NCBI RefSeq assembly: GCF_026914305.1
Contig: NZ_CP113866.1
Coordinates: forward strand, 399,501 to 463,500
Direction: 5' to 3'
DNA length: 64,000 nt
Source of the DNA: Caldicellulosiruptor acetigenus
GTDB lineage: Bacteria; Bacillota; Thermoanaerobacteria; Caldicellulosiruptorales; Caldicellulosiruptoraceae
Below the pieces are notes generated by a model, which was not told where the DNA came from, searched no databases, and saw only the letters and a program-made list of their open reading frames with translations. The translations under genes were made by a program, and so were the position numbers. Below, in pieces: positions 1 to 64,000 of the stretch. The first letter of the stretch is position 1. Each line of letters opens with the position of its first letter.

Positions 1-792
1 TCCGCGGGTGACGGAAAACTTTTTTCAACTGTTCAGCGTTACTTTAAAAAAGCCGGCTACGAAATTGAATACCGTATTCTGAACAGTGCGGATTTTCTTG
101 TTTTGCAAAACAGAAAAAGAGTTATATTGATGGGATGGAAAAAAGGCAGTAATTTCAAGTATCCTGAGTTCAAAAAAATAGAGCATAACTATAAAGTAAA
201 AGACCTGCTTCTTGACCTGCCACCTCTCAAACCAGGTGAAGGAGAGGACAGAAAGCCATTGAATTATATTGCACCACCTTCAGATTACCTCAGCAAAACA
301 GGAATAAGACAGGACAGGGATGTTGTAATACATCACAGGGCCAGAAACCACAGAGCACTTGACCTTGAAATTTACAGAATTGCAATAGAGTACTATCTGA
401 ATGGTAAAAAATTAAAATACACAGATTTACCGGAACATCTTCAGACGCACAGAAATAAAGATTCGTTCCTCGATAGATTCAAAGTTGTTGACTGGGAGGC
501 GCCATGCAGTCATACTGTTGTATCTCACATAAGCAAGGACGGTCATTATTATATTCATCCGGACATCAAACAGCTAAGATCAATCACCGTACGGGAAGCA
601 GCAAGAATTCAGTCTTTTCCCGACAACTACATATTTGAAGGATCACGAACACAGCAATTCATACAGGTCGGCAATGCAGTTCCGCCTCTCATGGCATATG
701 GAATAGCTGCAGAGATAAAAAAATGTTCTCATAATGTTTTACAGCAAATAAGTCCGGATTTTCAAATAATTGTTTGCAAAGGAGGGCTTTAG
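1..792 (+). CDS. drmMII: C5-cytosine DNA methyltransferase, C-terminal part (DISARM DrmMII-like)
   Basis: The frame is open from the first base, so the gene is cut by the window edge and the first ATG inside it (103) is internal. Visible C5-methylase motifs are QNRKRV (motif VIII, near base 106), REAARIQSFP (motif IX, near 595) and QVGNAVPP (motif X, near 665). Between VIII and IX lies a target-recognition region. The catalytic PC motif and SAM-binding motifs would be upstream of the window. Position directly ahead of drmA, drmB and drmC genes identifies it as the methylase of a class 2-like DISARM system, which marks host DNA as self. The family call is firm; the DISARM role is inferred from neighbours. 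Confidence 0.9.
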   Translation, partial: SAGDGKLFSTVQRYFKKAGYEIEYRILNSADFLVLQNRKRVILMGWKKGSNFKYPEFKKIEHNYKVKDLLLDLPPLKPGEGEDRKPLNYIAPPSDYLSKTGIRQDRDVVIHHRARNHRALDLEIYRIAIEYYLNGKKLKYTDLPEHLQTHRNKDSFLDRFKVVDWEAPCSHTVVSHISKDGHYYIHPDIKQLRSITVREAARIQSFPDNYIFEGSRTQQFIQVGNAVPPLMAYGIAAEIKKCSHNVLQQISPDFQIIVCKGGL

Positions 793-793
793 A

Positions 794-1444
794 ATGAGAG
801 AACTTATTCTTGCCGACCTGATCAAAGATGTGCTCGGACCGAGAAATGGTGTTGATGAAATTCTGAACCACAGTCCGTCAGGTGAATTTATCACGGGAGT
901 ACTTGCACCACAAAACATTCATGAAGAAAGGGATCCGGATACAGAAAACGCTGCATTTATCGAAATTGATACCGGAGAACCCGAAGACATGGATACCGGC
1001 GAAAATACAGCGGTCTTTTCGCCCGAACTCAACCCGAAAGATATACCGCATTCAATGGGGATTTCATTCTGCCTGTCTGCCAGAAACAATAACCCTGAAA
1101 TTCAGATATGTGTTACCTGGGCAAGGTATTTTCAGGTGGAAGAAAATCAGTGGAAGAGAGAGGCAAGGGCTTTTGTTTCCGGTCCGGTGGAAGTCTTTGT
1201 TCCATCAGAGAAAGAAAACAGAAGCAGACGGAAACTGAAAATAGATAAGGACGGTGAAATTGTCCCGGATGATACTTCCGCGGAAGTCTGTCTGTATATA
1301 GATAGCAAAAAAACTGCTGAAAACCTTTTTTATGTGAGCATATATCTGGTTAATGTCATACAGAATGAACTGGGAAAAAACAGTGATGAAAAAAGATATT
1401 CCAGCCACAGATACGCATCGTATGTGCTGAAAACACAAAAGTAG
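794..1444 (+). CDS. drmA: DrmA N-terminal domain protein (split drmA, first part)
   Basis: ATG 794 is chosen because GGAGGG lies 8 bases upstream. The protein begins MRELILADLIKDVLGP and then has a PSGEFITGVLAP segment, which I recognise as the usual beginning of DISARM helicase DrmA. It is 216 residues and ends six bases before the helicase ORF. The two parts together make about 1,320 residues, close to what I recall for intact DrmA. The A4 run at 1437-1440 lies just before the stop; one more A would read straight through into the helicase frame. So either drmA is naturally split here or the assembly lost one base. Confidence 0.65.
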   Translation: MRELILADLIKDVLGPRNGVDEILNHSPSGEFITGVLAPQNIHEERDPDTENAAFIEIDTGEPEDMDTGENTAVFSPELNPKDIPHSMGISFCLSARNNNPEIQICVTWARYFQVEENQWKREARAFVSGPVEVFVPSEKENRSRRKLKIDKDGEIVPDDTSAEVCLYIDSKKTAENLFYVSIYLVNVIQNELGKNSDEKRYSSHRYASYVLKTQK

Positions 1445-1449
1445 AATCA

Positions 1450-4400
1450 ATGCAGATTGACATAAAAGATGCCGGAATGGAGGATGAGGAGATAAATTTC
1501 CTTTACAGAAATTTTCCTCTTATAGCAAAAGGGCATCTCTGTTCAGCTGTATGGAGGGAAATTGACCCGGCAGGCTGGTTGAACGAAAACAGCATGTGCG
1601 AATATCCGTTTGGCTGGCCGGATGGCAGAATTGTTGCCAGAAAATACGGTGAAGAAATATACCGGAAATTTTTCCTGCCGGATCTGCGAACAGAATTCGT
1701 TCCTGTCTATACAATTGCCAATCCAGACTTTGAGTGGAAGAATGACGAAAGACCTGAACTTGATACTGCTGTGCTTGCAGAACTCTGGGATGAAGAGGAG
1801 ATTGAAAGAAAGCTGTTGCCGCTGTACAGAGGTTACAGCCGGTGGATTGAAGAACAGGAAAAACAGACCGGAAATTTAAAAGAAAAAGAAAGAGAAATAG
1901 CTTTCCGGCTCATAAACAGATGCAGAACGGTACTTGAAAGAATTAAAAAAGGAATAGACCTGCTTGTACAGGATGAAGAAACAAGACTGTGTTTTTGTTT
2001 TGCAAACAGGGCCATTTCTCTGCAGTCGGAATGGGTAACAGGGAAAAGTCTCAAATGGCGACCGTTTCAGCTTGCTTTTATTCTCATGGTTCTGGAATCC
2101 ATCGTAAATCCTTCGTCAGAGTTTAGAAAATACTGCGATCTTCTGTGGATACCAACCGGAGGTGGAAAAACAGAAACGTATCTTGCCATAATTGCTTTTA
2201 CGCTGGCAATGCGCAGGAGACGTGCACTGCAGAAAAATGAGGGGGACAGAACCGGAGCGGGAGTGGCAGTTATAACCAGGTACACACTTCGCCTGCTAAC
2301 AATACAGCAATTCAGACGGGCACTCAGACTTATCACTGCATGTGAGTATTTGAGAGTTTACGGGCTCGGCGAAAACAGTGAAATTGGCTGGAGACCCTCA
2401 AAATGCAGTATCAGAGGACATTTCATCTGGGGAACGACCGTTTTTTCGGCAGGACTGTGGGTAGGCGGTAATGTGACACCCAACAGACTTACGGATACTC
2501 TATCCCTGTCAGAAACCAGAGAAAACAGAAAGATTCCCGGAGCGCTGAGCATTCTCAAAGGAGAAAAAGGATCCGGTGAACCCGTGCAGGTTCTGGAATG
2601 CCCTGCCTGTGGCAGCATCCTTGCAGTTCCTGAAAACGGTGGGATATCGCATAGCTTTACTCTCCATATTGTCGTTGAGACCAGTAAAAACCTGAATCTT
2701 CTATCAACCGGGGCGTTAAGTACCGTTAAACTCAAAGTTCTACAAATCAGAAGTACTCCACACGGATCCAGTAAGCACTGTACTTTGAGTTTTACCATCG
2801 AACCCGGAGCTGAAATAAGTGCCCGTGAGCTTGATACCTGGTGGAGGGATATTGTTTCTGTCAAACTCGGGGTCAAAGAAGTGTGTGCAAGAGCATCAAA
2901 ACCAGGTTACTTTATCAGAAAGTATATTTCAAAAAGCCATGGCAGTGTTCAGGAGTACGACTTTGACATTTTTTGCACGAACCCGGATTGCCCTCTGCAC
3001 AAACCCTGGTGTGCCGGTGAACCGGCAGGTCGTATCTGCGACACGATACCTGCCCTGATGTGTCCAACGGTTATAAATGCCGGAGAAACTTACGTAAAAG
3101 CACCGGATAATAACAGATTTATATATGTACCCGAACCGTTTCGAAAAGGTCAGCCATATATTGCTGATAGAATTCCGGTACCTGCTCTGACGGTTGACAG
3201 TCAGATTTATTCACGGTGTCCATCGCTTCTTGTGGCAACAGTGGATAAATTTGCAAGACTTCCATTTGAGCCACGTGCCGGGAGTATTTTCGGAAATGTT
3301 GATTATCACCACTGTGTGTACGGTTACTACAGGGATTCTCTTCCACCTGTTGATGCGAACAGTTCAAACGGTATACATCCGTCTCCGGCAGGGACGGCAA
3401 ACAATCCGAATTATGTCAGTGTAAATAGATTTTCACCACCCGAATTAATTATCCAGGATGAACTCCACTTGATTGAGGGACCGCTCGGGAGCCTGGTGGG
3501 ACTGTACGAAACTGCAGTGGACGAACTGTGCAGCTGTGAAGGATACAGAGTAAAATACATTGCCTCAACGGCAACTGTTACCCGGGCGACAGAACAGGTA
3601 CAGTCAGTATTTACCAGAAAATTATTGCAGTTTCCACCACCGGCACTTGATCCTGCGGACAGATTTTTCCTGAGAATAGTTCCGGCGGATCCGCTGAATG
3701 ACAGAATGCCGGGAAGACTGTATGCAGGCATATGTGCGCCCGGCCGTGGACCGCTGACACCGGTTATAAGAATCTGGGCGAGACTTATGCAGACCGTATA
3801 CGAGCTTGCATATAAATTCAGCGGGGAAGAAATTGACCCCTACTGGACACTGACAGGATACTTCAATGCAATAAGAGAGCTTGCCGGTGCAAGGGCTACA
3901 TACTGGCAGGATATTCCGGAGAGATTAAAGGATATAGCAGAAGGTGGAAATGTGCGACAGCTGATTGACAGCTCGGACCATGTTGTCGAACTTTCCGGTC
4001 GAACGGATTCGACGGAGCTGCCGGCTTTACTGGAACTGATAAATTCAAGTTTTTCAGGTAACCCTTTGATTCCGGGCAGTCCCGATGCAATGTTTACAAC
4101 ATCTATGTTTGGAACAGGAATAGATATAGGACGGCTGGGTCTTATGGTGGTCCACGGACAGCCAAAAACAACCTCTGCATATATCCAGAGCACGGGTCGA
4201 GTCGGGCGCAGAACGGGAGCTCTTGTCGTTGTCTTCTACAGGGCCTCGCGGCCAAGAGACATGAGCCATTACGAAATGTTCTGCGGATATCACCGTGCAC
4301 TAGATAGATACGTTGAACCGGTCACAGTTTCGCCTTTTTCGCCGGGTGCACTGGAAAGAGCCGGCGGTGCGGTTGTAACATCAATTCTGCGAAACGGCAA

Positions 4401-4755
4401 TCATGCAGGATTGTTGTGGCACAGAGATGATTCGGCATCCCTGATGCTCAGAAGAAGGAACTGCCCGGAAGTGAGAAAACTGTGTGATCTTATGGAGCTC
4501 AGGGCCCAGAAACAACCGGCAGACAGAAGACCCGTGAGAGATTACTGTAAACAGTTTATTGCTTCGGAACTTGATAGATGGAAGATTATTTCGAATACGT
4601 CCGGGGATACCCTGAAATATGCAGAGTATTTCAGAACTACATCCGATGTTGTACTCGGTGACCCTCCACATGAACGTGCAGGTTTCAGAGTAGTATTCAG
4701 AAATGTACCGCAGTCACTGCGGGATATTGAAGAGACTATAACATTTGAAACCTGA
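1450..4755 (+). CDS. drmA: DISARM helicase DrmA (superfamily 2 core)
   Basis: A 1,101-residue SF2 helicase. Walker A IPTGGGKTET is near residue 234, the DEAD-box equivalent QDELHLIEG near 669 and motif VI QSTGRVGR near 912. A cysteine-bearing insertion (CPACGS near 382 and CTNPDCPLH near 508) looks zinc-binding. In DISARM, DrmA works with DrmB to load on and remodel foreign DNA. There is no convincing ribosome site ahead of ATG 1450 (only GTAGAATCA), which fits this being the continuation of the preceding ORF. It overlaps the drmB start region. The G+C content of this operon looks higher than in genes to the right, suggesting separate acquisition. Confidence 0.88.
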   Translation: MQIDIKDAGMEDEEINFLYRNFPLIAKGHLCSAVWREIDPAGWLNENSMCEYPFGWPDGRIVARKYGEEIYRKFFLPDLRTEFVPVYTIANPDFEWKNDERPELDTAVLAELWDEEEIERKLLPLYRGYSRWIEEQEKQTGNLKEKEREIAFRLINRCRTVLERIKKGIDLLVQDEETRLCFCFANRAISLQSEWVTGKSLKWRPFQLAFILMVLESIVNPSSEFRKYCDLLWIPTGGGKTETYLAIIAFTLAMRRRRALQKNEGDRTGAGVAVITRYTLRLLTIQQFRRALRLITACEYLRVYGLGENSEIGWRPSKCSIRGHFIWGTTVFSAGLWVGGNVTPNRLTDTLSLSETRENRKIPGALSILKGEKGSGEPVQVLECPACGSILAVPENGGISHSFTLHIVVETSKNLNLLSTGALSTVKLKVLQIRSTPHGSSKHCTLSFTIEPGAEISARELDTWWRDIVSVKLGVKEVCARASKPGYFIRKYISKSHGSVQEYDFDIFCTNPDCPLHKPWCAGEPAGRICDTIPALMCPTVINAGETYVKAPDNNRFIYVPEPFRKGQPYIADRIPVPALTVDSQIYSRCPSLLVATVDKFARLPFEPRAGSIFGNVDYHHCVYGYYRDSLPPVDANSSNGIHPSPAGTANNPNYVSVNRFSPPELIIQDELHLIEGPLGSLVGLYETAVDELCSCEGYRVKYIASTATVTRATEQVQSVFTRKLLQFPPPALDPADRFFLRIVPADPLNDRMPGRLYAGICAPGRGPLTPVIRIWARLMQTVYELAYKFSGEEIDPYWTLTGYFNAIRELAGARATYWQDIPERLKDIAEGGNVRQLIDSSDHVVELSGRTDSTELPALLELINSSFSGNPLIPGSPDAMFTTSMFGTGIDIGRLGLMVVHGQPKTTSAYIQSTGRVGRRTGALVVVFYRASRPRDMSHYEMFCGYHRALDRYVEPVTVSPFSPGALERAGGAVVTSILRNGNHAGLLWHRDDSASLMLRRRNCPEVRKLCDLMELRAQKQPADRRPVRDYCKQFIASELDRWKIISNTSGDTLKYAEYFRTTSDVVLGDPPHERAGFRVVFRNVPQSLRDIEETITFET

Positions 4756-4768
4756 AGGGGTGAGAAAG

Positions 4769-6592
4769 GTGCCACAGCAGCAGATAAGAAAATCGCAGTT
4801 TATACTGACCTATGGTCCCGGTTCAATTCTGGAAAGTGTCACCGGTCCCAGGATTATACCCGGTCCGCTTGCCGGACTCTTCAATAGACCGGTGAACGGT
4901 AAAAATCTGTCACCGGTGGATTTTGAAATAAGCCATCAGCGGTTAACGGAAGGTCTGTTCCGCAACGGTACAAGAATATTCCGGATACCATCCAATGCCG
5001 AACTGGGTATTGAAGAAAATGTCCCACTGTACACGACCCGGCCTTTTCCCGGATGGGGGCTGTGCATAGACCACGGTATTCTCTACAGACTGGGTGATGA
5101 CTGTCCGGAGTGCAAACGTTCAGGTGGAAGGTGGAAGAAAAAGCGCCGTGAAGCCATCCGTTTCGTCAGGGCCTGTCCGGCAGGACACCTTGACGATGTG
5201 GACTGGAACTACGTGGTACACAGCAAATCAAAAAGAACCGCGGAATGTACCGGGGAATGGTTTTACTGGCAGAGACAGGGCGCAAGTCTCAAAGAAATTA
5301 AAATCAGATGTCCTGTATGTAAAGCCGAAGTAAATATGGGTGAAATATACAATCGCCCCTGGCCCTGCAGCGGCCGGTTTCCGGAAAGAGAAACAGAGGG
5401 TTTTCCCGTTAGACCCGGGTGCAGACGTGAAGCCAGAATCATTCAACGCCAGGCAAGCAATCTGAGGATACCGGAAGTAGTAACGCTTTTTACAGTTCCA
5501 CCGAGACATACGAAATTACACCGGCTTCTCGAGAATCAGGCAATAAGAACTGCCGTAATCACTGCGGGTTCGCTAGGTACTCAGCTCAATTGCAATAACT
5601 TTTTAAAGATGCTTGAAGATTTGAGAAGACAGTCTCTTATAACAGAAGTAACATATGAAGAAATCCTGAAATATGACTGGAGAGAGATAGAAAGTGCGCT
5701 GCAGGATTTGAAAAAACCTGTACCGCAGTCATACAGAGAGATACTTGTGGATGAATTCAACAGGCTTGTCGATGCAGCATACAACGGTGCATCTGCCGGC
5801 GGAAGGGGGTCTGCAGAACTTCTTTTTGAAGTTATAAAACAGGATATTCGCACTTTCAGGTCACCCGGCGGTCTGAATTTCAGAATTGTTCCGGTAACAA
5901 GGTTAAATACTGTAACAGTACAGACAGGATACAGAAGATTTGTTTGCTCAAAACCAGAAGAGACCGAACTGGTCGATATATCTTTTACAGATGAAAGAGG
6001 TAATCGCTGGCTTCCAGGAATAGAATTTATGGGCGAAGGAATTTTTGTCATGCTGGAAAAGGATGATGAAAACCATTTTCAGTCCGGTGGAAAGAATTAC
6101 AGCAAGTGGTTAAATGCGTACAGGAACAGGAGAAACGAAAATTACAACCAGCCCGGGTTGTTCAGAGACGATATGTACAGAGATGAACTTCACCCTGTAT
6201 TTGTCTGGTGGCATACTCTTTCACACATCATACTCAGGACTCTTTCTGTCGGCTCGGGATATTCACTTTCTTCGATAAGAGAACGGATTTATTTCGACAT
6301 AGACAGAGACGGGCATGCGCGCGGTGGGATTATTTTTTATACTGTTCAGCCCGGGGCAGACGGTACACTGGGGGGACTGGTTTCTCTTGTTCCACATTTT
6401 GGAGAGATTCTGTCCCGGGTTCATCAGATGGCAGAGAAATGTTCAAATGACCCTCTGTGCGGGGAACAGGAATTTGCTCCGGGCAAATCGAACGGTGCTG
6501 CATGTTACGCCTGCACAATGGTTTCAGAAACATCATGCGAGCACAGAAACATGTGGCTTGACAGACATATTCTGGTGGAGAATTTGCCATGA
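4769..6592 (+). CDS. drmB: DISARM protein DrmB (DUF1998, zinc-binding)
   Basis: GTG 4769 is preferred because AAGGGG sits about 8 bases upstream; in-frame TTG 4745 and GTG 4760 are alternatives. The protein is about 607 residues. It carries a CxxC pair (CPEC) near residue 112 and a C-terminal cysteine cluster CYACTMVSETSCEH near 578-591, the DUF1998 signature found in DrmB and MrfA-type helicase partners. HTLSHIILR near 485 is also typical. In DISARM it partners DrmA. Its stop overlaps the drmC start (ATGA), indicating translational coupling. Confidence 0.88.
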   Translation: MPQQQIRKSQFILTYGPGSILESVTGPRIIPGPLAGLFNRPVNGKNLSPVDFEISHQRLTEGLFRNGTRIFRIPSNAELGIEENVPLYTTRPFPGWGLCIDHGILYRLGDDCPECKRSGGRWKKKRREAIRFVRACPAGHLDDVDWNYVVHSKSKRTAECTGEWFYWQRQGASLKEIKIRCPVCKAEVNMGEIYNRPWPCSGRFPERETEGFPVRPGCRREARIIQRQASNLRIPEVVTLFTVPPRHTKLHRLLENQAIRTAVITAGSLGTQLNCNNFLKMLEDLRRQSLITEVTYEEILKYDWREIESALQDLKKPVPQSYREILVDEFNRLVDAAYNGASAGGRGSAELLFEVIKQDIRTFRSPGGLNFRIVPVTRLNTVTVQTGYRRFVCSKPEETELVDISFTDERGNRWLPGIEFMGEGIFVMLEKDDENHFQSGGKNYSKWLNAYRNRRNENYNQPGLFRDDMYRDELHPVFVWWHTLSHIILRTLSVGSGYSLSSIRERIYFDIDRDGHARGGIIFYTVQPGADGTLGGLVSLVPHFGEILSRVHQMAEKCSNDPLCGEQEFAPGKSNGAACYACTMVSETSCEHRNMWLDRHILVENLP

Positions 6593-7044
6593 TTGAAATT
6601 CTTGTGACCGGTGAAAAACTTGTCGGAAAGGGTATTCGTTCGCTGGGAACCGTCATAGAAGAACTCATAGTATCTGCGACCGATGAAATTCATGTGGCGG
6701 CATATCTCATCACTTCCACAACACTGGTTGATCTGCTTGCCGGCGCTGCGGGCAGGGGTATAAGAGTGTATGTCGTGGTCAACGACCTTGGTGAACAACC
6801 TGCCGGAGTCAGGGAAAAACTGCTGGCAGCAGTCAAAAAGTTCGAACATTTTACAGTAAGAGAGTTTTCCCGCAGAAATAAGGGTGTTCTGCATGCCAAA
6901 GTACTGGTGGTGGATAGAAACAAAGCGGTTGTGGGTTCCGCAAATTTCACATATTCGGGTATGACAGAAGGAAATTATGAAATCGCAGTTCTGCTGGAAG
7001 GAAGAGAAGCGGCAATTATTGCAAGGATAGTTGAAGAACTGTAG
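6589..7044 (+). CDS. drmC: DISARM phospholipase D-like protein DrmC
   Basis: A 151-residue PLD-superfamily protein. The single HKD motif reads LHAKVLVVDRNKAVVGSANF (residues ~101-120), with H, K and D at the canonical spacing followed by GSxNF. One HKD per chain implies dimerisation, as in Nuc-type nucleases. The ATG overlaps the drmB stop. DrmC is a core DISARM gene, although published work suggests it can be dispensable. Confidence 0.87.
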   Translation: MIEILVTGEKLVGKGIRSLGTVIEELIVSATDEIHVAAYLITSTTLVDLLAGAAGRGIRVYVVVNDLGEQPAGVREKLLAAVKKFEHFTVREFSRRNKGVLHAKVLVVDRNKAVVGSANFTYSGMTEGNYEIAVLLEGREAAIIARIVEEL

Positions 7045-7099
7045 AATTTTTTCAGAATCCTCTATTGAGGGGTTTATTCCACGGAAAGGGAGAGAAGAA

Positions 7100-7759
7100 G
7101 TGCCGGGCAGTAAAAAAGAAATAATAACCGATTTTATGATAAACTTTTACCGGACAAACGGGAGAAAATATCCCTGGCGCTGTGAACGAACTCCATATAA
7201 AGTTTATCTGTCGGAAGTTCTCCTTCAGAGGACGAGAGCGGATCAGGTTGAACCTGTTTTCAACCACATCGTATCCGTCTGTCCGGATATAAGGACTCTT
7301 TATAACCGGTTTGATGAAGTGGTTCAGAGGATGCTATCACTGGGGAGAAGATGCCGGCTGGAATATTTTAAAGCAGGACTGGAATATATATTGAAGAATT
7401 ATGACGGCAAAATACCCGCTGACAGAAACCTGTTGCTTGCAATACCCGGTATTGGAAATTATATTGCAGCAGCAATAAGAATATTCGGCTACGGTATTCC
7501 GGATGTAATAATTGACACAAATGTGGTCAGAGTGCTGTGCAGACTGTACGGGTTGCAGCCGGACGGCGAAACCCGGCGGAAAAAATACTTTATTGAGCTG
7601 GCCAGGACACATTTACCGCAAAAGAGTTTTGTGGAATACTCGTACGGCATCCTGGATTTTGCAGCTGAGGTATGCAAGCCGGGTAACCCCCGTTGCAGTA
7701 TCTGTGATTTAAATTTTCTGTGCGATTACTGGAAGACAGGAAAGACCGATAAAAAATAA
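7100..7759 (+). CDS. HhH-GPD DNA glycosylase, probable G:T-mismatch thymine glycosylase (Mig-like)
   Basis: GTG 7100 follows GGGAGAG and gives a 219-residue protein; the open frame extends further upstream, into the drmC end. Helix-hairpin-helix IPGIGNYIAAAI is followed by IIDTNVVRV and a [4Fe-4S] motif with spacing C-x6-C-x2-C-x5-C (CKPGNPRCSICDLNFLC). The residue at the EndoIII lysine / MutY serine position is tyrosine (Tyr121), and the catalytic Asp139 lies 18 residues later. Tyr at this position is the hallmark of the Mig.MthI thymine glycosylase that accompanies a 5mC methylase. Its place behind a C5-methylase operon suggests it repairs deaminated 5-methylcytosine, the job Vsr does elsewhere. 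MutY-like adenine glycosylase is the alternative. Confidence 0.82.
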   Translation: MPGSKKEIITDFMINFYRTNGRKYPWRCERTPYKVYLSEVLLQRTRADQVEPVFNHIVSVCPDIRTLYNRFDEVVQRMLSLGRRCRLEYFKAGLEYILKNYDGKIPADRNLLLAIPGIGNYIAAAIRIFGYGIPDVIIDTNVVRVLCRLYGLQPDGETRRKKYFIELARTHLPQKSFVEYSYGILDFAAEVCKPGNPRCSICDLNFLCDYWKTGKTDKK

Positions 7760-7790
7760 AAAGACAAAATCCTTGGAGGTGTATGAATTG

Positions 7791-8231
7791 ATGTTCTGGA
7801 AAAAGAAAATTCCATACCTTGTAAAAGAATACGATCTAATTTCCTATAAAGAGTATAAGGGAAGAGTAAAAAAGGATGACCGGATGAAACTGATAACAGA
7901 TATAAGGACAAAATTACACAAACTTCCCAGAGAAAAACTTTACGATTTGTATTATACATTAAAGGATTATTCGAGGTCCAGAAAAATGGAATCTCAATTC
8001 TGGTCCTCAATTGCATTACCAGTGTATATAGGCATTTTCACAGTGATGAATTTACTGGGTGAGGATATATTGAAAAATGGTGGAGATATACTTTTCTGGG
8101 TTGTGGGAGTGGTACTTCTTTTCACTGCAGTTATGCTGGTAGTTGCACTGTTATTCAGGAGACATGAAAAAGTGTGGAGATATTACCGCTTTATTCTCGA
8201 AATAATAGAAAAGGAATTTATTGAGCAATAG
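7791..8231 (+). CDS. Small membrane protein of unknown function
   Basis: ATG 7791 is chosen because GGAGGT lies 10 bases upstream. The 146-residue product has a charged N-terminal half (KKKIPYLVKEYD, lysine-rich) and two hydrophobic segments. These are roughly residues 75-92 (FWSSIALPVYIGIF) and 100-122 (ILFWVVGVVLLFTAVMLVVALL), followed by a basic C-terminal tail. I do not recognise a family. It sits 32 bases behind the glycosylase and may belong to the DISARM operon end, but nothing in the sequence proves a defence role. Confidence 0.6.
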   Translation: MFWKKKIPYLVKEYDLISYKEYKGRVKKDDRMKLITDIRTKLHKLPREKLYDLYYTLKDYSRSRKMESQFWSSIALPVYIGIFTVMNLLGEDILKNGGDILFWVVGVVLLFTAVMLVVALLFRRHEKVWRYYRFILEIIEKEFIEQ

Positions 8232-8652
8232 AAAAGCACAAGTGGTTGAAGTAACATCGAACAAAATCTAAAGAAATTCCCGGCCGGCTCAAATTACAGT
8301 CAGTTAATATTTACCCGCTGAGTTTCAAAATAGAGTACAGGGGAAATATAATTACAGTAATAAAATCCAAGAGTCAGTAAAAAGATGTGTTTAAAAATGC
8401 AACAATAAAAACCAGACCAGAGAAGAAGAATTATGGCTTTTGTTTTTGTAGTGTAACGGGTTACTTCCGTTGCGCGTTCAAAAGTTAAGTGTATTTAAAA
8501 GTAAAAGCATAATGGTCGCTCAATATCTGTTGTAATTTCTGGAACTTTGTGTTACAATAAAAACACAGAAATATTTTTTTCTTAAAATGTTAGTCTATTA
8601 ACCACTTTGAAAAGGGGGTCAGGTTTCATTACAAAGTGAGGAGGATATAGCA
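8232..8652. other. Intergenic region, 420 bp, no gene seen
   Basis: No convincing ORF, tRNA or terminator was found. It separates the DISARM-side genes from the co-directional protease pair. The only supported signal is the promoter at 8530-8558. Confidence 0.5.
8530..8558 (+). promoter_or_regulatory. Sigma-A-type promoter for the SDH protease pair
   Basis: TTGTAA (8530-8535) and TACAAT (8553-8558) are separated by 17 bases. They lie about 95 bases ahead of the first start codon. Confidence 0.55.
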
Positions 8653-8847
8653 ATGAAAGATTTGCAAGCATTTTTTAAAAATCTGGATTACAGTAAAGGC
8701 AATAAAAAAACAAGTGAAGAATGCAGAACTTTCAAAACTTCATATGAGCGTATTGAAAAAGAACTGAGAAAACTTGAAAAATATATGCTGAATGAAAAAG
8801 AAGTTAGAGAACATCTATATGGAAGACCATATAAGACAAAAGCATAG
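8653..8847 (+). CDS. Small charged protein ahead of SDH-type protease
   Basis: A 64-residue, lysine- and glutamate-rich, probably helical protein with a strong GAGGAGG ribosome site. It ends 15 bases before the ClpP-like gene and is surely co-transcribed with it. No family recognised; it may be a partner or regulator of the protease. Confidence 0.65.
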   Translation: MKDLQAFFKNLDYSKGNKKTSEECRTFKTSYERIEKELRKLEKYMLNEKEVREHLYGRPYKTKA

Positions 8848-8862
8848 AAGGTGAAATAGTAA

Positions 8863-9744
8863 ATGTATTCAGAATTTCTTCCTTCTCAAACACCACTTTT
8901 CTATGCGAATAATTGCGACAGATACCAGAGACAAGAATGGATTAAAAAGATAGAAGAACTAACAGGAAGAAAAGTTCTGATTTATATTGCCAATCACAAT
9001 CATCCTCTCAGCAGTATTACAAGAGATGACCTGCTTCCTTTTTATGATATATTGTATGACATTCGACCTGATTGTCAGGATGACGTAGACCTTATTGTTC
9101 ATTCACCTGGTGGGGATCCAAATGCTGCTGAACTGATAGTAAATTCAATACTATCAAAAGCAAAGAGTTTTCGTGTTATTGTTCCGTTAATGGCTAAAAG
9201 TGCTGCTACCATGATGTGTTTGGCAGCAGATGAAATTGTAATGAGTGATTCATCTGAACTTGGTCCTATAGACCCGCAAATACCAATCAGACAACCTTCA
9301 GGAATAGTAGAATATAGACCTGCAATAGCTTTTTTAAAAGGGATTGAAAAAATAAAGGAAGAAGCAGAACAGAAAGGGTTAAATCCTGTTTACATACCGA
9401 TACTACAGGGAATAGACCCTGCATTCTTGACCAGTTGTGAACAAGCCATAAATTTTACAAGAGACCTGGGGGAAAAATGGCTACTGCGGTCAATGTGCAA
9501 GGATAATCCTAAAAAAGCTGCTGAGATAGTGTCGCAACTTCTTGACATAGATAAATATCCTAACCATGGACAGGTTATAAACTATGAAGAAGCAAGACAG
9601 ATAGGATTAAAGGTTGAATATATAAAGTTTGATTCTGACCTGTGGCAGCTAATCTGGAGATTAACAGTCATTTACCAGAATGAGTTAAGAACAAAACAAC
9701 TGGTTAAGATTTTTGAATCAAGAAACTACTCGGCAGTAATATAA
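8863..9744 (+). CDS. SDH family Clp-fold serine protease
   Basis: A 293-residue protein of the serine dehydrogenase proteinase (SDH_sah) type, a ClpP/SppA-fold serine protease. Visible features are HSPGGDPNAAELI (oxyanion-hole glycines), MAKSAATMMCLAADEIVM with the likely nucleophile Ser, and SSELGPIDPQI. No signal peptide is seen, so it is probably cytoplasmic. The family has a poorly defined role. The gene is unlinked to a chaperone here and lies in a defence/toxin neighbourhood. Confidence 0.82.
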   Translation: MYSEFLPSQTPLFYANNCDRYQRQEWIKKIEELTGRKVLIYIANHNHPLSSITRDDLLPFYDILYDIRPDCQDDVDLIVHSPGGDPNAAELIVNSILSKAKSFRVIVPLMAKSAATMMCLAADEIVMSDSSELGPIDPQIPIRQPSGIVEYRPAIAFLKGIEKIKEEAEQKGLNPVYIPILQGIDPAFLTSCEQAINFTRDLGEKWLLRSMCKDNPKKAAEIVSQLLDIDKYPNHGQVINYEEARQIGLKVEYIKFDSDLWQLIWRLTVIYQNELRTKQLVKIFESRNYSAVI

Positions 9745-9899
9745 CTTTAAAGGCAAGGTAGTCAACCTGAAGTACCATCCGCACAGGATGTCTAAAATAA
9801 CCGCTGGATTGTCAGGGGGATGCTGCATAGCCTTTTCATATTCATATGGAATCAAAAACCTTATTAAGGCAACAGAGTTCAAAACAAGTGTTAAAAGTT

Positions 9900-10170
9900 G
9901 CTCCGCGTTCTCAAGCAGGGTTAGTGCAGGGATACAGGCAAAAAGACTGAAAGAAGGATTGTAAACGATTACATATGGACGTAGTAACGAAAAAACAATA
10001 CTGGCAAATGGCAGGCTGGCTTGAAAGCTCAAACACAACCTGCAGAAGTGACTAAAATCCTTGAAGATCCTGCTTTTAAACCGTGTTGCAAAACCGGAAA
10101 ATCGGGTGTATAATAAAATCAACTGGAGAACCTGTGTTGAAAATGCATCTACAGAAATGTAAAAAATAGA
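9900..10170 (+). repeat. Intergenic repeat module, copy A
   Basis: The most diverged of four related modules (A here, B 10.9 kb, C 12.4/13.8 kb, D 47.7 kb). Conserved parts are TGTAAACGATTACA (about 9960), a CAAAAGCCC-like segment (here GAAAGCTCAAAC), the TTGCAA-17-TATAAT promoter and TCTACAGAAATGTAAAAA. It occupies the gap of more than 500 bases ahead of the MazEF-like genes. Confidence 0.6.
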
Positions 10171-10207
10171 TACAAAACTGCCCTGGTTTAATTAACCAGG
10201 GTTTTTT
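10121..10207 (+). ncRNA. Small RNA A (TCTACAGAAATG family)
   Basis: Promoter TTGCAA (10086-10091) - 17 bases - TATAAT (10109-10114). The transcript would contain TCTACAGAAATGTAAAA (from 10148) and end at a terminator with stem CCCTGGTT/AACCAGGG and a T6 run (10181-10206). Length is about 85 nt with no ORF. Family members occur at 11.25, 14.17, 48.06 and 58.6 kb. Confidence 0.65.
10181..10206 (+). terminator. Rho-independent terminator of small RNA A
   Basis: Stem CCCTGGTT/AACCAGGG, 5-base loop, T-run. Confidence 0.85.
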
Positions 10208-10210
10208 AGT

Positions 10211-10240
10211 TTGCTAAAAGTTATTTCAATGTGGTATACT
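10211..10240 (+). promoter_or_regulatory. Promoter of the MazEF-like operon
   Basis: TTGCTA (10211-10216), 18 bases, TATACT (10235-10240) with the extended -10 TG. An imperfect repeat (AGTAGACAAATCAATCTACA) lies just downstream and could be the antitoxin operator. Confidence 0.55.
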
Positions 10241-10279
10241 ATTAAGTAGACAAATCAATCTACAGGGTGATAATCTCTG

Positions 10280-10528
10280 ATGAACAAAACCACAACAGTA
10301 AGAGTGGATATTGAAACATATGAAGGCTTAAAAAAACTTTCTCAGCAACTCAATCAACCAATGCAGAAGATAATTCAGGAAGCTCTTGCAGAGTACAAAA
10401 GAAAAGTTATACTTTCAGCAACTGCGGAAGCTTTTGCTGCTCTTAAAGAAAACAATAAGCTGTGGCAGGAAGAAATTGAAGAAAGACAGCTGTGGGAAAA
10501 CACATTGCAGGATGGGATTGAAAAATGA
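10280..10528 (+). CDS. MazE-like antitoxin (ribbon-helix-helix type)
   Basis: 82 residues beginning with a CopG/ribbon-helix-helix-like segment, TTTVRVDIETYEGLKKLS, then a long charged helix likely to bind the toxin. Its stop overlaps the toxin ATG by four bases, the classic antitoxin-toxin arrangement. It would bind its own promoter and neutralise the MazF-like partner. Confidence 0.8.
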   Translation: MNKTTTVRVDIETYEGLKKLSQQLNQPMQKIIQEALAEYKRKVILSATAEAFAALKENNKLWQEEIEERQLWENTLQDGIEK

Positions 10529-10863
10529 ACCCTACAAGAGGAGAAATATGGCTTGTAGATTTAAATCCTACACGGGGCCATGAACAGAGCGGTGTTCGAC
10601 CAGCAGTAATAATCTCTGTTGATGAGTTCAATTCATGTCCTGCTGACTTAGTGGTTGTTGTGCCAATCACAAGCAAGAACAAGAATATACCCATGCATGT
10701 AGAGATACAGCCTGAAAACAGCGGGCTTGCCAGAGTGTCGTTTGCAAAACCGGAAGATATAAGGTCAATTTCAAAAGAAAGGCTTGTAAAAAAGATAGGA
10801 CAATTACCAAAAGAAAAATTGAAAGAACTGGAGGAGAAAATAAGGATTCTGCTGGGACTGTAG
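10525..10863 (+). CDS. mazF: MazF/PemK family endoribonuclease toxin
   Basis: 112 residues. It begins with RGEIWLVDLNPTRGHEQSG, then RPAVIIS and VVVVPITSK, the complete PemK/MazF fold signature including the conserved basic and Ser/Thr active-site positions. It cleaves mRNA when free of antitoxin. Length is normal for the family and no damage is seen. Confidence 0.92.
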   Translation: MNPTRGEIWLVDLNPTRGHEQSGVRPAVIISVDEFNSCPADLVVVVPITSKNKNIPMHVEIQPENSGLARVSFAKPEDIRSISKERLVKKIGQLPKEKLKELEEKIRILLGL

Positions 10864-10883
10864 AGATAAGCCATAGCTGACAG

Positions 10884-11297
10884 GTGTTCGCTATTAGAAA
10901 TGGTTGAATCCAGTTGCGAAGGATCTCGCAGATGTGCCTGTGGGAAAACTGAACAAAAAGCTCAAATCAGACACAGGGTGTATTGCAAAACCATTGATAG
11001 ACCTGAATTTGCAGGCAGCAGGCAAACCTGAGAAGGGCTTTTGAGCTGGGGTTAGAGTACCAGAGTAAGCAACAAAGTAGGGAAGGAGATTGTAAACGAT
11101 TACATAAGGATGCGACAGTAAAAGTCATACTACTGGTAAACAAAGCTGGTTCAAAAGCCCAAACAGAACCTGCGCCAGCAGTTAAAACTTGAGAATTCTA
11201 ATTTTAAATTGTATTGCAAAACCTGAAAATCGGGTGTATAATAGAAACTGTCTGAAGCAATGTGTGGAGAATACGTCTACAGAAATGTAAAAATTGA
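10884..11297 (+). repeat. Intergenic repeat module, copy B
   Basis: About 410 bp from GTTCGCTATT (about 10888) to the TCTACAGAAATG motif. It holds AAAAAGCTCAAA and GGCTTTTGAGCT arms, the palindrome-like TGTAAACGATTACA (about 11092), GGTTCAAAAGCCCAAAC, then the small-RNA promoter. Closest to copy C. It fills the whole gap between mazF and the Rpn gene. Confidence 0.75.
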
Positions 11298-11335
11298 AAC
11301 AAAGTCACAGGTCTCTCTGTGACTTTTATTTTTTG
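11249..11335 (+). ncRNA. Small RNA B (TCTACAGAAATG family)
   Basis: Promoter TTGCAA (11214-11219) - 17 - TATAAT (11237-11242). TCTACAGAAATGTAAAAATT starts at 11276. The terminator AAAGTCACAG/CTGTGACTTT with a T-run ends near 11335. Confidence 0.68.
11301..11335 (+). terminator. Terminator of small RNA B
   Basis: AAAGTCACAG, short loop, CTGTGACTTT and T-rich tail. Confidence 0.85.
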
Positions 11336-11340
11336 TGTGG

Positions 11341-11412
11341 TATAATAAAAATGTAAAGGGTAAAATTCTCCTCCCCCTGCTGGAAGTTTGCTAAAAGAGG
11401 GGGAGTTAGCGA
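11341..11412 (+). promoter_or_regulatory. Promoter and leader box of the Rpn gene
   Basis: An extended -10 (TGTGGTATAAT, TATAAT at 11341-11346) directly follows the small RNA B terminator. The leader then carries GTTTGCTAAAAG and AGTTAGC around the Shine-Dalgarno GAGGGGGAG, the two-box element that recurs throughout 48-59 kb. Confidence 0.55.
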
Positions 11413-12195
11413 ATGCGTGATAGTTTGCCACCACAGGAACATGATTCAACCTTTAAGTTCTTGTTTGAAGATCCAAAAGATATTCTCTTCCTCGTGAGAG
11501 ATGTAATAGGCTACAGCTGGGCAAAAGATATTCAAGAAGACTCAATAGAACTTGCTGACAAAGAATTTGTAGATGAGGAATTTCTACAGAAAAGAGCAGA
11601 CGTCATAGCAAAGGCAAGACTAAAAGACAGGGAAGTATACTTCTACATCTTAATTGAGAACCAGTCAACGGTAGCAGAAGACATGCCGGAAAGACTTCTA
11701 AAGTACATGATTTTGCTATGGGCCAGAAAGATAAGAGAAGGTACAGAAAAACTACCGGCAATAATCCCAATAGTCACATACAACGGGCTTGAAAAAGACT
11801 GGGATGTCCCACAGGAAATAATCAGCGAATTTGATATTTTCAAAGACGATATTTTCAGGTACGCAGTTGTCAACATTTCAAAATTGGATGCAAAGGCTCT
11901 GCTGCAAGAGGAAGAGGATATCTTGAGTCCAGTAGTGTTCTACTTAGAGCAGGCAAGAGATGATACAGAAGAGCTTGTAAAAAGACTGAAGGAGATTGTG
12001 CCAAAACTCAAGCAGTTCAGTCCTGCCACCCTGGAAAGATTTTTGATATGGGCGGGAAATGTAATTCGTCCAAGGCTTTTAAAGGAAGACAGACAGGAAT
12101 ATGACAGACTGGCAGAAAAGCTCAAGCAGGGGGAGCTGAGAAAATGGGTGAGTTTGTATCCAATGTTGCAAGACTTTTGGATGAGGTACAACTGA
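11413..12195 (+). CDS. Rpn family PD-(D/E)XK nuclease (frame broken near its end)
   Basis: Rpn recombination-promoting nuclease/transposase_31 family. The N-terminal HDSTFKFLFEDP, RADVIAKA (catalytic Asp) and YILIENQS (E-x-Q) match the PD-(D/E)XK core, roughly residues 8-90. Rpn proteins are DNA endonucleases linked to phage defence. The frame ends prematurely at 12195. The usual C-terminal segment continues in the -1 frame from the A4 run at about 12141 (see next entry). The full protein would be about 317 residues. Either a homopolymer error or a real truncation. Confidence 0.82.
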   Translation: MRDSLPPQEHDSTFKFLFEDPKDILFLVRDVIGYSWAKDIQEDSIELADKEFVDEEFLQKRADVIAKARLKDREVYFYILIENQSTVAEDMPERLLKYMILLWARKIREGTEKLPAIIPIVTYNGLEKDWDVPQEIISEFDIFKDDIFRYAVVNISKLDAKALLQEEEDILSPVVFYLEQARDDTEELVKRLKEIVPKLKQFSPATLERFLIWAGNVIRPRLLKEDRQEYDRLAEKLKQGELRKWVSLYPMLQDFWMRYN

Positions 12196-12368
12196 AAAAA
12201 TTTAATCAAGGTAAAATTGAAGGCAGAATGGAAGGCAGAATGGAAGCACAACTCGAGATAGCAAGAAATCTGATACTTGAAGGTGCAGAAGACAGTTTTA
12301 TAGCTAAAGTAACAGGACTTGATATTGAGAAAGTAAAAGAGCTTAGAAATCAGCAACAGAAACAATAG
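12144..12368 (+). CDS. C-terminal Rpn segment, possible intragenic small protein (RpnS-like)
   Basis: 74 residues with a GKIEGRMEGRMEAQLEIARN helix and VTGLDIEKVKEL end, the standard tail of Rpn proteins, in the -1 frame relative to the nuclease. ATG 12144 has its own strong Shine-Dalgarno (AGGGGGAG, about 8 bases upstream). In enterobacterial Rpn genes an internal start yields a small inhibitor of the full-length nuclease, and the same could apply here. Confidence 0.6.
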   Translation: MGEFVSNVARLLDEVQLKKFNQGKIEGRMEGRMEAQLEIARNLILEGAEDSFIAKVTGLDIEKVKELRNQQQKQ

Positions 12369-12373
12369 ATTTC

Positions 12374-12402
12374 AAGGCAGGGTTTAATCCCTGCCTTTTG
12401 TT
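12374..12402 (+). terminator. Terminator after the Rpn gene
   Basis: AAGGCAGGG/CCCTGCCTT stem followed by TTGTTTT. Confidence 0.8.
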
Positions 12403-12433
12403 TTCAGGGGCAGGGGAAAAGTATAACAAATAC

Positions 12434-12488
12434 ATGTTCGCTATTTTAAAAAGGTCAAAACCGGTTGTTCACCGTTTAATTTCCGCGG
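12434..12488 (+). repeat. Intergenic repeat module, copy C, left part
   Basis: Starts GTTCGCTATT like copies B and D and is then interrupted by the tnpB element. The matching remainder resumes at 13842 (CTCGCAAACGTGCCTG against CTCGCAGATGTGCCTG in copy B). Confidence 0.6.
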
Positions 12489-13841
12489 AAGCTCCAACCT
12501 TTACAGGTTGGAGAGGAAGCGGGTTGATTTTTTCAATCATATGGTAAAATATACATGGTGAGTGAAAAATGAAGTTAACATTGTCCTGTAAATTCAAACT
12601 CTGGCTGTCGCAAGAACAAAAAAGAAAACTCCTAGAAACCACAAAAGCATACACTAACGCTATTAACTTTGTCTTAGCCGAAAACCTGAAAGACAAAACA
12701 ACCAACGTAAAGAAACTGCACAAACTCTACTACAAGACTATTAGAAAGAGTTTTTCTCTCCCCGCCCAGCTGGCTATTAATGTCTACCGACAGGCAGCAG
12801 ACATATACCAAACCCTGTGGTCACAATATAACAATCTACTGCACAGGGAACAAAATAGCAACACAACTAAAGAATTCTGGAATAAACCTTCAAAACGAAA
12901 AGCTTTCACGGTAAACTACACACACGGCCGTACCTTTTCCATCAAGTACGACCAGAATACAGATACCTTTTTTGTCTCCATCGCCTCCATCTATGGCAGA
13001 ATTAAAAACATTCGAATCACCGGTTGGAAACAGCACTACAACTATTTAAAACACGGCGAAATAGGTGACCCTGTACTTGTCTATGATAAACCATCCAAAG
13101 AATTCTACCTGCACATCCCAGTAACCCTGGAAGTTGACGAAAAACTGTACAAAGAGATTACCGGTATAGACGTTGGTGAGAGAAACATTGTGACGGTAGT
13201 ATCAACTGCTGGTACGAGATATACCGTACCGCTTCCTGACCAGGTTAGACGTATCAAGCATCACTATCACGAACTGCGCTCTCAGTTGATGTCAAAAGGC
13301 ACTCGCTCTGCCAGAAGAAAACTCCAAAAGGTTGGCAGAAGCGAGAAACGGTTTGTGTCTGACTTTCTGCATAAACTTACCATAGACCTTGTCAGGAAGC
13401 ATCCGGCAGCGCTGTTCGTCATGGAAGATTTGAGCATGATAAGGACAAACAGGTCAACGTACCGTGGTAGTGATGGTGAAGCACGCCGTCAAGCAGAACA
13501 ATGGCCTTTTGCCGAACTGCAGAACAAATTGGAGTACAAATCAATACTCTACAATGGAATACGCCCAGTAAAGGTTGATCCGTCCTATACTTCGTTGTCC
13601 TGTCCTGTGTGCGGACATGTATCGAAAGATAACCGTCCAGGGCATGGTGAGTTATTTAAGTGTCAGCGCTGCGGTTATGAAGAAAATGCTGACATAGTAG
13701 GTGCAACGAACATAGCGATAAGGTACCTTGTGGAAGTTCAGCAGATAAACCTGAGAGGGCTGCTTGTCAACCAGCCTAATGCTCCCTGTCCGCAAGGGCA
13801 GGTAGAGCAAGCTCCTACCTCTACAGGTAGGAGTAGTTGAC
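12489..13841 (+). mobile_element. IS200/IS605-type tnpB-only element 1
   Basis: The left end has hairpin CTCCAACCT/AGGTTGGAG (12492-12513) followed by GCGGGTTGAT. The right end has hairpin CTCCTACCT/AGGTAGGAG (13812-13833) followed by TAGTTGAC. The same end layout is seen in the second element at 42.2 kb. No tnpA is present, so transposition would need a TnpA in trans. It is inserted into repeat copy C. Confidence 0.75.
12569..13840 (+). CDS. tnpB: TnpB RNA-guided nuclease (element 1)
   Basis: 423 residues with RuvC motifs GIDVGERN (~residue 197), MEDLSMI (~288) and NADIVGATN (~374). A four-cysteine zinc ribbon CPVCGH...CQRCGY lies between the last two. All three acidic residues are present, so it should be catalytically competent. 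TnpB proteins are guided by an omega RNA overlapping the 3' end of the gene and the right end. Here the stop codon itself lies in the right-end motif TAGTTGAC. Sequence is quite different from the second TnpB. Confidence 0.9.
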   Translation: MKLTLSCKFKLWLSQEQKRKLLETTKAYTNAINFVLAENLKDKTTNVKKLHKLYYKTIRKSFSLPAQLAINVYRQAADIYQTLWSQYNNLLHREQNSNTTKEFWNKPSKRKAFTVNYTHGRTFSIKYDQNTDTFFVSIASIYGRIKNIRITGWKQHYNYLKHGEIGDPVLVYDKPSKEFYLHIPVTLEVDEKLYKEITGIDVGERNIVTVVSTAGTRYTVPLPDQVRRIKHHYHELRSQLMSKGTRSARRKLQKVGRSEKRFVSDFLHKLTIDLVRKHPAALFVMEDLSMIRTNRSTYRGSDGEARRQAEQWPFAELQNKLEYKSILYNGIRPVKVDPSYTSLSCPVCGHVSKDNRPGHGELFKCQRCGYEENADIVGATNIAIRYLVEVQQINLRGLLVNQPNAPCPQGQVEQAPTSTGRSS

Positions 13842-14220
13842 AGTCTCGCAAACGTGCCTGCGGAAAAGCTGAATCAAAAGCTCACAGCGGCTTTTGCATA
13901 TAGCGAAAAACACAGACAACTACTGGGGTTGCAGACAGTAACCAAACCCGAAAATGGCTTTTGAGCCGGGCTTAAAATGTTAGAACAGGCCATAGAGTGA
14001 AAAGGGTGATTGTAAACGTTTACACAAGGATGCGACAGAAAAAAGTCATGTCAGCTACAAAACAGCTGGTTCAAAAGCCCAAACAAGACTTATGCCAGTA
14101 GTCAGAACCCTTGTGAATTCTAACTTTAAATTGTATTGCAAAACCTAAAAATTCGATGTATAATAAAAAACAGTTAGAGAAACTGTATTTAAAACCTGTC
14201 TACAGAAATGTAAAAATAGA
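13842..14220 (+). repeat. Intergenic repeat module, copy C, right part
   Basis: Contains GGCTTTTGAGCC, TGTAAACGTTTACA (about 14011, a perfect palindrome), CAGCTGGTTCAAAAGCCC, then the small-RNA promoter and TCTACAGAAATG. Fills the gap between tnpB and the PIN gene. Confidence 0.75.
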
Positions 14221-14256
14221 AATTAGACCGCAGAAAACCTGCGGTTTTTGCTTTTT
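14171..14256 (+). ncRNA. Small RNA C (TCTACAGAAATG family)
   Basis: TTGCAA (14136-14141) - 17 - TATAAT (14159-14164). TCTACAGAAATGTAAAAATA runs 14199-14218. Terminator ACCGCAG/CTGCGGT with T-run 14227-14255. Confidence 0.68.
14227..14255 (+). terminator. Terminator of small RNA C
   Basis: ACCGCAG/CTGCGGT stem, TTTTTGCTTTTT tail. Confidence 0.85.
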
Positions 14257-14333
14257 ATAGCATAAACACGCTGACCTGTGGTATTCAGGGATATAGAAAA
14301 TGAGTATGTGTAAGAAAGGGGCAAATTACAACA

Positions 14334-14987
14334 TTGAGAAAACTGAGAGTATATCTGGACACCTCAGTTATCAGTCATTTGGACCAGCAGGATAATCCCG
14401 AGTATATGCAGGTAACAAAAGAATTTTGGGAGGAAGTTAAAAAGGGGAAGTATGATATATACATTTCAGATGCAGTAGCAACTGAGTTAGATGAGTGTCC
14501 AGAACCAAAGAAAAGTAAACTGTTTAAGTATCTTAATGGGATAGAGTATGAAAAAATTGTTATAGACGAGCAGGTAATGGAGCTTGCTGAGAAGTATATT
14601 GCTGAAGGAATAATTCCGGCAAAATATTCTGGTCATGCGATTCATATAGCTGCAGCAAGTGTCAAAGATTGTGAAATACTGGTATCATGGAATTTTAAGC
14701 ATATTGTAAAAGTAAAAACAATTCAGGGTGTAAACGGAATAAATAAGTTAATGGGTTATAGAGAAATCCAACTGGTATCACCGCTTATGATGTTAGAAGA
14801 AGAAGTGATTGATAGGTTTGAAACGAGTGATATGAAAGAATTACATGAGATAAGGGAGAAAATTTACGAGGAAACAAAAAATATGACACGAAAAGAATTT
14901 ATTGAGTATATTCACAAAAAGGCAGAAAAAGCTGAAGAAGAAATGAGAAAATTAAGAGAAAAAGCTAAAAAAGAAGTAATCCAATAA
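14334..14987 (+). CDS. PIN-domain ribonuclease toxin with fused antitoxin-like tail
   Basis: 217 residues from a TTG start, with GAAAGGGG upstream. Residues 1-150 are a PIN domain: LRVYLDTSVISH (first Asp), VATELDE, SGHAIHIAAASV (acidic position reduced) and EILVSWNFKHIV. From about residue 160, the segment DMKELHEIREKIYEETKNMT and a glutamate/lysine helix resemble small proteins usually encoded next to such PIN genes. The gene therefore looks like a toxin fused to its partner. No separate antitoxin gene is present. Confidence 0.75.
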   Translation: MRKLRVYLDTSVISHLDQQDNPEYMQVTKEFWEEVKKGKYDIYISDAVATELDECPEPKKSKLFKYLNGIEYEKIVIDEQVMELAEKYIAEGIIPAKYSGHAIHIAAASVKDCEILVSWNFKHIVKVKTIQGVNGINKLMGYREIQLVSPLMMLEEEVIDRFETSDMKELHEIREKIYEETKNMTRKEFIEYIHKKAEKAEEEMRKLREKAKKEVIQ

Positions 14988-15010
14988 GTTTGCAACTTAG
15001 ATAGAAAGTT

Positions 15011-15060
15011 AGCCCTGAGAATAGTTTGCAGGAAACTATTTTCAGGGCTTTCTATTTTTT
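15011..15060 (+). terminator. Box-plus-terminator after the PIN gene
   Basis: AGTTTGC (14989) and AGTTAGC (15007) boxes run directly into a long stem AGCCCTGAGAATAGTTT/AAACTATTTTCAGGGCT with a T-rich tail. The same composite occurs at 48.16, 49.49, 50.44 and 58.66 kb. Confidence 0.8.
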
Positions 15061-15147
15061 AGAGGACGATAAATTTTGCGGTAGCAAATTCAAAAATCAT
15101 GATATAACTATATTGAGAAAAACTTTGTCAAAGGAGTTGATAGCACC

Positions 15148-16950
15148 ATGAAAAAACTTGTGAGCTTTTTAGTCATCCTGAGTTTAATTCTAACCCTTTC
15201 CTTCCCAGCAGCACAGGCAGGAACAATTTCACAATCTATATCCCAGAAGATAGAATACATCACAGCCGGTGAGCTTGTGACATCACTGCTACTGGGCGCA
15301 AAGGTAAAACCGAATGGTATTGCAGACTACTGGGGAAAGGCAGTGCAGATGGGCTTGATACCTGGTGAGGTCAAAAAAGACAAACCACTCACAAGGGCAC
15401 AGGCAAGCTATATTGTGTGGAAGCTCATAAATGCAGTGCCAGAGCTGAAAGCAAAGAATATTCCAGTGTCGATAAGGAGAGTGCCCCCGACAGAGGCGTT
15501 CATGAGAGGAATTTGCTTTTTCGGTGGACCACTTTCGAGCAATTATGAGTATAACAATCTTAAAATTGCAGGTTATGACCTTTTAGACTTCATTCAAGGC
15601 TATCAGCTATTAATACTTGAGTACAAATACGCAGATGGTTCAACAGTGATAAAGTATGTGTGGGACAGGTATAAAGGAACAAGTTTAGCACCAGGAACGT
15701 ATAAATACATTACAGACCCATTCCAGAAAATACTTGATGAGTTCAAGAAAAAGTATCCTGACAAGTTAGTATACGCACCAAGACCATACCAAAAGGGTTG
15801 GCTTTTTACAATGGACGTTGTAAGAGAAGCAAAGTCAATAAAATATCCTGTAGACCTTGTAAAAAAGACACAATGGGGTACGTTGAGGCATACAGTAGAT
15901 GACCCAGTAGAAGTTGCCGAGTGTGTTGCTGATGGGGAAAAGGAAGTAACACAACTTGGTGTGCCCATCACCAGACAGGATATAGCAACAATCAACTGGT
16001 ACTATTACTCCAAAGGTGTTGATACATTCAGAGGCGGGTTTGGGAAATACAACATTAGAGAACACACGTATTTCAACATGTACCTTGAAGATTACCTTGT
16101 GAACTACCCGAGAAAATACCCAACAGACCATACAAGGTTTGCTTACTACTGCAAGGACTATTCAAAGATACCGCAGTTATATAGAGAGGCAATGCTAAGG
16201 CTTGCTGATTTGGGTATCATCACACCTGACCAGTCGGCGCTTTACATTGGTGTTTATTACTTCAACCCTGCAAAGGCGCTCACAAGAGCTGAAGCTGTTG
16301 AGATGATAAACAGGGTGTTTGATAGGACAAAGAGAGATGTGCTGGATGAGGTGAGTGTGAAGTCGTATCAATACTGGATACCTAAAGTGGAAGTTGGGGC
16401 AGGAGAATATATGGAATACAGAGATGACATCAAAAAGTTTGAAACGTTAGGTAATGCAGACGAGTTTGGCGATGGAATTTTCCCCGCTCAGAGGCAAGCA
16501 ACATTCAGAATACAGGAACCTAAGTCTCTGGGATTTGTTAAAGCAACGTTTAAAAGTTATCCAAATGATTATTTTTACTGGATGATGAATTGCAAGCAAA
16601 CCTCAGCTGGTTTTGTATATTCTGCAGCGTTGAACAATAACCATGCTACTGTTTTAATGTACGATGAAGCAGATATGACAGGAATTGAAGAGTGGGACAA
16701 GAACAAAGCTATCAATTACATTCCAATTGCGTACAGGGATGAATTCAAAAAAGATGTGAACACTTATACAGCAAAATATTTAGTATCAAAGAATATGTTT
16801 TTGATAAAACAATATGGTAATGTGTATGTATACTACAACTGCTGGTTAGGTGATAAATCAGGAGTTAACTATCAGATTTATCCTACAAAACCACAAATGA
16901 GCGGAATAACTTTTTTAGTAGCCAAACCAAATTCAAAATATACTCAATAA
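15148..16950 (+). CDS. Secreted S-layer homology (SLH) domain protein
   Basis: 600 residues with a strong AAAGGAG site and a clear signal peptide (MKKLVSFLVILSLILTLSFP, cleavage near AQA/G). SLH-type repeats appear at about residues 35-98 (PLTRAQASYIVWKLI) and 345-395 (ADLGIITP, KALTRAEAVEMINRVF). The middle and C-terminal regions are aromatic-rich and not recognised. It probably attaches non-covalently to the cell wall. It lies just ahead of the giant surface protein and Tad genes and may anchor that apparatus. Confidence 0.75.
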   Translation: MKKLVSFLVILSLILTLSFPAAQAGTISQSISQKIEYITAGELVTSLLLGAKVKPNGIADYWGKAVQMGLIPGEVKKDKPLTRAQASYIVWKLINAVPELKAKNIPVSIRRVPPTEAFMRGICFFGGPLSSNYEYNNLKIAGYDLLDFIQGYQLLILEYKYADGSTVIKYVWDRYKGTSLAPGTYKYITDPFQKILDEFKKKYPDKLVYAPRPYQKGWLFTMDVVREAKSIKYPVDLVKKTQWGTLRHTVDDPVEVAECVADGEKEVTQLGVPITRQDIATINWYYYSKGVDTFRGGFGKYNIREHTYFNMYLEDYLVNYPRKYPTDHTRFAYYCKDYSKIPQLYREAMLRLADLGIITPDQSALYIGVYYFNPAKALTRAEAVEMINRVFDRTKRDVLDEVSVKSYQYWIPKVEVGAGEYMEYRDDIKKFETLGNADEFGDGIFPAQRQATFRIQEPKSLGFVKATFKSYPNDYFYWMMNCKQTSAGFVYSAALNNNHATVLMYDEADMTGIEEWDKNKAINYIPIAYRDEFKKDVNTYTAKYLVSKNMFLIKQYGNVYVYYNCWLGDKSGVNYQIYPTKPQMSGITFLVAKPNSKYTQ

Positions 16951-16970
16951 GTAGTGAGGTGAAATAGAAA

Positions 16971-19289
16971 ATGAATAAAAAGCATGAGAGCTGGTTTAAG
17001 GCTCTTTCTTTTTTATGTATTTTGTCCTTAGTTTTAAGCCTTATCCCACCAGTAGGAATTTGGCAGAGTGTTAAAGCCGACGATGTTACTTTGTATAATG
17101 GCGGACTTGATAGCTACAATGGATTGAGTTATACAGAGTGGGCAAAAAAAGCAGGCGTAAAACCAACTTTAGATGTTACTATAAATGGAACAACAAAGAC
17201 GCTACATTTTAATAGCGAAATCTACGCAGAACGTGGGCAGGTAGTTTATGGCGAACCAGATGATGTACCTGCAAACCATCTTGTCTCACCAGCCGGGTTT
17301 AAACCTGCACCTGACGGATATTTCTATGCAGTCAAACAAAGCAACGGTTCATACAGATTAGCACTGCCAGGGACAGCAGGTGCCGTTCGTGGCTGGTTTA
17401 GATACCTTGGCTATTCAATGTCAAAAGCTCCATTTTCTGACCCCAGATTTCCACCTGACTACACACCAGAAGTTATAACACCCGACAAATTAGTTCCAAT
17501 ATCCAGTGTTCCTGCATCCGCAAAAGACGCTCTTGGACTTACAGGTTACGACCCAAGCAAAGTATCACCAAATGACTGGCAACTTTTGTTTCAAAATTTG
17601 TATCTCCTCAAGGAATATGATTCAGGAACAAATCAAACTTTAAAACAATTGCTTGTTGACAGCGGAAAAGTAACAAGCTGGACAGGACTTTCAACATATG
17701 TGGCTTTTCTTGGTGTTGACCAGAACAATAATGCGTCTGCAAGAATAATCTGGAAGGATTCAACAGGCAGGCTCAGGTACAGAACATATTCAGGGTTCAT
17801 TCCACAGGGTGGAAGTCCCAAAGTTACAACAGAAGGCGTAGGTGGCAGTATTGTATCAGGTTTAAGTTTTGTAAGCGGAAGTTCTACTTCAACAATAGCA
17901 GGAGCAGTTTTAAGATATGACCCTGCAAAAACAGATAAACCAGCTGTGAATATTTACATCGATGGTAAACTGGAAGATGACCTTGGCAGTCATTATGTAG
18001 AACCATATTACGACAGGATGACCTTAACGAGAAATGATGTCCAGACATACCAGACAAGGATAGTCAATATCACAATAAATGGACAAAGTGCAATTAACAG
18101 CGAAATAACAAAATGGCGAGATGCTATAGTGATAGGACAAGACTCTAATACTGTAAGTTTCAGAACTGAAGTAGAGGGAAGATACTTTGAGATACCAACA
18201 AGTCTACTAAAACCTGGGAATAACAATGTAGTTGTTACTGGGGAAACAAGAGTTGTTTTCGACACAGGTAATGGAACAAAAACTGTAGTATCGGAAAATA
18301 CTGCAACAATGTCTTTCACAATCAAAGTAGACGTCAATCTACAACCGCCACAGCTTCAGCTTTCAGTAACACCATCACAGAGTACCATTACAATCACAAA
18401 CGGTCAATACAGTCCAAGCCAGTATGTAACCCACAATATCAGTGCAAAAGTTACAGTACCATCACTACCAGCAGGCTATCAGATAACAGCAATGGAGTTT
18501 TACATTGATACCAGCAACCCGCCAGCAGGGAATGTGATTTCAAAAACAATCACAAACGGTCTTGCTACGAACTATTCATTCGACAGTATCAAAACTTTCC
18601 AGTACGATGCTTCAAAAATACCACTTAAAACAGATGGAACAGGACAAGGGACACCAGCTTACTATGGAAAAGTGAGATACCAGCTCCAAAGTATAAGCAA
18701 TCCTTCTCAAACTCAGTGGTCTGGGTGGAGTTCGGTTGCGTGGACAAAAGCAGAAGTAGATGTGAAAGCAACAGGTGGTATTGTTACAGCAGATTTGACA
18801 GCAGACAAAACGTCCATCTCGGGCAAGGAAGGCGACAAAGTTACTGTTGTACTTACAACCAATGCAACACTTTCTAACAAACCAGCAGGAACAAAAGTAA
18901 CCCAGTGGAAAATCTATCTGCGTGAGAGCAACGAAACCCAGCCAAACCCGATTGCAACTACATCAAACGACCAGAACACATTTAGCGCTTCAAGGAACTA
19001 CACCTTTACCCTAAAAAGCGGTATGACAAGTATTAAGTTTGTTACAAGGGCATACTGTACACTGTCAAACGGTACAACACTCAATGGCTATGACGATATT
19101 ACGATACCAGTAAGTATAACAACACCCCAGCAGGACCAACAACCAGGTGAGGTAATCTGCGATGGTGTGATTTCACCACAGACAGCACAGGCAACCAAGA
19201 ACCCATTCACAGGACAAATAGATCCGCCAACGACAGACGTACAGGTAGGGGTGAGTGCTTCAATTTCATCTACCGGCGGGAAAAAATAA
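16971..19289 (+). CDS. Giant surface protein, part 1 (N-terminal)
   Basis: 772 residues with a good GAGGTGA site and a signal peptide (LCILSLVLSLIPPVGIW, residues ~15-33). The rest is threonine/serine/asparagine-rich beta-sandwich-like sequence, including several repeats of about 100 residues toward the C-terminus. The frame stops at 19289 right after GGG-A6. Reading one base back (-1) gives KKISKWDLYCNGELIE, joining part 2 seamlessly. The three parts make one protein of roughly 2,440 residues. It is an exported, cell-surface protein upstream of pilus genes; function unknown. Confidence 0.75.
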   Translation: MNKKHESWFKALSFLCILSLVLSLIPPVGIWQSVKADDVTLYNGGLDSYNGLSYTEWAKKAGVKPTLDVTINGTTKTLHFNSEIYAERGQVVYGEPDDVPANHLVSPAGFKPAPDGYFYAVKQSNGSYRLALPGTAGAVRGWFRYLGYSMSKAPFSDPRFPPDYTPEVITPDKLVPISSVPASAKDALGLTGYDPSKVSPNDWQLLFQNLYLLKEYDSGTNQTLKQLLVDSGKVTSWTGLSTYVAFLGVDQNNNASARIIWKDSTGRLRYRTYSGFIPQGGSPKVTTEGVGGSIVSGLSFVSGSSTSTIAGAVLRYDPAKTDKPAVNIYIDGKLEDDLGSHYVEPYYDRMTLTRNDVQTYQTRIVNITINGQSAINSEITKWRDAIVIGQDSNTVSFRTEVEGRYFEIPTSLLKPGNNNVVVTGETRVVFDTGNGTKTVVSENTATMSFTIKVDVNLQPPQLQLSVTPSQSTITITNGQYSPSQYVTHNISAKVTVPSLPAGYQITAMEFYIDTSNPPAGNVISKTITNGLATNYSFDSIKTFQYDASKIPLKTDGTGQGTPAYYGKVRYQLQSISNPSQTQWSGWSSVAWTKAEVDVKATGGIVTADLTADKTSISGKEGDKVTVVLTTNATLSNKPAGTKVTQWKIYLRESNETQPNPIATTSNDQNTFSASRNYTFTLKSGMTSIKFVTRAYCTLSNGTTLNGYDDITIPVSITTPQQDQQPGEVICDGVISPQTAQATKNPFTGQIDPPTTDVQVGVSASISSTGGKK

Positions 19290-19300
19290 GTAAATGGGAT

Positions 19301-22300
19301 TTGTACTGCAATGGTGAATTAATTGAGACAATCACAGGCAACAATACGTCTGTTTCAGCACCGCTTGGCACAAAGACATATACGGTTGACAACAATAGTT
19401 CACAACAGTTCGAATTCAGAGCAGTGGTTACATTTACAGACGGAACCACAAAAGAAGGAACGGATACTGAAATATTTGGAGCACAGCAAGTTACACTCAG
19501 CAATAATCCACCATACGTTTGGGTATCAGCAACACCAAAGGTTGTACCACAGGGTGATGATGTGTATATAACAACTTCTTATTATGACCCTGATGCACCA
19601 CTGGGTGACAGTATTAAGGATGTATCAATTACTGTAACACCCCTTGGGGATTATTTCGATGGTCGTTTGTTCTGGTCGTCAAAAGTTGGTTCATATACAG
19701 CCACGGCAACTGTAACAGACAGTTTGGGTTTAAGTGCTACAGCAACTGATTCATTTTCTGTTATCCCTGCAATTCCACAACCCAAACTGTACACGTTTGG
19801 AACATTGAAGGAAAATAGAAAGGTTATTTTAGATGGTTCGTACAGTTACGCAGGTTCAAAACGTGCACAGATTGATTGGAGCAAAGCAAAATGGACGATA
19901 ACACCAGTAACCGGTGATATAGACCCGACAAGTATAAAAACTGTGGAATCACTCGAAGGTTCATCAAAACTCACGTGTTTGTTCAAACAGTCAGGTAGGT
20001 ACAAGGTTACTCTTACACTTACAAACAATTATGGCAACAGTGCAACTGAAACATGGTATATAGAGATTAAGCCGGACGAGCCACCAGTAGCGAGTTATAC
20101 CTGCCCAACAAAAATAATTAGAGACCCAAATGATAGCTCAAAAGCTACAGTCCAACTTACCAGTAACAGTTACAGTCCCGATGACGATGTCATAGCAAAA
20201 CATGCCTGGCTTTATGCGTGGGATTCTAATAATGACGGTAATTTTGACGACGAAACCTGGTATGCACTCAAATCTGACGGGACATGGCAGCAGATCAACT
20301 TATCGACTTTTGACATAGACAACTTTGATTGTGGCAACCTGACAACGGCTACTATTAAAACAAACAACGTTGGTAAGTATGAGGTGAAATTAATTGTCAA
20401 GGAAGAATTTGGGCAGGAAACTATACCACAGTTTGTAACAAGCAGTGATAGAAAGTCGGCACAAATAGAACAAACTGTCGAAGTTATCAACGTTGCTCCA
20501 ATTGCAACTTTGAATGCAAGCAAAACAGAAATTAAAAAAGTTAATATAACTGTTCTGACCGATAAAACAGGAAGTGCATACAACCAAATAGTAGGAAAAC
20601 TCAATCAACTCAAAGCAGATTTATATCCATATGGAGTATATGTTACTATCAATAGCTACGATGGAACCAACACAACACAAAACGTTGGTAATACTGAAAA
20701 AGCATATTCTTGCGGACTTTTAAGGAGCTGGTTAAACTATGATTTCGATGATGTAATCGCAGCTTCAAACATATACGGCGGATATGGTATCGGCGTGGGT
20801 GTTAAAAATGGAACTTATTATGTTTTCAGATATGATACAAGTTCCAGAATAGTAAATACACTGGCTACATTAGGGGAAAAAGTGAAAAGTGTCAAATTCC
20901 TTGCTGATAGAAATGGTTTCTTTAGTGTAGCTTATATACTTACAACAAGTGGCAATTTATATCAGTGTCTTTACTCTGAAAGGATTGCTTCATTGATTGG
21001 TAGACAGATTGCAGGACCATTGAACTATCAATTTATTCTTATGGGAACAGGGATACAAGAGATTGAAATGCTTTGGAGAAACAATTATCAAGGACCAGGA
21101 CCAGGGTTTAGTAGTAATACTAGAGGTGACTTTCATTCAAGTATAATTCTCAGATTTAAAAAGAGCACTGGTTATGGAAATGTTGAAGTATATAAAATTC
21201 AACATCACATAACTGATTTTTGGTCAAGTAGCTATGAAGATAGGAATGCTTTTCTCTTCTTTGGGTCATGGTATTATTCACCGAACTACAAAACTTTTAC
21301 CTATAGCTACGATGTTAAATGGAGTGGATATAGCAATAGTTTTTACGACATTTATGACAGTATAAGTCCCTGTGGTACGATGGATCTAAACAATTGGCCT
21401 GTTTACTATTATACTGATTACTGGCCATACTTCTCGGCTGTTCTAAAAGATAAGTATGGCAGGTTTTGCGATGATACTATATATGACTATACTTCGGATT
21501 ATCCAAGAATGAACTCATCCGACTTGAACAAATTTGTCTCACTTGTACCATTGTACGATTACAGTACCGCAGCAGGCAGTATTTCAACTGATGTAAGTTT
21601 TAACTTCGATCCTTCTAACCCTATGTGGGTGCAAAGTATTTTAAACTGGTTTTTGGAAGAACCCAGTAATAATGGCTGGATTTATACTGTCACTCCTTAC
21701 TCAGGTGCTGTCCAATCATTAAAACAGGTTATACCAAAAGCAGTATTGAGTAGCAGCAAATACTCAACACTGATTGGGCAAGCATATATAGACCAGAATA
21801 ACAATTATTCATCTTTCAGCGGTTACTATACGATAGCAAACGTAGCAGATATGTATGTACCTAATGCGGATAAAGAGTGGATAAATAAATCCGGTACTTT
21901 AGTTTTCCGCTCAGGAAGCACTATTTACAGGACGTTATCCGGTGGTTACCCATATGCAATAGGATACGTTAATACTCCTGTAATTTCACTGAGTGCTGCA
22001 CCAATCATAACTAATTATAGAGAAGACTCAGACAATTATACAATTTATGTATCTGATACACAGGGAACATCCGGAGATTGGGGACAGTACTTTTCATTCT
22101 GGAGCATTGACAAAATGCTGCTGAACTTCATGACACGTTACAATGTTAAATTCTTTGGCGTTACACCCTCAACAAATTTTGATAAACTTTATTACCAGCA
22201 GCAGGTAACACTCAGACAGCTTGCCAACGCAACCGACGGCAAACTCTATGATAGTCAAGGCAATGCAATAACAACCCTAGACCAGGCACTTGCAGACATC

Positions 22301-23971
22301 AAAGCAAAATACACCAATGTGCAATTCGCTCCCGACCCGGTATACGTACTTGCTGATGAGGAAAGGGTAGTTTATTACCCGTACTGGCAGGACTATGAGA
22401 ACGACACAATTATCAATCAGAGATGGCGCTATGAACACGATGAAACAGTCTTCGACAACTCACAGGGTAAGGCAGAGTTTGATGGTGTATGGTTAAACAA
22501 CCCAATCGAAGTATTCAACAAGGTAGGAAAGTACACAATAACATTCCAGGTACAGGATTCTCCACCACCAGGCAGCAGTGATTTCGATGAGTACAAGCTC
22601 TGGAGCAAGCTTGAACGGCAGATGGTGCTTTATGTTCACAGAAGACCAATTGCAGACTTCACAGCAGTATACAATAAATCCACTGGCAAGCTGACAATCA
22701 CAGACAAGAGCTATGACCCGGACCACCAGTATAACAGGACTGATAAAGGGATAATCAACTGGAAATGGCAGTATAAGACAATAGATGACAACACATGGAC
22801 AGATACAACACTCAGCAATCTCCAGAGCATGACATTACAGAGTGGCAAGGTATACCTCATCAAGTTAGAAGTCCAGGACTGCGATGGACCAAACGGCGTT
22901 GGTGTATGGAGCAAACCAAAGATTGCGATGATTGACTTGACTACCAGCAATAATCCGCCGGTAGCTGACTTTGTAGTGGATTCTGAAATACTCAAGGGTA
23001 ACCAGCCGTCCAACTTACAGGACAAGAGTTATGACCCAGACGGTGATACAATCACAGCATGGCACTGGTGGATTTACAACAGCGATGGTAGCACCAACAA
23101 GGACTTTGGTGAAACAACAAACAACAATATCAGCACAATCAAGAGCTACATTGCAACAATGCCAGAAGGCAGTTACAGACTCGCACTGCAGGTTAAAGAT
23201 TCGAATAACAACTATTCAGCTGTAACCTCAAAGTGGTTCAAGATATACTCACCAAGCAAAGATACAGAACCAGACGCTGTAAATAACCCACCAGCAGGTA
23301 CGTTCACCATGACAATTACCAACCACAGGACAAAGTTAAAGCCGACAACAACATACTCTGACCCTGACGGAGACCCCAAAAACGCAGAGCAATGGTACAT
23401 TAAATTCAACGAGCAGACCCGGTATTTCGACAGGTTACCCGATACGCTTGAAAGTGCAGGATACATCTATGATGGAACATACGAGATAGGCTACAGGGTT
23501 CAAGACAATCCAACATCAAGAAGCACTAAACTAAAACCTCTGTGGAGCAACTGGTATGTGCAGACATACTACATCAGTTCCGACATCACAATACAGGCAT
23601 GGACAGAGAAGTTTGCAAAACGTGCAAAGAACATGACCGAAGTTCCGTCTATTGTTAAAAACACCATCAAAACAAGCGACTTCAAACTGGGCGAAGGCAT
23701 TATCATAAAAGCAAAGACAACAGGTTATGTAGAAAAGATTGAAGTATGGTTTGACACAGTCGATACCCCAACGCCAAAGGAAGGTAAAGTAACAAAAGTT
23801 ATTACCGGTTACTGGGAATGCTCAATTAAGAATGGAACAATGACACTGAATAACCTGCATACAGTTTTGTATCCGGAAGACACAGTAAAGAACCGTGAGA
23901 TTTCATACGAAGCAGTAAAAGGGAAAAACCATTGCCTGCACCGGTATTTACAACTGTCCCGTACTCCATGA
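19301..23971 (+). CDS. Giant surface protein, part 2 (PKD-like and vWA-like domains)
   Basis: Continuation of part 1 after a -1 shift at the A6 run 19271-19276; the ATG at this ORF start is not a real start. It contains several PKD-type units (patterns such as GDTITAWHWWIYNSDG and NNPPVADFVVDS). There is also a split von Willebrand A-like region: ITVLTDKTGSAYNQIVGKL near residue 413, and FGVTPSTNFDKLY with LRQLANATDGKLYD near 960. Between them is a large tyrosine/serine-rich insert. The protein may act as an adhesin. It ends at a second -1 shift (GGG-A5, 23921-23928). Confidence 0.72.
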   Translation: MYCNGELIETITGNNTSVSAPLGTKTYTVDNNSSQQFEFRAVVTFTDGTTKEGTDTEIFGAQQVTLSNNPPYVWVSATPKVVPQGDDVYITTSYYDPDAPLGDSIKDVSITVTPLGDYFDGRLFWSSKVGSYTATATVTDSLGLSATATDSFSVIPAIPQPKLYTFGTLKENRKVILDGSYSYAGSKRAQIDWSKAKWTITPVTGDIDPTSIKTVESLEGSSKLTCLFKQSGRYKVTLTLTNNYGNSATETWYIEIKPDEPPVASYTCPTKIIRDPNDSSKATVQLTSNSYSPDDDVIAKHAWLYAWDSNNDGNFDDETWYALKSDGTWQQINLSTFDIDNFDCGNLTTATIKTNNVGKYEVKLIVKEEFGQETIPQFVTSSDRKSAQIEQTVEVINVAPIATLNASKTEIKKVNITVLTDKTGSAYNQIVGKLNQLKADLYPYGVYVTINSYDGTNTTQNVGNTEKAYSCGLLRSWLNYDFDDVIAASNIYGGYGIGVGVKNGTYYVFRYDTSSRIVNTLATLGEKVKSVKFLADRNGFFSVAYILTTSGNLYQCLYSERIASLIGRQIAGPLNYQFILMGTGIQEIEMLWRNNYQGPGPGFSSNTRGDFHSSIILRFKKSTGYGNVEVYKIQHHITDFWSSSYEDRNAFLFFGSWYYSPNYKTFTYSYDVKWSGYSNSFYDIYDSISPCGTMDLNNWPVYYYTDYWPYFSAVLKDKYGRFCDDTIYDYTSDYPRMNSSDLNKFVSLVPLYDYSTAAGSISTDVSFNFDPSNPMWVQSILNWFLEEPSNNGWIYTVTPYSGAVQSLKQVIPKAVLSSSKYSTLIGQAYIDQNNNYSSFSGYYTIANVADMYVPNADKEWINKSGTLVFRSGSTIYRTLSGGYPYAIGYVNTPVISLSAAPIITNYREDSDNYTIYVSDTQGTSGDWGQYFSFWSIDKMLLNFMTRYNVKFFGVTPSTNFDKLYYQQQVTLRQLANATDGKLYDSQGNAITTLDQALADIKAKYTNVQFAPDPVYVLADEERVVYYPYWQDYENDTIINQRWRYEHDETVFDNSQGKAEFDGVWLNNPIEVFNKVGKYTITFQVQDSPPPGSSDFDEYKLWSKLERQMVLYVHRRPIADFTAVYNKSTGKLTITDKSYDPDHQYNRTDKGIINWKWQYKTIDDNTWTDTTLSNLQSMTLQSGKVYLIKLEVQDCDGPNGVGVWSKPKIAMIDLTTSNNPPVADFVVDSEILKGNQPSNLQDKSYDPDGDTITAWHWWIYNSDGSTNKDFGETTNNNISTIKSYIATMPEGSYRLALQVKDSNNNYSAVTSKWFKIYSPSKDTEPDAVNNPPAGTFTMTITNHRTKLKPTTTYSDPDGDPKNAEQWYIKFNEQTRYFDRLPDTLESAGYIYDGTYEIGYRVQDNPTSRSTKLKPLWSNWYVQTYYISSDITIQAWTEKFAKRAKNMTEVPSIVKNTIKTSDFKLGEGIIIKAKTTGYVEKIEVWFDTVDTPTPKEGKVTKVITGYWECSIKNGTMTLNNLHTVLYPEDTVKNREISYEAVKGKNHCLHRYLQLSRTP

Positions 23972-24303
23972 ACTGGAGCAGTGATATCTTTGACCCCAAA
24001 CTGCAACCAAAATTCATTATTTCAAACAACAACTCATATGTGAAAGAAAAATGGCCCGACAGATACAGAGATCTGTGGGATGGACTGTATAAATGGAGTG
24101 ACTGGCCATTGGGCGACAGGTTCAGCTATGCAAAAGCAATGGAGATTTACGGAAGACCACCGTATTTGATAAAAGGAGATGTTCTGCACATCAAACTTAG
24201 AGCGTACAAAAGAAATGCAAATGGCAGTTACACCACAAAAGACATTGACCTGCCGGTAAACATCGTGGGTTCGATTGAGATAGGCACAGGGGAAATCAAT
24301 TAA
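23932..24303 (+). CDS. Giant surface protein, part 3 (C-terminal)
   Basis: 123 residues in the -1 frame. Reading one base back at 23924-23928 gives GKKPLPAPVFTTVPYSMNW, continuous with part 2. It ends the polypeptide just before a terminator. The ATG at 23932-region is internal to the reconstructed protein. Confidence 0.65.
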   Translation: MPAPVFTTVPYSMNWSSDIFDPKLQPKFIISNNNSYVKEKWPDRYRDLWDGLYKWSDWPLGDRFSYAKAMEIYGRPPYLIKGDVLHIKLRAYKRNANGSYTTKDIDLPVNIVGSIEIGTGEIN

Positions 24304-24319
24304 CCCCCTGTGCCTTTTT
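24283..24319 (+). terminator. Terminator after the giant surface protein
   Basis: GGCACAGGGG/CCCCTGTGCC stem overlapping the stop codon, with TTTTTG tail. It separates this gene from the Tad operon. Confidence 0.85.
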
Positions 24320-24352
24320 GTGTCCAAATTTTGTGAAGGTGGTGGTAAGAGC

Positions 24353-25612
24353 ATGATTGCAGTTGCTACAGGAATTCAGGAGTTTGATATGAAACTTGCA
24401 AGCGAACTTCAAAACGCTGAAGTGGTCTTTTACAGGGAATATCTGCTAAAGGAAAACAAATATGAAACTGTTATAGTATCGGAAAATCTAACAGGTTCAA
24501 TAACTTTTGAGGAACTGTTATTAAAACTCAGAGAAAATGACAAAAGGGTTATAGTTATCTGGCCGGACGAAGATGATAGACCGGAAGTTATAAAGTTCAT
24601 GCTCACTCTGGGGATTTATGACATTTTGATTGGAGCTGTTACAGTTGAGATGGTTAAAGCTGCCGTTGAAAAGCCAAATACTTTTAAAGACGTCTCTCGT
24701 CTGTATTTAAAGACTCTTAAAGTAAATGACCTGCAACTGGAAGTGAAAGAACACCAGGAACAGTTACCTGAGATTGAAAAAAAGATAATTGAAAAAGTGG
24801 TCGAAAAGACAGTCGAAAAAACAGTTGAAAAACCTGTTGAGAAAGTGATTGAGAAGATAGTTGAAAAACCAGTTGAGAAGATAGTCGAAGTTGAAAAAGT
24901 TATAGAAAAACCTGTGGAAAAACTTGTTTTTGTAAAGCCTAAAGTAATAGCTTTCTGGAGCATGGAAAACCCATACGACACAGCAGTTTTGAGTTTTGAA
25001 TTTACCAGAAAGCTCAGAAACAAAATTAACAGCAAAGTAGCACTGCTTGATTTTGAAGAGATAACTCCCAAAATATTCGAACTTGCAAAGGTTAAAAAAG
25101 CTCAGATTGAAGGAATTGTAAGGCAACTCAATAATCTTGAGCTGAACTACAGAAAGTTTGAAGAATTAACGGCTGAGAAAGACAGCATGCGGATTTTCTC
25201 GGGGATAACAATAAGGAACTTTTTCATTGTCAAATTAGAACACTTAAATAGCATTGTTCAACTGTGCAAGGACACAGGCTGGGTGGTAATAAACGCAGGT
25301 GCGGGGTTATCAACAAGCGGTGTTGCATCTGCCCTGTCACAAAGCGATAAGGTTTTTGTCATTGTCGATAGTCAATCAAAGCTCAATCTGTTTTATACGG
25401 TAGAGTGCATCAATTTTGTATGTGATAACTGGAATCTGGATAAGGAGAAGTTCTCGATAGTACTTGTTAACGAAGATTTGCGTTCGGACATAGACAGTGA
25501 ATTTGCACTTGAGATTGCTAAAACAAATGGTATTGAAGAAGTCTATTCACTTGGTACGCGGAAGAAATGGCAAAAGAATGTTGATAAACTGCTGGGGGTG
25601 ATTGAAAAGTGA
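24353..25612 (+). CDS. cpaE: CpaE-like pilus assembly protein (MinD/ParA-like, degenerate P-loop)
   Basis: ATG 24353 follows GAAGGTGGTGG; 419 residues. The N-terminal part is receiver-like. A low-complexity linker of repeated VEKxVEKPVEK units (residues ~140-195) follows. The C-terminal half resembles the CpaE/ParA fold, but the P-loop is replaced by FWSMENPYDTAV, so ATP binding is doubtful. Tad CpaE proteins position the pilus machine. The stop overlaps the cpaF GTG start. Confidence 0.7.
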   Translation: MIAVATGIQEFDMKLASELQNAEVVFYREYLLKENKYETVIVSENLTGSITFEELLLKLRENDKRVIVIWPDEDDRPEVIKFMLTLGIYDILIGAVTVEMVKAAVEKPNTFKDVSRLYLKTLKVNDLQLEVKEHQEQLPEIEKKIIEKVVEKTVEKTVEKPVEKVIEKIVEKPVEKIVEVEKVIEKPVEKLVFVKPKVIAFWSMENPYDTAVLSFEFTRKLRNKINSKVALLDFEEITPKIFELAKVKKAQIEGIVRQLNNLELNYRKFEELTAEKDSMRIFSGITIRNFFIVKLEHLNSIVQLCKDTGWVVINAGAGLSTSGVASALSQSDKVFVIVDSQSKLNLFYTVECINFVCDNWNLDKEKFSIVLVNEDLRSDIDSEFALEIAKTNGIEEVYSLGTRKKWQKNVDKLLGVIEK

Positions 25613-26709
25613 TTATAAATCCCATTGCTGGTATAGGGACAGCGCTGGTACTGGGACACAGCGAAGAAGAAAAAGTAACAGAAATAATCCAGGAATTTAT
25701 TCGCCGCTATCCGGAACTTTATGTAAACGCCACTGACCCGTATCAGGTGGTGAATGAAGTCAATCAGCTGCTGGTGGAAAAAGGATATAAGATTCCAGCC
25801 AAAGTTATTCTTGACAGTATGTTCGGATACGGCATAATTGAGCACCTGCTTGAAGACCCGCTTGTGACAGATGTCTTTATCAACCACGAAAAAGAGATAA
25901 GTTACAAGAAATGGGGAAAAATCTATGAAACAAATTTGCAGTTCAGGAACAGGCAGGCATTTATAGAGTACATCAAGCGCATAGCAATCATGAACGGAGC
26001 AACTATAAATATGAACGAAGCGGACGTAACATTTACAGACATCAAAAGAGGTTTGAGAATTACCGCAGCCATTCCACCAGTAGCGATAAGACCATTTTTA
26101 CACATACGAAGACCCCTTGTGGGACAAAAACTTGAAACTCTCGTGAATGAATCTAATATGCTAACAAAAGAACAGACTGAAATCTTAAGACAGGCACTCA
26201 GAGAAAGGAAAACAATCATCATAGCGGGAAGGGGTGGAAGCGGAAAGACAACTTTACTTTCTGCTCTTGTTGAGGAAATCCCCGAACATATCAGAGTCGG
26301 CATAATACAGGAAGTATATGAAATCAAAACAGAGCGAAAAAACACCATCTCGGAACTTGTCCGGCCTGGAAGTAGCATCCTCAAAGAGTATTCACTTTTT
26401 GAACTGACAAAAAACATGCTGCTTCGTTCAGTTGAAACAATTGTTGTTGGCGAACTGAAAGATAAGGAAACATTTGATGTTTTAAATGCCGTCCACACAG
26501 GACATCAGGCACTTGCAACCGTGCATTCACCTTCAGCAGAAGAGACAATAAATAGATTGATTTTCCTGATGAAACGGGCACAGACCGATTTGAGCGAAAA
26601 CTTTTTGAGAGAAGTGCTGGAAAACTCAATTGATTACATTGTCTACATGAAGGATTATAAAGTCCAGTGCATTTTTGAAGTTGGAAAGAAGGTTGAGCTG
26701 GTATGTTAG
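25609..26709 (+). CDS. cpaF: Tad pilus secretion ATPase (CpaF/TadA)
   Basis: 366 residues, GTG start overlapping the previous stop. Walker A GRGGSGKTTLLSAL (~residue 206), Walker B-like VETIVVGELKDKE (~275) and the His-box region HTGHQALATVHSPS (~297) define a GspE/VirB11-superfamily Tad ATPase. It powers pilin polymerisation at the inner face of the membrane. Shorter than many CpaF proteins but with all core motifs. Confidence 0.9.
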   Translation: MIINPIAGIGTALVLGHSEEEKVTEIIQEFIRRYPELYVNATDPYQVVNEVNQLLVEKGYKIPAKVILDSMFGYGIIEHLLEDPLVTDVFINHEKEISYKKWGKIYETNLQFRNRQAFIEYIKRIAIMNGATINMNEADVTFTDIKRGLRITAAIPPVAIRPFLHIRRPLVGQKLETLVNESNMLTKEQTEILRQALRERKTIIIAGRGGSGKTTLLSALVEEIPEHIRVGIIQEVYEIKTERKNTISELVRPGSSILKEYSLFELTKNMLLRSVETIVVGELKDKETFDVLNAVHTGHQALATVHSPSAEETINRLIFLMKRAQTDLSENFLREVLENSIDYIVYMKDYKVQCIFEVGKKVELVC

Positions 26710-27449
26710 GGTACAGACGAAAAGAGAAAGTGATTAAGCACCAGATACCCGTGTTTTCACTGAAAGCTTATTTTTCACTGGCAGTGGTAGTTGCACTCTT
26801 AACCTTTGCTTGTTTTGTCACCACGAAGAATATTATTCTTGCTGTGATGTATTCGGTAATTGTCCTGGGTGTGTTTGATTTTTTGTTTGAACTTGCATAC
26901 ATGCTTGTGCAACAGTTGTTTGTGAACCAGTATCTCTCGTTTGTATCGTCATTTGCAACAGCTGTGACTGTTACAAAGTCTGCAATTCAGGCTGTTAAAT
27001 ACTGCAAAGAATATACAAGACCACCGCTAAAAGGTATACTTGATGGGGTTGTAAGTGAATACGATGCAGGAGTGATTGATACAGGCAATTTTTTCTCAGA
27101 GCTTGCAGAAAGGATAAATATAAGACTTTACAAACAGTTTTTTCTGCTCGTGAGAGTGGCAGACGAGACAGGTGCTGATGTTGTGGGTATCTGCAGAAAA
27201 ATTCTGGACAACAATACAGATGCTTTGAAGTTAGTTCGACAAATCAAAGCGTCAACAATTGTAGGCTTTGGAGTAATCGCTTTTATGATAGCAATAAATT
27301 TGCTCATTTTCAATGTTGCAATACAGAATGAAGAAATAGCAACCTGGCTTTTCACAACAAACAGGCAGGACCTGGTATTCAACATGATTGCTATTTTGGC
27401 AGGACTTGCAACACCAAAATTACTGGTAAGCTGGAGTGATACAGTATGA
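26703..27449 (+). CDS. tadB: TadB-like inner-membrane platform protein
   Basis: 248 residues, overlapping cpaF by seven bases. Hydrophobic segments near residues 18-60 (AYFSLAVVVALLTFACFV, IILAVMYSVIVLGVFDFLF) and at the C-terminus (TIVGFGVIAFMIAINLLIFNV). The soluble GspF/TadB-like part lies between them. The stop overlaps the tadC ATG. Confidence 0.78.
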   Translation: MLGYRRKEKVIKHQIPVFSLKAYFSLAVVVALLTFACFVTTKNIILAVMYSVIVLGVFDFLFELAYMLVQQLFVNQYLSFVSSFATAVTVTKSAIQAVKYCKEYTRPPLKGILDGVVSEYDAGVIDTGNFFSELAERINIRLYKQFFLLVRVADETGADVVGICRKILDNNTDALKLVRQIKASTIVGFGVIAFMIAINLLIFNVAIQNEEIATWLFTTNRQDLVFNMIAILAGLATPKLLVSWSDTV

Positions 27450-28174
27450 TGTTTTTATTCGTCCTTTCAGCAGCTCTGCTGGCTATATGCTTATACACGC
27501 TCGGCAGTTTAATTCTACTTGCCATTTCAAAACCCAGAAAAGAAATTACCCGGTACACAACCACCAGGACATACATGATTTTGTTCGGTATAGCAGGAAC
27601 AGTTTGCGGTCTGTTTTATGGTTATATAACAAGAGCTTCTGTGATATCAACTGTGCTGCTTGGTGTGGGAATGTGCCTGATTGCATTTCCTCTGCCGCTT
27701 TTGATTGAACAGGCACAGCTCAGAAGTTTCAAAAGGAACCTGCTTTTTATGTCATACCTGTTTGAGATAGCAGCCAAACACAACCTGCCACTTGATAAAA
27801 CGTTACTTCTCATAGCAGAAGGCATTGACACACCAAAGCAAAGAAAACTTGTCCGGAACATCGCAGCAGTATACAAACAGACAAAAGATCTGGATGAAGC
27901 ATTCAAACCACTTTTAAACTTGAAAATTCCAGAAGCAGAACTGTTGAAAATTGCTCTGAAAGAGTTCGAAAGATTTGGACAGCAGGGAATTGTGGCAATA
28001 GAAACATTCTCAAGTTTGCAGCATCAGAACAAAATCTATGACCTTACAGTGAAAGAGAAAACTGTTGATTACATTGTACTTGGTAGCAGCATTCTAATTC
28101 TGTTCGGTAGCATACTTGCAATATTTGACCCGCTGTTTTCAAACCTTCTCAATACTCTGCCCAACCTGTTCTAA
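27446..28174 (+). CDS. tadC: TadC-like inner-membrane platform protein
   Basis: 242 residues with N-terminal membrane segments, a cytoplasmic helical GspF-like domain and a C-terminal membrane segment (YIVLGSSILILFGSILAIF). It pairs with TadB in Tad systems. Terminator immediately after. Confidence 0.78.
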   Translation: MMFLFVLSAALLAICLYTLGSLILLAISKPRKEITRYTTTRTYMILFGIAGTVCGLFYGYITRASVISTVLLGVGMCLIAFPLPLLIEQAQLRSFKRNLLFMSYLFEIAAKHNLPLDKTLLLIAEGIDTPKQRKLVRNIAAVYKQTKDLDEAFKPLLNLKIPEAELLKIALKEFERFGQQGIVAIETFSSLQHQNKIYDLTVKEKTVDYIVLGSSILILFGSILAIFDPLFSNLLNTLPNLF

Positions 28175-28216
28175 AGCCCGGACTCCTTGAGAAAAGGAAT
28201 CCGGGCTATATTTTTT
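28175..28216 (+). terminator. Terminator after tadC
   Basis: AGCCCGGACTCCTT/AAGGAATCCGGGCT stem with ATATTTTTT tail. Distal genes may depend on read-through. Confidence 0.88.
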
Positions 28217-28272
28217 CAGGTGCTGCTGGCAGGAAACCAGAATTCAAAAACAAAGCTTTCCGGAGGTGTGTT

Positions 28273-28482
28273 TTGAAAATGAAGAAGTTTTTAGAGTTCA
28301 CAAAGAAACTCATGAAGAGCGAAGATGGACTTCTGGAAATCATAGTTGTTGGCGTGTTAATAGTTTTTGTAGCTCTTAAGATGGTCAACCCAACAAAAAA
28401 CCTTGGGCAGACATTAAGCGATTCTTTTGACAAAATCAATCAAACAATCAGCAACCAGCTGTCCCAGATAACAACACAGTAA
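28273..28482 (+). CDS. Small pilin-like protein 1
   Basis: 69 residues from TTG 28273 (GGAGGTG 5 bases upstream; ATG 28279 is possible). A basic leader ending SEDG is followed by LLEIIVVGVLIVFVALKMV, a type IV/Flp-like prepilin pattern (Gly, then hydrophobic helix with an early Glu). The remainder is polar. Probably a major or minor Tad pilin cut by the peptidase at 29401. Confidence 0.65.
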   Translation: MKMKKFLEFTKKLMKSEDGLLEIIVVGVLIVFVALKMVNPTKNLGQTLSDSFDKINQTISNQLSQITTQ

Positions 28483-28497
28483 TCCAGGGTGGTTCAA

Positions 28498-28923
28498 ATG
28501 CGATTATTTAAAAAGTTCCTGAAACACGAAGGAGGCAACTCCACAGTGGCAGGATTCATGCTTGTCCTGCCACTGGCAATTGTTCTTACCATCAATCCGC
28601 TGTACATGCTCTTTGACACTCTAAAGTATATACAGCTGGATAGCATTGCAAGAAAGTACATCATCAAAATGGAAGTCGAAGGCGGACTCACAGTCACCGA
28701 TTATGCAGACCTTATTTCCAGGGTGGCTCAGCTCGGATATTCAAACATTCAGGTATCATACACTCCGTATCCGGTGGATTTTGGGGATACCGTGAGACTT
28801 AAAATTGTGGCTGACATGAAGTTCAGACGAATCAGTTTTTTCGGGGGACTTAAAAATGAAACAAAACAGGTTTGTGCCGGACCGTATGAGAGCGTTTCTA
28901 AGAAAAACCCTCTTGTGCAGTGA
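28498..28923 (+). CDS. TadE-like pilus pseudopilin
   Basis: ATG 28498 gives 141 residues. A short basic leader, then GGNSTVAGFMLVLPLAIVLT membrane helix near the N-terminus, and a periplasm-side type domain. The layout matches TadE/TadF minor pilins. Weak ribosome site, so translation may be coupled to the upstream gene. Confidence 0.6.
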   Translation: MRLFKKFLKHEGGNSTVAGFMLVLPLAIVLTINPLYMLFDTLKYIQLDSIARKYIIKMEVEGGLTVTDYADLISRVAQLGYSNIQVSYTPYPVDFGDTVRLKIVADMKFRRISFFGGLKNETKQVCAGPYESVSKKNPLVQ

Positions 28924-29404
28924 AGACGGTGACCCCATGGTGTTATTCATTGTTCTTATCCTTATTTTCATCTTCCTGCCAGTAGCTACCTTCACCCTTG
29001 AATTTTCAAGGGAAATGATAGTGAAGCAGAAAGTAGAGAGCGCAGTTGTAGTATCAGGTTTTGCAGCGCTTTACAGAGTTACTCCGAATTCATCGTTAAC
29101 AGATGCCCAGAAAGAAGATTGTATTGACACTTTTGTACAGCAGGTGAAGAAAAACCTTAACCTGAATGACGATTTTACCTCCAGAGACAACCTTTTTGAA
29201 GGTCCACTTGAAATAGTTGAAGTGAGCGTATACGGAGCAGATGAAGTACCTGCCGTGTGTCCGCAGGGAAGTGAAATTTTAGTACCGGGAATGCATGTTG
29301 TTGTTCATGCAAAGGTAAAAAGGCTGTTTTTCAAAACAGAGCAGCAATATACCGACCTGATGATTCACAAGGACATAGACGTGTTTGAAAAAGGAGGTTA
29401 TTGA
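28856..29404 (+). CDS. TadE/TadG-like pilus protein
   Basis: 182 residues from ATG 28856 (GGGGGA 7 bases upstream), overlapping the previous gene by 68 bases; ATG 28886 is an alternative. The SEDGDPMVLFIVLILIFIFL segment is prepilin-like, with the transmembrane helix at ~28-48 and a soluble C-terminal domain. Confidence 0.6.
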   Translation: MKQNRFVPDRMRAFLRKTLLCSEDGDPMVLFIVLILIFIFLPVATFTLEFSREMIVKQKVESAVVVSGFAALYRVTPNSSLTDAQKEDCIDTFVQQVKKNLNLNDDFTSRDNLFEGPLEIVEVSVYGADEVPAVCPQGSEILVPGMHVVVHAKVKRLFFKTEQQYTDLMIHKDIDVFEKGGY

Positions 29405-29850
29405 AATTGATTCTGGCTTATTTTATAGCAGTTACTGTTTGTCTTATAGCAGCATTTACGGATTTTAAATACCGGAAAATTTACAACTGGCTTGTCGTTA
29501 TAACCATTGCTTCTGCAGCAGTCATCCACAGACTCAACATACTTCACACCCTTGCACCGGCTGTTACACTTTTTCTGTTCATGGTCTTTGTAGCTTTTTT
29601 GCTCAGAGACACGTCAATGGGCGGAGATGTGAAATTTTTAAGCAGTCTTGCGCTACTGCTGGGGAATGATATTTATCCTGCTGTTCTCGTTTCCTGTATT
29701 GTGTTCATTGTTGCCGGTGCAGTTATATATCTACGACAGAATAAGGGCTTTGATGCCGGGTTTTTAAAGCTGAAACTCCCGCTTGGTATGTTTCTGCCAG
29801 CAGGAGTTCTGGCTGTTTTGATAGTAAGACTTCTAACAAAAACAATTTAA
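29401..29850 (+). CDS. cpaA: A24 prepilin peptidase (CpaA/TadV)
   Basis: 149 residues, TTG start right after AAGGAGG. Aspartic-protease motifs TDFKYRKIYN (first Asp, ~residue 20) and MGGDVKFL (GxGD-like, ~78) lie among about four to five membrane segments. It cuts leader peptides of the pilin-like proteins in this cluster. No methyltransferase domain, typical of the short Tad form. Confidence 0.85.
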   Translation: MKLILAYFIAVTVCLIAAFTDFKYRKIYNWLVVITIASAAVIHRLNILHTLAPAVTLFLFMVFVAFLLRDTSMGGDVKFLSSLALLLGNDIYPAVLVSCIVFIVAGAVIYLRQNKGFDAGFLKLKLPLGMFLPAGVLAVLIVRLLTKTI

Positions 29851-29869
29851 AACGAGGGGGTATTTGATT

Positions 29870-30082
29870 ATGAATCTCAGATTGTGGTTTGCATTTATGC
29901 TTTTTGTGGGTGCAAGTGCAGGAACACTGCTAACAGTCATGGTGCTCACAGGCAATGTCCTGTATCCGCTCAAAGAACTCAAAAAGAAATTTTCCAGCAG
30001 TTCGAGCAATGTAACAATGCTTCTTGTCATGGAGATAACTCTTGCTATTTTGTGTGCTGCACTGACATTTTTCATCAAGTGA
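29870..30082 (+). CDS. Small two-helix membrane protein in Tad cluster
   Basis: 70 residues with GAGGGGG upstream. Two hydrophobic helices (~4-26 and ~50-68) separated by a serine-rich loop. Function unknown. A U-tract-less hairpin AGTGAGAAGGG/CCCTTCTCACT (30079-30105) overlaps the stop. Confidence 0.6.
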   Translation: MNLRLWFAFMLFVGASAGTLLTVMVLTGNVLYPLKELKKKFSSSSSNVTMLLVMEITLAILCAALTFFIK

Positions 30083-30128
30083 GAAGGGACAAAACCCTTC
30101 TCACTACTTTAAAAGGAGTGAACCAACT

Positions 30129-30323
30129 TTGTTCAAATTTTTAAAAAACCTTTTAAAAAGCCAGGAAGGTGCAACAGAAATACTGGAAGTCGGGATTTTG
30201 CTTGTGTTTGTGATATTTCAAATCGCACCATCAATAATCAACGTATCAAAGACTGTTGAAAAACTTTTGCAGGTGCTGGATGACTATCTTAAAAGCCAGA
30301 TGGCTGTTGGTATCAATCAATAA
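30129..30323 (+). CDS. Small pilin-like protein 2 (Flp-like)
   Basis: 64 residues from TTG with AAAAGGAG. Leader SQEG is followed by ATEILEVGILLVFVIFQI, closer to the Flp GATAIEYG pattern than pilin-like protein 1. Probable prepilin. Confidence 0.68.
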   Translation: MFKFLKNLLKSQEGATEILEVGILLVFVIFQIAPSIINVSKTVEKLLQVLDDYLKSQMAVGINQ

Positions 30324-30338
30324 AGGCAGGTGAGATTA

Positions 30339-30932
30339 TTGAAACTCAAAAAAATCATGATAGCCTTTTTCTCTGCTGTTTTAGCAGTTTTTCTGCTGGT
30401 TGTGGTATACACACAGATGGATAAAGCAACAAAGTTAAAAACAAAAACAGTTTTTATAGCAACAGAGACAATCAAAAGCGGTGAAAGAATAGGACAGAGA
30501 GCAATCCAAACTACGATTGATGTCAGTGCACCAGTAGAATCGCCGGAAGATGTCTCTAATCTCTTTGCCACAATCACAATTCCAAAGGGTTGCATCATCA
30601 CGCCTGAACTTGTTGCAAAGACGGTGTATGAAGACGTATATACCACACACATAGTTGTAAAGATTGACCCTGTCCCGCTGGAAGTTCTCAAAGCAGCTGA
30701 ATATATAGGACTTTTGAATGTTGAAACTTCAAACAATCAAACACGTACAAATGTGTTTGAACATCTCAGACTTGTAAAACTTTATGACCAGGCGGGCAGA
30801 ATTGCAGGCAAAACTGCCAATGAATATTCATCAAACCTTGTCAGCATGGTTGAGATTGCAACCGATAATGAGACTGCAAAAAAGATAAAGGAAAAAGAAA
30901 AAGCGGGAGTGTATTATGTGTTAATTGAGTAG
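30339..30932 (+). CDS. cpaB: CpaB/RcpC-like pilus protein (SAF domain)
   Basis: 197 residues; TTG 30339 is preferred over GTG 30330 on ribosome-site spacing. One N-terminal membrane helix (IMIAFFSAVLAVFLLVVVYT), then TVFIATETIKSGERI and ITIPKGCIITPELV, typical SAF-domain beta segments. CpaB proteins act outside the membrane in Tad assembly. Confidence 0.72.
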   Translation: MKLKKIMIAFFSAVLAVFLLVVVYTQMDKATKLKTKTVFIATETIKSGERIGQRAIQTTIDVSAPVESPEDVSNLFATITIPKGCIITPELVAKTVYEDVYTTHIVVKIDPVPLEVLKAAEYIGLLNVETSNNQTRTNVFEHLRLVKLYDQAGRIAGKTANEYSSNLVSMVEIATDNETAKKIKEKEKAGVYYVLIE

Positions 30933-30947
30933 AAAGGGGAGATTTGT

Positions 30948-31418
30948 ATGGACAAATGCCTGTTTTTCGGCAGACTCACAAAAGACCCGGAAGTCTTCAC
31001 AACCCAGAGCGGTAACAAGCTTGTCAGAATAACAATTGCCATGGACAGAACAGTTAAAGGAGAGAAAAGAACACAATTTATTCCATGCATAGCTTTCGGG
31101 AAGGATGCTGAGCTGATTGAACAGCACTATTCTAAAGGGCGTGAAATTTTAGTTGAAGCAAGAGCTGAAAACGCCCGGGGGAAGACAAAAGATGGTGTGG
31201 AATATCCCACTTTTAGATTTGTGATTGAACGGTTTTATTTTGCAGGTTCTAAAAAAGAACAGCAAAAAGAGCAGACTGCAACTACTTCTCAAGTAGAACC
31301 CGAAATCCCTGAAGATGAACTTGAAAAGGAACTGAAAGAATTTTTCGAAGAAGATGAAACTTTTGAACCACCAGCAGAAAATGGTGTTATCACATCTGAA
31401 AAAGATTTGCCATTTTAG
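30948..31418 (+). CDS. ssb: Single-stranded DNA-binding protein
   Basis: 156 residues. The OB fold starts MDKCLFFGRLTKDPEVF, and the acidic tail ends EKDLPF, the canonical SSB tip that recruits partners. Probably the element's own SSB, supporting its replication and recombination genes. Confidence 0.92.
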   Translation: MDKCLFFGRLTKDPEVFTTQSGNKLVRITIAMDRTVKGEKRTQFIPCIAFGKDAELIEQHYSKGREILVEARAENARGKTKDGVEYPTFRFVIERFYFAGSKKEQQKEQTATTSQVEPEIPEDELEKELKEFFEEDETFEPPAENGVITSEKDLPF

Positions 31419-31447
31419 AAGCAGGATTATATACCCTGCTTTTTTGT
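31419..31447 (+). terminator. Terminator after ssb
   Basis: GCAGG/CCTGC stem with T6 tail. Confidence 0.75.
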
Positions 31448-31481
31448 TGTCAACTTTTCAGGAAAGGAGTGCAAAAGATAT

Positions 31482-32003
31482 ATGCAAAAAGCACTGAATC
31501 TGCTTTTACAAAACATGAGTGAGAAAAACGCAACACTCTTAACACACTCTTTAAATGTTGCAAAACTCAGTACAATAATAGCGAAGAACCTGGGTATGGA
31601 TGAAGAGTACTACTACACAGCAGGACTATTGCACGATGTAGGAAAACTGCTTGTTCCAAATGCGCTTCTGGATAAGTCAATCTCGATAGGCAAGGAAGAA
31701 CGGGAAATCCTCAAAAACCACAGCAAATGGGGAGCTGAACTTCTAAGAATACTGGGATTGAATGAGTTTTCAGTGATAGCACTGCTCCACCACCAGGATA
31801 CATCTGATTTACCTTTGTCTGTACAAATTGTAGCTGTCGCTGACAAATTCGAAGCCATGACTTCCCTGTGGCGACAGTATAAAAAACCAGTTTCTCATGA
31901 GGAAGCAATTAATGAACTCTGGAGTATGGGAATATTCAAACCAACAGTCATAGAAGCCCTTACAGTTGCCCGGGCAGAGTTTTCGATAGAAAAGAAAGGC
32001 TGA
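31482..32003 (+). CDS. HD-domain phosphohydrolase
   Basis: 173 residues. HSLNVAKLS (His), AGLLHDVGKLL (HD pair) and LLHHQD give the metal-binding HD signature. Substrate unknown; related proteins hydrolyse nucleotides or cyclic dinucleotides. Located between ssb and a YdjM-like gene. Confidence 0.8.
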   Translation: MQKALNLLLQNMSEKNATLLTHSLNVAKLSTIIAKNLGMDEEYYYTAGLLHDVGKLLVPNALLDKSISIGKEEREILKNHSKWGAELLRILGLNEFSVIALLHHQDTSDLPLSVQIVAVADKFEAMTSLWRQYKKPVSHEEAINELWSMGIFKPTVIEALTVARAEFSIEKKG

Positions 32004-32004
32004 T

Positions 32005-32493
32005 TTGACGGAATTGATGAGTATGAGAGGATATACCCGATTAGCCTTTGCACTTGCAGCAGCCAGCAGTATAGAAACTCTGCAACACAGAAACATCATC
32101 ACCCTGCCAGTAGCAGTGGCAGGAATATCAGCGCTTCTGCCTGATATTGACCATCCAGAATCGCTACTGGGAAGAAAAATAAAGCCCATTTCATGGCTTA
32201 TAAACAAATTGCTTGGACATAGAACGATAACACACAGTCTCGACTTTGCTCTTGGGCTTTGCCTGGTTGTGCTTTTGAGTTCAAACTTCAGCTACTGGGC
32301 TTGGATGTTTGCGCTGGGGTATGTATCTCACCTGCTGCTGGACAGTCTAACGCTCAGTGGCATTAAACTTTCCATGTTTCGACAGAACTCGACAATCGGC
32401 TTCAGAGTTGTTAAAACAGGTGGTGTAGTGGATAACACAATCTTTGTTGTTTGTTTGCTAATTCTGAGTTTTCTTATAACAAAACATGCCTGA
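32005..32493 (+). CDS. YdjM-like membrane-bound metal-dependent hydrolase (DUF457)
   Basis: 162 residues with several hydrophobic segments. LLPDIDHPESLLGRKI and LGHRTITHSLDF supply the conserved Asp/His residues of the family, and VSHLLLDSLT follows. Membrane enzyme of unknown substrate, often found on mobile elements. Confidence 0.78.
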   Translation: MTELMSMRGYTRLAFALAAASSIETLQHRNIITLPVAVAGISALLPDIDHPESLLGRKIKPISWLINKLLGHRTITHSLDFALGLCLVVLLSSNFSYWAWMFALGYVSHLLLDSLTLSGIKLSMFRQNSTIGFRVVKTGGVVDNTIFVVCLLILSFLITKHA

Positions 32494-32518
32494 TTTTCCT
32501 TTTGTACCGTCGATTTTG

Positions 32519-32551
32519 AGCACGTCCCTGTTCAGGGGACGTGTTTTTTAT
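32519..32551 (+). terminator. Terminator after the YdjM-like gene
   Basis: ACGTCCC/GGGGACGT stem with T-run. Confidence 0.85.
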
Positions 32552-32613
32552 TGTCTGCGCTTTTTGTTGCGTTTTATAAGGCAAAATAAACCGATTTCAA
32601 GGGGGTTTTTAAA

Positions 32614-32988
32614 GTGGGTTGTTACAAGATAGAAATTGCAGCAAGACCGGTTCCGAAAGCAAGACCAAGACTGGGCGCAAACGGCAGAATGTATACGCCA
32701 AAAGAGACAAAAGAATTCGAAGAACTTGTTGGCTGGTGCACCAGAAGCGTTGTCAAAAAGCCGGTCGAAAAGCCAGTTAAAGTCAATATCGATGTTTTCT
32801 CCAAAAGCAGAGCAGACATAGACAACATTGCGAAAGCTATCTTGGATGGGCTAAATGGTGTTGCTTTCCTGGACGACAGGCAGGTGGTCGACCTCAGAAT
32901 CAGAAAACTGCCACCCGTTGATTGTGAAAAGATTGTCATCAGTATTAAAGAAACAAGGAGTGTTCAAAAGTGCAAAAACTCAGGCTAA
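32614..32988 (+). CDS. rusA: RusA-family Holliday junction resolvase
   Basis: 124 residues, GTG start. RPVPKARPR near the N-terminus and RADIDNIAKAILDGLNG with FLDDRQV supply the three acidic residues of the RusA active site. Resolves recombination intermediates of the element; typical of phages and plasmids. Confidence 0.88.
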   Translation: MGCYKIEIAARPVPKARPRLGANGRMYTPKETKEFEELVGWCTRSVVKKPVEKPVKVNIDVFSKSRADIDNIAKAILDGLNGVAFLDDRQVVDLRIRKLPPVDCEKIVISIKETRSVQKCKNSG

Positions 32989-33338
32989 AGGTCTACATTT
33001 GCTCTCCATACAAAGATAATCCGGAAGAAAACCGAAGGAAAGCGCTGCAGTACTGCAGAAAAGCTTTTGAAGAGGGGTATCTCCCTATCGCTCCGCACGT
33101 GTACTTTCCCCAGTTTTTAAACGAAACCACAGAAAGAGAGCATGGATTGGAAATGGCTTTGCAACTACTCCTGGAATGCCAGGAGCTCTGGGTGTTTGGT
33201 CCAGAGATAACGGAAGGAATGAGAAGAGAAATCGAATACGCCAAAAAGTTTGGAATACCCATCAAATGCTTCTATTTCAAGAAAGTTCACCAGGTCAAAG
33301 AACTAAAGGGGAGTGGCACAGATGAGCAGAAACACTAA
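32970..33338 (+). CDS. Nucleoside 2-deoxyribosyltransferase-like protein (DUF4406/DUF7768-like)
   Basis: 122 residues, start overlapping rusA. VYICSPYKDNPEENRRKA, YLPIAPHVYFPQFL and ELWVFGPEITEGMRREIE match small proteins of the deoxyribosyltransferase fold common on phages and plasmids. Enzymatic activity unproven. Confidence 0.72.
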   Translation: MQKLRLKVYICSPYKDNPEENRRKALQYCRKAFEEGYLPIAPHVYFPQFLNETTEREHGLEMALQLLLECQELWVFGPEITEGMRREIEYAKKFGIPIKCFYFKKVHQVKELKGSGTDEQKH

Positions 33339-33633
33339 TATCTGTTCTGGCATATTTGGTATTGCTGAGCAAATTCGCAGGGAACTCAAAATAGGGCAAA
33401 AAGTTAAAACAAACAGAGTACCATGGACATCCGGTCAGGGTAAGTCTGATTATGAGCACAGAACAAGAGCAGGAAAAGTGATTGCAAAGTATCCCCACTT
33501 TTTTGTTGTACAGTTCCCACAGTACAGAGAGTGTTTCAAATACACCGATGTTGCGTCAGACATCATTCAACTCTGCGATGAGACAGAAGAAAACCGGGAT
33601 GTTTTCAGCTGGCTCAAAAGCTTGAAGGGGTGA
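33322..33633 (+). CDS. Veg-like protein
   Basis: ATG 33322 gives 103 residues with AAGGGGAG upstream. The C-terminal half, RAGKVIAKYPHFFVVQFPQY followed by RECFKYTDVASDII, strongly resembles Veg, whose chromosomal copy is at 62.4 kb. This is the element's version, with an extra N-terminal region. Function unknown. Confidence 0.7.
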   Translation: MSRNTNICSGIFGIAEQIRRELKIGQKVKTNRVPWTSGQGKSDYEHRTRAGKVIAKYPHFFVVQFPQYRECFKYTDVASDIIQLCDETEENRDVFSWLKSLKG

Positions 33634-33639
33634 TGGAAT

Positions 33640-35847
33640 GTGTATGGTTTTGACATGCAAAAAACAAAACAGGTAGCAAAGGCATATGTCAAACACAAAG
33701 CAAAGTCTGCATTGATAAAATTTTTAATGAGCAAACCTGGATTAATAATAGCGGGCGTGCTTTTACTGATTCTGTTGATTCTGGGTTCCATACAGGCTTT
33801 CATTGAAGCCGGGGAGATATCCAATCGACTTGATGATGAACACAATCAAAAACTGCAAAAGGAAGTTGTCGATATTGCAAGAGAAAAGTCAGGCAGCTTG
33901 CTGGATTACTATGGTACAGATGAAGATCTCGCACTGAACGCAGCATGGATATTAAGTTATTACAAGTATCTGCAGTTTATGAACAAAGCAGACATAACAG
34001 AAGCCAAAGACTTTGACGAAGTTGCAAAAGAAATGGCAAAACAGGGTATTAAAAGCGCTGTCAATCAGATTCTGCCGCAGTGGTACATCTACAGGAAAAT
34101 AAAAGGTGAACTTTCTGACCTGGCTGAGCGAATGAAACCAAGGTTTTTGTATATAAAGACTGAACGGAAAACAGTTACGACAAAGTTTTTACACTACTCA
34201 ATGCCAAGAACATATTCCTATACAGTCTCTAAAGAAGTCTACAACCCTGAAACAGGAAAATATGAAACTCAGACAGAAAACAAGAGCAAAACCGTTACCG
34301 TGAAATGGACCGAAAAAGTTGAAATTACCGAAACACAACCCATCTGGCTAATAGTTGCTGCTGATACAATCAAACAACGCTATACATTCAGCTATGATAT
34401 CAACGAATACAAACGCACATACCAGAACAATGTACCACAGAAAACACAAAAGACGAAAAGTCAGGATTTAAAACTCGATTTTGACCCCAAAAAATTTATT
34501 GAGAACAAAAACTGCTTGCATGCATCCGAGCTTGGTATCAAATCTGCATTTGAGCTCAAAACCAACTTTGATAAAGCTGAAAAAGACCAGAAACCTTCCA
34601 CCAGCAGTAAAACAGTTGAAACTTCGCCACAAACAGAAGAACCACCCTTCAGTCCTGAAAGTGGTGCAACCAATGTAACTTCAACTAACGGTGAGAAAAA
34701 ACTCGACAAAGAGGAAATACTGCAGGTAGTCGAAACAGTACCCGAACTGAGCGGTCAAAACCCTGTCGGAAAAGAGTATGAAAGACTTGAAGAAATGATA
34801 AAAGAAGATAATCCCAATGAGGACATCGAACTTGCAAAATCAATGATTATAAACACTGCAATGAGTTTTATGAAGGGTACAAAGGATTTAAACTGGGTAT
34901 TTTCACAGATAAACGACTACATGAACGTTGGTGGTTATGTCAGCAGTTCATATATCCCTGCTCAGTTTTTGCCGATGTTCCAGGAAGCTGAAAAACTCTT
35001 TGGTATACCATACTGGTTTTTGGGTGCAATAGCATACAGAGAAAGCTCATTCAATCCGCAGGCAAGAACACCGAACTCAGATGGTGCCGCAGTTGGACTC
35101 ATGCAGGTACAGCAGAAATACTGGAACAGCAGAGTTGAAGCTTTCAAAAATGCATTCCCTGATGTAACAATCACAGGAGATATCAATAACCCGAGAGACC
35201 AGATTTTAATTGGTAGCTGGACAATTTACAACTGCATCAAAGAAATGGTGGGAGATCCATCTTCAATAGACTGGCAGGGTGATGGATGGAAAGAACAGGT
35301 AATTCCTGCGCTTGCCGGCTACTGGATAGGTGTTAATGGTGCGAAACAATGGGACGCACCAAACAACTATGCAAAAACAAGAAGTGAATACGCTCCATCA
35401 CTGTTAGCACAGGCACAGCTTTATAAGTCTGTCGGTGAAATGCTCGCAAACCCTGAAATTGCTAAACCTGTCGGAAGTGATATGAATATTACAAGCCCGT
35501 TCGGTATGCGATATCACCCGATTTACCACACGTGGAAAATGCACTCCGGTATTGACATCGCTACAACCTATGGTCAACCTGTTTTTGCAGTTAAAGACTC
35601 GATTGTCAAGTTTGCAGGTTGGATGAGCGGATACGGAAAAGTTATCATTTTGCAATCAGGGGAGTATGAGTTTTACTACGCACATCTGGCAGACATAGAC
35701 GTTCAGGTAGGACAAATGGTAACAAAGGGTCAGCAGATAGGTGGTGCTGACTCGACAGGAGCTTCTACTGGAAACCACCTGCACTTCGAAATAAGAATAA
35801 ATGGTACACCGGTAGACCCGCTCAGTATACTTGGCAATCTCCAGTAG
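33640..35847 (+). CDS. Bifunctional cell-wall hydrolase: SLT transglycosylase plus M23 peptidase
   Basis: 735 residues. N-terminal membrane helix (PGLIIAGVLLLILLILGSI, ~30-50) anchors the protein. The middle is unstructured and lysine/threonine-rich. The SLT domain is at ~440-590 (AIAYRESSFNPQ with catalytic Glu, GLMQVQ) and LytM/M23 at ~605-735 (SPFGMR, HSGIDIA, GNHLHFEI zinc ligands). Such dual enzymes open peptidoglycan for conjugative, phage or pilus machines. Here the nearest candidate is the Tad locus. Confidence 0.88.
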   Translation: MYGFDMQKTKQVAKAYVKHKAKSALIKFLMSKPGLIIAGVLLLILLILGSIQAFIEAGEISNRLDDEHNQKLQKEVVDIAREKSGSLLDYYGTDEDLALNAAWILSYYKYLQFMNKADITEAKDFDEVAKEMAKQGIKSAVNQILPQWYIYRKIKGELSDLAERMKPRFLYIKTERKTVTTKFLHYSMPRTYSYTVSKEVYNPETGKYETQTENKSKTVTVKWTEKVEITETQPIWLIVAADTIKQRYTFSYDINEYKRTYQNNVPQKTQKTKSQDLKLDFDPKKFIENKNCLHASELGIKSAFELKTNFDKAEKDQKPSTSSKTVETSPQTEEPPFSPESGATNVTSTNGEKKLDKEEILQVVETVPELSGQNPVGKEYERLEEMIKEDNPNEDIELAKSMIINTAMSFMKGTKDLNWVFSQINDYMNVGGYVSSSYIPAQFLPMFQEAEKLFGIPYWFLGAIAYRESSFNPQARTPNSDGAAVGLMQVQQKYWNSRVEAFKNAFPDVTITGDINNPRDQILIGSWTIYNCIKEMVGDPSSIDWQGDGWKEQVIPALAGYWIGVNGAKQWDAPNNYAKTRSEYAPSLLAQAQLYKSVGEMLANPEIAKPVGSDMNITSPFGMRYHPIYHTWKMHSGIDIATTYGQPVFAVKDSIVKFAGWMSGYGKVIILQSGEYEFYYAHLADIDVQVGQMVTKGQQIGGADSTGASTGNHLHFEIRINGTPVDPLSILGNLQ

Positions 35848-35881
35848 GGTTGCAGTATATAACTTCTGCAGCCCGTTGAAA

Positions 35882-35945
35882 ATCAAACTTGCGTTCGGTA
35901 TATTCTGAGTGTATAATAGAAATAGCAAACAATTGTTTGTAGAAA
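35882..35945 (+). promoter_or_regulatory. Promoter with LexA-box-like palindrome
   Basis: TTGCGT - 17 - TATAAT precedes CAAACAATTGTTTG, a perfect 14-base palindrome resembling the Firmicutes SOS box (CGAAC-N4-GTTCG), placed at the transcription start ahead of a LexA-like gene. Probable autoregulatory operator. Confidence 0.65.
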
Positions 35946-35958
35946 GGAGCGTCTGCTC

Positions 35959-36174
35959 ATGCAGGGATTAACAGAAAGGCAGCAACAGATACTGAATGCT
36001 ATCATAGGGTATATTAATGAAAAAGGTTATTCCCCCTCTATCAGAGAGCTTGCAGACATGGTGGGGATTAAGTCTTCATCTACACTTCATGGGCATCTAC
36101 AGAGATTGGCAAAGAAGGGTTATATCACAAAAGAAAAGGGAAAGCCCAGGACTATTGTGCCAACAATGAATTGA
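35959..36174 (+). CDS. LexA DNA-binding domain only
   Basis: 71 residues covering the winged-helix domain of LexA (LTERQQQILNAIIGYINEKG, SPSIRELADMVGI, TLHGHLQRLAKKGYI), then a stop. The Ser-Lys self-cleavage domain is absent, so it cannot be inactivated by RecA-stimulated cleavage. It might compete with host LexA or hold element genes off regardless of DNA damage. Confidence 0.82.
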   Translation: MQGLTERQQQILNAIIGYINEKGYSPSIRELADMVGIKSSSTLHGHLQRLAKKGYITKEKGKPRTIVPTMN

Positions 36175-36230
36175 TAATCATGAATTTTGGGTATATATTA
36201 GAAATGAAAAACCATAAAAGGGGTGGAATA

Positions 36231-37682
36231 ATGAAGTGTCTTGCGAGAAAATTGGGAATTCTTATACTCTTCGTTTTTGTGTTATCTACAACTATACCTG
36301 TTAGGGCACTTAATAACTTCAATGTCCAGTATGGTAATGACATCACAGATGTTGGTGGACTTCCTTATATACGGTGGGTTGTAGAAAAAGGATGGATGAC
36401 TTTACACAATAACACATTCAGAGCAACAGACTATATAAAAAAGTGTGATCTTGCTGTGATACTTTCAAGAGTTACAGGTAGAATTAAAAATCTAAAGAAT
36501 CCCAACAAACCAACTTTCGTAGATGTTACCAAAATAAGCCCATACTACAAATATATAGAAACCATGAAGGACTGCTTACCTTTTGAACAAACGTCGCAGG
36601 GATTAAGGTTTTATCCAAACAATTATGTTACTGTAGAAGAAGCAGTTTACTCAGCAATAAAAGCTTTAGAATACCACAAAGACGAGTGGAATGTTACACC
36701 TTCTCAGCAACTCAAATTATTAAAGCGGTTAGAAGAATGGAATATAGTAGACGCAGAGGAAATAGAACCCAAATATTTGCCTTACGTATTTTTGTATGTA
36801 AGGGACGAATTAATTTCACTCAGAGGGCTTGGACAAGAAGTCATTGGTAATGGGAAAAAGGAAGTTAAATATGCATACTTTTGCGTTCCAAAGTACAAAA
36901 TCTCGAAACAAGAATTAGCTGAACTACTATATAACTTGACTGCACCAGTAGCAAAGACTGAAGAAGAACTACTGGAAATTTACCGCCAAGCATTTAAAGA
37001 AGTTAGAGATTTTGTTGTTTACAAAGCCCCTGGAATGAGTATCGACCAAGTTGAACGTATAGATGGGCTATTTACATGTTTTTACAGTCCCATTTTTAGT
37101 TTTGTAAATTCTGGCACTTTAGGTGCTACAATATCTCGAGAGTACAAATATCTTAGTCTTACTCCAGAAGAAATAGAGATTATGCTTAAAAAGGCCCAAG
37201 AAATAATTAACCAAATAATAAAACCAAATATGACGGATGAAGAAAAAATTAAAGCTGTACATGACTACCTCATTGCCCATACAAGCTATGACACTGATAC
37301 TGCAGTTGGTAAAAGTCATAATAATAAGGCATACACGGCATACGGTGCAATAATTGATGGGCTTGCAGTATGTGAAGGATATGCAGGGGCATTTGAACTC
37401 TTGGCTCAGCTTGCTGGAGTTCCTGCAATTTACGTGTTTGGACTATACGAGGGCATACCCCATGGTTGGAATGCAGTGTATATCAATGGAGAACTAAGGC
37501 ACGTTGATGTTACTTTTGATGATACAAGTGTGGATGGGAAGACTCCAAAATATGATTACTTTTTACTAACAGACAAGCAGATGGGTGAGAAAGAAAGACA
37601 ATGGGATAAAGCAACGTATCAAAAAGACGTCTTCAAGTATGCAGTATTTTGCGAACCACCTGAGGTACGGGATAAGAAATAG
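36231..37682 (+). CDS. Secreted SLH-like protein with transglutaminase-like domain
   Basis: ATG 36231 follows AAAAGGGGTGG. Signal peptide (LGILILFVFVLSTTIPVRA) and an SLH-like first 150 residues. The C-terminal transglutaminase-like core has AVCEGYAGAFELLAQLAG (Cys), HGWNAVYI (His) and HVDVTFDD (Asp). Likely acts on cell-surface proteins. 483 residues; intact. Confidence 0.8.
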   Translation: MKCLARKLGILILFVFVLSTTIPVRALNNFNVQYGNDITDVGGLPYIRWVVEKGWMTLHNNTFRATDYIKKCDLAVILSRVTGRIKNLKNPNKPTFVDVTKISPYYKYIETMKDCLPFEQTSQGLRFYPNNYVTVEEAVYSAIKALEYHKDEWNVTPSQQLKLLKRLEEWNIVDAEEIEPKYLPYVFLYVRDELISLRGLGQEVIGNGKKEVKYAYFCVPKYKISKQELAELLYNLTAPVAKTEEELLEIYRQAFKEVRDFVVYKAPGMSIDQVERIDGLFTCFYSPIFSFVNSGTLGATISREYKYLSLTPEEIEIMLKKAQEIINQIIKPNMTDEEKIKAVHDYLIAHTSYDTDTAVGKSHNNKAYTAYGAIIDGLAVCEGYAGAFELLAQLAGVPAIYVFGLYEGIPHGWNAVYINGELRHVDVTFDDTSVDGKTPKYDYFLLTDKQMGEKERQWDKATYQKDVFKYAVFCEPPEVRDKK

Positions 37683-37692
37683 AGGTTGTAAA

Positions 37693-37726
37693 GTAGCAGG
37701 GGTATTTTACCCCTGCTTTTTATGTG
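37693..37726 (+). terminator. Terminator after the transglutaminase-like gene
   Basis: AGCAGGGGT/ACCCCTGCT stem, TTTTTATG tail. Confidence 0.85.
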
Positions 37727-37910
37727 GGTGCAGAAATACTCTCAAATCATTAGATGGACAATTTTTTATAGGATACAGAACGGAAAAATGCGGGTTTGAG
37801 GTTTGGGTGGAATGAGAATATAACCATCTAAGGAGCTATTAGATGGATTTGTTAGATGAATAACACAAAAAGTACCTTGCAAAAAATTTTTTGTTTGATA
37901 TAATAAAAAT

Positions 37911-38122
37911 GTAAAGTATCTAAATACTACGCGGGTTGATATGCGTATTACCTTTCTGTGGTGTACCTCTTGGTAAGTAACTTTTATACTGCGTGGGTCG
38001 CTAAACGAATTTTAAACTCACATAGTTTATTAGAAACAAGTTTCTTAAATACTATGTGGGTAGATAATAAAAAACAATTTACAAATAAGGCAGGGCTGGA
38101 ATTGTCCTGCCTTATTTTTTTG
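37911..38122 (+). ncRNA. Non-coding RNA with three GGGT repeats
   Basis: Promoter TTGCAA (37877-37882) - 16 - TATAAT (37899-37904). The terminator AATAAGGCAGG/CCTGCCTTATT with T7 ends near 38122. Three copies of a TACTRYGYGGGTNGNTA unit lie inside at about 37925, 37987 and 38049, the first flanked by AATAC/GCGTATT pairing arms. No ORF with a ribosome site. This explains the 470-bp gap before the repressor gene. Confidence 0.65.
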
Positions 38123-38158
38123 TCCGGTTATAATAATCCTTCCAGCAATACTTTTTCT

Positions 38159-38554
38159 CTAACTTTTTTTGTTGGAACATATCAAAAATTTTCTTAATTC
38201 CAGCGCAATTTTTCTAAGTAGTTCGATTGCTTCTGGTGGCAACTCTTTACAAATACCAATCAGTTCCATAATCTCTATACTCAAATTGCGATCCAGGTTC
38301 TCATCGAATATTAACTCCTTGCTTCTTTTTCTTTCAGTTGTTAAGCCTAACAAGTATTCCACACTTACATCAAACAAATCTGCAATCTCAATAACAGTCA
38401 GCAAATTTGGTTCCCTTGTCCCATTCTCATAGTTGGAAAAAGCCTGCTTGGAGATTCCAAGTTTCTCCGCAACATCTTTTTGTTGATATCCTTTTTCCTC
38501 ACGTAATTGCTTTATTCTTTCTCCTAAAAGCCTCAAAAACTTTGTTCTTTCCAT
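38159..38554 (-). CDS. XRE-family repressor
   Basis: 131 residues read leftward; ATG at 38554 with GGAGAA upstream. Helix-turn-helix QKDVAEKLGISKQAFSNYENG in the first half and a helical C-terminal region. Divergent from the next HTH gene, forming a cI/cro-like switch over the shared region 38555-38711. Confidence 0.85.
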   Translation of the reverse strand: MERTKFLRLLGERIKQLREEKGYQQKDVAEKLGISKQAFSNYENGTREPNLLTVIEIADLFDVSVEYLLGLTTERKRSKELIFDENLDRNLSIEIMELIGICKELPPEAIELLRKIALELRKFLICSNKKS

Positions 38555-38661
38555 CACAAATAGTTCTCCTTTTATTACTTAACACAAAAATTTTTTATAG
38601 CAATAGTATAAACCGTAGTCTTTGAGCATTGCAAGAATTCTAAAAGCTTTAAAACAAAATG

Positions 38662-38690
38662 TTGACAGTAAACGAAAAGAAGACTATAAT
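38662..38690 (+). promoter_or_regulatory. Consensus promoter of the Cro-like gene
   Basis: TTGACA (38662-38667), 17 bases, TATAAT (38685-38690): both hexamers perfect. Probably controlled by the divergent repressor. Confidence 0.85.
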
Positions 38691-38711
38691 ATTAAACAGG
38701 GGGAGATAAGA

Positions 38712-38915
38712 ATGAATAGATTGAGAGAAATTAGACTTTCCAGGGGAATTTCTCAGTATGCACTGGCAAAGGAACTTGGAATCTCACGCCAAAGACTCAG
38801 CAACTATGAAAACGGAAAAAGAAGACTGCCTGTTGAGTTAGCAATTCATATCTGCAGAATACTTAATGTAACACTGGAAGAGATTTATGGGATAGAAACA
38901 ACACAAACAGCTTAA
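38712..38915 (+). CDS. XRE-family Cro-like regulator
   Basis: 67 residues, almost entirely one helix-turn-helix domain (SQYALAKELGISRQRLSNYE), with AGGGGGAGA upstream. First gene of the rightward replication operon (replication protein, DnaB). Confidence 0.85.
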   Translation: MNRLREIRLSRGISQYALAKELGISRQRLSNYENGKRRLPVELAIHICRILNVTLEEIYGIETTQTA

Positions 38916-38946
38916 AAAGCCAGTATAAAGAAGGAGATGAATACAA

Positions 38947-40161
38947 ATGGCTCGTAAAAGAATGATTGATCCTTCAATATGGAGCGACGAAAAATTGGGA
39001 CTACTGACCCCATTACACCGGTTGCTATTTATAGGACTGTTTTCAAATGCTGATGACGAAGGAAGACTGCCCGGTCACCCAAACTACATTAAATCACTGA
39101 TTTTTCCCTATGATAATGATATCACACCACAGTACGTTGAAACAATGCTAAATGATTTAAACAGCAAAGGTCTTATCCTGACGTATATGGTCAATGGGCA
39201 GCGGTACATTCAGGTTGTTAACTTTCTTAAATACCAGAAAATTAACCGACCCACACCTTCTAAAATTCCCCCACCACCAGTAGAAACAACTGTAAAAAAT
39301 GCTACAACATGTTTCAGTGAGTCCTCATTGAATACTCATGGAGTAGTCATTGAGCACTCACTGAATACTCACGGAATAATCAATGAAGACTCAGTGAATA
39401 CTCATGAACAATTCACTGCCCAAATAGAAATAGAAAAAGAAGAAGAAAAAGAAAGAGAAAATAAAAATAAAAGTGTAATTGCTAACGCAATTACACCACG
39501 CACTGGCTCTGACGAGCCTACGTGCGTGGCTGAAAAGCACAGAACTTCCACTTCTACCCAGGAGAAAAAATTAGCAGGTGAACAAGGAATGGCAGTAACT
39601 TCCGAACCAGAGCAGGTAACCGACACCGAAGTACAACCCGAAACTAACAACAACGCTCTAATTACTAGCGGGGAAGAAGAGTTAGAACAACTGCTCGAAG
39701 AGTTTTTCGAGGACGGGAATGAAACTGCAAAAAACCATGAGACTGCTAAAATCGAGGAACCTGCGACTGCTACTGGGGAATGTGAAAGGAAAAAACCTTC
39801 AGTCCCGGTAGAAGTGCCCGAAGACCAGGAAACTGCTGAATTCACAGATCATCTAAATACTACCGGGGTGGAATTGGAAGACAGTGAAGAGTGTAACATG
39901 CTGCAGCAAGACCAGGATACTGCTATAACACAGGACCATCTAATTGCTGATGAGAAAGAGGAGATTGAACAGCTGCTTGAAGAGTTTTTTGCTGGTGTGC
40001 CTGACCAAGCAGGTGCACCCCCTCAACCATGCCAGCTGACATTTTGCCAGCTGGTGATACCGGTACAACTGAAGTTCATGATTCAGCAGGGGATGTACCC
40101 AGCGAACGTGTGCAGACTGGTTATGATAATTTTTCACCACCCGGCAGTCAGCAGGAAATAA
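38947..40161 (+). CDS. Replication initiation protein, N-terminal part (frame broken)
   Basis: The N-terminal 110 residues (MIDPSIWSDEKLGLLTPLHR, NADDEGRLPGHP, VNFLKYQKINRPTPSKIP) match phage/plasmid replication initiators with a winged-helix domain. A long acidic, repetitive linker follows. A C5 run at 40018-40022 shifts the frame. Reading -1 there continues as PPSTMPADILPAGD into the next ORF. Confidence 0.78.
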   Translation: MARKRMIDPSIWSDEKLGLLTPLHRLLFIGLFSNADDEGRLPGHPNYIKSLIFPYDNDITPQYVETMLNDLNSKGLILTYMVNGQRYIQVVNFLKYQKINRPTPSKIPPPPVETTVKNATTCFSESSLNTHGVVIEHSLNTHGIINEDSVNTHEQFTAQIEIEKEEEKERENKNKSVIANAITPRTGSDEPTCVAEKHRTSTSTQEKKLAGEQGMAVTSEPEQVTDTEVQPETNNNALITSGEEELEQLLEEFFEDGNETAKNHETAKIEEPATATGECERKKPSVPVEVPEDQETAEFTDHLNTTGVELEDSEECNMLQQDQDTAITQDHLIADEKEEIEQLLEEFFAGVPDQAGAPPQPCQLTFCQLVIPVQLKFMIQQGMYPANVCRLVMIIFHHPAVSRK

Positions 40162-40652
40162 ATACAGATGGTACACACACTGTATCGAATTCCGGTGTCG
40201 CAACTGCGGTTGCTTCCAGAGATGCCCCTGCTTGCGTACCGGTTAACACCAGCAAGACAGAAGATTATCAGGAAGAACCTGTAGAAAAAGCTCCAGAGGT
40301 AACAAACCAGGATTTGATAGGTATACTGACGCACAAATTTCACGAGATAACAAAACCGCTTAAACACCGGTCTGATTACTCATACATTGGTGGGTTGTAC
40401 AACAAGTTTAATTATTTCATTGTTGACAGTGCACTGGACAGACTCAAAAGGAAGGTCGAAAGGGATGGACCCATGGACAGCATGAAAAGTTACCGGGCTT
40501 ATCTTACACGGGTCTGTATGAATATTAACCAGGAGTGCGTGGACCCTGCAGGCGCACAGAAAGAAAGAAAACAGTATTCAAAAGCCAGAACTCTTAAAGT
40601 TTCAACCGAAGAAATTAAGAAACAGATAGAAACACAGGCTACACTTTTTTGA
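40029..40652 (+). CDS. Replication initiation protein, C-terminal part
   Basis: Continuation in the -1 frame. The last 130 residues (LIGILTHKFHEITKPLKH onward) form a compact helical domain that may contact the DnaB helicase, whose gene follows at 40668. The reconstructed protein is about 568 residues. Confidence 0.65.
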   Translation: MPADILPAGDTGTTEVHDSAGDVPSERVQTGYDNFSPPGSQQEINTDGTHTVSNSGVATAVASRDAPACVPVNTSKTEDYQEEPVEKAPEVTNQDLIGILTHKFHEITKPLKHRSDYSYIGGLYNKFNYFIVDSALDRLKRKVERDGPMDSMKSYRAYLTRVCMNINQECVDPAGAQKERKQYSKARTLKVSTEEIKKQIETQATLF

Positions 40653-40667
40653 AAGGGGTGTTTTACA

Positions 40668-41870
40668 GTGATTCTTAATTTCACGGTTGAAGACTATGTG
40701 CTCGGGTGCCTTATTAACAATCCAGAGTACAGGGATAAACTGCTTGTCATTCCCGAGGATGCCTGGACTGTCCCGGAATACAGAGAAATCTTCAGGGTGA
40801 TGAGGGACATGTACTTTAAAAAACCAAACTTTCAAGTTGTTGATATACTGCCGATGTTTCCACCAACCGTACAGGATACAATCGGTTTTCTTTCTTTCGA
40901 AACGATTGTTACCGTATTTTTTAATGAATACTTTGAAGAGTTTATGAACCGTTACAAAAGGAGAAAAGCAAGAGAGATATGCGAAAAGTTTATTATGAAC
41001 GATGGTGACGTTGACAGTCTGATAGCTGAGCTTGACACTGTAAGGAACTATCAGGCATACAATGTTACCAGTCTTGACATGGACAAGTTGCTTGTGGCGT
41101 ACTATGACCACATTGAGAAACTGTATATGTCTGGCGGCAGGATAGCAGGTGTACCCACAGGATACCCGAAACTTGATGAACTGATAAATGGCCTTCAGAA
41201 AGGAACTATGACAGTGCTTGCTGCAAGACCTTCCATGGGGAAAACCACTCTTGCTGTAAATATTGCCACAAATGCAATCAGGGATGGCTATTCGGTTTTA
41301 TACATCGACACAGAGATGCCACCTTTCGCAATCATGAACAAAATCATGGCAAGGGGTGGTGTTGCAACTTATGAAGACCTTTCAAAGGGAAGACTGACAG
41401 ACGAACAGTGGAAAAAGTTCGTTGCCGGTTTCAACTGGCTCAAGGGGAAAAAATTCTTCCTGCGTTCGCATAACCTGACACCACGCATAACTGTTTATGA
41501 TGTTTTGAGCGAAATTCGGAAAATAAAGGCACAGCACAAAATTGATCTGGACCTTGTGATAGTTGATTATCTCCAGAATCTTGAAGTAGATTCGCACTAT
41601 CGCAGCAGGTACGAAGAAGTAAGTGCTATTTCAAGAACACTCAGCAATATTGCAAGAACTGAGAATGTTGCAATGCTGGCAGTTGCACAGCTCAGTAGAA
41701 GCGTGGAAAACAGGGAAGACAAAAGACCGATTCTCGCAGATCTGCGCGACTCCTGTCAGATTGAACAGGATGCGCACGTAATCATGTTTCTCTACAGGGA
41801 CAGCCATTACTGGAGTAAAGAGGAAAGAGAAAAAGAAAAAACGACCCTGAAGCAAAGATGGCTGAATTGA
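40668..41870 (+). CDS. dnaB: Replicative DNA helicase DnaB (frame broken near C-terminus)
   Basis: GTG start with AAAGGGG. N-terminal DnaB domain (EDYVLGCLINNPEYRD), RecA-like core with Walker A ARPSMGKTTLAVN (~185), Walker B LVIVDYLQNL (~302) and AVAQLSRSVENR. At the A6 run 41836-41841 a -1 shift restores the normal DnaB end (MAELIVAKNRDNQ... to the stop at 41962). The annotated frame otherwise ends with a spurious tail. Confidence 0.9.
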   Translation: MILNFTVEDYVLGCLINNPEYRDKLLVIPEDAWTVPEYREIFRVMRDMYFKKPNFQVVDILPMFPPTVQDTIGFLSFETIVTVFFNEYFEEFMNRYKRRKAREICEKFIMNDGDVDSLIAELDTVRNYQAYNVTSLDMDKLLVAYYDHIEKLYMSGGRIAGVPTGYPKLDELINGLQKGTMTVLAARPSMGKTTLAVNIATNAIRDGYSVLYIDTEMPPFAIMNKIMARGGVATYEDLSKGRLTDEQWKKFVAGFNWLKGKKFFLRSHNLTPRITVYDVLSEIRKIKAQHKIDLDLVIVDYLQNLEVDSHYRSRYEEVSAISRTLSNIARTENVAMLAVAQLSRSVENREDKRPILADLRDSCQIEQDAHVIMFLYRDSHYWSKEEREKEKTTLKQRWLN

Positions 41871-41984
41871 TAGTTGCCAAGAACAGAGATAACCAGCTTA
41901 ATACGATCATGCTTTACTGGGAACCGGAAAAACAGGTTTTTGTAGAAGCTAAAGAACAGTAATCAATTAGCGGGGGTGGGAAAG

Positions 41985-42237
41985 ATGAGAAGATTCAAAG
42001 ATACTCCACGAGCATACTCCCCAGAAGAATTAGTTAAAGAACTTCTGGAACACCTGAAAAAGCCAAGGATATGGTACGGGCACAAAGCGTTTGACGAGAT
42101 TGCAGGTCCTCTGGAAGGTGGGAAATGGATATATGCAGTGGTTTATCCACCTGTGGATTTTCTCTCGTTAGCGATCAAACTTGCTGGAAGTGTTGCACTC
42201 CAGGGTGGAACAGTTTTAACAAACTTTCCGCAAGAAG
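41985..42237 (+). pseudogene. DnaB-like RecA-fold paralogue, 5' part, interrupted by tnpB element 2
   Basis: ATG 41985 after GGGGGTGGG. Residues RAYSPEELVKELLEHLKKPR and WYGHKAFDEIAGPLEGGKW resemble the start of a DnaB C-terminal domain (GxxxLDxxxxGL region), but without a proper Walker A. Coding runs in frame to about 42237, then into the left end of the transposon. Confidence 0.65.
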
Positions 42238-42396
42238 TCTCCATCTTCAATAAGGTGGAGATGAATTGCGGTTGATAAATATTCAGTAGCTGTGGAAGTA
42301 ATATTTTTGGTCAAGAAGTTATTGTTTGCTGACAAGTGGTGGAGCTCCAGTTGAAATGATTAGAAGATACATTGAAAGTCAAGGTGAGAAAAGAAA

Positions 42397-43521
42397 ATGC
42401 TGAAAGCTTATAAGTACCGAATATATCCTGATAAAGCCCAAGAAGAATTTTTTGAAAAGACTTTTGGCTGTTGCAGGTTTGTATGGAACAAGATGCTTCA
42501 AGAGAAGTTAGAAGCATTAAGCCAGGGTAAAAAGATTCCAAGAATAACTCCTGCAAGATATAAAAGAGAATACCCTTTCCTGAAAGAAGTAGACAGTCTT
42601 GGTCTGGCAAATGTTCAACTTCAGCAGGAAAAGGCATTTAGAGATTATTTCAAAAATCCGAAGCACTTTAGAATACCGAAGTTCAAGAAAAAGAAAGATA
42701 AGCAGTCATACACAACCAATAATCAGCAATCTAAAAATGGTAGAGAAACGATTAGAGTAGATTTTGAAAAAGGTTTTCTTTATCTGCCGAAGATAAAAGG
42801 CGGAATAAAAGCAATATTTCACAGGAAGTTTGAAGGCAAAATAAAATCTGCAACAATTGTTAAAACGAAAACAGGCGGATATTATGTGAGCATACTTGTG
42901 GATGTACAGGACCCGAGAAACGATATAAAAGAGCCAAAGAATTTTATTTGTGGAATAGACCTGGGTTTGAAGAGCTTTGTAACAATTGTAAATGATACAG
43001 GGACTTTTAAGGTTGAATATCCGAAGTATCTTATAAAAGCTGAGAAGAAACTCAAGAGGTTGCAGAGGCAGCTGGCGAGGAAGAAGGAAGGCTCTAAAAA
43101 CTGGGAGAAAGCAAGAAAAAGGCTTGCAAAAGAGCATGAGTATGTAAAGAGTGCAAGGGAAGATTTTTTGCACAAGCTTTCCAAGACCATCATAGACGAG
43201 AGCCAAGTCGTGGTGGTCGAAAGTTTGAATGTAAAGGGACTTTCAAAGACAAGACTGTCAAAACACATAATGGACAGTTCATGGTCGAAGTTTTTAGGAT
43301 ACCTTTCGTACAAAGCAGATTGGTATGGCAGAAAAATTATAGAGGTAGACAGGAGGTTCCCATCATCTAAGATGTGCAGTAATTGTGGATATATTTACAG
43401 TGAATTGAGGTTAAATGACAGAGTATGGGAATGTCCTGAATGTGGAGCAGTTCATGACAGAGATGAAAATGCAGCAAAGAATCTAAGAAAGTATGCAGTT
43501 GCATATATAAGGAGTCAGTAG
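42397..43521 (+). CDS. tnpB: TnpB RNA-guided nuclease (element 2)
   Basis: 374 residues. N-terminal MLKAYKYRIYPDKAQ, RuvC motifs GIDLGLKSF (~189), VESLNVKGL (~271) and DRDENAAKNL (~354), with zinc ribbon CSNCGY...CPECGA. All catalytic acids are present. The downstream 120 bases (CTGTGGAGATTGG, GGGATAAAGCCATGGC) look like the conserved omega-RNA scaffold. Confidence 0.93.
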   Translation: MLKAYKYRIYPDKAQEEFFEKTFGCCRFVWNKMLQEKLEALSQGKKIPRITPARYKREYPFLKEVDSLGLANVQLQQEKAFRDYFKNPKHFRIPKFKKKKDKQSYTTNNQQSKNGRETIRVDFEKGFLYLPKIKGGIKAIFHRKFEGKIKSATIVKTKTGGYYVSILVDVQDPRNDIKEPKNFICGIDLGLKSFVTIVNDTGTFKVEYPKYLIKAEKKLKRLQRQLARKKEGSKNWEKARKRLAKEHEYVKSAREDFLHKLSKTIIDESQVVVVESLNVKGLSKTRLSKHIMDSSWSKFLGYLSYKADWYGRKIIEVDRRFPSSKMCSNCGYIYSELRLNDRVWECPECGAVHDRDENAAKNLRKYAVAYIRSQ

Positions 43522-43645
43522 GGTAGGAACTACCCGAATTCACGCCTGTGGAGATTGGATCTCTACTGCCGGGGATAAAGCCATGGCAGCAAGTCTGGTC
43601 AATGAAGCAGGAAGCCTCCACCTCTGAAAGTGGATGGTAGTTCAC
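43522..43645 (+). ncRNA. Probable omega RNA scaffold of tnpB element 2
   Basis: Region between the tnpB stop and the right end, with GTAGGAACTACCCGAATTC, CTGTGGAGATTGG and the final CTCCACC...TAGTTCAC hairpin. These are features I associate with IS605-group TnpB guide RNAs. The guide would begin at 43646 (TCGCAAATTG). Confidence 0.6.
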
Positions 43646-44082
43646 TCGCAAATTGTTCCACTCCAGTAGAAAGAACATACGAAAGGTTTTTAACATTTTT
43701 CGCACATGAAGAATTAAAAAAAGTACCCGTATATTTTAGTCCAATTGGTTGTATAGAGGAACTAAAAGATATTGCCACACATTTCAGGAATTTGAAATTA
43801 GTCATTGTGGACGATTATCAAGAACTGGATACAAAATGTACTTTCAGTGATGTGAATACACGTATCAGACAAATAAACATGACCATAAAGCAGACCAGTA
43901 TCAGGTACTGTTTCGATATCATAACTTTTGATACACCGAAAAAAATATTGCACGACTATATATATCAGGACGCTGATATTATTCTTGGTTTGCACAGATT
44001 GATGTATCCACTCCAAAACATGGTGGAAGTAGTCAAGAACAGATACGGTCCTGACCATCTTAAAATAGTTTGCAATTTGTGA
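43646..44082 (+). pseudogene. DnaB-like RecA-fold paralogue, 3' part
   Basis: Continuation of the gene at 41985 beyond the transposon. LKLVIVDDYQELD corresponds to Walker B of DnaB (LVIVDYLQNL), and IITFDTPKK to the following sensor segment. The reconstructed protein is about 230 residues with no N-terminal DnaB domain. The insertion should inactivate it unless excised. Confidence 0.65.
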
Positions 44083-44166
44083 AGAAATAAGGGCAATTTT
44101 TCAGAAACGATGGTATAAATAATAATGGGCACACAAACAACAAACAGGTTAGAAAGGAGAATACGC

Positions 44167-44766
44167 ATGTACAAAGGCTATTTCGACGGCGCATCAAAGG
44201 GCAATCCCGGTCCAGCAGGTGCAGGAATTGTGATTGTCAACCCTGAAGGCAGGGTGATTATGGAATACTCAAAAGAGCTTGGTATCAGAACCAACAACGA
44301 AGCAGAATACCTCGCACTGATAGAACTATTGCAAAAGGCTCTGGAGTTGGGTATTAAGGAATTAGAAATCATGGGAGACAGCCAGCTTGCGATTAATCAG
44401 GTGTTTGGCAACTGGAACATAAACATGCCACACCTGTATGCACTCTACAATCAGGCGACAGAACTGTTAGAAAAGTTTGACAGGGTTAAAGCAAGGTGGA
44501 TCCCACGTGAAATGAACCGGTTTGCAGATTCGCTTTCGAACAAGGCAATAACCAGACCACCACCCAATACCTTCCCGGTAGAAAATTTAGAACAAATAAC
44601 AGACCATATTTTCATCGCACACGGCACAGAAGATTATGCTGTAGATGTTTTGCACAGAGCCTGCACCTGTCCTGATTTTGTCAACAGACACAGAGAGTGC
44701 AAGCACTTGCTGGCAGCGTATAAGGTTGCAGACAAGTTAGAAAAAGAAATAGAAACAACGACATAA
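44167..44766 (+). CDS. RNase HI-like protein with C-terminal SWIM zinc finger
   Basis: ATG 44167 follows GAAAGGAG. Residues 1-130 are a type I RNase H: YFDGASKGNPGPAGAGIV (first Asp), NNEAEYLAL (Glu), IMGDSQLAINQ (Asp) and PREMNRFADSLSN. Residues ~165-195, RACTCPDFVNRHRECKHLLA, match a SWIM finger (CxC...CxH). It would remove RNA from RNA-DNA hybrids; the finger may add nucleic-acid binding. An unusual fusion. Confidence 0.85.
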   Translation: MYKGYFDGASKGNPGPAGAGIVIVNPEGRVIMEYSKELGIRTNNEAEYLALIELLQKALELGIKELEIMGDSQLAINQVFGNWNINMPHLYALYNQATELLEKFDRVKARWIPREMNRFADSLSNKAITRPPPNTFPVENLEQITDHIFIAHGTEDYAVDVLHRACTCPDFVNRHRECKHLLAAYKVADKLEKEIETTT

Positions 44767-44811
44767 TATTTATGGTATAACTTTGTTAAGGAAAAGAGAA
44801 AGGAGATGTTT

Positions 44812-45873
44812 GTGTTGCTTAGAATCAGGAAACATATTGTATCTGTTTTGTTTGCAATAGCTTTTGCCTTTTCATTGTTTTCTTTCTCATTTGCAGCAAC
44901 ACAGAAAACACTGAACGTCAATGTTATTGATGTTGGACAGGGTGACAGTATCCTTATCCGGACTCCAGCAGGCAAGAATGTTTTGGTTGACAGTGGTCCA
45001 AACACAGCAGAGAGTGCAGTTCTAGATTTCCTGAAGAGTAAGGGTAGCAAAAAGCTCGATGTCATTGTTGTAACTCATCCACATGAGGACCACATTGGCA
45101 ACATGGATGTAATTATTCAAAACTTTGCGGTTGGCAAGGTGTATGCTCCTAATGTGACAACCAATACAAAGGCATTTGAGAGTTTTTTGCTGGCAGTCAA
45201 GAACAAAGGGCTGAAACTAACAGTTCCAGATGTCGGCCAAAACATTTCACCAGACAGTAAAGTCAAGATGATTGTCTTGAGTCCAAACAAAAAAGACAAA
45301 TACGAAGATTTAAATGACTATTCGATTGTGCTAAAAGTTGAATACGGCAAGACAAGTTTCTTGCTGATGGGAGATGCAACGTCAAACATAGAGGAAAAGA
45401 TTTTGCACAACAGCAAGTTCAAAGCAATGCTAAAATCGGATGTTCTCAAAGTTGGACATCACGGGTCCAAATACTCATCAACCTCAGCATTTCTGAACAC
45501 TGTTAAACCAAAGTATGCAGTGATTTCAGTAGGGAAAGACAACCCGTACGGTCATCCGTCTCCACTAACTTTGTCAAAGCTAAAAAGTTTGGGTGCTGAA
45601 ATTTTAAGAACAGATGAGCAGGGGACAATAACAATAACAAGCGATGGACAAACAATCAAGGTAGACAAAAAGTCATCAGCGATAAAACCACAGGCACCAC
45701 CCAGCAGTTCGACAACTGGGTATAAGTACATTGGCAATTCAAATACGAAGAAGTTTCATTATCCCTGGTGTACATGGGCTAAAAAGATTACAACCGGTCA
45801 TAGAGTGTATTTCAAGACAAAAGAAGAAGCTATTTCTAAAGGCTATATCCCATGCAAAGTTTGTAAACCGTAA
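44812..45873 (+). CDS. Secreted ComEC-type metallo-beta-lactamase-fold protein with Ada-like Cys domain
   Basis: GTG 44812 or TTG 44815 fits the GGAG site better than ATG 44806. Signal peptide (IVSVLFAIAFAFSLFSFSFA). MBL core: DVGQGDSILI, VTHPHEDHIGNM (HxHxDH), LLMGDATSN, VGHHGSKYS. This is the ComEC/Rec2 extracellular hydrolase type. The C-terminal ~50 residues (IGNSNTKKFHYPWCTWAKKI, then GYIPCKVC) resemble the Ada metal-binding motif. Probably an exported nuclease or phosphodiesterase. Confidence 0.85.
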   Translation: MLLRIRKHIVSVLFAIAFAFSLFSFSFAATQKTLNVNVIDVGQGDSILIRTPAGKNVLVDSGPNTAESAVLDFLKSKGSKKLDVIVVTHPHEDHIGNMDVIIQNFAVGKVYAPNVTTNTKAFESFLLAVKNKGLKLTVPDVGQNISPDSKVKMIVLSPNKKDKYEDLNDYSIVLKVEYGKTSFLLMGDATSNIEEKILHNSKFKAMLKSDVLKVGHHGSKYSSTSAFLNTVKPKYAVISVGKDNPYGHPSPLTLSKLKSLGAEILRTDEQGTITITSDGQTIKVDKKSSAIKPQAPPSSSTTGYKYIGNSNTKKFHYPWCTWAKKITTGHRVYFKTKEEAISKGYIPCKVCKP

Positions 45874-45890
45874 CTTGGGAGATGATTTAG

Positions 45891-46208
45891 ATGGCAAACT
45901 TTCAGCTAACATACAGAACAAAGAAATCAAGCAAAATACAGAAGATAACAATTCAAGCAAATAATATTCAAAGGGCACAGGAGAAATTAGAAAAAGCTAT
46001 TGATTTTATTAACGAGTGTTACGACAAAACAGTAACAACCGTAGAACCATGGATGCTCTGGGATGGTTGGGGGATGAATGTAGGGTGCGAAAAATGTATC
46101 CTGTACGGCCGTAAAGCACAGTGCTATGGCAAAGCCCAGTGCCATGGGTTTAAAAACGGTTGTGTCTGTAAGGAGTGTGAAAAGAAATACAAGAAAAAAC
46201 TGGCATAG
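45891..46208 (+). CDS. Small cysteine-rich protein
   Basis: 105 residues with GGGAGATG upstream. Basic N-terminal half. The C-terminal half has repeated CxxC-like pairs (GCEKCILYG, QCYGKAQCHG, GCVCKECEKK), likely metal-binding. Unknown function. Confidence 0.6.
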   Translation: MANFQLTYRTKKSSKIQKITIQANNIQRAQEKLEKAIDFINECYDKTVTTVEPWMLWDGWGMNVGCEKCILYGRKAQCYGKAQCHGFKNGCVCKECEKKYKKKLA

Positions 46209-46220
46209 GGGGTATTTAAA

Positions 46221-46394
46221 ATGGACACCTGGCTCTTCTGCGAGAACTGCGGGTATTTTGAAGGGTGGACAACCTGCTATGGCTTTTGCCACTACTACAA
46301 CAGAGACGTAAGCAGGTGGGACTACTGCGACTGGCACACAAAAAACAATCCAGACGGACCCTGGGTTGCAGAGATTGTCAATGATGAGTGGTAA
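46221..46394 (+). CDS. Very small cysteine- and tryptophan-rich protein
   Basis: 57 residues (starts MDTWLFCENCGYFEGWTTC) with AGGGGGT upstream and 12 bases after the previous stop. CxxC and further Cys/His suggest zinc binding. Same operon as its neighbours. Unknown family. Confidence 0.6.
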   Translation: MDTWLFCENCGYFEGWTTCYGFCHYYNRDVSRWDYCDWHTKNNPDGPWVAEIVNDEW

Positions 46395-46419
46395 AACAGG
46401 GAAAGAGGAGTGTTTTTAA

Positions 46420-46683
46420 ATGGCTACTTTTCACGGAGTTGTGTGGGAAAATGATGGTATGTATGTACGAATTTCTTTAGAAGATGTGCCGCTAAAAAGA
46501 TGGGGTGGTCTCATTGTGCTGCCCGTAAATTTCTTTCCTGAAAATCTACAACCAGTGAAAAAAGGGGATGAAATGATCCTTGAAATAAGTGTTGACGAAA
46601 AAACGACACGAAACTTGAGATTGTTGCAGGAAAGGTTGAAGAAAGCGGAAGGAAATAATAGCAAATACTCTCTGGAATTGTAG
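46420..46683 (+). CDS. Small hypothetical protein
   Basis: 87 residues with AAAGAGGAG upstream. Beta-rich first half (VVWENDGMYVRISLEDVP, GGLIVLPVNFF) and helical C-terminus. Lies just before the recombinase; possibly an accessory factor, not recognised. Confidence 0.55.
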   Translation: MATFHGVVWENDGMYVRISLEDVPLKRWGGLIVLPVNFFPENLQPVKKGDEMILEISVDEKTTRNLRLLQERLKKAEGNNSKYSLEL

Positions 46684-46710
46684 AAGCGTATGTTCAGGAA
46701 GGGATTTAAG

Positions 46711-47580
46711 ATGCTTTTGCAAGAATTTGAACAATGGCTCAAGGTAATAGACCACACTCAAAAGACAGTCATAAACTATGTTAAAGACATTGAACTTTTC
46801 TTTAAGTGGTACAAAGAAACTACTGGGGAAGAATTAAGATCTTCAGCATTCAACGAGTTTGTGCTAACCCAGTACAAATCCTACATGCTAACAGTACAGA
46901 AGCTGAAACCCAGCTCGGTCAACAGGAAGATACAGGCTTTGAGAAAGTTTGGATGTTTTCTCGTTGCAAAAGGCTATTTGCAAACAAACCCTGCTGAAAA
47001 TCTAAAACAGGTAAAAGATGTTAGAGACAACCTTGCACCAGTAGCTCTCTCAAAGCAGGAAGTGTTTAAATTGAGAAAAACAGTGTATATGTACGGCAAA
47101 ATTAGAGACATTGCGATAATTGAACTGTTCCTGAACACAGGCTTGCGTTTATCAGAAGTAGCAGGTTTGAAAATTGATGACGTTGAATTTGGAGAACGCA
47201 AAGGCAAACTCAAAGTCCTCGGGAAAGGGAGGAAGTATCGTGAGATCCCACTCAACAGTGATATGCGGAAAATTCTTTCACAGTACCTTGAAAAGCGGAA
47301 ACACATAGACTGCGATTTTCTGTTCACGACCAGTACAGGTAAACCACTGCAACCCAACAGCATATACAGACTGGTTAAAAGGTACGCTGAAAGAGCTGGA
47401 ATTGAGCTGCATCCACACATGCTGCGTCATACATTTGCACAGACTTTGATAGACAAAGGCACAAATGTATTTGACGTTAAATATCTGCTGGGACATGAAA
47501 AACTTGAGACCACAATGCGCTACAAACAGCCCAGCAGGGAAGTACAGGAGAAAGCACTGGAGAACCTATACAATTCCTAA
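46711..47580 (+). CDS. Tyrosine recombinase (XerC/D-like integrase)
   Basis: ATG 46711 after GGAAGGG; 289 residues. SAM-like N-terminal domain, then catalytic Arg146 (TGLRLSE), His236 and Arg239 (HMLRH), His262 (LGHE) and Tyr271 (MRYKQ). All catalytic residues are present. Probable integrase of the element, though it lies 13 kb from the tRNA-Ser boundary. A Xer-type resolvase for multimers is the alternative. Confidence 0.9.
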   Translation: MLLQEFEQWLKVIDHTQKTVINYVKDIELFFKWYKETTGEELRSSAFNEFVLTQYKSYMLTVQKLKPSSVNRKIQALRKFGCFLVAKGYLQTNPAENLKQVKDVRDNLAPVALSKQEVFKLRKTVYMYGKIRDIAIIELFLNTGLRLSEVAGLKIDDVEFGERKGKLKVLGKGRKYREIPLNSDMRKILSQYLEKRKHIDCDFLFTTSTGKPLQPNSIYRLVKRYAERAGIELHPHMLRHTFAQTLIDKGTNVFDVKYLLGHEKLETTMRYKQPSREVQEKALENLYNS

Positions 47581-47706
47581 TCGAGAAGAGACATGGGAAC
47601 AGAGTTCTCAGGGCTTTTTGGTTTCGTAAAATACCTTCCCGGGCTTTAGATACAACTTCCATAGGGGTAAGCCAAAAGGTTTGTTGGAAATGAGCGAAGT
47701 ATTGTA

Positions 47707-48106
47707 GCATTCGAACTGATGTTCGCTATTTCATATTGTCTCACTGAAATAGCAGGGTTTTTGCTGGTGCGTCCACCAGAGACCTGAACCAAAAGCCCTT
47801 TGCAGGCACACGACGAGTCTTTAAAGCTTTGACATAGCTAATTTTGCAGGTAGCAGGCAAACCTGCAAAGGGCTTTCGAACCAGAGGCAGGATAAGGTAA
47901 AGAGCAAAAGGCGGGAAAGGCGTATTGTAAACGATTACATAAGATTAGGTAAGGGATTGGACCACCTGCTGAAAGGTTGCTTCCAGAGTCCAAACAAAAT
48001 TCTCACCAGTAGTTGAAAAAATTTTGTTGCAGACAAACCAAAATTGTGGTATAAATAAATTAGGTAGACGTGTAAGAAAAACACGTCTACAGAAATGTAA
48101 AAATAA
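47707..48106 (+). repeat. Intergenic repeat module, copy D
   Basis: About 390 bp from GTTCGCTATT (about 47713) to TCTACAGAAATG. It holds the arms AAAAGCCCTTTGCAGG / CCTGCAAAGGGCTTT, TGTAAACGATTACA (about 47929), a CCAAACAAAAT segment and the small-RNA promoter. Related to copies A-C 34-38 kb away. Confidence 0.7.
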
Positions 48107-48210
48107 AACGGAGTAAACCTTCAAGAGGTAATACCATAAGGAGTATACAGTTTGCCAAAAGTAGTTAGCCCTGACTTGAGCATTTAAGCTCGGTCAGGGC
48201 TTTTGCGTTT
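48062..48210 (+). ncRNA. Small RNA D (TCTACAGAAATG family)
   Basis: TTGCAG (48027-48032) - 17 - TATAAA (48050-48055). Hairpin TAGACGTGT/ACACGTCTA precedes the motif, then come the AGTTTGCCAA and AGTTAGC boxes and the terminator GCCCTGAC.../...GTCAGGGC with T-run. Confidence 0.62.
48168..48206 (+). terminator. Box-plus-terminator of small RNA D
   Basis: GCCCTGACTTGAG paired with CTCGGTCAGGGC, TTTTGCG tail, directly preceded by AGTTTGCCAA and AGTTAGC. Confidence 0.82.
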
Positions 48211-48271
48211 TTCGGTAGTTTGCTGATAACTTATTTGCGTCTTCTGGTTTGCTGGATTTGCTAAAAATTTT

Positions 48272-48555
48272 GGTACAGGGTTGTTGTGTCCCCCTTTTTA
48301 GACACGGGTGAACAGGGGTAAAAGAGCAAAAAAAGAAAGGGGGGATAACTACGATGAAAGATATAGTCATAGCACTTATTATTTCAGCTAGTGTTATAGT
48401 ACTAACATATATCGTTGTTGTTAAAGCAAGGGGAATGTATATGTAGAAATTAACGGGAAACCACCACGCATCGTTATAAAAAAGAAAAGCAGTTGAAACA
48501 AGTCTCAACTGCTTAACCCTGTACCACTTTGACATAAATCAGCCCCTGTTCACCC
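48272..48555 (+). repeat. Toxin unit 1: long-range inverted repeats
   Basis: a = GGTACAGGGTT (48272-48282) matches a' = AACCCTGTACC (48515-48525). b = GGGTGAACAGGGG (48306-48318) matches b' = CCCCTGTTCACCC (48543-48555). Both matches are perfect. GTCCCCCTTT (48288-48297) is complementary to the Shine-Dalgarno AAAGGGGGG (48336-48344). The gene lies between. Confidence 0.85.
48354..48496 (+). CDS. Small hydrophobic peptide 1, type I toxin-like (frame broken)
   Basis: ATG 48354 with AAAGGGGGG. As written the frame stops at 48446 after 30 residues (one membrane helix IALIISASVIVLTYIVVV). A -1 shift at the G4 run 48430-48433 restores GNVYVEINGKPPRIVIKKKS up to the stop at 48494-48496, matching its paralogues at 53.8 and 54.2 kb. 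One membrane helix plus a basic tail is the usual shape of type I toxins. Confidence 0.6.
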
Positions 48556-48558
48556 TTA
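48478..48558 (-). ncRNA. Antisense RNA 1 (antitoxin candidate)
   Basis: Minus-strand extended -10 TGGTATAAT (complement 48564-48572), RNA starting near 48558 with GGGTGAACAGGGG. Terminator stem GCAGTTGA/TCAACTGC with U-run at 48478-48513, inside the 3' end of the peptide gene. About 80 nt. Confidence 0.68.
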
Positions 48559-48661
48559 ATTTAATTATACCACACTTTCGTAAACTTTGTACCGAAACTT
48601 TTTTGATTGCCCCTTTTGGCAGTTTGCCAATAAAAGTTAGCTGAAAGGGGTGGAGTTTGCC

Positions 48662-49282
48662 ATGTTCAAGTTAAGTTTGGATGAACAAAAAGAACTGGTT
48701 TGCAGGGTAAAACAGGGCGATAAAAAGGCAGCCGAAGAATTGATAAGAGCATATGAACCTTTGATTATCTCAATCGCTGCCAGATACAACAGACCTGACA
48801 TATTTGAAGACTTGAAGCAGGAAGGCTACTGTGCAATATTGCAGGCAGCCAAAAAATTTGACGAGAGTTTGGGTGTATCGTTCATCACTCTTGTTGTATA
48901 CTATGTTAAACGAAATATGGACAGATGTATAAACAGGGACAAAACAATAAGACCGCCATTCAACAAGTTTGATGCTGTTGTGCCACAGGTGGTCTCAATG
49001 GATGCTCCCATTAACCCAAACAACTATCATGATGAAGAGTTAAGTGTGAAGGACACAATTCAAAGTCCTACTGCCGAGGTCGAAGAACAAGTAATGTACA
49101 GCGAAACTCTAAGAAAACTTGTTGAATTGCTTTCAGATGAAGAAAGGAAGATCCTGTTGTTGCGACTCAAGCAATACAGCTTCAAGGAAATTGCTGAGAA
49201 GTTGGGATTGACAGAAAAGCAGGTTGCTACAAGAACACAAAAAATCCGTGCAAAACTTCAGTGTCTCCTGAAAGCTTCATAA
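48662..49282 (+). CDS. Sigma-70 family RNA polymerase sigma factor
   Basis: ATG 48662 behind the two-box leader and GGGGTGGAG; 206 residues. Region 2 (ADKK-like KQGDKKAAEELIRAYEPLII, FEDLKQEGYCAILQAAKKFD) and region 4 (LSDEERKILLLRLKQYSFKE, IAEKLGLTEKQVATRTQKIR). Region 3 is reduced. An element-encoded sigma factor could direct the element's own promoters. Confidence 0.88.
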   Translation: MFKLSLDEQKELVCRVKQGDKKAAEELIRAYEPLIISIAARYNRPDIFEDLKQEGYCAILQAAKKFDESLGVSFITLVVYYVKRNMDRCINRDKTIRPPFNKFDAVVPQVVSMDAPINPNNYHDEELSVKDTIQSPTAEVEEQVMYSETLRKLVELLSDEERKILLLRLKQYSFKEIAEKLGLTEKQVATRTQKIRAKLQCLLKAS

Positions 49283-49283
49283 A

Positions 49284-49315
49284 AGTGCAGGGTTCGCTCC
49301 CCCTTTCCCTGCACT
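49284..49315 (+). other. Gene-end hairpin without U-tract (sigma gene)
   Basis: AGTGCAGGG/CCCTGCACT directly after the stop, no T-run. First of a series of such hairpins in this array. Confidence 0.75.
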
Positions 49316-49355
49316 CGGTAGTTGGCAAACCAATGTGTGAGTGGTATAATATTAA

Positions 49356-49555
49356 TCAAAAGAACCAACTCCGTAATTTTTCCCCTTAGCGGGAGCACGG
49401 TAGTTTAACGCTACCTTCGTTTTCACCCCACAGCGGGAGCGGAGCAGGTTAAATGCCTGTGGTATGAGAAGTGTCCTTCAAAATCCAATACAATAGTTTG
49501 CCAGTAACAGTTAGCCCTGATTTGAGTTTTAAAGCTCAATCAGGGCTTTTTGCTT
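49356..49555 (+). ncRNA. Structured non-coding RNA, about 200 nt
   Basis: Promoter TTGGCA (49322-49327) - 17 - TATAAT (49345-49350). Two AGCGGGAGC repeats (about 49390, 49431), hairpins GGTAG/CTACC and CAGG/CCTG within CACAG/CTGTG, then AGTTTGCCAG and AGTTAGC boxes and the terminator GCCCTGATTTGAG/CTCAATCAGGGC. No ORF. Confidence 0.6.
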
Positions 49556-49602
49556 TGTTTTTGTAGTTTAAAAATCTTTTTTTCAAAACAGGTGTGCTGG
49601 GG

Positions 49603-49683
49603 GAAAAGAAAAAACAGATGAGATAATTCTCATCCGTTTTCCCTGTACCAATTCCACTTATACACTACCCCTGTGCACCCTTA
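49603..49683 (-). ncRNA. Orphan antisense RNA 4 (antitoxin-like, no toxin gene)
   Basis: Minus-strand -10 TGATATAAT (complement 49690-49698), 5' GGGTGCACAGGGG (49668-49680), GGTACAGGG shared with unit 1, terminator AAACGGATGAGA/TCTCATCTGTTT with U-run. Same layout as units 1-3, but no peptide ORF lies opposite, and the upstream partner repeat (GGTGTGCTGGGGG, 49591-49603) is only partly conserved. Confidence 0.6.
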
Positions 49684-49728
49684 CCTGTAATTATATCACG
49701 CCAAACATACAATGCAAAACTGCATTTA

Positions 49729-49759
49729 GGAAGTTAGCTAATAAAAGTTGGCAGGGGAG
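49729..49759 (+). promoter_or_regulatory. Two-box leader element
   Basis: GGAAGTTAGCTAA then AAGTTGGCAGGGGAG: boxes AGTTAGC and AGTTGGC, the second abutting the Shine-Dalgarno of the next gene. Confidence 0.6.
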
Positions 49760-49765
49760 TTTAAG

Positions 49766-49960
49766 ATGATTATTTTCAATGCGTGCAGGATAGAAGATGG
49801 CAAAATATACTACTTTGGCAGGTTTGTCGGTGTGGTCAAAGACATAAAAGCACTGGTTCTCGAACGCTACTGGTGCAGGGAGTTGGAGTGTTTTTTGGAA
49901 GAGTCAGGACTTGTACCAGTCTGGGTATCATCACTGCCAGAAGTAGAAAAGGCAGGCTGA
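49766..49960 (+). CDS. Small hypothetical protein in leader-box array
   Basis: ATG 49766 after CAGGGGAG; 64 residues beginning MIIFNACRIEDGKIYYFGR. No family recognised. The stop lies inside hairpin GCTGAGGG/CCCTCAGC (49956-49981). Confidence 0.55.
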   Translation: MIIFNACRIEDGKIYYFGRFVGVVKDIKALVLERYWCRELECFLEESGLVPVWVSSLPEVEKAG

Positions 49961-49984
49961 GGGTTTCCCTTCGCCCTCAGCTTT

Positions 49985-50017
49985 GGGAGTTTGCTAACCA
50001 ACAGTTTGCAAGGGGGC
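49985..50017 (+). promoter_or_regulatory. Two-box leader element
   Basis: GGGAGTTTGCTAA and CAGTTTGCAAGGGGG in front of the next start. Confidence 0.65.
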
Positions 50018-50025
50018 GTATCCAG

Positions 50026-50271
50026 GTGAGTTTGCAGAAAAGGAGACTGCAGAGATACATCCAAAGATTTGTCCTGAGAAGATATAAACTGTTAAGCGGT
50101 AAAAAGACAATTGCAATGGCGGATACAAAAGGCGTACTTGCTTCGTACCACTTCGACGCAGTAGAAATCAAAACAGGAAAGAAAGTTAAATTGAGAGTAG
50201 ACGCTTTCTACTTCCTTGGAGAAGACCAGGCAACCCCGGAAGAAGTCTGGTATTCACTGGGTGGGAAATAA
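50026..50271 (+). CDS. Small basic hypothetical protein
   Basis: GTG 50026 after AAGGGGGCG; 81 residues, N-terminal arginine/lysine-rich stretch (LQKRRLQRYIQRFVLRRYKL) suggestive of nucleic-acid binding. The stop lies inside hairpin CTGGGTGGGA/TCCCACCCAG (50257-50283). Confidence 0.55.
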   Translation: MSLQKRRLQRYIQRFVLRRYKLLSGKKTIAMADTKGVLASYHFDAVEIKTGKKVKLRVDAFYFLGEDQATPEEVWYSLGGK

Positions 50272-50350
50272 ACTCCCACCCAGGCAGTTTGCAAACAAAA
50301 GTTTGTGAAAAAGTTGTTGCAAAGAGTTAAAATTGTGGTATAATATAAAC

Positions 50351-50502
50351 TGAAAGGAATTGGATATTGCAAGAAAGTGTTATAAATATGCTTATAACAA
50401 AAACAGGTTGAAGTACTATAACAAGTCAGTAATAAAAACAGTTTAGTTTGCCAACGATAGTTAGCCCTATTGGACGTGAAAAGTCCAGTAGGGCTTTTTG
50501 TG
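50351..50502 (+). ncRNA. Small non-coding RNA, about 150 nt
   Basis: TTGCAA (50317-50322) - 16 - TATAAT (50339-50344). Hairpin TGTTATAA/TTATAACA (50378-50399), boxes AGTTTGCCAA and AGTTAGC, terminator CCCTATTGGAC/GTCCAGTAGGG with T5. It accounts for most of the 330-bp gap. Confidence 0.6.
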
Positions 50503-50555
50503 TTTGCAGGGACATTTCAGTTTGCAAATCTGGTTTGCTGTTCGGATGTCATGTC

Positions 50556-50588
50556 TTGGTAGTTTGCCAAATCATAGTTAGCAGGGAG
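50556..50588 (+). promoter_or_regulatory. Two-box leader element
   Basis: TTGGTAGTTTGCCAA and TAGTTAGCAGGGAG ahead of the next gene. Confidence 0.7.
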
Positions 50589-50598
50589 TGTGGTTGGC

Positions 50599-51078
50599 AT
50601 GTCCGATACGATCTGCATTGTTCTTGACAGTATTTTTTCCGGCAAAAAGAAAAGCCCCAGGGTTTTCTTCTACGATGAAGATGTGGTGGTTCATGAGTAT
50701 GAGTATTCTTCGCCTGTTCCTCTTGTAATCAGGAAAGATGTGCTACCACAGGACATGTTCATGCGTCTGCATCCACTGAGAACGTACGGACTTGTGATGT
50801 CAAAAGCAAAACAACTTTTAGAAGAAGAGAGAGAATTCTACCAGAAAAACAGGAACAAATACTACGTTAAACCTTTTGCAGAAATAAACATTCCGTATGA
50901 CGGCAGGGTTGAGCTATATGTTACTCCAGGTGCTTGTGTAAGTATTGCTCTGGATTATTACACATTGCTTAGAAAAGAGCTTGGATGCAGACTGCTCTGG
51001 AACTTTGAAATGGCAAGAGTAACTGCTGTTAAAAATGACACGGTTGTTGCAGTCATTCTTCCGGTCAGAGTCAATTAG
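50599..51078 (+). CDS. Hypothetical protein in leader-box array
   Basis: ATG 50599 is about 10 bases from GGGAG; GTG 50590 is too close. 159 residues, mixed alpha/beta, no motif recognised. Ends in hairpin GGAAAGCAGG/CCTGCTTTCC (51078-51106). Confidence 0.6.
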   Translation: MSDTICIVLDSIFSGKKKSPRVFFYDEDVVVHEYEYSSPVPLVIRKDVLPQDMFMRLHPLRTYGLVMSKAKQLLEEEREFYQKNRNKYYVKPFAEINIPYDGRVELYVTPGACVSIALDYYTLLRKELGCRLLWNFEMARVTAVKNDTVVAVILPVRVN

Positions 51079-51110
51079 GAAAGCAGGGCGAAAATTCCTG
51101 CTTTCCTGAC

Positions 51111-51146
51111 TTGGCAGTTTGCCAAATAAGAAGTTAGCAGGGGGAG
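51111..51146 (+). promoter_or_regulatory. Two-box leader element
   Basis: Perfect mini-hairpin TTGGCAGTTTGCCAA (51111-51125), then AAGTTAGCAGGGGGAG. Confidence 0.75.
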
Positions 51147-51154
51147 TGGTTTGT

Positions 51155-51772
51155 ATGCCAAACTGGTGCAGGAATGTGCTTGTGGTGTGCGGAAAAGAAG
51201 AAGATGTGATGGAATTTGATCGACAGTTCCATGGTATTCCACAGGTGTACTCGGGGGATAAAAAAACAAACAAGAAACAGTATACTTTTTCAGCGCTAAG
51301 ACCTATACCGTTGGTTGTTCTCCGAAAAGGTTACTGGGACCCGAGCGAGGAAGGCTACAGAAAATGGAAGGAATTTTGTAACAAGTACGATAAAGCAGAC
51401 ATATTTTACGTTGCGTCGTTGCCCGACGAAGAATTTCCAAACGGATACGAATGGCAATGCGCTAAATGGGGTACTAAATGGGATCTCGTGGACGATGAAG
51501 ATGTTGATGTAAAGGTCGAAAAAGACAATGCAGGGAATGCCAGAATAATATACACCTTCGATACTGCCTGGTCTCCAGTAGCACCGCTTGTCGTGTATGT
51601 TGAAAAGAAGTACCCGAACTTAAAATTCGAACTTGAATTTGTTGAAGATTGTGGTGGATTCTTTGGATACTACAGAAATGGCGGTTATGCTGAGTATGTA
51701 TTTGAAGATTTAAAACGAAAACCTGAATTGCTTAATGATTTTAAGTACATTCGTATTCAGGATTACCTGTAA
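51155..51772 (+). CDS. Api92-like/DUF1281 ferredoxin-fold protein
   Basis: ATG 51155 after AGGGGGAG; 205 residues. The MPNWCRNVLVVCG start, LRPIP, and a KWGTKWD segment are characteristic of the YubB/Api92-like family found on phages and plasmids. Function unknown. Ends in hairpin CGGGCAGGA/TCCTGCCCG (51779-51804). Confidence 0.78.
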   Translation: MPNWCRNVLVVCGKEEDVMEFDRQFHGIPQVYSGDKKTNKKQYTFSALRPIPLVVLRKGYWDPSEEGYRKWKEFCNKYDKADIFYVASLPDEEFPNGYEWQCAKWGTKWDLVDDEDVDVKVEKDNAGNARIIYTFDTAWSPVAPLVVYVEKKYPNLKFELEFVEDCGGFFGYYRNGGYAEYVFEDLKRKPELLNDFKYIRIQDYL

Positions 51773-51807
51773 AGAAGTCGGGCAGGAAAATCTTCTCCTG
51801 CCCGGTG

Positions 51808-51842
51808 TTTGGCAGTTTGCCAAAAATAAGTTTGCGGGAGGT
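51808..51842 (+). promoter_or_regulatory. Two-box leader element
   Basis: TTTGGCAGTTTGCCAAA then AAGTTTGCGGGAGG. Confidence 0.75.
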
Positions 51843-51850
51843 TGAGTTTG

Positions 51851-52861
51851 ATGAGTGATGTAAAGGAACTTGCAAGAAAGATTGAAGGGGGAACAGTAGA
51901 ATACGACACTGAAAGTGGAAAAGTTAGGTTATCGCCCGAAATTATCAAAAAGTACTTAGTTAGTGGCGACCCGGCAAAAGTTACTGATGCAGAAGTCTTC
52001 ATGTTTCTTAAACTATGCCAGCATCAAAGGCTGAATCCATTTTTGAGAGAAGCATACCTGATTAAATACGGCGACGAACCTGCAACACTTGTAGTATCAA
52101 AAGACGTATTCGTGAAGAGAGCATCTAAAAATCCTTGCTGCAGTGGATGGGAAGCAGGCGTGATCGTCCGAAAAGAGAACGGTGAACTGGAATACAGAAA
52201 GGGAAGTCTTGTTCTCACAGGTGAGGAACTTGTAGGCGGCTGGGCAAGAGTATACCGAAAAGACTGGCAGGTTCCTATCGAAGTAAGTGTTTCGCTGAAT
52301 GAGTACATCAGAAGAAAGAAAGACGGTCAACCAATGAAAAGCTGGCGAGAAATGCCTGCAACAATGATCAGAAAAGTCGCTTTAGAGCAAGCTCTCCGTG
52401 AAGCGTTTGCAACAGATTTCGAGGGACTCTATGGTGTAGAAGAAATGCCAGTCGAACCACAGGAACTTAGCAAAGAACCTGTGATTATTTCTCAATCAGG
52501 TGAGCAAACTGAACAACCAGAAACAAAATGGTCAGTTGATACTGAACAGGCAAATAAAGAAGAAAAAGTTGTTCCACTGCCTGAAAAAGAACCAAGAACT
52601 GAAGAAACACAACAATCAGCTCAGCTATCTACTGTGATTGAACTCCATAACGTTGCAGTCATTGATGACCCGGTCATTATGCAGAGCAAAAAGGGAACAG
52701 ACTATATGAAGGTAAAGGTCATTGCAGACGAAGGCGAATTTGAAATAGTTAGTAATCAAAAGAATGTTATGGAACAGATTGAAAAAGGATTTATATTCAG
52801 TAAGGTTACAGTGAAAAGACTTTCATCTGGTATGCTTTTTGTAAATTCGATAGAAGAATAA
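51851..52861 (+). CDS. RecT/Bet-like single-strand annealing protein
   Basis: ATG 51851 after GGGAGGT; 336 residues. DAEVFMFLKLCQHQRLNPFL, EAYLIKYGDEPATLVVSKD and RKVALEQALREAFATDF are the Bet/RecT core (~35-200). A variable linker and an OB-like C-terminal domain (VIELHNVAVIDDPVIM) follow. With the RecB-like nuclease at 54678 it makes a Red-type recombination pair. Confidence 0.88.
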   Translation: MSDVKELARKIEGGTVEYDTESGKVRLSPEIIKKYLVSGDPAKVTDAEVFMFLKLCQHQRLNPFLREAYLIKYGDEPATLVVSKDVFVKRASKNPCCSGWEAGVIVRKENGELEYRKGSLVLTGEELVGGWARVYRKDWQVPIEVSVSLNEYIRRKKDGQPMKSWREMPATMIRKVALEQALREAFATDFEGLYGVEEMPVEPQELSKEPVIISQSGEQTEQPETKWSVDTEQANKEEKVVPLPEKEPRTEETQQSAQLSTVIELHNVAVIDDPVIMQSKKGTDYMKVKVIADEGEFEIVSNQKNVMEQIEKGFIFSKVTVKRLSSGMLFVNSIEE

Positions 52862-52890
52862 GGCAGGGAGTTCCCCCTTCGCCCTGCCTT
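52860..52890 (+). other. Gene-end hairpin without U-tract (recT)
   Basis: AAGGCAGGG/CCCTGCCTT overlapping the stop, followed at once by TTGGCAGTTTGCCAA; no T-run. Confidence 0.8.
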
Positions 52891-52925
52891 GGCAGTTTGC
52901 CAAAAACAAAGTTTGCAGAAAGGAG
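52889..52925 (+). promoter_or_regulatory. Two-box leader element
   Basis: TTGGCAGTTTGCCAA (52889-52903), AAAGTTTGCAGAAAGGAG. Confidence 0.75.
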
Positions 52926-52933
52926 TGTTTGAG

Positions 52934-53278
52934 ATGGTCAGATTAGTAAACTGCACACCGCACACGGTACGTGTGGTGAGGGAGAACGGAGAGGTTGTTG
53001 AGATTGCACCTTCTGGGCTTGCAGTAAGAGTAAACACTGTACAGGAGATTGTTAGAGACATTGATGGAATTCCTGTTGTCGCAACAAGGTTCACTGACGT
53101 CCAACTTCCAGAGTCACATGAGAACACTGTTTATATTGTATCAACAGTAACTCTGCAGGCTTGCAGAGAGCTTGGCATTCAGAGAAACGACCTTGTTTCT
53201 CCTGATACTGGACCTCAGTCAGCAGTAAGAGATGAGACAGGTCAGATAGTAGCTATCCGCAGGTTCCAGGTTTTGTGA
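52934..53278 (+). CDS. Small phage-type conserved protein
   Basis: ATG 52934 after AAAGGAG; 114 residues starting MVRLVNCTPHTVRVVRENGE with an ELGIQRNDLVSPDT segment. I recognise this pattern as a small protein common on Firmicutes phages and plasmids, of unknown function. Confidence 0.65.
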   Translation: MVRLVNCTPHTVRVVRENGEVVEIAPSGLAVRVNTVQEIVRDIDGIPVVATRFTDVQLPESHENTVYIVSTVTLQACRELGIQRNDLVSPDTGPQSAVRDETGQIVAIRRFQVL

Positions 53279-53306
53279 TGCGGCGGCTACACTGCCCCGC
53301 TCATCC

Positions 53307-53338
53307 TGGCAGTTAGCCAGTAAAAGTTGGCAAGGAGG
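53307..53338 (+). promoter_or_regulatory. Two-box leader element
   Basis: TGGCAGTTAGCCA and AAGTTGGCAAGGAGG. Confidence 0.7.
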
Positions 53339-53346
53339 GTTTCCTA

Positions 53347-53658
53347 ATGAGCTACAGAGAACTGTATAACATTGTAACCGACAAGGACGCTGATGCTTTG
53401 AAAAAACTTATGATTTTTGAAAGACTTGTAGAAATGCGGATAGGTTTTGAATGGTTAGACGATGCTACACAGGACCAGATTGTAGAAAAACTCTATGATG
53501 CATACGCTCAGCTTGCAAATAAAGTCAAGTTCGGCGACTTCCTGTATGCTGTATATGAGCTGGTTGACGAAGACCTGAAAAGAAGACCCGAGAAAATTCT
53601 CAAACTCCCACAGAAAAGGATTCTAGACAAAGTTGATTCAGTGTCATGTGTGGTGTAA
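53347..53658 (+). CDS. Hypothetical helical protein
   Basis: 103 residues after GGAGGG, predicted largely helical and charged; no family recognised. Followed by hairpin GAGACAGG/CCTGTCTC (53660-53682). Confidence 0.6.
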   Translation: MSYRELYNIVTDKDADALKKLMIFERLVEMRIGFEWLDDATQDQIVEKLYDAYAQLANKVKFGDFLYAVYELVDEDLKRRPEKILKLPQKRILDKVDSVSCVV

Positions 53659-53740
53659 TGAGACAGGTTCAAAGCCTGTCTCTGGCTTTGAAGTTTGCTA
53701 ATTAAAGTTTGCTCAACAAAGTTTGATGTGATTGAAGCAC

Positions 53741-54021
53741 GCAATGCGGGTATTATCACCCCCTTTTAAAGACACGGGTGTGTTGGGGTAGATAACTTCA
53801 AAATAGGGGGTGATAGTGTTGGAAGCTATAGTTAAACCTGTATTACTATCCATTGTATCAATCGTTGCTATTGTGTCGGTTTGTTTTGCAAAGGCAAACT
53901 TCAAAATCTACTTTAGCTTGAAACCCTTTAAGATTCGCATAAAAAAAGAAGTGGTAAAGTAATATCCTTACCACTTCTCTTCCAACACCCGCATTTGCCA
54001 TAAATTTTCCCCAACACACCC
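53741..54021 (+). repeat. Toxin unit 2: long-range inverted repeats
   Basis: a = GCAATGCGGGTATT (53741-53754) pairs with a' AACACCCGCATTTGC (53984-53998). b = GGGTGTGTTGGGG (53776-53788) pairs perfectly with b' CCCCAACACACCC (54009-54021). TATCACCCCC (53754-53763) is the exact complement of the ribosome site GGGGGTGATA (53806-53815). Confidence 0.88.
53816..53962 (+). CDS. Small hydrophobic peptide 2, type I toxin-like
   Basis: GTG 53816 (or TTG 53819) after GGGGG; 48 residues. Membrane helix (VLLSIVSIVAIVSVCF), then FKIYFSLKPFKIRIKKEVVK, a basic tail shared with peptides 1 and 3. The ribosome site is sequestered by an exact 10-base complement, and an antisense RNA overlaps the last codons. 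Confidence 0.72.
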   Translation: MLEAIVKPVLLSIVSIVAIVSVCFAKANFKIYFSLKPFKIRIKKEVVK

Positions 54022-54022
54022 T
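53941..54022 (-). ncRNA. Antisense RNA 2 (antitoxin candidate)
   Basis: Minus-strand promoter TTGTCT - 18 - TATAAT with extended TG (complement near 54029-54058). RNA starts at GGGTGTGTTGGGG. Terminator GAAGTGGTAA/TTACCACTTC plus U7 inside the peptide's last codons. Confidence 0.72.
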
Positions 54023-54066
54023 AGTATTATTATACCACAAGCAGACAAAAACAGACAATTTGTTTT

Positions 54067-54095
54067 GGAAGTTTGCCAATCATTGTTAGCAAACA
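54067..54095 (+). promoter_or_regulatory. Two-box element (GGAAGTTTGCCAA, TTGTTAGC)
   Basis: Between toxin units 2 and 3; no adjacent ribosome site, so its target is unclear. Confidence 0.5.
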
Positions 54096-54118
54096 ATTCA
54101 GTTTGCTTATTAGGAAAC

Positions 54119-54399
54119 AACGCAGGAACATCACCCCCAGACAATAAGATGCGGGTACGTTAGGGGAAAAGTTTACAAAAGAAGGGGGTGATGAAGTTTG
54201 GATAGGGTAATAATAGAGCTCGTTATCAGGTCATTAACTCTCATTGTAATTGCATTTGCTGTACTTTTTGTTCGAGCAAATGTTGATATAGAAATCTCTC
54301 TCAAACCCCTCAAAGTTCGCATAAAAAAGAAAGTAGTTAGGTAAAGACCTAACTACTCCCTATTCAAACGCCTGCGTTCATATAACCCCTAACGTACCC
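54119..54399 (+). repeat. Toxin unit 3: long-range inverted repeats
   Basis: a = AACGCAGG (54119-54126) with a' CCTGCGTT (54371-54378). b = GGGTACGTTAGGGG (54153-54166) with b' CCCCTAACGTACCC (54386-54399), all perfect. CATCACCCCC (54129-54138) complements GGGGGTGATG (54184-54193) at the ribosome site. Confidence 0.9.
54198..54344 (+). CDS. Small hydrophobic peptide 3, type I toxin-like
   Basis: TTG 54198 after GGGGGTGATG; 48 residues, same plan as peptide 2: hydrophobic helix (ELVIRSLTLIVIAFAVLFV), then VDIEISLKPLKVRIKKKVVR. The ATG at 54191 opens a frame that stops after four codons and is not used. Confidence 0.72.
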   Translation: MDRVIIELVIRSLTLIVIAFAVLFVRANVDIEISLKPLKVRIKKKVVR

Positions 54400-54402
54400 A
54401 CC
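54322..54402 (-). ncRNA. Antisense RNA 3 (antitoxin candidate)
   Basis: Minus-strand extended -10 TGGTATAAT (complement 54410-54418). RNA begins with GGTGGGTACGTTAGGGG. Terminator AGTAGTTAGG/CCTAACTACT with U-run ends inside the peptide gene. Confidence 0.72.
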
Positions 54403-54440
54403 TAATATCATTATACCACAAAAAAGGAGTGAACAACACC

Positions 54441-54620
54441 ATGCTAATGCAAATTCTCAAAACTGTCGCTGCAGTCCTCGACTGGGCTTTGTGGCTCAGT
54501 ATCCTGGGCTTTGTGCTACTGGTGGGGTACTGTGTTGCTTTTAAGAAAAACATCCACTGGAAGTTCGGAAGTTTCGAGTTTGTTATCAACACAAAAGAGC
54601 AACCTGCAGACCACCAGTAG
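54441..54620 (+). CDS. Small membrane protein with toxin-like layout
   Basis: An ATG at 54441 (or 54429) after AAAAAGGAG; about 60 residues. Membrane helix (LWLSILGFVLLVGYCVAF), then a basic/amphipathic tail (IHWKFGSFEFVINTK). It resembles peptides 1-3 in plan, but no inverted repeats or antisense promoter are visible. Confidence 0.55.
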   Translation: MLMQILKTVAAVLDWALWLSILGFVLLVGYCVAFKKNIHWKFGSFEFVINTKEQPADHQ

Positions 54621-54637
54621 CTTTTTCCCTTTTCTTT

Positions 54638-54669
54638 TTGGCAGTTTGCCAAAAAGAGTTTGCAAGGGG
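54638..54669 (+). promoter_or_regulatory. Two-box leader element
   Basis: TTGGCAGTTTGCCAA (54638-54652), GAGTTTGCAAGGGGA. Confidence 0.75.
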
Positions 54670-54677
54670 AATCCGGT

Positions 54678-55640
54678 ATGGTTGAAACGTGGACAGGGAG
54701 TTATTCAAAGTTAGCATTATTCGAGAAGTGCCCAAGAGCGTATTTCTACAAGTACATTCAAGGACTTGAATACTCAACACCTGCTCTGGAGTTGGGCAAA
54801 AGAATACATGAAGGCATTGCAAGGTTCATAACTACTGGCGAGGAAACTGCTGAAATTGCTGACTTTTTGACCGGCAAAGTATATGCACTCAAAGGAACAC
54901 CGCAGGAGTTTGTAGAAAGACCCATAAGATTTTCGGTAGATGGCATACAGATGGACGGAGTGATTGATGTAGTAGCAAACGGACAGATTATTGATTGGAA
55001 AACTAACTGGGTCAAAAATTCAGATCCAAGACAACTGCTTTTATATACCCATGGTGCAAGACAGGAAGGTTTGGATGTAGAAAAAGCTTTGTTTCATTAT
55101 CTGCGCTATGCTGAAGATGTTGAAATTGACCTGCAGGAAGAAAATATACAGAAAACTCTGGATTGGACCAAACAAATGCTGGAAAACATCGCTGAATGCC
55201 AGTTTGATTACGACTTGTCGGAAGACATTGAAGTTTTCCCAAAAACCAGTGATTTTGGTGTTTGTCTGAAATGTCCGTACAAGAGCTTATGCAACAGTGT
55301 TTCTACTGCTGAAGATGTAATCAAACTGGCAAAAGAAATTGAGGAACTCGAAAATCTGTTAGAGCTCAAGAAAGAAATGCTGAGAGACTATATTGAAGAG
55401 TTTGGGGAAGTCAATACAGGTACCAGTGTGTGGAAGCTTACCGTAGTAAACAACTGGGACTTCGATACAAGAAAAGTTTATGACTATATCCAAAGCCTTG
55501 GAAAAGACCCGCTTCAATTTTTGAACTGTACGCTAACAAACCTTAAAAAACTCAAAATTACAGAGCAGGAACTTGAGCACCTGGGCACAAAGCGAGTAAC
55601 CTACAGACTTACAAAAACTAAGAACAAAGAGGCAAGGTAA
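54678..55640 (+). CDS. RecB/Cas4-like PD-(D/E)XK exonuclease
   Basis: ATG 54678; 320 residues. SYSKLALFEKCPRAYFYKY, LELGKRIHEGIA, GVIDVVANGQIIDWKTN (Asp and Glu/Asp-x-Lys core) and C-terminal cysteines FGVCLKCPYKSLC (with the first CP pair near residue 18) indicate a RecB-type nuclease with a probable Fe-S cluster. Likely partner of the Bet/RecT protein. Confidence 0.88.
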   Translation: MVETWTGSYSKLALFEKCPRAYFYKYIQGLEYSTPALELGKRIHEGIARFITTGEETAEIADFLTGKVYALKGTPQEFVERPIRFSVDGIQMDGVIDVVANGQIIDWKTNWVKNSDPRQLLLYTHGARQEGLDVEKALFHYLRYAEDVEIDLQEENIQKTLDWTKQMLENIAECQFDYDLSEDIEVFPKTSDFGVCLKCPYKSLCNSVSTAEDVIKLAKEIEELENLLELKKEMLRDYIEEFGEVNTGTSVWKLTVVNNWDFDTRKVYDYIQSLGKDPLQFLNCTLTNLKKLKITEQELEHLGTKRVTYRLTKTKNKEAR

Positions 55641-55650
55641 ATCTTGCCTC
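55629..55650 (+). other. Gene-end hairpin without U-tract (recB-like)
   Basis: GAGGCAAG/CTTGCCTC spans the stop codon; followed by the leader element and not by a T-run. Confidence 0.75.
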
Positions 55651-55657
55651 GCTCCCC

Positions 55658-55692
55658 TTGGCAGTTAGCCAAATACAGTTTGCAGGGGAGTG
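55658..55692 (+). promoter_or_regulatory. Two-box leader element
   Basis: TTGGCAGTTAGCCAA (55658-55672), CAGTTTGCAGGGGAG. Confidence 0.75.
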
Positions 55693-55699
55693 AGTTTGC

Positions 55700-56038
55700 A
55701 TGGATTATATAAAGGTCTTTGAAAAAGGATCTTTCAACGAAGTTGAAATCGCGAAACTTAACTTTGATGACTTGAGAACTCTTAGAACTGATTTGACTAT
55801 CATTTTAGGTAAAGTTAACTTCTATCTCAACTACGGCGTATATCCAGAGTACCCAACAAAAAAGTATACAATCAGAGTGCTCAGAAATGATGTATTTGTA
55901 CCACGAAAAAATGCAGACCAGCAGCTTGTCAAAGAACAACTTACAGAACTGATAAAATATGTCGACTGGCGCATTCAGGATATGGAAATGGATCTACAGA
56001 CACAACTACAAGAGCAGCAGAAAAGAAAGACGGCATAA
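55700..56038 (+). CDS. Hypothetical protein, helical
   Basis: 112 residues, ATG after AGGGGAGTG. C-terminal glutamine-rich coiled-coil-like helix (MDLQTQLQEQQKRK). Not recognised. Ends in hairpin GGCATAAGGC/GCCTTGTGCC (56032-56055). Confidence 0.6.
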   Translation: MDYIKVFEKGSFNEVEIAKLNFDDLRTLRTDLTIILGKVNFYLNYGVYPEYPTKKYTIRVLRNDVFVPRKNADQQLVKEQLTELIKYVDWRIQDMEMDLQTQLQEQQKRKTA

Positions 56039-56092
56039 GGCTTTTGCCTTGTGCCCCTCCCTCTGGAAGTTAGCAAAGGAGGGTTTGCAGTT

Positions 56093-56314
56093 ATGATTAA
56101 GTTTGCACTGGTATGTTTAAATTCAACGGGGGCAACCAACCTGTATGTACTTAGCAATTCAACAACCATGGACACAGAAGAAATAAAAAACAGATTAAGC
56201 AAAGTGCCCGTAAAGCTTTTGTTAAACTACATTATTGACGCAGAGAGAGGACAATTAATAACACGCTTTGTATTCGCAGTACCGGAATCGTTTGTTAGAC
56301 GATTTGCAGCGTAG
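56093..56314 (+). CDS. Small hypothetical protein
   Basis: ATG 56093 after AGGAGGG and a compact leader (GGAAGTTAGCAAAGGAGGGTT). 73 residues, no family recognised. Followed by hairpin AGGAAGGG/CCCTTCCT (56313-56340). Confidence 0.55.
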   Translation: MIKFALVCLNSTGATNLYVLSNSTTMDTEEIKNRLSKVPVKLLLNYIIDAERGQLITRFVFAVPESFVRRFAA

Positions 56315-56343
56315 GAAGGGCTTTGCCCCTTGCCCTTCCTGCC

Positions 56344-56378
56344 TTGGCAGTTTGCCAAAAACAAAAAGTTTGCAGGGG
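56344..56378 (+). promoter_or_regulatory. Two-box leader element
   Basis: TTGGCAGTTTGCCAA (56344-56358), AAAGTTTGCAGGGGTG. Confidence 0.75.
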
Positions 56379-56383
56379 TGATT

Positions 56384-56632
56384 GTGGTGGTAGGAACTTT
56401 CATGGGGTTTGTTTCTCACGATACTGCGTTATACAGAGTTGAGAGATTGGAAGATGGTTGCAAGGTTATTATTCATGAGAGTCCCTGTTCTTCTTGCCAG
56501 GAGCGAACTGGTTGGTATGAAAGCGAGGAAGAGTGGTTCTGCCAGGGAATGTACGGAACATTCAGATGCAGCGATTGCCACGTTCCTTTGTATGACGACG
56601 ATGATGACTGTGACGACTATGAGGAAGAGTAA
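56384..56632 (+). CDS. Small acidic cysteine-rich protein
   Basis: GTG 56384 or 56387; about 82 residues. CSSCQERTG and CSDCHVP pairs suggest a zinc fold, followed by a run of aspartate and glutamate at the end. Not recognised. The acidic end overlaps the hairpin GAGGAAGAG/CTCTTCCTC (56621-56642). Confidence 0.6.
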   Translation: MVVGTFMGFVSHDTALYRVERLEDGCKVIIHESPCSSCQERTGWYESEEEWFCQGMYGTFRCSDCHVPLYDDDDDCDDYEEE

Positions 56633-56651
56633 ACTCTTCCTCGCTCCCCTT

Positions 56652-56690
56652 TTGGTAGTTTGCAAATAAAAGTTTGCTGTAAGGGGGAGT
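56652..56690 (+). promoter_or_regulatory. Two-box leader element
   Basis: TTTTGGTAGTTTGCAAA, AAGTTTGCTGTAAGGGGGAG. Confidence 0.7.
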
Positions 56691-56695
56691 TTGCT

Positions 56696-57637
56696 ATGGA
56701 TAAGATTTTCTTTGGGTCTAAAGTATCTGAGATTGTTACTGAAAGAATTTTAGAACAATTGGAAAATGGGGTTGTTCCCTGGCACAAAAGCTGGCGTGTT
56801 GATAGTCGACCGGTTAACTGGGAAACCAGACGTCCCTACAATGGTGTCAATCTGCTTCTCCTGGAACCCGGTGAATACCTGACGTTCAAACAAATAAGCA
56901 AACTTGGTGCAAGACTGAAGAAAGGTGCCAAAGGATACATTGTAGTCTTCTGGAAGGTTGACACAGTCAAGCAGGAAACCAGGGACATCCCGGAAAACGA
57001 AGAAACTGTAGAAGTCGTGGAAGAAGAACAGCAGGAAAATACAAAAACAGTCTATTTGCTCCGGTACTATTATGTCTTCAATGTCAATGATGTAGAAGGC
57101 TTGCCTGCAAGGAAGAAAGAAAAGGAAGAAATTACCCCGGTACCTTTTGATGAAAGAGTTAGGAGGGCATTAAAGATTGTAACTGACTGGAACACCATAT
57201 GTCCTATCAAACACGGCAACTATGAACCCTGCTATTCACCAGCAAACGATACAATTTATATGCCACCATTTTCAAGTTTTAAAGGTAACAACAGGATTGA
57301 AGAGTACTTCAGCACCGTATACCATGAGATTGTACATTCAACAGGGCACAAAACCAGATTGGACCGTCACAGACATTCCAGGTTTGGCGACTGGCACTAT
57401 GCTCAGGAAGAACTGGTTGCTGAAATCGGAAGTGCTTTTCTGCTTAGCATGTATGGTCTGGATATACCGGAGACTTTCAAAAACAACGTCGCATACATCA
57501 ACTACTGGCTGGAACAACTGCAAAAAGATAAAACCATGATCGTCAAGGCAGCCGGGAAAGCAGAAAGGGCAGTCGAGTACATCCTGGAAAGAGTCGGGGA
57601 AAAACAGGACAAACAGCTACAGCAGGCAAGTGCTTAA
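56696..57637 (+). CDS. ardC: ArdC-like antirestriction protein
   Basis: ATG 56696 after AAGGGGGAG; 313 residues. N-terminal DUF1738 ssDNA-binding domain (ITERILEQLENGVVPWHKSW, RPYNGVNLLLL). C-terminal zincin-like peptidase with TVYHEIVHSTGHKTRL (HExxH) and EELVAEIGSAFL (second Glu). ArdC proteins protect incoming mobile DNA from restriction. Marks the region as a transferable element. Confidence 0.9.
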   Translation: MDKIFFGSKVSEIVTERILEQLENGVVPWHKSWRVDSRPVNWETRRPYNGVNLLLLEPGEYLTFKQISKLGARLKKGAKGYIVVFWKVDTVKQETRDIPENEETVEVVEEEQQENTKTVYLLRYYYVFNVNDVEGLPARKKEKEEITPVPFDERVRRALKIVTDWNTICPIKHGNYEPCYSPANDTIYMPPFSSFKGNNRIEEYFSTVYHEIVHSTGHKTRLDRHRHSRFGDWHYAQEELVAEIGSAFLLSMYGLDIPETFKNNVAYINYWLEQLQKDKTMIVKAAGKAERAVEYILERVGEKQDKQLQQASA

Positions 57638-57642
57638 GCTCA

Positions 57643-57672
57643 AGGCAGGGTTTTTATCCCTGCCTTTTTTTT
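57643..57672 (+). terminator. Terminator after ardC
   Basis: AAGGCAGGG/CCCTGCCTT with T8: a normal terminator, unlike the other gene ends in the array. Confidence 0.85.
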
Positions 57673-57740
57673 GGGTAGTTTTTCGTGAAGACGTGGTATA
57701 ACAGTAATAGAGAAAAAATCTTGATATGGGGGTATTTTAA

Positions 57741-57935
57741 ATGGGGAAAATAATTAATTTTGAGCAGGCGAAAATAAAACTGCTGGAAAAGGAACGTGAC
57801 AGGGAAATAGAAAAGTTCAATCTGAAAACTCACTACATTCTGGAATTGATAGAAGCAAATATGACCGAAGAAGAAAAACGAAAAAGAAGAGAACTGGAAG
57901 AAGAACTGGAAAAAGCATTGAAAGGACTCATTTGA
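57741..57935 (+). CDS. Small coiled-coil protein
   Basis: 64 residues after GGGGGT, strongly charged, helical. Extended -10 (GTGGTATAAC) upstream near 57693. Terminator AAAGGACTCA/GAGTCCTTT with T7 at 57922-57950 overlaps the stop. Confidence 0.6.
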   Translation: MGKIINFEQAKIKLLEKERDREIEKFNLKTHYILELIEANMTEEEKRKRRELEEELEKALKGLI

Positions 57936-57980
57936 GTCCTTTGTTTTTTTGCCGTGAAAACAAAAGAAAGGAGTGTGCAT

Positions 57981-58469
57981 ATGGCTTTTTATAACGCTGA
58001 GAAGATGATAGAAGAATTTATTTACACTTGGGGTTGCTGCAGGGTGGAACACATTCGTGAGCTTGTCCACCCTATGCCGTTAGCAAAAATTAAAAGACTT
58101 ATAAAAGGTTTGCTGATTGAAGAACAGGGTGGGGTGTTGAAACCCATTTTTTCACAACTGTCCTATCTTGAAACACAAAGAACCTTAAAATTTCTCGACT
58201 TTTTTGTAAAACACCTGCAGGATAAGGTAACAGACTACAGACCTGCACAGTACCCCTATGTAGCAATTGTAAGAACGATAAAGGGTAAAAACGCTTTCGT
58301 TTGCTATGTCCTTGCTGGTGAAGAAACTATAATCAGAGATATTATTAACACTGCACCACCTGAAAATATCATTTTCATTCTCGAAAAACCGGAAACAAAA
58401 GAAATACTGCAGAGTGTTAATTGTAAACTGAAAACATTTTTAAATGCACAAAGCGGTGAAAAAGTGTAG
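57981..58469 (+). CDS. Hypothetical winged-helix-like protein
   Basis: ATG 57981 after AAAGGAG; 162 residues. The first half (MIEEFIYTWGCCRVEHIREL, IKRLIKGLLIEEQGG) looks like a small winged-helix domain of the replication-relaxation type seen on Gram-positive plasmids. Tentative. Confidence 0.55.
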   Translation: MAFYNAEKMIEEFIYTWGCCRVEHIRELVHPMPLAKIKRLIKGLLIEEQGGVLKPIFSQLSYLETQRTLKFLDFFVKHLQDKVTDYRPAQYPYVAIVRTIKGKNAFVCYVLAGEETIIRDIINTAPPENIIFILEKPETKEILQSVNCKLKTFLNAQSGEKV

Positions 58470-58538
58470 AAAAGGTCTTTTCAAAGAGTATGTTTTTTGC
58501 TAAAATTAAAACAAAAGGGAAACTGAAGACAGAATACA

Positions 58539-58560
58539 TCTACCGAAATGTAAAAATAAA
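58539..58560 (+). repeat. TCTACMGAAATG motif, isolated copy
   Basis: TCTACCGAAATGTAAAAATA with one base different from the family. No clear -10 upstream. Confidence 0.5.
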
Positions 58561-58603
58561 AGGGAACTTGTTTTAAACCCTGCGTGTGTGGTATAATAAA
58601 ATC

Positions 58604-58722
58604 AGAAAGCAAACAATCTGGATAAAAAGCATCTACAGAAATGTAAAAATAGAATTAGAAGTTTGCCAAGAAGAAAGTTAGCCCCGATAGAGTAACCGTT
58701 ATACTCGTCGGGGCTTTTATAT
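58604..58722 (+). ncRNA. Small RNA F (TCTACAGAAATG family)
   Basis: TTGTTT - 18 - TATAAT (58592-58597, extended TG). TCTACAGAAATGTAAAAATA at 58632-58651, boxes AGTTTGCCAA and AGTTAGC, then terminator GCCCCGA/TCGGGGC (58681-58714) with T-rich tail. Confidence 0.63.
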
Positions 58723-58777
58723 TTTTCAGAGCAAGTTTGCCGGTTCAGCCAGAAGGGTCCCTCCTCCCCCGTTCTGG

Positions 58778-58808
58778 CAGTTTGCCAATCAAAGTTAGCA
58801 GCAAAAAA
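58778..58808 (+). promoter_or_regulatory. Two-box leader element of the primase gene
   Basis: TGGCAGTTTGCCA, AAGTTAGCAGC; the Shine-Dalgarno GGGGGAGGAAGG follows further down. Confidence 0.65.
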
Positions 58809-58846
58809 GAGTTTGAAAAATTTAAACATGGGGGAGGAAGGAACCT

Positions 58847-59935
58847 ATGAGAGAGTTAGTTGATGTTACAATGCAAGATGTGCTTGACAGGGTAAGAATA
58901 ACTGTCTTGAAACAACGTGGTAATGAACTGAACTGTTTGTGTCCGTACTGTGATGAGCCGCATAGACGTGAAGGACATCTTTACATCAACGTCGTCAAGG
59001 ACACATTCATATGTCACAAATGTGGTAGACAGGGAAATGCACTGCAACTGTATGCTTTACTGACAGGACAGGATACCAAAGAGGCATATAAAGAGCTCGC
59101 ACAAGAAATAAGTTCCGGCTTACGAAGACTGCACCACATACAGTACAAGTTACAGTACACACAATCACAACAAAAATACATTGCACCGCCAGAAACAAGA
59201 GACAAAGTCTACAGAGAATTTTTGAAATTGTTAGAACTCAGTGAAGAACACAAAGCAGACCTGCTCAGACGTGGTTTGTCCGAAGTAGCTGTCAAGGTGA
59301 AAGGTTACAAGACCCTTTTCGTAACACCAAAAGAAAAAAGACTGGAGATTTGCAGAACACTGCAGGAAAAAGGACTCAGCTTAGAGGGTATCCCGGGCTT
59401 TTTCAAGCACAAGAGTACTTGGGAATGGGACTTTATACCATACAGGGGATATGCAATACCTGTCAGGAATTTAAACGGACAAATAGTTGGACTACAGGTC
59501 AGAATGGATGAACCAGCATTTTCTAAATACCGCTGGTTTTCGTCGTCCAGCAGTAAAGATGTCGGAACACCCGCTGAAGCTAATTTGCATGTGACAGGAA
59601 GTATGGAAGATAAGATTGTATATGTAACAGAAGGCGCTCTAAAGGTTGATGTGGCATCCTACCTGTCAAGGCAAACATTTATCGGACTTCCTGGTGTTAG
59701 TTCATGCCACAGGCAATTGGTAGAAACATTGAAACAATTTCAGCCGAAACTCGTTATCCTGGCGTTTGACATGGATTATGAAGAAAAGGTCGAAGTAAGG
59801 TTAAATGTAGAGAAGGTTAAAAAACTTTTAATTGAAAATGGATTTAAATTCAAACAAATCACCTGGGATAAGGAATTCAAAGGCATTGATGACTATTTAC
59901 TGCACCTGAAACAAACGCAAAAGAGGAGCGCTTAA
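58847..59935 (+). CDS. DNA primase (CHC2-type zinc finger, TOPRIM)
   Basis: 362 residues. The zinc finger CLCPYCDEPHRREGH...FICHKCGRQGN (~residues 25-60) is followed by a helical segment. The TOPRIM-like VYVTEGALKVDVASYL (Glu) and LVILAFDMDYEEK (DxD) come last. No helicase domain is fused; DnaB is separate at 40.7 kb. Last gene of the element before the tRNA. Confidence 0.85.
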   Translation: MRELVDVTMQDVLDRVRITVLKQRGNELNCLCPYCDEPHRREGHLYINVVKDTFICHKCGRQGNALQLYALLTGQDTKEAYKELAQEISSGLRRLHHIQYKLQYTQSQQKYIAPPETRDKVYREFLKLLELSEEHKADLLRRGLSEVAVKVKGYKTLFVTPKEKRLEICRTLQEKGLSLEGIPGFFKHKSTWEWDFIPYRGYAIPVRNLNGQIVGLQVRMDEPAFSKYRWFSSSSSKDVGTPAEANLHVTGSMEDKIVYVTEGALKVDVASYLSRQTFIGLPGVSSCHRQLVETLKQFQPKLVILAFDMDYEEKVEVRLNVEKVKKLLIENGFKFKQITWDKEFKGIDDYLLHLKQTQKRSA

Positions 59936-59956
59936 AAAAGCGCTCCTCTCCTTTTA
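59923..59956 (+). terminator. Terminator after primase
   Basis: GAGGAGCGC/GCGCTCCTC stem, T-rich tail. Confidence 0.8.
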
Positions 59957-60061
59957 TTTAACAAATCACCCAGCATTTGATGTTAGAAAAATGTTAGAAA
60001 AAATCAGCTGGAAATTGAATACCCTTCAAAGGTATGAGCCACAAAGCCAGAAAAATAAAAA

Positions 60062-60154
60062 TGGCGGAGAGAGTGGGATTTGAACCCACGGTACCCCTTT
60101 TGGGGGTACACACGATTTCCAGTCGTGCGCCTTCGACCACTCGGCCATCTCTCC
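60062..60154 (-). tRNA. tRNA-Ser (anticodon GGA)
   Basis: Read leftward: acceptor GGAGAGA/TCTCTCC, D arm TGGCCGAGTGG, anticodon arm CACGACTGGAAATCGTG with anticodon GGA, long variable arm (GTACCCC/GGGGTAC), T arm GTGGGTTCAAATCCCAC, encoded CCA. Class II tRNA, intact. Its 3' end faces the mobile element, the usual side for tyrosine-recombinase integration. Confidence 0.95.
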
Positions 60155-60180
60155 GCTACTATTCCCTTTTCACTTTATCT

Positions 60181-60209
60181 ATTATAAGACATATTTTTAG
60201 TTTTGACAA
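60181..60209 (-). promoter_or_regulatory. Promoter of tRNA-Ser
   Basis: On the minus strand TTGTCA - 17 - TATAAT (complement 60204-60209 and 60181-60186). Confidence 0.75.
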
Positions 60210-60254
60210 TGGGAAAGTGAAAAGCCAAAAATAGAAGTTTATAAGGATCGATTT

Positions 60255-61730
60255 TTATATCTGAATAATGGAATATCTTTCATTATTTAATACTTCAATC
60301 ATAAGTGCTACGGGATCTGGAAGTCGATTTTTAATGAGGTTTTCAAATATTTTTTGAGACATTCCAGATACAAAGAATACATTAGGTGTTTCTTTAGTTG
60401 CAGGAACATTGTTTTGCCGTGAAGAAACATTCCAAAATACCAACGTTGGTAATTCATATCCGTGTTTTTTGAACTCTTCTCTTATTGCATCAAAAAGAGG
60501 TGAGTCAGGTGAGACTCTTGTTGCTTCGTCAAATTCCATATCTGATACAATGTATAATTTTTTTGGTAAATCTTCTTGCGACAAATTATTCTTTATTGCT
60601 GTATTTAATATTAGAGTAAAGACTGCCTCAATATCTGTGTTACAATCCCAACCAGCATGCTCCAGAAATTTTACTTTTTCGTAAATATTTTGTCCTTTAA
60701 TTTTTTGAAGTTTTGGTCTAGCAGAAAAAGTTATGAATCTATTATGAAAAACTCCTTTATTATTTTCTGCATAATATAACGCTAAACCAACTGAAGCAGC
60801 AATGCCAAGAGCATACTGGCCACAGGCATAAAACATAGAACCTGATGTATCTGCTACAACAAGAGCATTTTCGGAAGTATCAATTTTTGAAATGTTGTTC
60901 CAAAGCACATCGAGATGTTTCTTTTCATCAAGAGACATTTCTCCATTATCTAATAATATTTTCCTTACAAGTTGGACAACTGAGAGTGTATCTGTTTTGA
61001 TTTTTTTCTTTCCTTGGATAACTTTCTCAATGTATTCTGTATATCTATCCCTATCATTTCGCAAAAATGCCTTTTTGTATTTTAACATAGCTTGTGAAGG
61101 GATTTTTTCATAATCAAATGTATAATCCTTCATTGATAATCTTCTTTCTAATACATCAATTCTTTCTCTCAGTACAGCTAATGTTTTTCTATATTCTTTT
61201 GGTGTCATTCCAAGAGCCTTGCGTGTTTTTTTTGCTAATTTTATAGATTCCTGTGAAGAAGTGTTTTCGCTTTTGAGCCATTTTGCTAAGAGTGAAGGAT
61301 GATCTGATTTTAAATCTTCAAATAACTGTTGTTTAACAAATAGCCACATATCATTCTCAACAGGAGTGTCAATTAATACATATAAGTCATCCCAGCGGCC
61401 AAAAAAGGGTATAAACGAGAGGTTTTTTTTAACAACATCTGACTGGGTTTGAGCAAGGTATTTAAGAACAACCCTGAAAACTCTGCGTTCTCCAAGACCT
61501 TGTCTGATATCTCTGGTATGAAAAAGATTTTTCATAGCAAGTAACTTATCTTCATAGAAGGCTTTCATAAATAGAGAAATAATTCTATCCTCAGATTGAA
61601 ACCTCAGACCCCCACTCATTGCGAACCAATCAAGATTTGCGTTAAGTGTAGATTGATATGTCAAAGCTTCATTTTCTGTACGTGAAGTATTTGTTGATTT
61701 TTCCATTGCGTTAAGAAATTCTTCACTCAT
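60255..61730 (-). CDS. DUF2828-like protein (Ro60/TROVE-like helical domain plus vWA)
   Basis: ATG at complement 61730 after GGAGGAAG; 491 residues. N-terminal helical-repeat region (GGLRFQSEDRIISLFMKAFY, RDIRQGLGERRVFRVVL, FGRWDDLYVLID). The C-terminal von Willebrand A domain has LVVADTSGSM (MIDAS DxSGS) and LYIVSDMEFDEA. Architecture parallels the RNA-binding Ro60/Rsr proteins. The 300 bases upstream encode structured RNA, so an RNP role is inferred. Confidence 0.75.
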   Translation of the reverse strand: MSEEFLNAMEKSTNTSRTENEALTYQSTLNANLDWFAMSGGLRFQSEDRIISLFMKAFYEDKLLAMKNLFHTRDIRQGLGERRVFRVVLKYLAQTQSDVVKKNLSFIPFFGRWDDLYVLIDTPVENDMWLFVKQQLFEDLKSDHPSLLAKWLKSENTSSQESIKLAKKTRKALGMTPKEYRKTLAVLRERIDVLERRLSMKDYTFDYEKIPSQAMLKYKKAFLRNDRDRYTEYIEKVIQGKKKIKTDTLSVVQLVRKILLDNGEMSLDEKKHLDVLWNNISKIDTSENALVVADTSGSMFYACGQYALGIAASVGLALYYAENNKGVFHNRFITFSARPKLQKIKGQNIYEKVKFLEHAGWDCNTDIEAVFTLILNTAIKNNLSQEDLPKKLYIVSDMEFDEATRVSPDSPLFDAIREEFKKHGYELPTLVFWNVSSRQNNVPATKETPNVFFVSGMSQKIFENLIKNRLPDPVALMIEVLNNERYSIIQI

Positions 61731-61790
61731 TTTATACTTCCTCCATAAAAAGTGTAACCAATTCATCTTGAAAGAGTTATAAAATATTTT

Positions 61791-61908
61791 ATACCACACC
61801 TCTATCTTCAAGATGCATGATGGCTTCGAACCATCAGCCCACAGAAATGCCTGCAGGCATATCCCCGAACTGTATTTGCTGTCTGCATCTTTAATAGAGG
61901 TGTGGTAT
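61791..61908 (-). ncRNA. tRNA-like/Y-RNA-like structured RNA
   Basis: Closing stem ATACCACACCTCTAT/ATAGAGGTGTGGTAT (15 of 15). Inside it lies a 7-bp acceptor-like stem AGATGCA/TGCATCT, a T-arm-like GATGG-TTCGAAG-CCATC and a hairpin ATGCC/GGCAT. A tRNA-like module inside a long stem is the plan of bacterial YrlA RNAs that bind Ro proteins. It lies 60 bases upstream of the DUF2828-like gene. Confidence 0.72.
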
Positions 61909-61913
61909 TTGAC

Positions 61914-61959
61914 AAGACCCTTTTTGCTCCATGCCCAAAATTTTCGCTGTAAGGGTCTT
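61914..61959 (-). ncRNA. Leader hairpin RNA 2
   Basis: AAGACCCTT/AAGGGTCTT stem enclosing ACAGCGAAAATTTTGG (minus strand). No U-run follows, so it is not a terminator in this direction. Related to hairpin 1. Confidence 0.6.
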
Positions 61960-61978
61960 TTAGAAAAATAGATAAATC

Positions 61979-62028
61979 GAGACACTTATGGAATATTCTG
62001 CAGCCAATAATTTTGCTGTTAGTGTCTC
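61979..62028 (-). ncRNA. Leader hairpin RNA 1
   Basis: GAGACACT/AGTGTCTC stem enclosing ACAGCAAAATTATTGG (minus strand). The loop sequence is shared with hairpin 2. Confidence 0.6.
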
Positions 62029-62041
62029 TTTATATGTTTTA

Positions 62042-62070
62042 AATTTATCAAAAACGTATGTAGATGTCAA
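62042..62070 (-). promoter_or_regulatory. Promoter of the RNA array and DUF2828-like gene
   Basis: Minus strand TTGACA (complement 62065-62070) - 17 - TAAATT (complement 62042-62047), about 10 bases before hairpin 1. Confidence 0.6.
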
Positions 62071-62416
62071 TATACTTTAAATTTAACTATATTCAAAAAT
62101 GTATAAAGAATTTTTCCATAACTAAAAATACAAACTCTCAACTCGCATCAATATGGTCAGAAAAAAACAAGAATATCTCTTTTCATGAGAGAAGTTGAAA
62201 AACAAATAAATTTCTATTGTTTAAATCGATATTTTCGACAAAAACTCTAAAATTAAGTTCTTGACAACTCTTTAAAAACCCTTTATAATATTTACCCCCT
62301 CTATTTACAAAAAAAAAGAATAGTGATATAATAATAGTGTTTTTAAATGTAGTAAAATGGAGAAATTTTCATGCAGTCTAAAAACTAAATATTTTTAGAG
62401 GGGCAGTGATGTTAAG
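62071..62416. other. Intergenic region between divergent units
   Basis: A/T-rich, no gene seen. A promoter for veg (TTGACA near 62260 - 17 - TATAAT near 62283) is visible; a second -10-like TATAAT lies near 62326. Confidence 0.5.
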
Positions 62417-62689
62417 GTGGTTGATAAACTTCACCTTCAACAGCTGAAAAAAGACATTGAGGCCCTAAAAGGCGAAAAGGTTTTAATTCGCGCAAATAAA
62501 GGACGAAAAAAGATGATTGAGGTTGAAGGTATTTTAGAGAACACTTATTCGAACATCTTTGTTGTCAAGTTTCCAGTTGACAGAGAATGTAAACAGTACA
62601 GGTGCGTGACATACACCTATTCAGATCTTATTACAAATACAGTAGAAATTATACTTTGTAGGACAAATACAAAGGTAGGCGTTATGTAA
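62417..62689 (+). CDS. veg: Veg protein
   Basis: 90 residues, GTG start after GAGGGGCAG. DIEALKGEKVLIRANKGRKK, GILENTYSNIFVVKF and YRCVTYTYSDLITNTVEI are the Veg signature. Conserved chromosomal gene of Bacillota, linked in Bacillus to biofilm regulation. Marks the return to core chromosome. Confidence 0.92.
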   Translation: MVDKLHLQQLKKDIEALKGEKVLIRANKGRKKMIEVEGILENTYSNIFVVKFPVDRECKQYRCVTYTYSDLITNTVEIILCRTNTKVGVM

Positions 62690-62759
62690 ACTCTATAGTT
62701 TCATCAATTTTCCTTGTACGTTTTTATTATAATCAAAAATATTGATTTGTCAACTACTT

Positions 62760-62804
62760 AAAAGGGCTTATTCTAAAAAGTTTTTAGAATAAGCTCTTTT
62801 TTGT
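62760..62804 (+). terminator. Bidirectional terminator after veg
   Basis: AAAGGGCTTATTCTAAAAA/TTTTTAGAATAAGCTCTTT with T-run. Confidence 0.85.
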
Positions 62805-62882
62805 TTTACATATTCCCAGGACATCCCTGCATATATTTTATAGTAAGAAGATTGAAAACAACAAATGGAGGCAAGTTTAGCA

Positions 62883-64000
62883 TTGGAAAAGAGGTTTGAA
62901 AAGGTTGAATACATGAACGTCTACGGTACAGATTCGCAGAAGGTGATTGTTGAAGGCGAGATTTTGCTTCCAGAGATAAAACCAGACGCTGTGAAAGTGC
63001 TTCAGACTGATAGCGAAATTCTGATTACAAATGTTGAAGTTTTAAACGACAAAGTGATTGTTCAAGGTGAAATAGAATTCAGAGTAATTTATCTCTCATC
63101 TGACCCGCAGAGGAAAGTTGCTTCTGTTTCAAGTTCAGCAGAGTTTTCAAAGACATTTGATATGTTGGGAGTAAGACCTACAATGGCGTACGAGGTCAAA
63201 GATGATCTCATTTATACCTTTTGCTCTCTTTTGAGTCCGCGCAAACTTTCTGCCAAGGCAATTGCAGAGATTACCGTTTTAGTAAAAGCCCCAGCTACTG
63301 TTGAGTATCTTGCCGACATTGAAGAAGATTCAATAAAGTATTTAAAAGAAAAAATCTCAATTTCAAATCCTCGCAGCACGACAGAGGAGATTTCAAAAAG
63401 AGAAATTTTAGAGATACCTCAAGGTAAACCTTCAATCAGAGAAATATTGCGATGTTTTGCAAGGCTTTCAGACAGGAACATCAAGTTTGACAGGAAAAAG
63501 ATGACCTTTGACTTAAAAGTGGACTTAAAAACCCTCTACTCACCAGATATTGGTCAAAATCCTATTGAGATGGTTGAACATGAGGTATTAATCCAGCACA
63601 CAGCTGAAGTTCCAGACAGCCCTGATGATGTAGAGCCAGTTGTTAAATTTTATATCAAAAGCTTCAAAGTTTTGCCCAAGACTGATGAAATAGGTGAGCT
63701 TCGCAGGATAGAGTATGATATAACTATTGAAGCTGAGATAACATTTCATGATGTAAAAACCATTGAACCCATTGTGGATGCATATTCGACAGCGTATGAG
63801 ATAAAAGATTCTAAAAAACTTCTCAACATAGAACAATTTGTTGGGAAAGTCCGGCATATGCATCTTTTAAAAGATACAATTGCACTACCCATTGAACCTG
63901 AGCAGGTTTTTTCAGTCTCTGGCAGGATAGAGGTGGACGTTATAAAGCCAGAAAAGAATAAAATTAATATAAAAGGTGTAGCTGTTGTCTTTTTGATTTA
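62883..64000 (+). CDS. DUF3794 (SPOCS) domain protein, 3' end beyond window
   Basis: TTG 62883 with TGGAGGC upstream; the frame is open to the window end (372 codons). Two or more SPOCS-type repeats (e.g. VIVEGEILLPEIKPDAVKVL near residue 20, VSGRIEVDVIKPEK near 345). Such proteins are linked to spore morphogenesis (SipL-like), often with a C-terminal LysM, which would lie outside. Confidence 0.82.
   Translation, partial: MEKRFEKVEYMNVYGTDSQKVIVEGEILLPEIKPDAVKVLQTDSEILITNVEVLNDKVIVQGEIEFRVIYLSSDPQRKVASVSSSAEFSKTFDMLGVRPTMAYEVKDDLIYTFCSLLSPRKLSAKAIAEITVLVKAPATVEYLADIEEDSIKYLKEKISISNPRSTTEEISKREILEIPQGKPSIREILRCFARLSDRNIKFDRKKMTFDLKVDLKTLYSPDIGQNPIEMVEHEVLIQHTAEVPDSPDDVEPVVKFYIKSFKVLPKTDEIGELRRIEYDITIEAEITFHDVKTIEPIVDAYSTAYEIKDSKKLLNIEQFVGKVRHMHLLKDTIALPIEPEQVFSVSGRIEVDVIKPEKNKINIKGVAVVFLI

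Follow-up and report, generated by a model that had tools for sequence, protein, structure and literature searches.

A putative internal start for RpnS in a frame-broken rpn gene of Caldicellulosiruptor acetigenus, probably disarmed with its antitoxin still translatable

Introduction

The closest described relatives of the locus studied here are the Rpn proteins of E. coli, where RpnS is translated separately and inhibits RpnL (Zhong et al. 2023, PMC10327210, a preprint drawn on here in part). RpnA-S is abolished by changes at Lys-240, Glu-241, and Met-244 of RpnA (K240, E241, and M244), and the portions of the preprint used here also describe Rpn tails with four-residue repeats of varying number (PMC10327210). 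The same portions report that RpnS from an rpn gene of C. difficile is made in E. coli, as judged by a blot of the cloned gene (PMC10327210). A clostridial equivalent of RpnS is thus not new, having already been published for the C. difficile gene. In the literature searched, no paper was found that treats Caldicellulosiruptor and Rpn together, and among the papers listed one dealt with RpnS.

The locus described here lies in a stretch of 64,000 nucleotides from Caldicellulosiruptor acetigenus, referred to as the window, in a host genome that consists of one contig of 2.74 Mb and in which PF04754 is matched six times. In intact relatives, a single mRNA would give rise both to RpnL, consisting of the nuclease and its tail, and, from an internal Shine-Dalgarno (SD) sequence and start codon, to RpnS, the tail alone. 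RpnS would pair with the tail of RpnL, so that the nuclease is held off. In the window, a base lost from the internal SD would have shifted the tail into a different frame from that of the nuclease, and the possible products would be a tail-less nuclease and free RpnS. Such a locus would be a disarmed rpn gene that is still able to translate its antitoxin. Separate translation and inhibition are carried over to the window by analogy with the E. coli work of Zhong et al. Taken as a whole, we regard this explanation as probable, with some reserve.

Results

The nuclease frame, corresponding to RpnL without its tail, occupies positions 11413–12195 of the forward strand and encodes 260 residues, of which approximately the last 20 are out-of-frame sequence. 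It matches PF04754 with 92.6 bits, above the curated cut-off of 21, and TIGR01784 with 43.4 bits, under the cut-off of 52.1, in a frame that lacks the tail. The residues of the acidic active site (E46, D63, E82, and Q84) are invariant in 54 sequences and are kept in the window. In the predicted structure, residues 3–159 resemble enzymes of the restriction-endonuclease fold (PD-(D/E)XK), with a modest best Z score of 8.1 over 102 residues and an rmsd of 2.9. Confidence in the model is low, with a pLDDT below 50, only at residues 1–7 and in the out-of-frame end, 241–260. Apart from the break, the nuclease looks undamaged.

At approximately codon 244 of this frame, an ATG (12144–12146) opens a second frame that runs to 12368 on the same strand and encodes 74 residues plus a stop codon. 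This putative RpnS frame is in the −1 register relative to the 260-residue frame and overlaps it by 52 bases. The ATG is preceded at a distance of 8 nucleotides by AGGGGGAG (12128–12135), for which the duplex with the anti-SD is −9.4 kcal/mol, the best among the start-type codons of the RpnS frame. The anti-SD used for this value was ACCUCCUUU, taken as background and not from the 16S of this genome. An earlier note on this DNA had claimed an ATG at 12144 with an excellent SD and a tail in the −1 frame, and the SD and open frame found here bear it out. The same letters, AGGGGGAG, are read at 11398–11405 as the SD of the nuclease start. A motif scan places a terminator-like hairpin at 12374–12397, directly 3′ of the RpnS stop, with 5 such sites found against 1.0 expected in the scanned region, counting both strands. 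A promoter-like site, with TG ahead of TATAAT, is situated at 11319–11346, one of 7 found against 3.1 expected, all by consensus match only. Downstream, the locus is adjoined by a gene for a TnpB-family RNA-guided endonuclease (12569–13840; NF040570, 202 bits).

The nuclease frame and the tail match TIGR01784 in succession, at profile positions 2–132 and 222–273 of 273, both below the cut-off. Because of these successive matches, and because relatives join the two parts in one open frame, we read them as a single gene. Relatives are matched by the nuclease frame through Lys-Gln-Gly and by the tail frame from Gly-Gly-Ala-Glu-Lys-Met onward. The switch implies that one base is missing within approximately 12127–12134, inside the internal SD; MAFFT sets the gap a few bases later, and the position given is approximate. 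A tail in the nuclease frame is absent in the window, where it lies in the −1 frame, and present in 70 intact relatives. Since nuclease and tail share a single frame in the relatives, we attribute the split to a local lesion or to an error and not to the design of the family. The earlier note had supposed that a frameshift separates the tail from the nuclease; the separation is real in this sequence, but it cannot be generalized to the single-frame relatives.

If the frameshift were an error of sequencing or assembly, the locus would be an ordinary intact rpn in which RpnS starts internally. Intact relatives of this kind exist, the nuclease frame is otherwise undamaged, and the break falls at a run of G, a usual site for such errors. 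On the other hand, the rest of the window contains long open frames, of up to 1556 residues, and other copies in the genus carry different lesions that split them close to this boundary, which makes an error unlikely, although it deserves serious consideration.

The 12 genomes of the genus, together with one from a sister genus, supplied the Rpn copies, which occupy 116 distinct places. Of these, 70 hold distinct intact genes, defined by a single frame that begins no later than model position 20 and reaches at least 311, all from the genus. One further copy (L007) is intact but of another type, two lie at contig ends, and 43 are damaged, in a count that joins pieces up to 2600 bases apart. The nuclease part is whole in one frame in 6 of the 43 damaged copies (the window, which is L002, and L030, L116, L005, L097, and L102). 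Each of the six is broken ahead of the RpnS start and retains an RpnS frame. The lesions differ: the window has lost a base, and others show a frame shift close to a run of A, a stop codon, or a deletion; in L097 and L102 the lesion is 1.3–2.1 kb of other DNA. Retention in six of six would occur by chance with a probability of 0.0004 if breaks were even over model positions 210–322, an interval set post hoc and with the window itself counted among the six. The pattern could arise because a nuclease kept without RpnS does harm, or because mutations concentrate in the G-rich SD.

In L097 (G001:2422000–2428000) and in L161, other DNA interrupts rpn right at the G-rich internal SD, and in L097 the RpnS start and its SD survive about 2 kb downstream of the interruption. 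The more frequent retention of the tail than of the nuclease among damaged copies (27/43 versus 6/43) was rejected as evidence, the longer nuclease suffering more breaks. Stand-alone tails were likewise rejected as working genes: all 11 keep the start and frame, but only 5 have an SD energy of −8 or better, and several look like remnants. Split and degraded copies are excluded from the 11, as are two that carry inserted DNA, two whose nuclease is partial, and two situated at contig ends. Pairs of stand-alone tails gave dN/dS values of 0.12, 0.19, and 0.29, and pN/pS, when separate and split tails were pooled, was 0.25, versus 0.15 for tails in intact genes.

Ahead of the nuclease start, the leader stretch CTCCCCCTGCT (11371–11381, forward strand) forms an inverted repeat and complements the nuclease SD as well as positions 12125–12135. 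The 11-base complementarity between the leader and the internal SD arises largely because the two SDs are alike. At 37 °C, the nuclease SD of the window has a predicted unpaired probability of 0.04 and the internal SD one of 1.0; at 70 °C, a guessed growth temperature, the values are 0.13 and 0.81. Over 61 distinct loci, including the window and uncorrected for relatedness, the internal SD is the more open of the two in 40 at 37 °C and in 39 at 70 °C. The leader hairpin is not stronger than that of shuffled sequences, with a z of −0.24 and 75 of 200 shuffles folding as well.

These data bear on whether the split locus is a working two-gene form, with an active tail-less nuclease restrained by RpnS from the overlapping frame. 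The buried nuclease SD beside an open RpnS SD, the kept active-site residues, and the retention of RpnS in all six nuclease-keeping copies, for all its post hoc interval, would agree with such a form. We nevertheless consider it improbable, since the published model, in the part of the preprint used here, has RpnS pairing with the RpnL tail that is missing in the window, the G-rich SD is perhaps just a mutational hot spot, and the leader hairpin is unexceptional. A little more doubtful still is a general scheme in which rpn loci convert to two-gene toxin-antitoxin systems by a break just before the RpnS start, RpnS restraining a live tail-less nuclease through its nuclease part and the leader hairpin setting the ratio of the two through an anti-SD able to pair with either SD. 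Under the favored reading of a disarmed locus, the tail-less nuclease would be inactive or harmless. A tail-less nuclease whose active site is intact could be toxic, an argument against a quiet remnant.

A start codon with a strong SD, in frame and at the matching place, is present in all 70 intact genes (55 ATG, 14 GTG, and 1 TTG), where the start was the best candidate no more than six codons away from the alignment column, a choice that favors the result slightly. Among relatives its position ranges from residue 225 to 252 from the model start. The internal SD lies within the top 3% of in-frame positions in 70/70 genes. In 69 of them it surpasses the SDs of all other in-frame ATG codons, and in 56 it equals or exceeds the SD of the gene's own start. 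Its mean duplex energy is −11.25 kcal/mol, versus −8.15 kcal/mol in synonymous recodings with the codon usage of the same genes. Gene by gene, the synonymous test gives p < 0.05 in only 9 of 70, because Gly-Gly codons alone supply much of the SD. As a control for kinship, 79 contexts (the 70 from the genus and nine from other genera) were clustered. At 42% identity, the SD is stronger than the mean of its own recodings in 8 of 8 clusters, and 2 of 3000 joint simulations were as strong; with finer clustering none of 3000 reached the observed strength. Beyond the genus, 37 genomes of the class were searched, and a start and SD were found at the boundary in 16 of 18 loci from four other genera; the 18 comprise 17 newly fetched loci and L007, and several are near copies of one another. 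In L161, GGAGGT is immediately succeeded by foreign-looking DNA, and in L160 the script chose another frame, the SEGVEKM context being nonetheless present. The earlier note would have been refuted by a lack of conservation of SD and ATG in homologues, and these counts inside and outside the genus do not refute it.

The conserved SD-like DNA might instead be a by-product of a conserved Gly-rich hinge, with a structural methionine. Many members do contain Gly-Gly, and the codons for it contribute to the SD as stated above. However, the subfamilies LEVDEM, LGVNEM, EGVEDV, SEVMRM, and KEVEDM differ in their residues and have one DNA signal in common, and those without Gly-Gly (LEVDEM, SEVMRM, and KEVEDM) retain GGAGGTG and the start. 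Where the start position is a valine, its codon is GTG in 14 of 14 genes, which form a single lineage, versus 27% GTG among Val codons; a leucine occurs there once, as TTG. The clustered synonymous test also contradicts a hinge by-product, which we judge very improbable. Rather, the comparison of coding sequences argues that the internal start is not due to chance and is kept by selection. Programmed −1 frameshifting to give full-length RpnL is hardly credible: a five-G run sits where such a shift would join the frames, but no canonical slippery heptamer is apparent by reading, re-pairing of both tRNAs fails, and the 70 intact genes require no shift.

In the tails the first helix is long and carries four-residue repeats, the number of which varies between relatives in the alignment; in the window this region, GKIEGRMEGRME, lies at 12210–12245 of the forward strand. 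When a profile of 56 tails was compared with the PDB, RpnA-S (7TH0) was the second match, with an E-value of 0.0015, after 8vd6 (titled CAP REPEAT; 1.8e-22). With the window tail as a single sequence, 7TH0 was not among the matches listed. The tail is modeled as three helices with a mean pLDDT of 72, and structure comparison returned TrpR-like helix-turn-helix proteins, with a best Z of 6.1 and 7TH0 not listed. PF12784 had no match in the host genome or in 14 controls and is uninformative; DUF4351 is absent among the 25 families listed of 44, PADLOC listed nothing, and scans of the genome contigs found no relatives. Because of the conserved SD and start, the synonymous constraint, the four-residue repeats, and the profile match to 7TH0, we identify the window tail from its sequence as RpnS, a gene-within-a-gene antitoxin of a known kind. 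The same lines of evidence support the clostridial equivalent of RpnS that the earlier note had envisaged.

The dN/dS of the window tail against its nearest relative is 0.54, which is high for a constrained protein and counts against the best explanation; perhaps the value is high because the tail is a mosaic. Bases 12208–12420 are 92% identical to the tails of five paralogues from other species, spread over three genomes. The nuclease parts of these five were not reported as similar DNA, and the best whole-gene matches are 77–83%. This pattern suggests that tails are exchanged between paralogues at the repeats.

The surroundings of the locus contain a non-coding direct repeat of approximately 200–400 bp. 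It occurs on the same strand at 10891–11300, 13844–14222, 9957–10165, and 47784–47943 of the window, with further copies in L171 (6800–7182, 10785–11135, and 2619–3136); the long copies are 69–77% alike. Within the repeat lies a palindrome resembling TGTAAACG[A/T]TTACA, and a promoter-like TATAAT forms its end. It is situated just upstream of an RHH/MazF pair (10280–10863), of rpn (11413), and of a gene for 217 residues (14334). Elsewhere in the genome it precedes another rpn and an Abi-like gene, the latter named by eye. Two paralogues of 217 residues start with MRKLRVYLDTS. The one in the window (14334–14987) has no Pfam or NCBIfam match, and the one in L171 (11273–11926) lies directly upstream of the second split rpn gene of the genome.

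Discussion

The internal start at 12144 is very probably used, as judged by comparison with its homologues. Given its use, the locus is quite likely disarmed. The comparative evidence, with its control at synonymous sites, indicates that selection keeps the RpnS start in a genus distant from the enterobacteria, and the conservation extends to other genera of the class. Loci split in nature make it possible to test directly if inhibition by RpnS requires the RpnL tail, which bears on the control of these phage-defense toxins.

As far as the parts of the preprint used here describe them, E. coli RpnA and other Rpn L/S systems resemble the window in having a PF04754 nuclease with an internal SD and start near residue 244. 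E. coli RpnA also resembles the window and its relatives in the four-residue repeats of varying number and in the profile match to 7TH0; its three-helix tail would have a counterpart in the three helices predicted for the window tail. Unlike RpnA, the window has its tail in a frame other than that of the nuclease and an RpnL without a tail, and its RpnS is putative. The C. difficile rpn is, like the window, a Gram-positive gene with an internal ribosome binding site and start; its RpnS was shown by blot in E. coli, whereas that of the window is proposed by comparison with its relatives. Separate rpnS genes, such as E. coli ypaA beside rpnE, share with the window an RpnS in a frame of its own. 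In contrast, ypaA is a second copy beside an rpn that has its own tail, whereas the putative RpnS of the window is the only tail and overlaps the nuclease frame by 52 bases.
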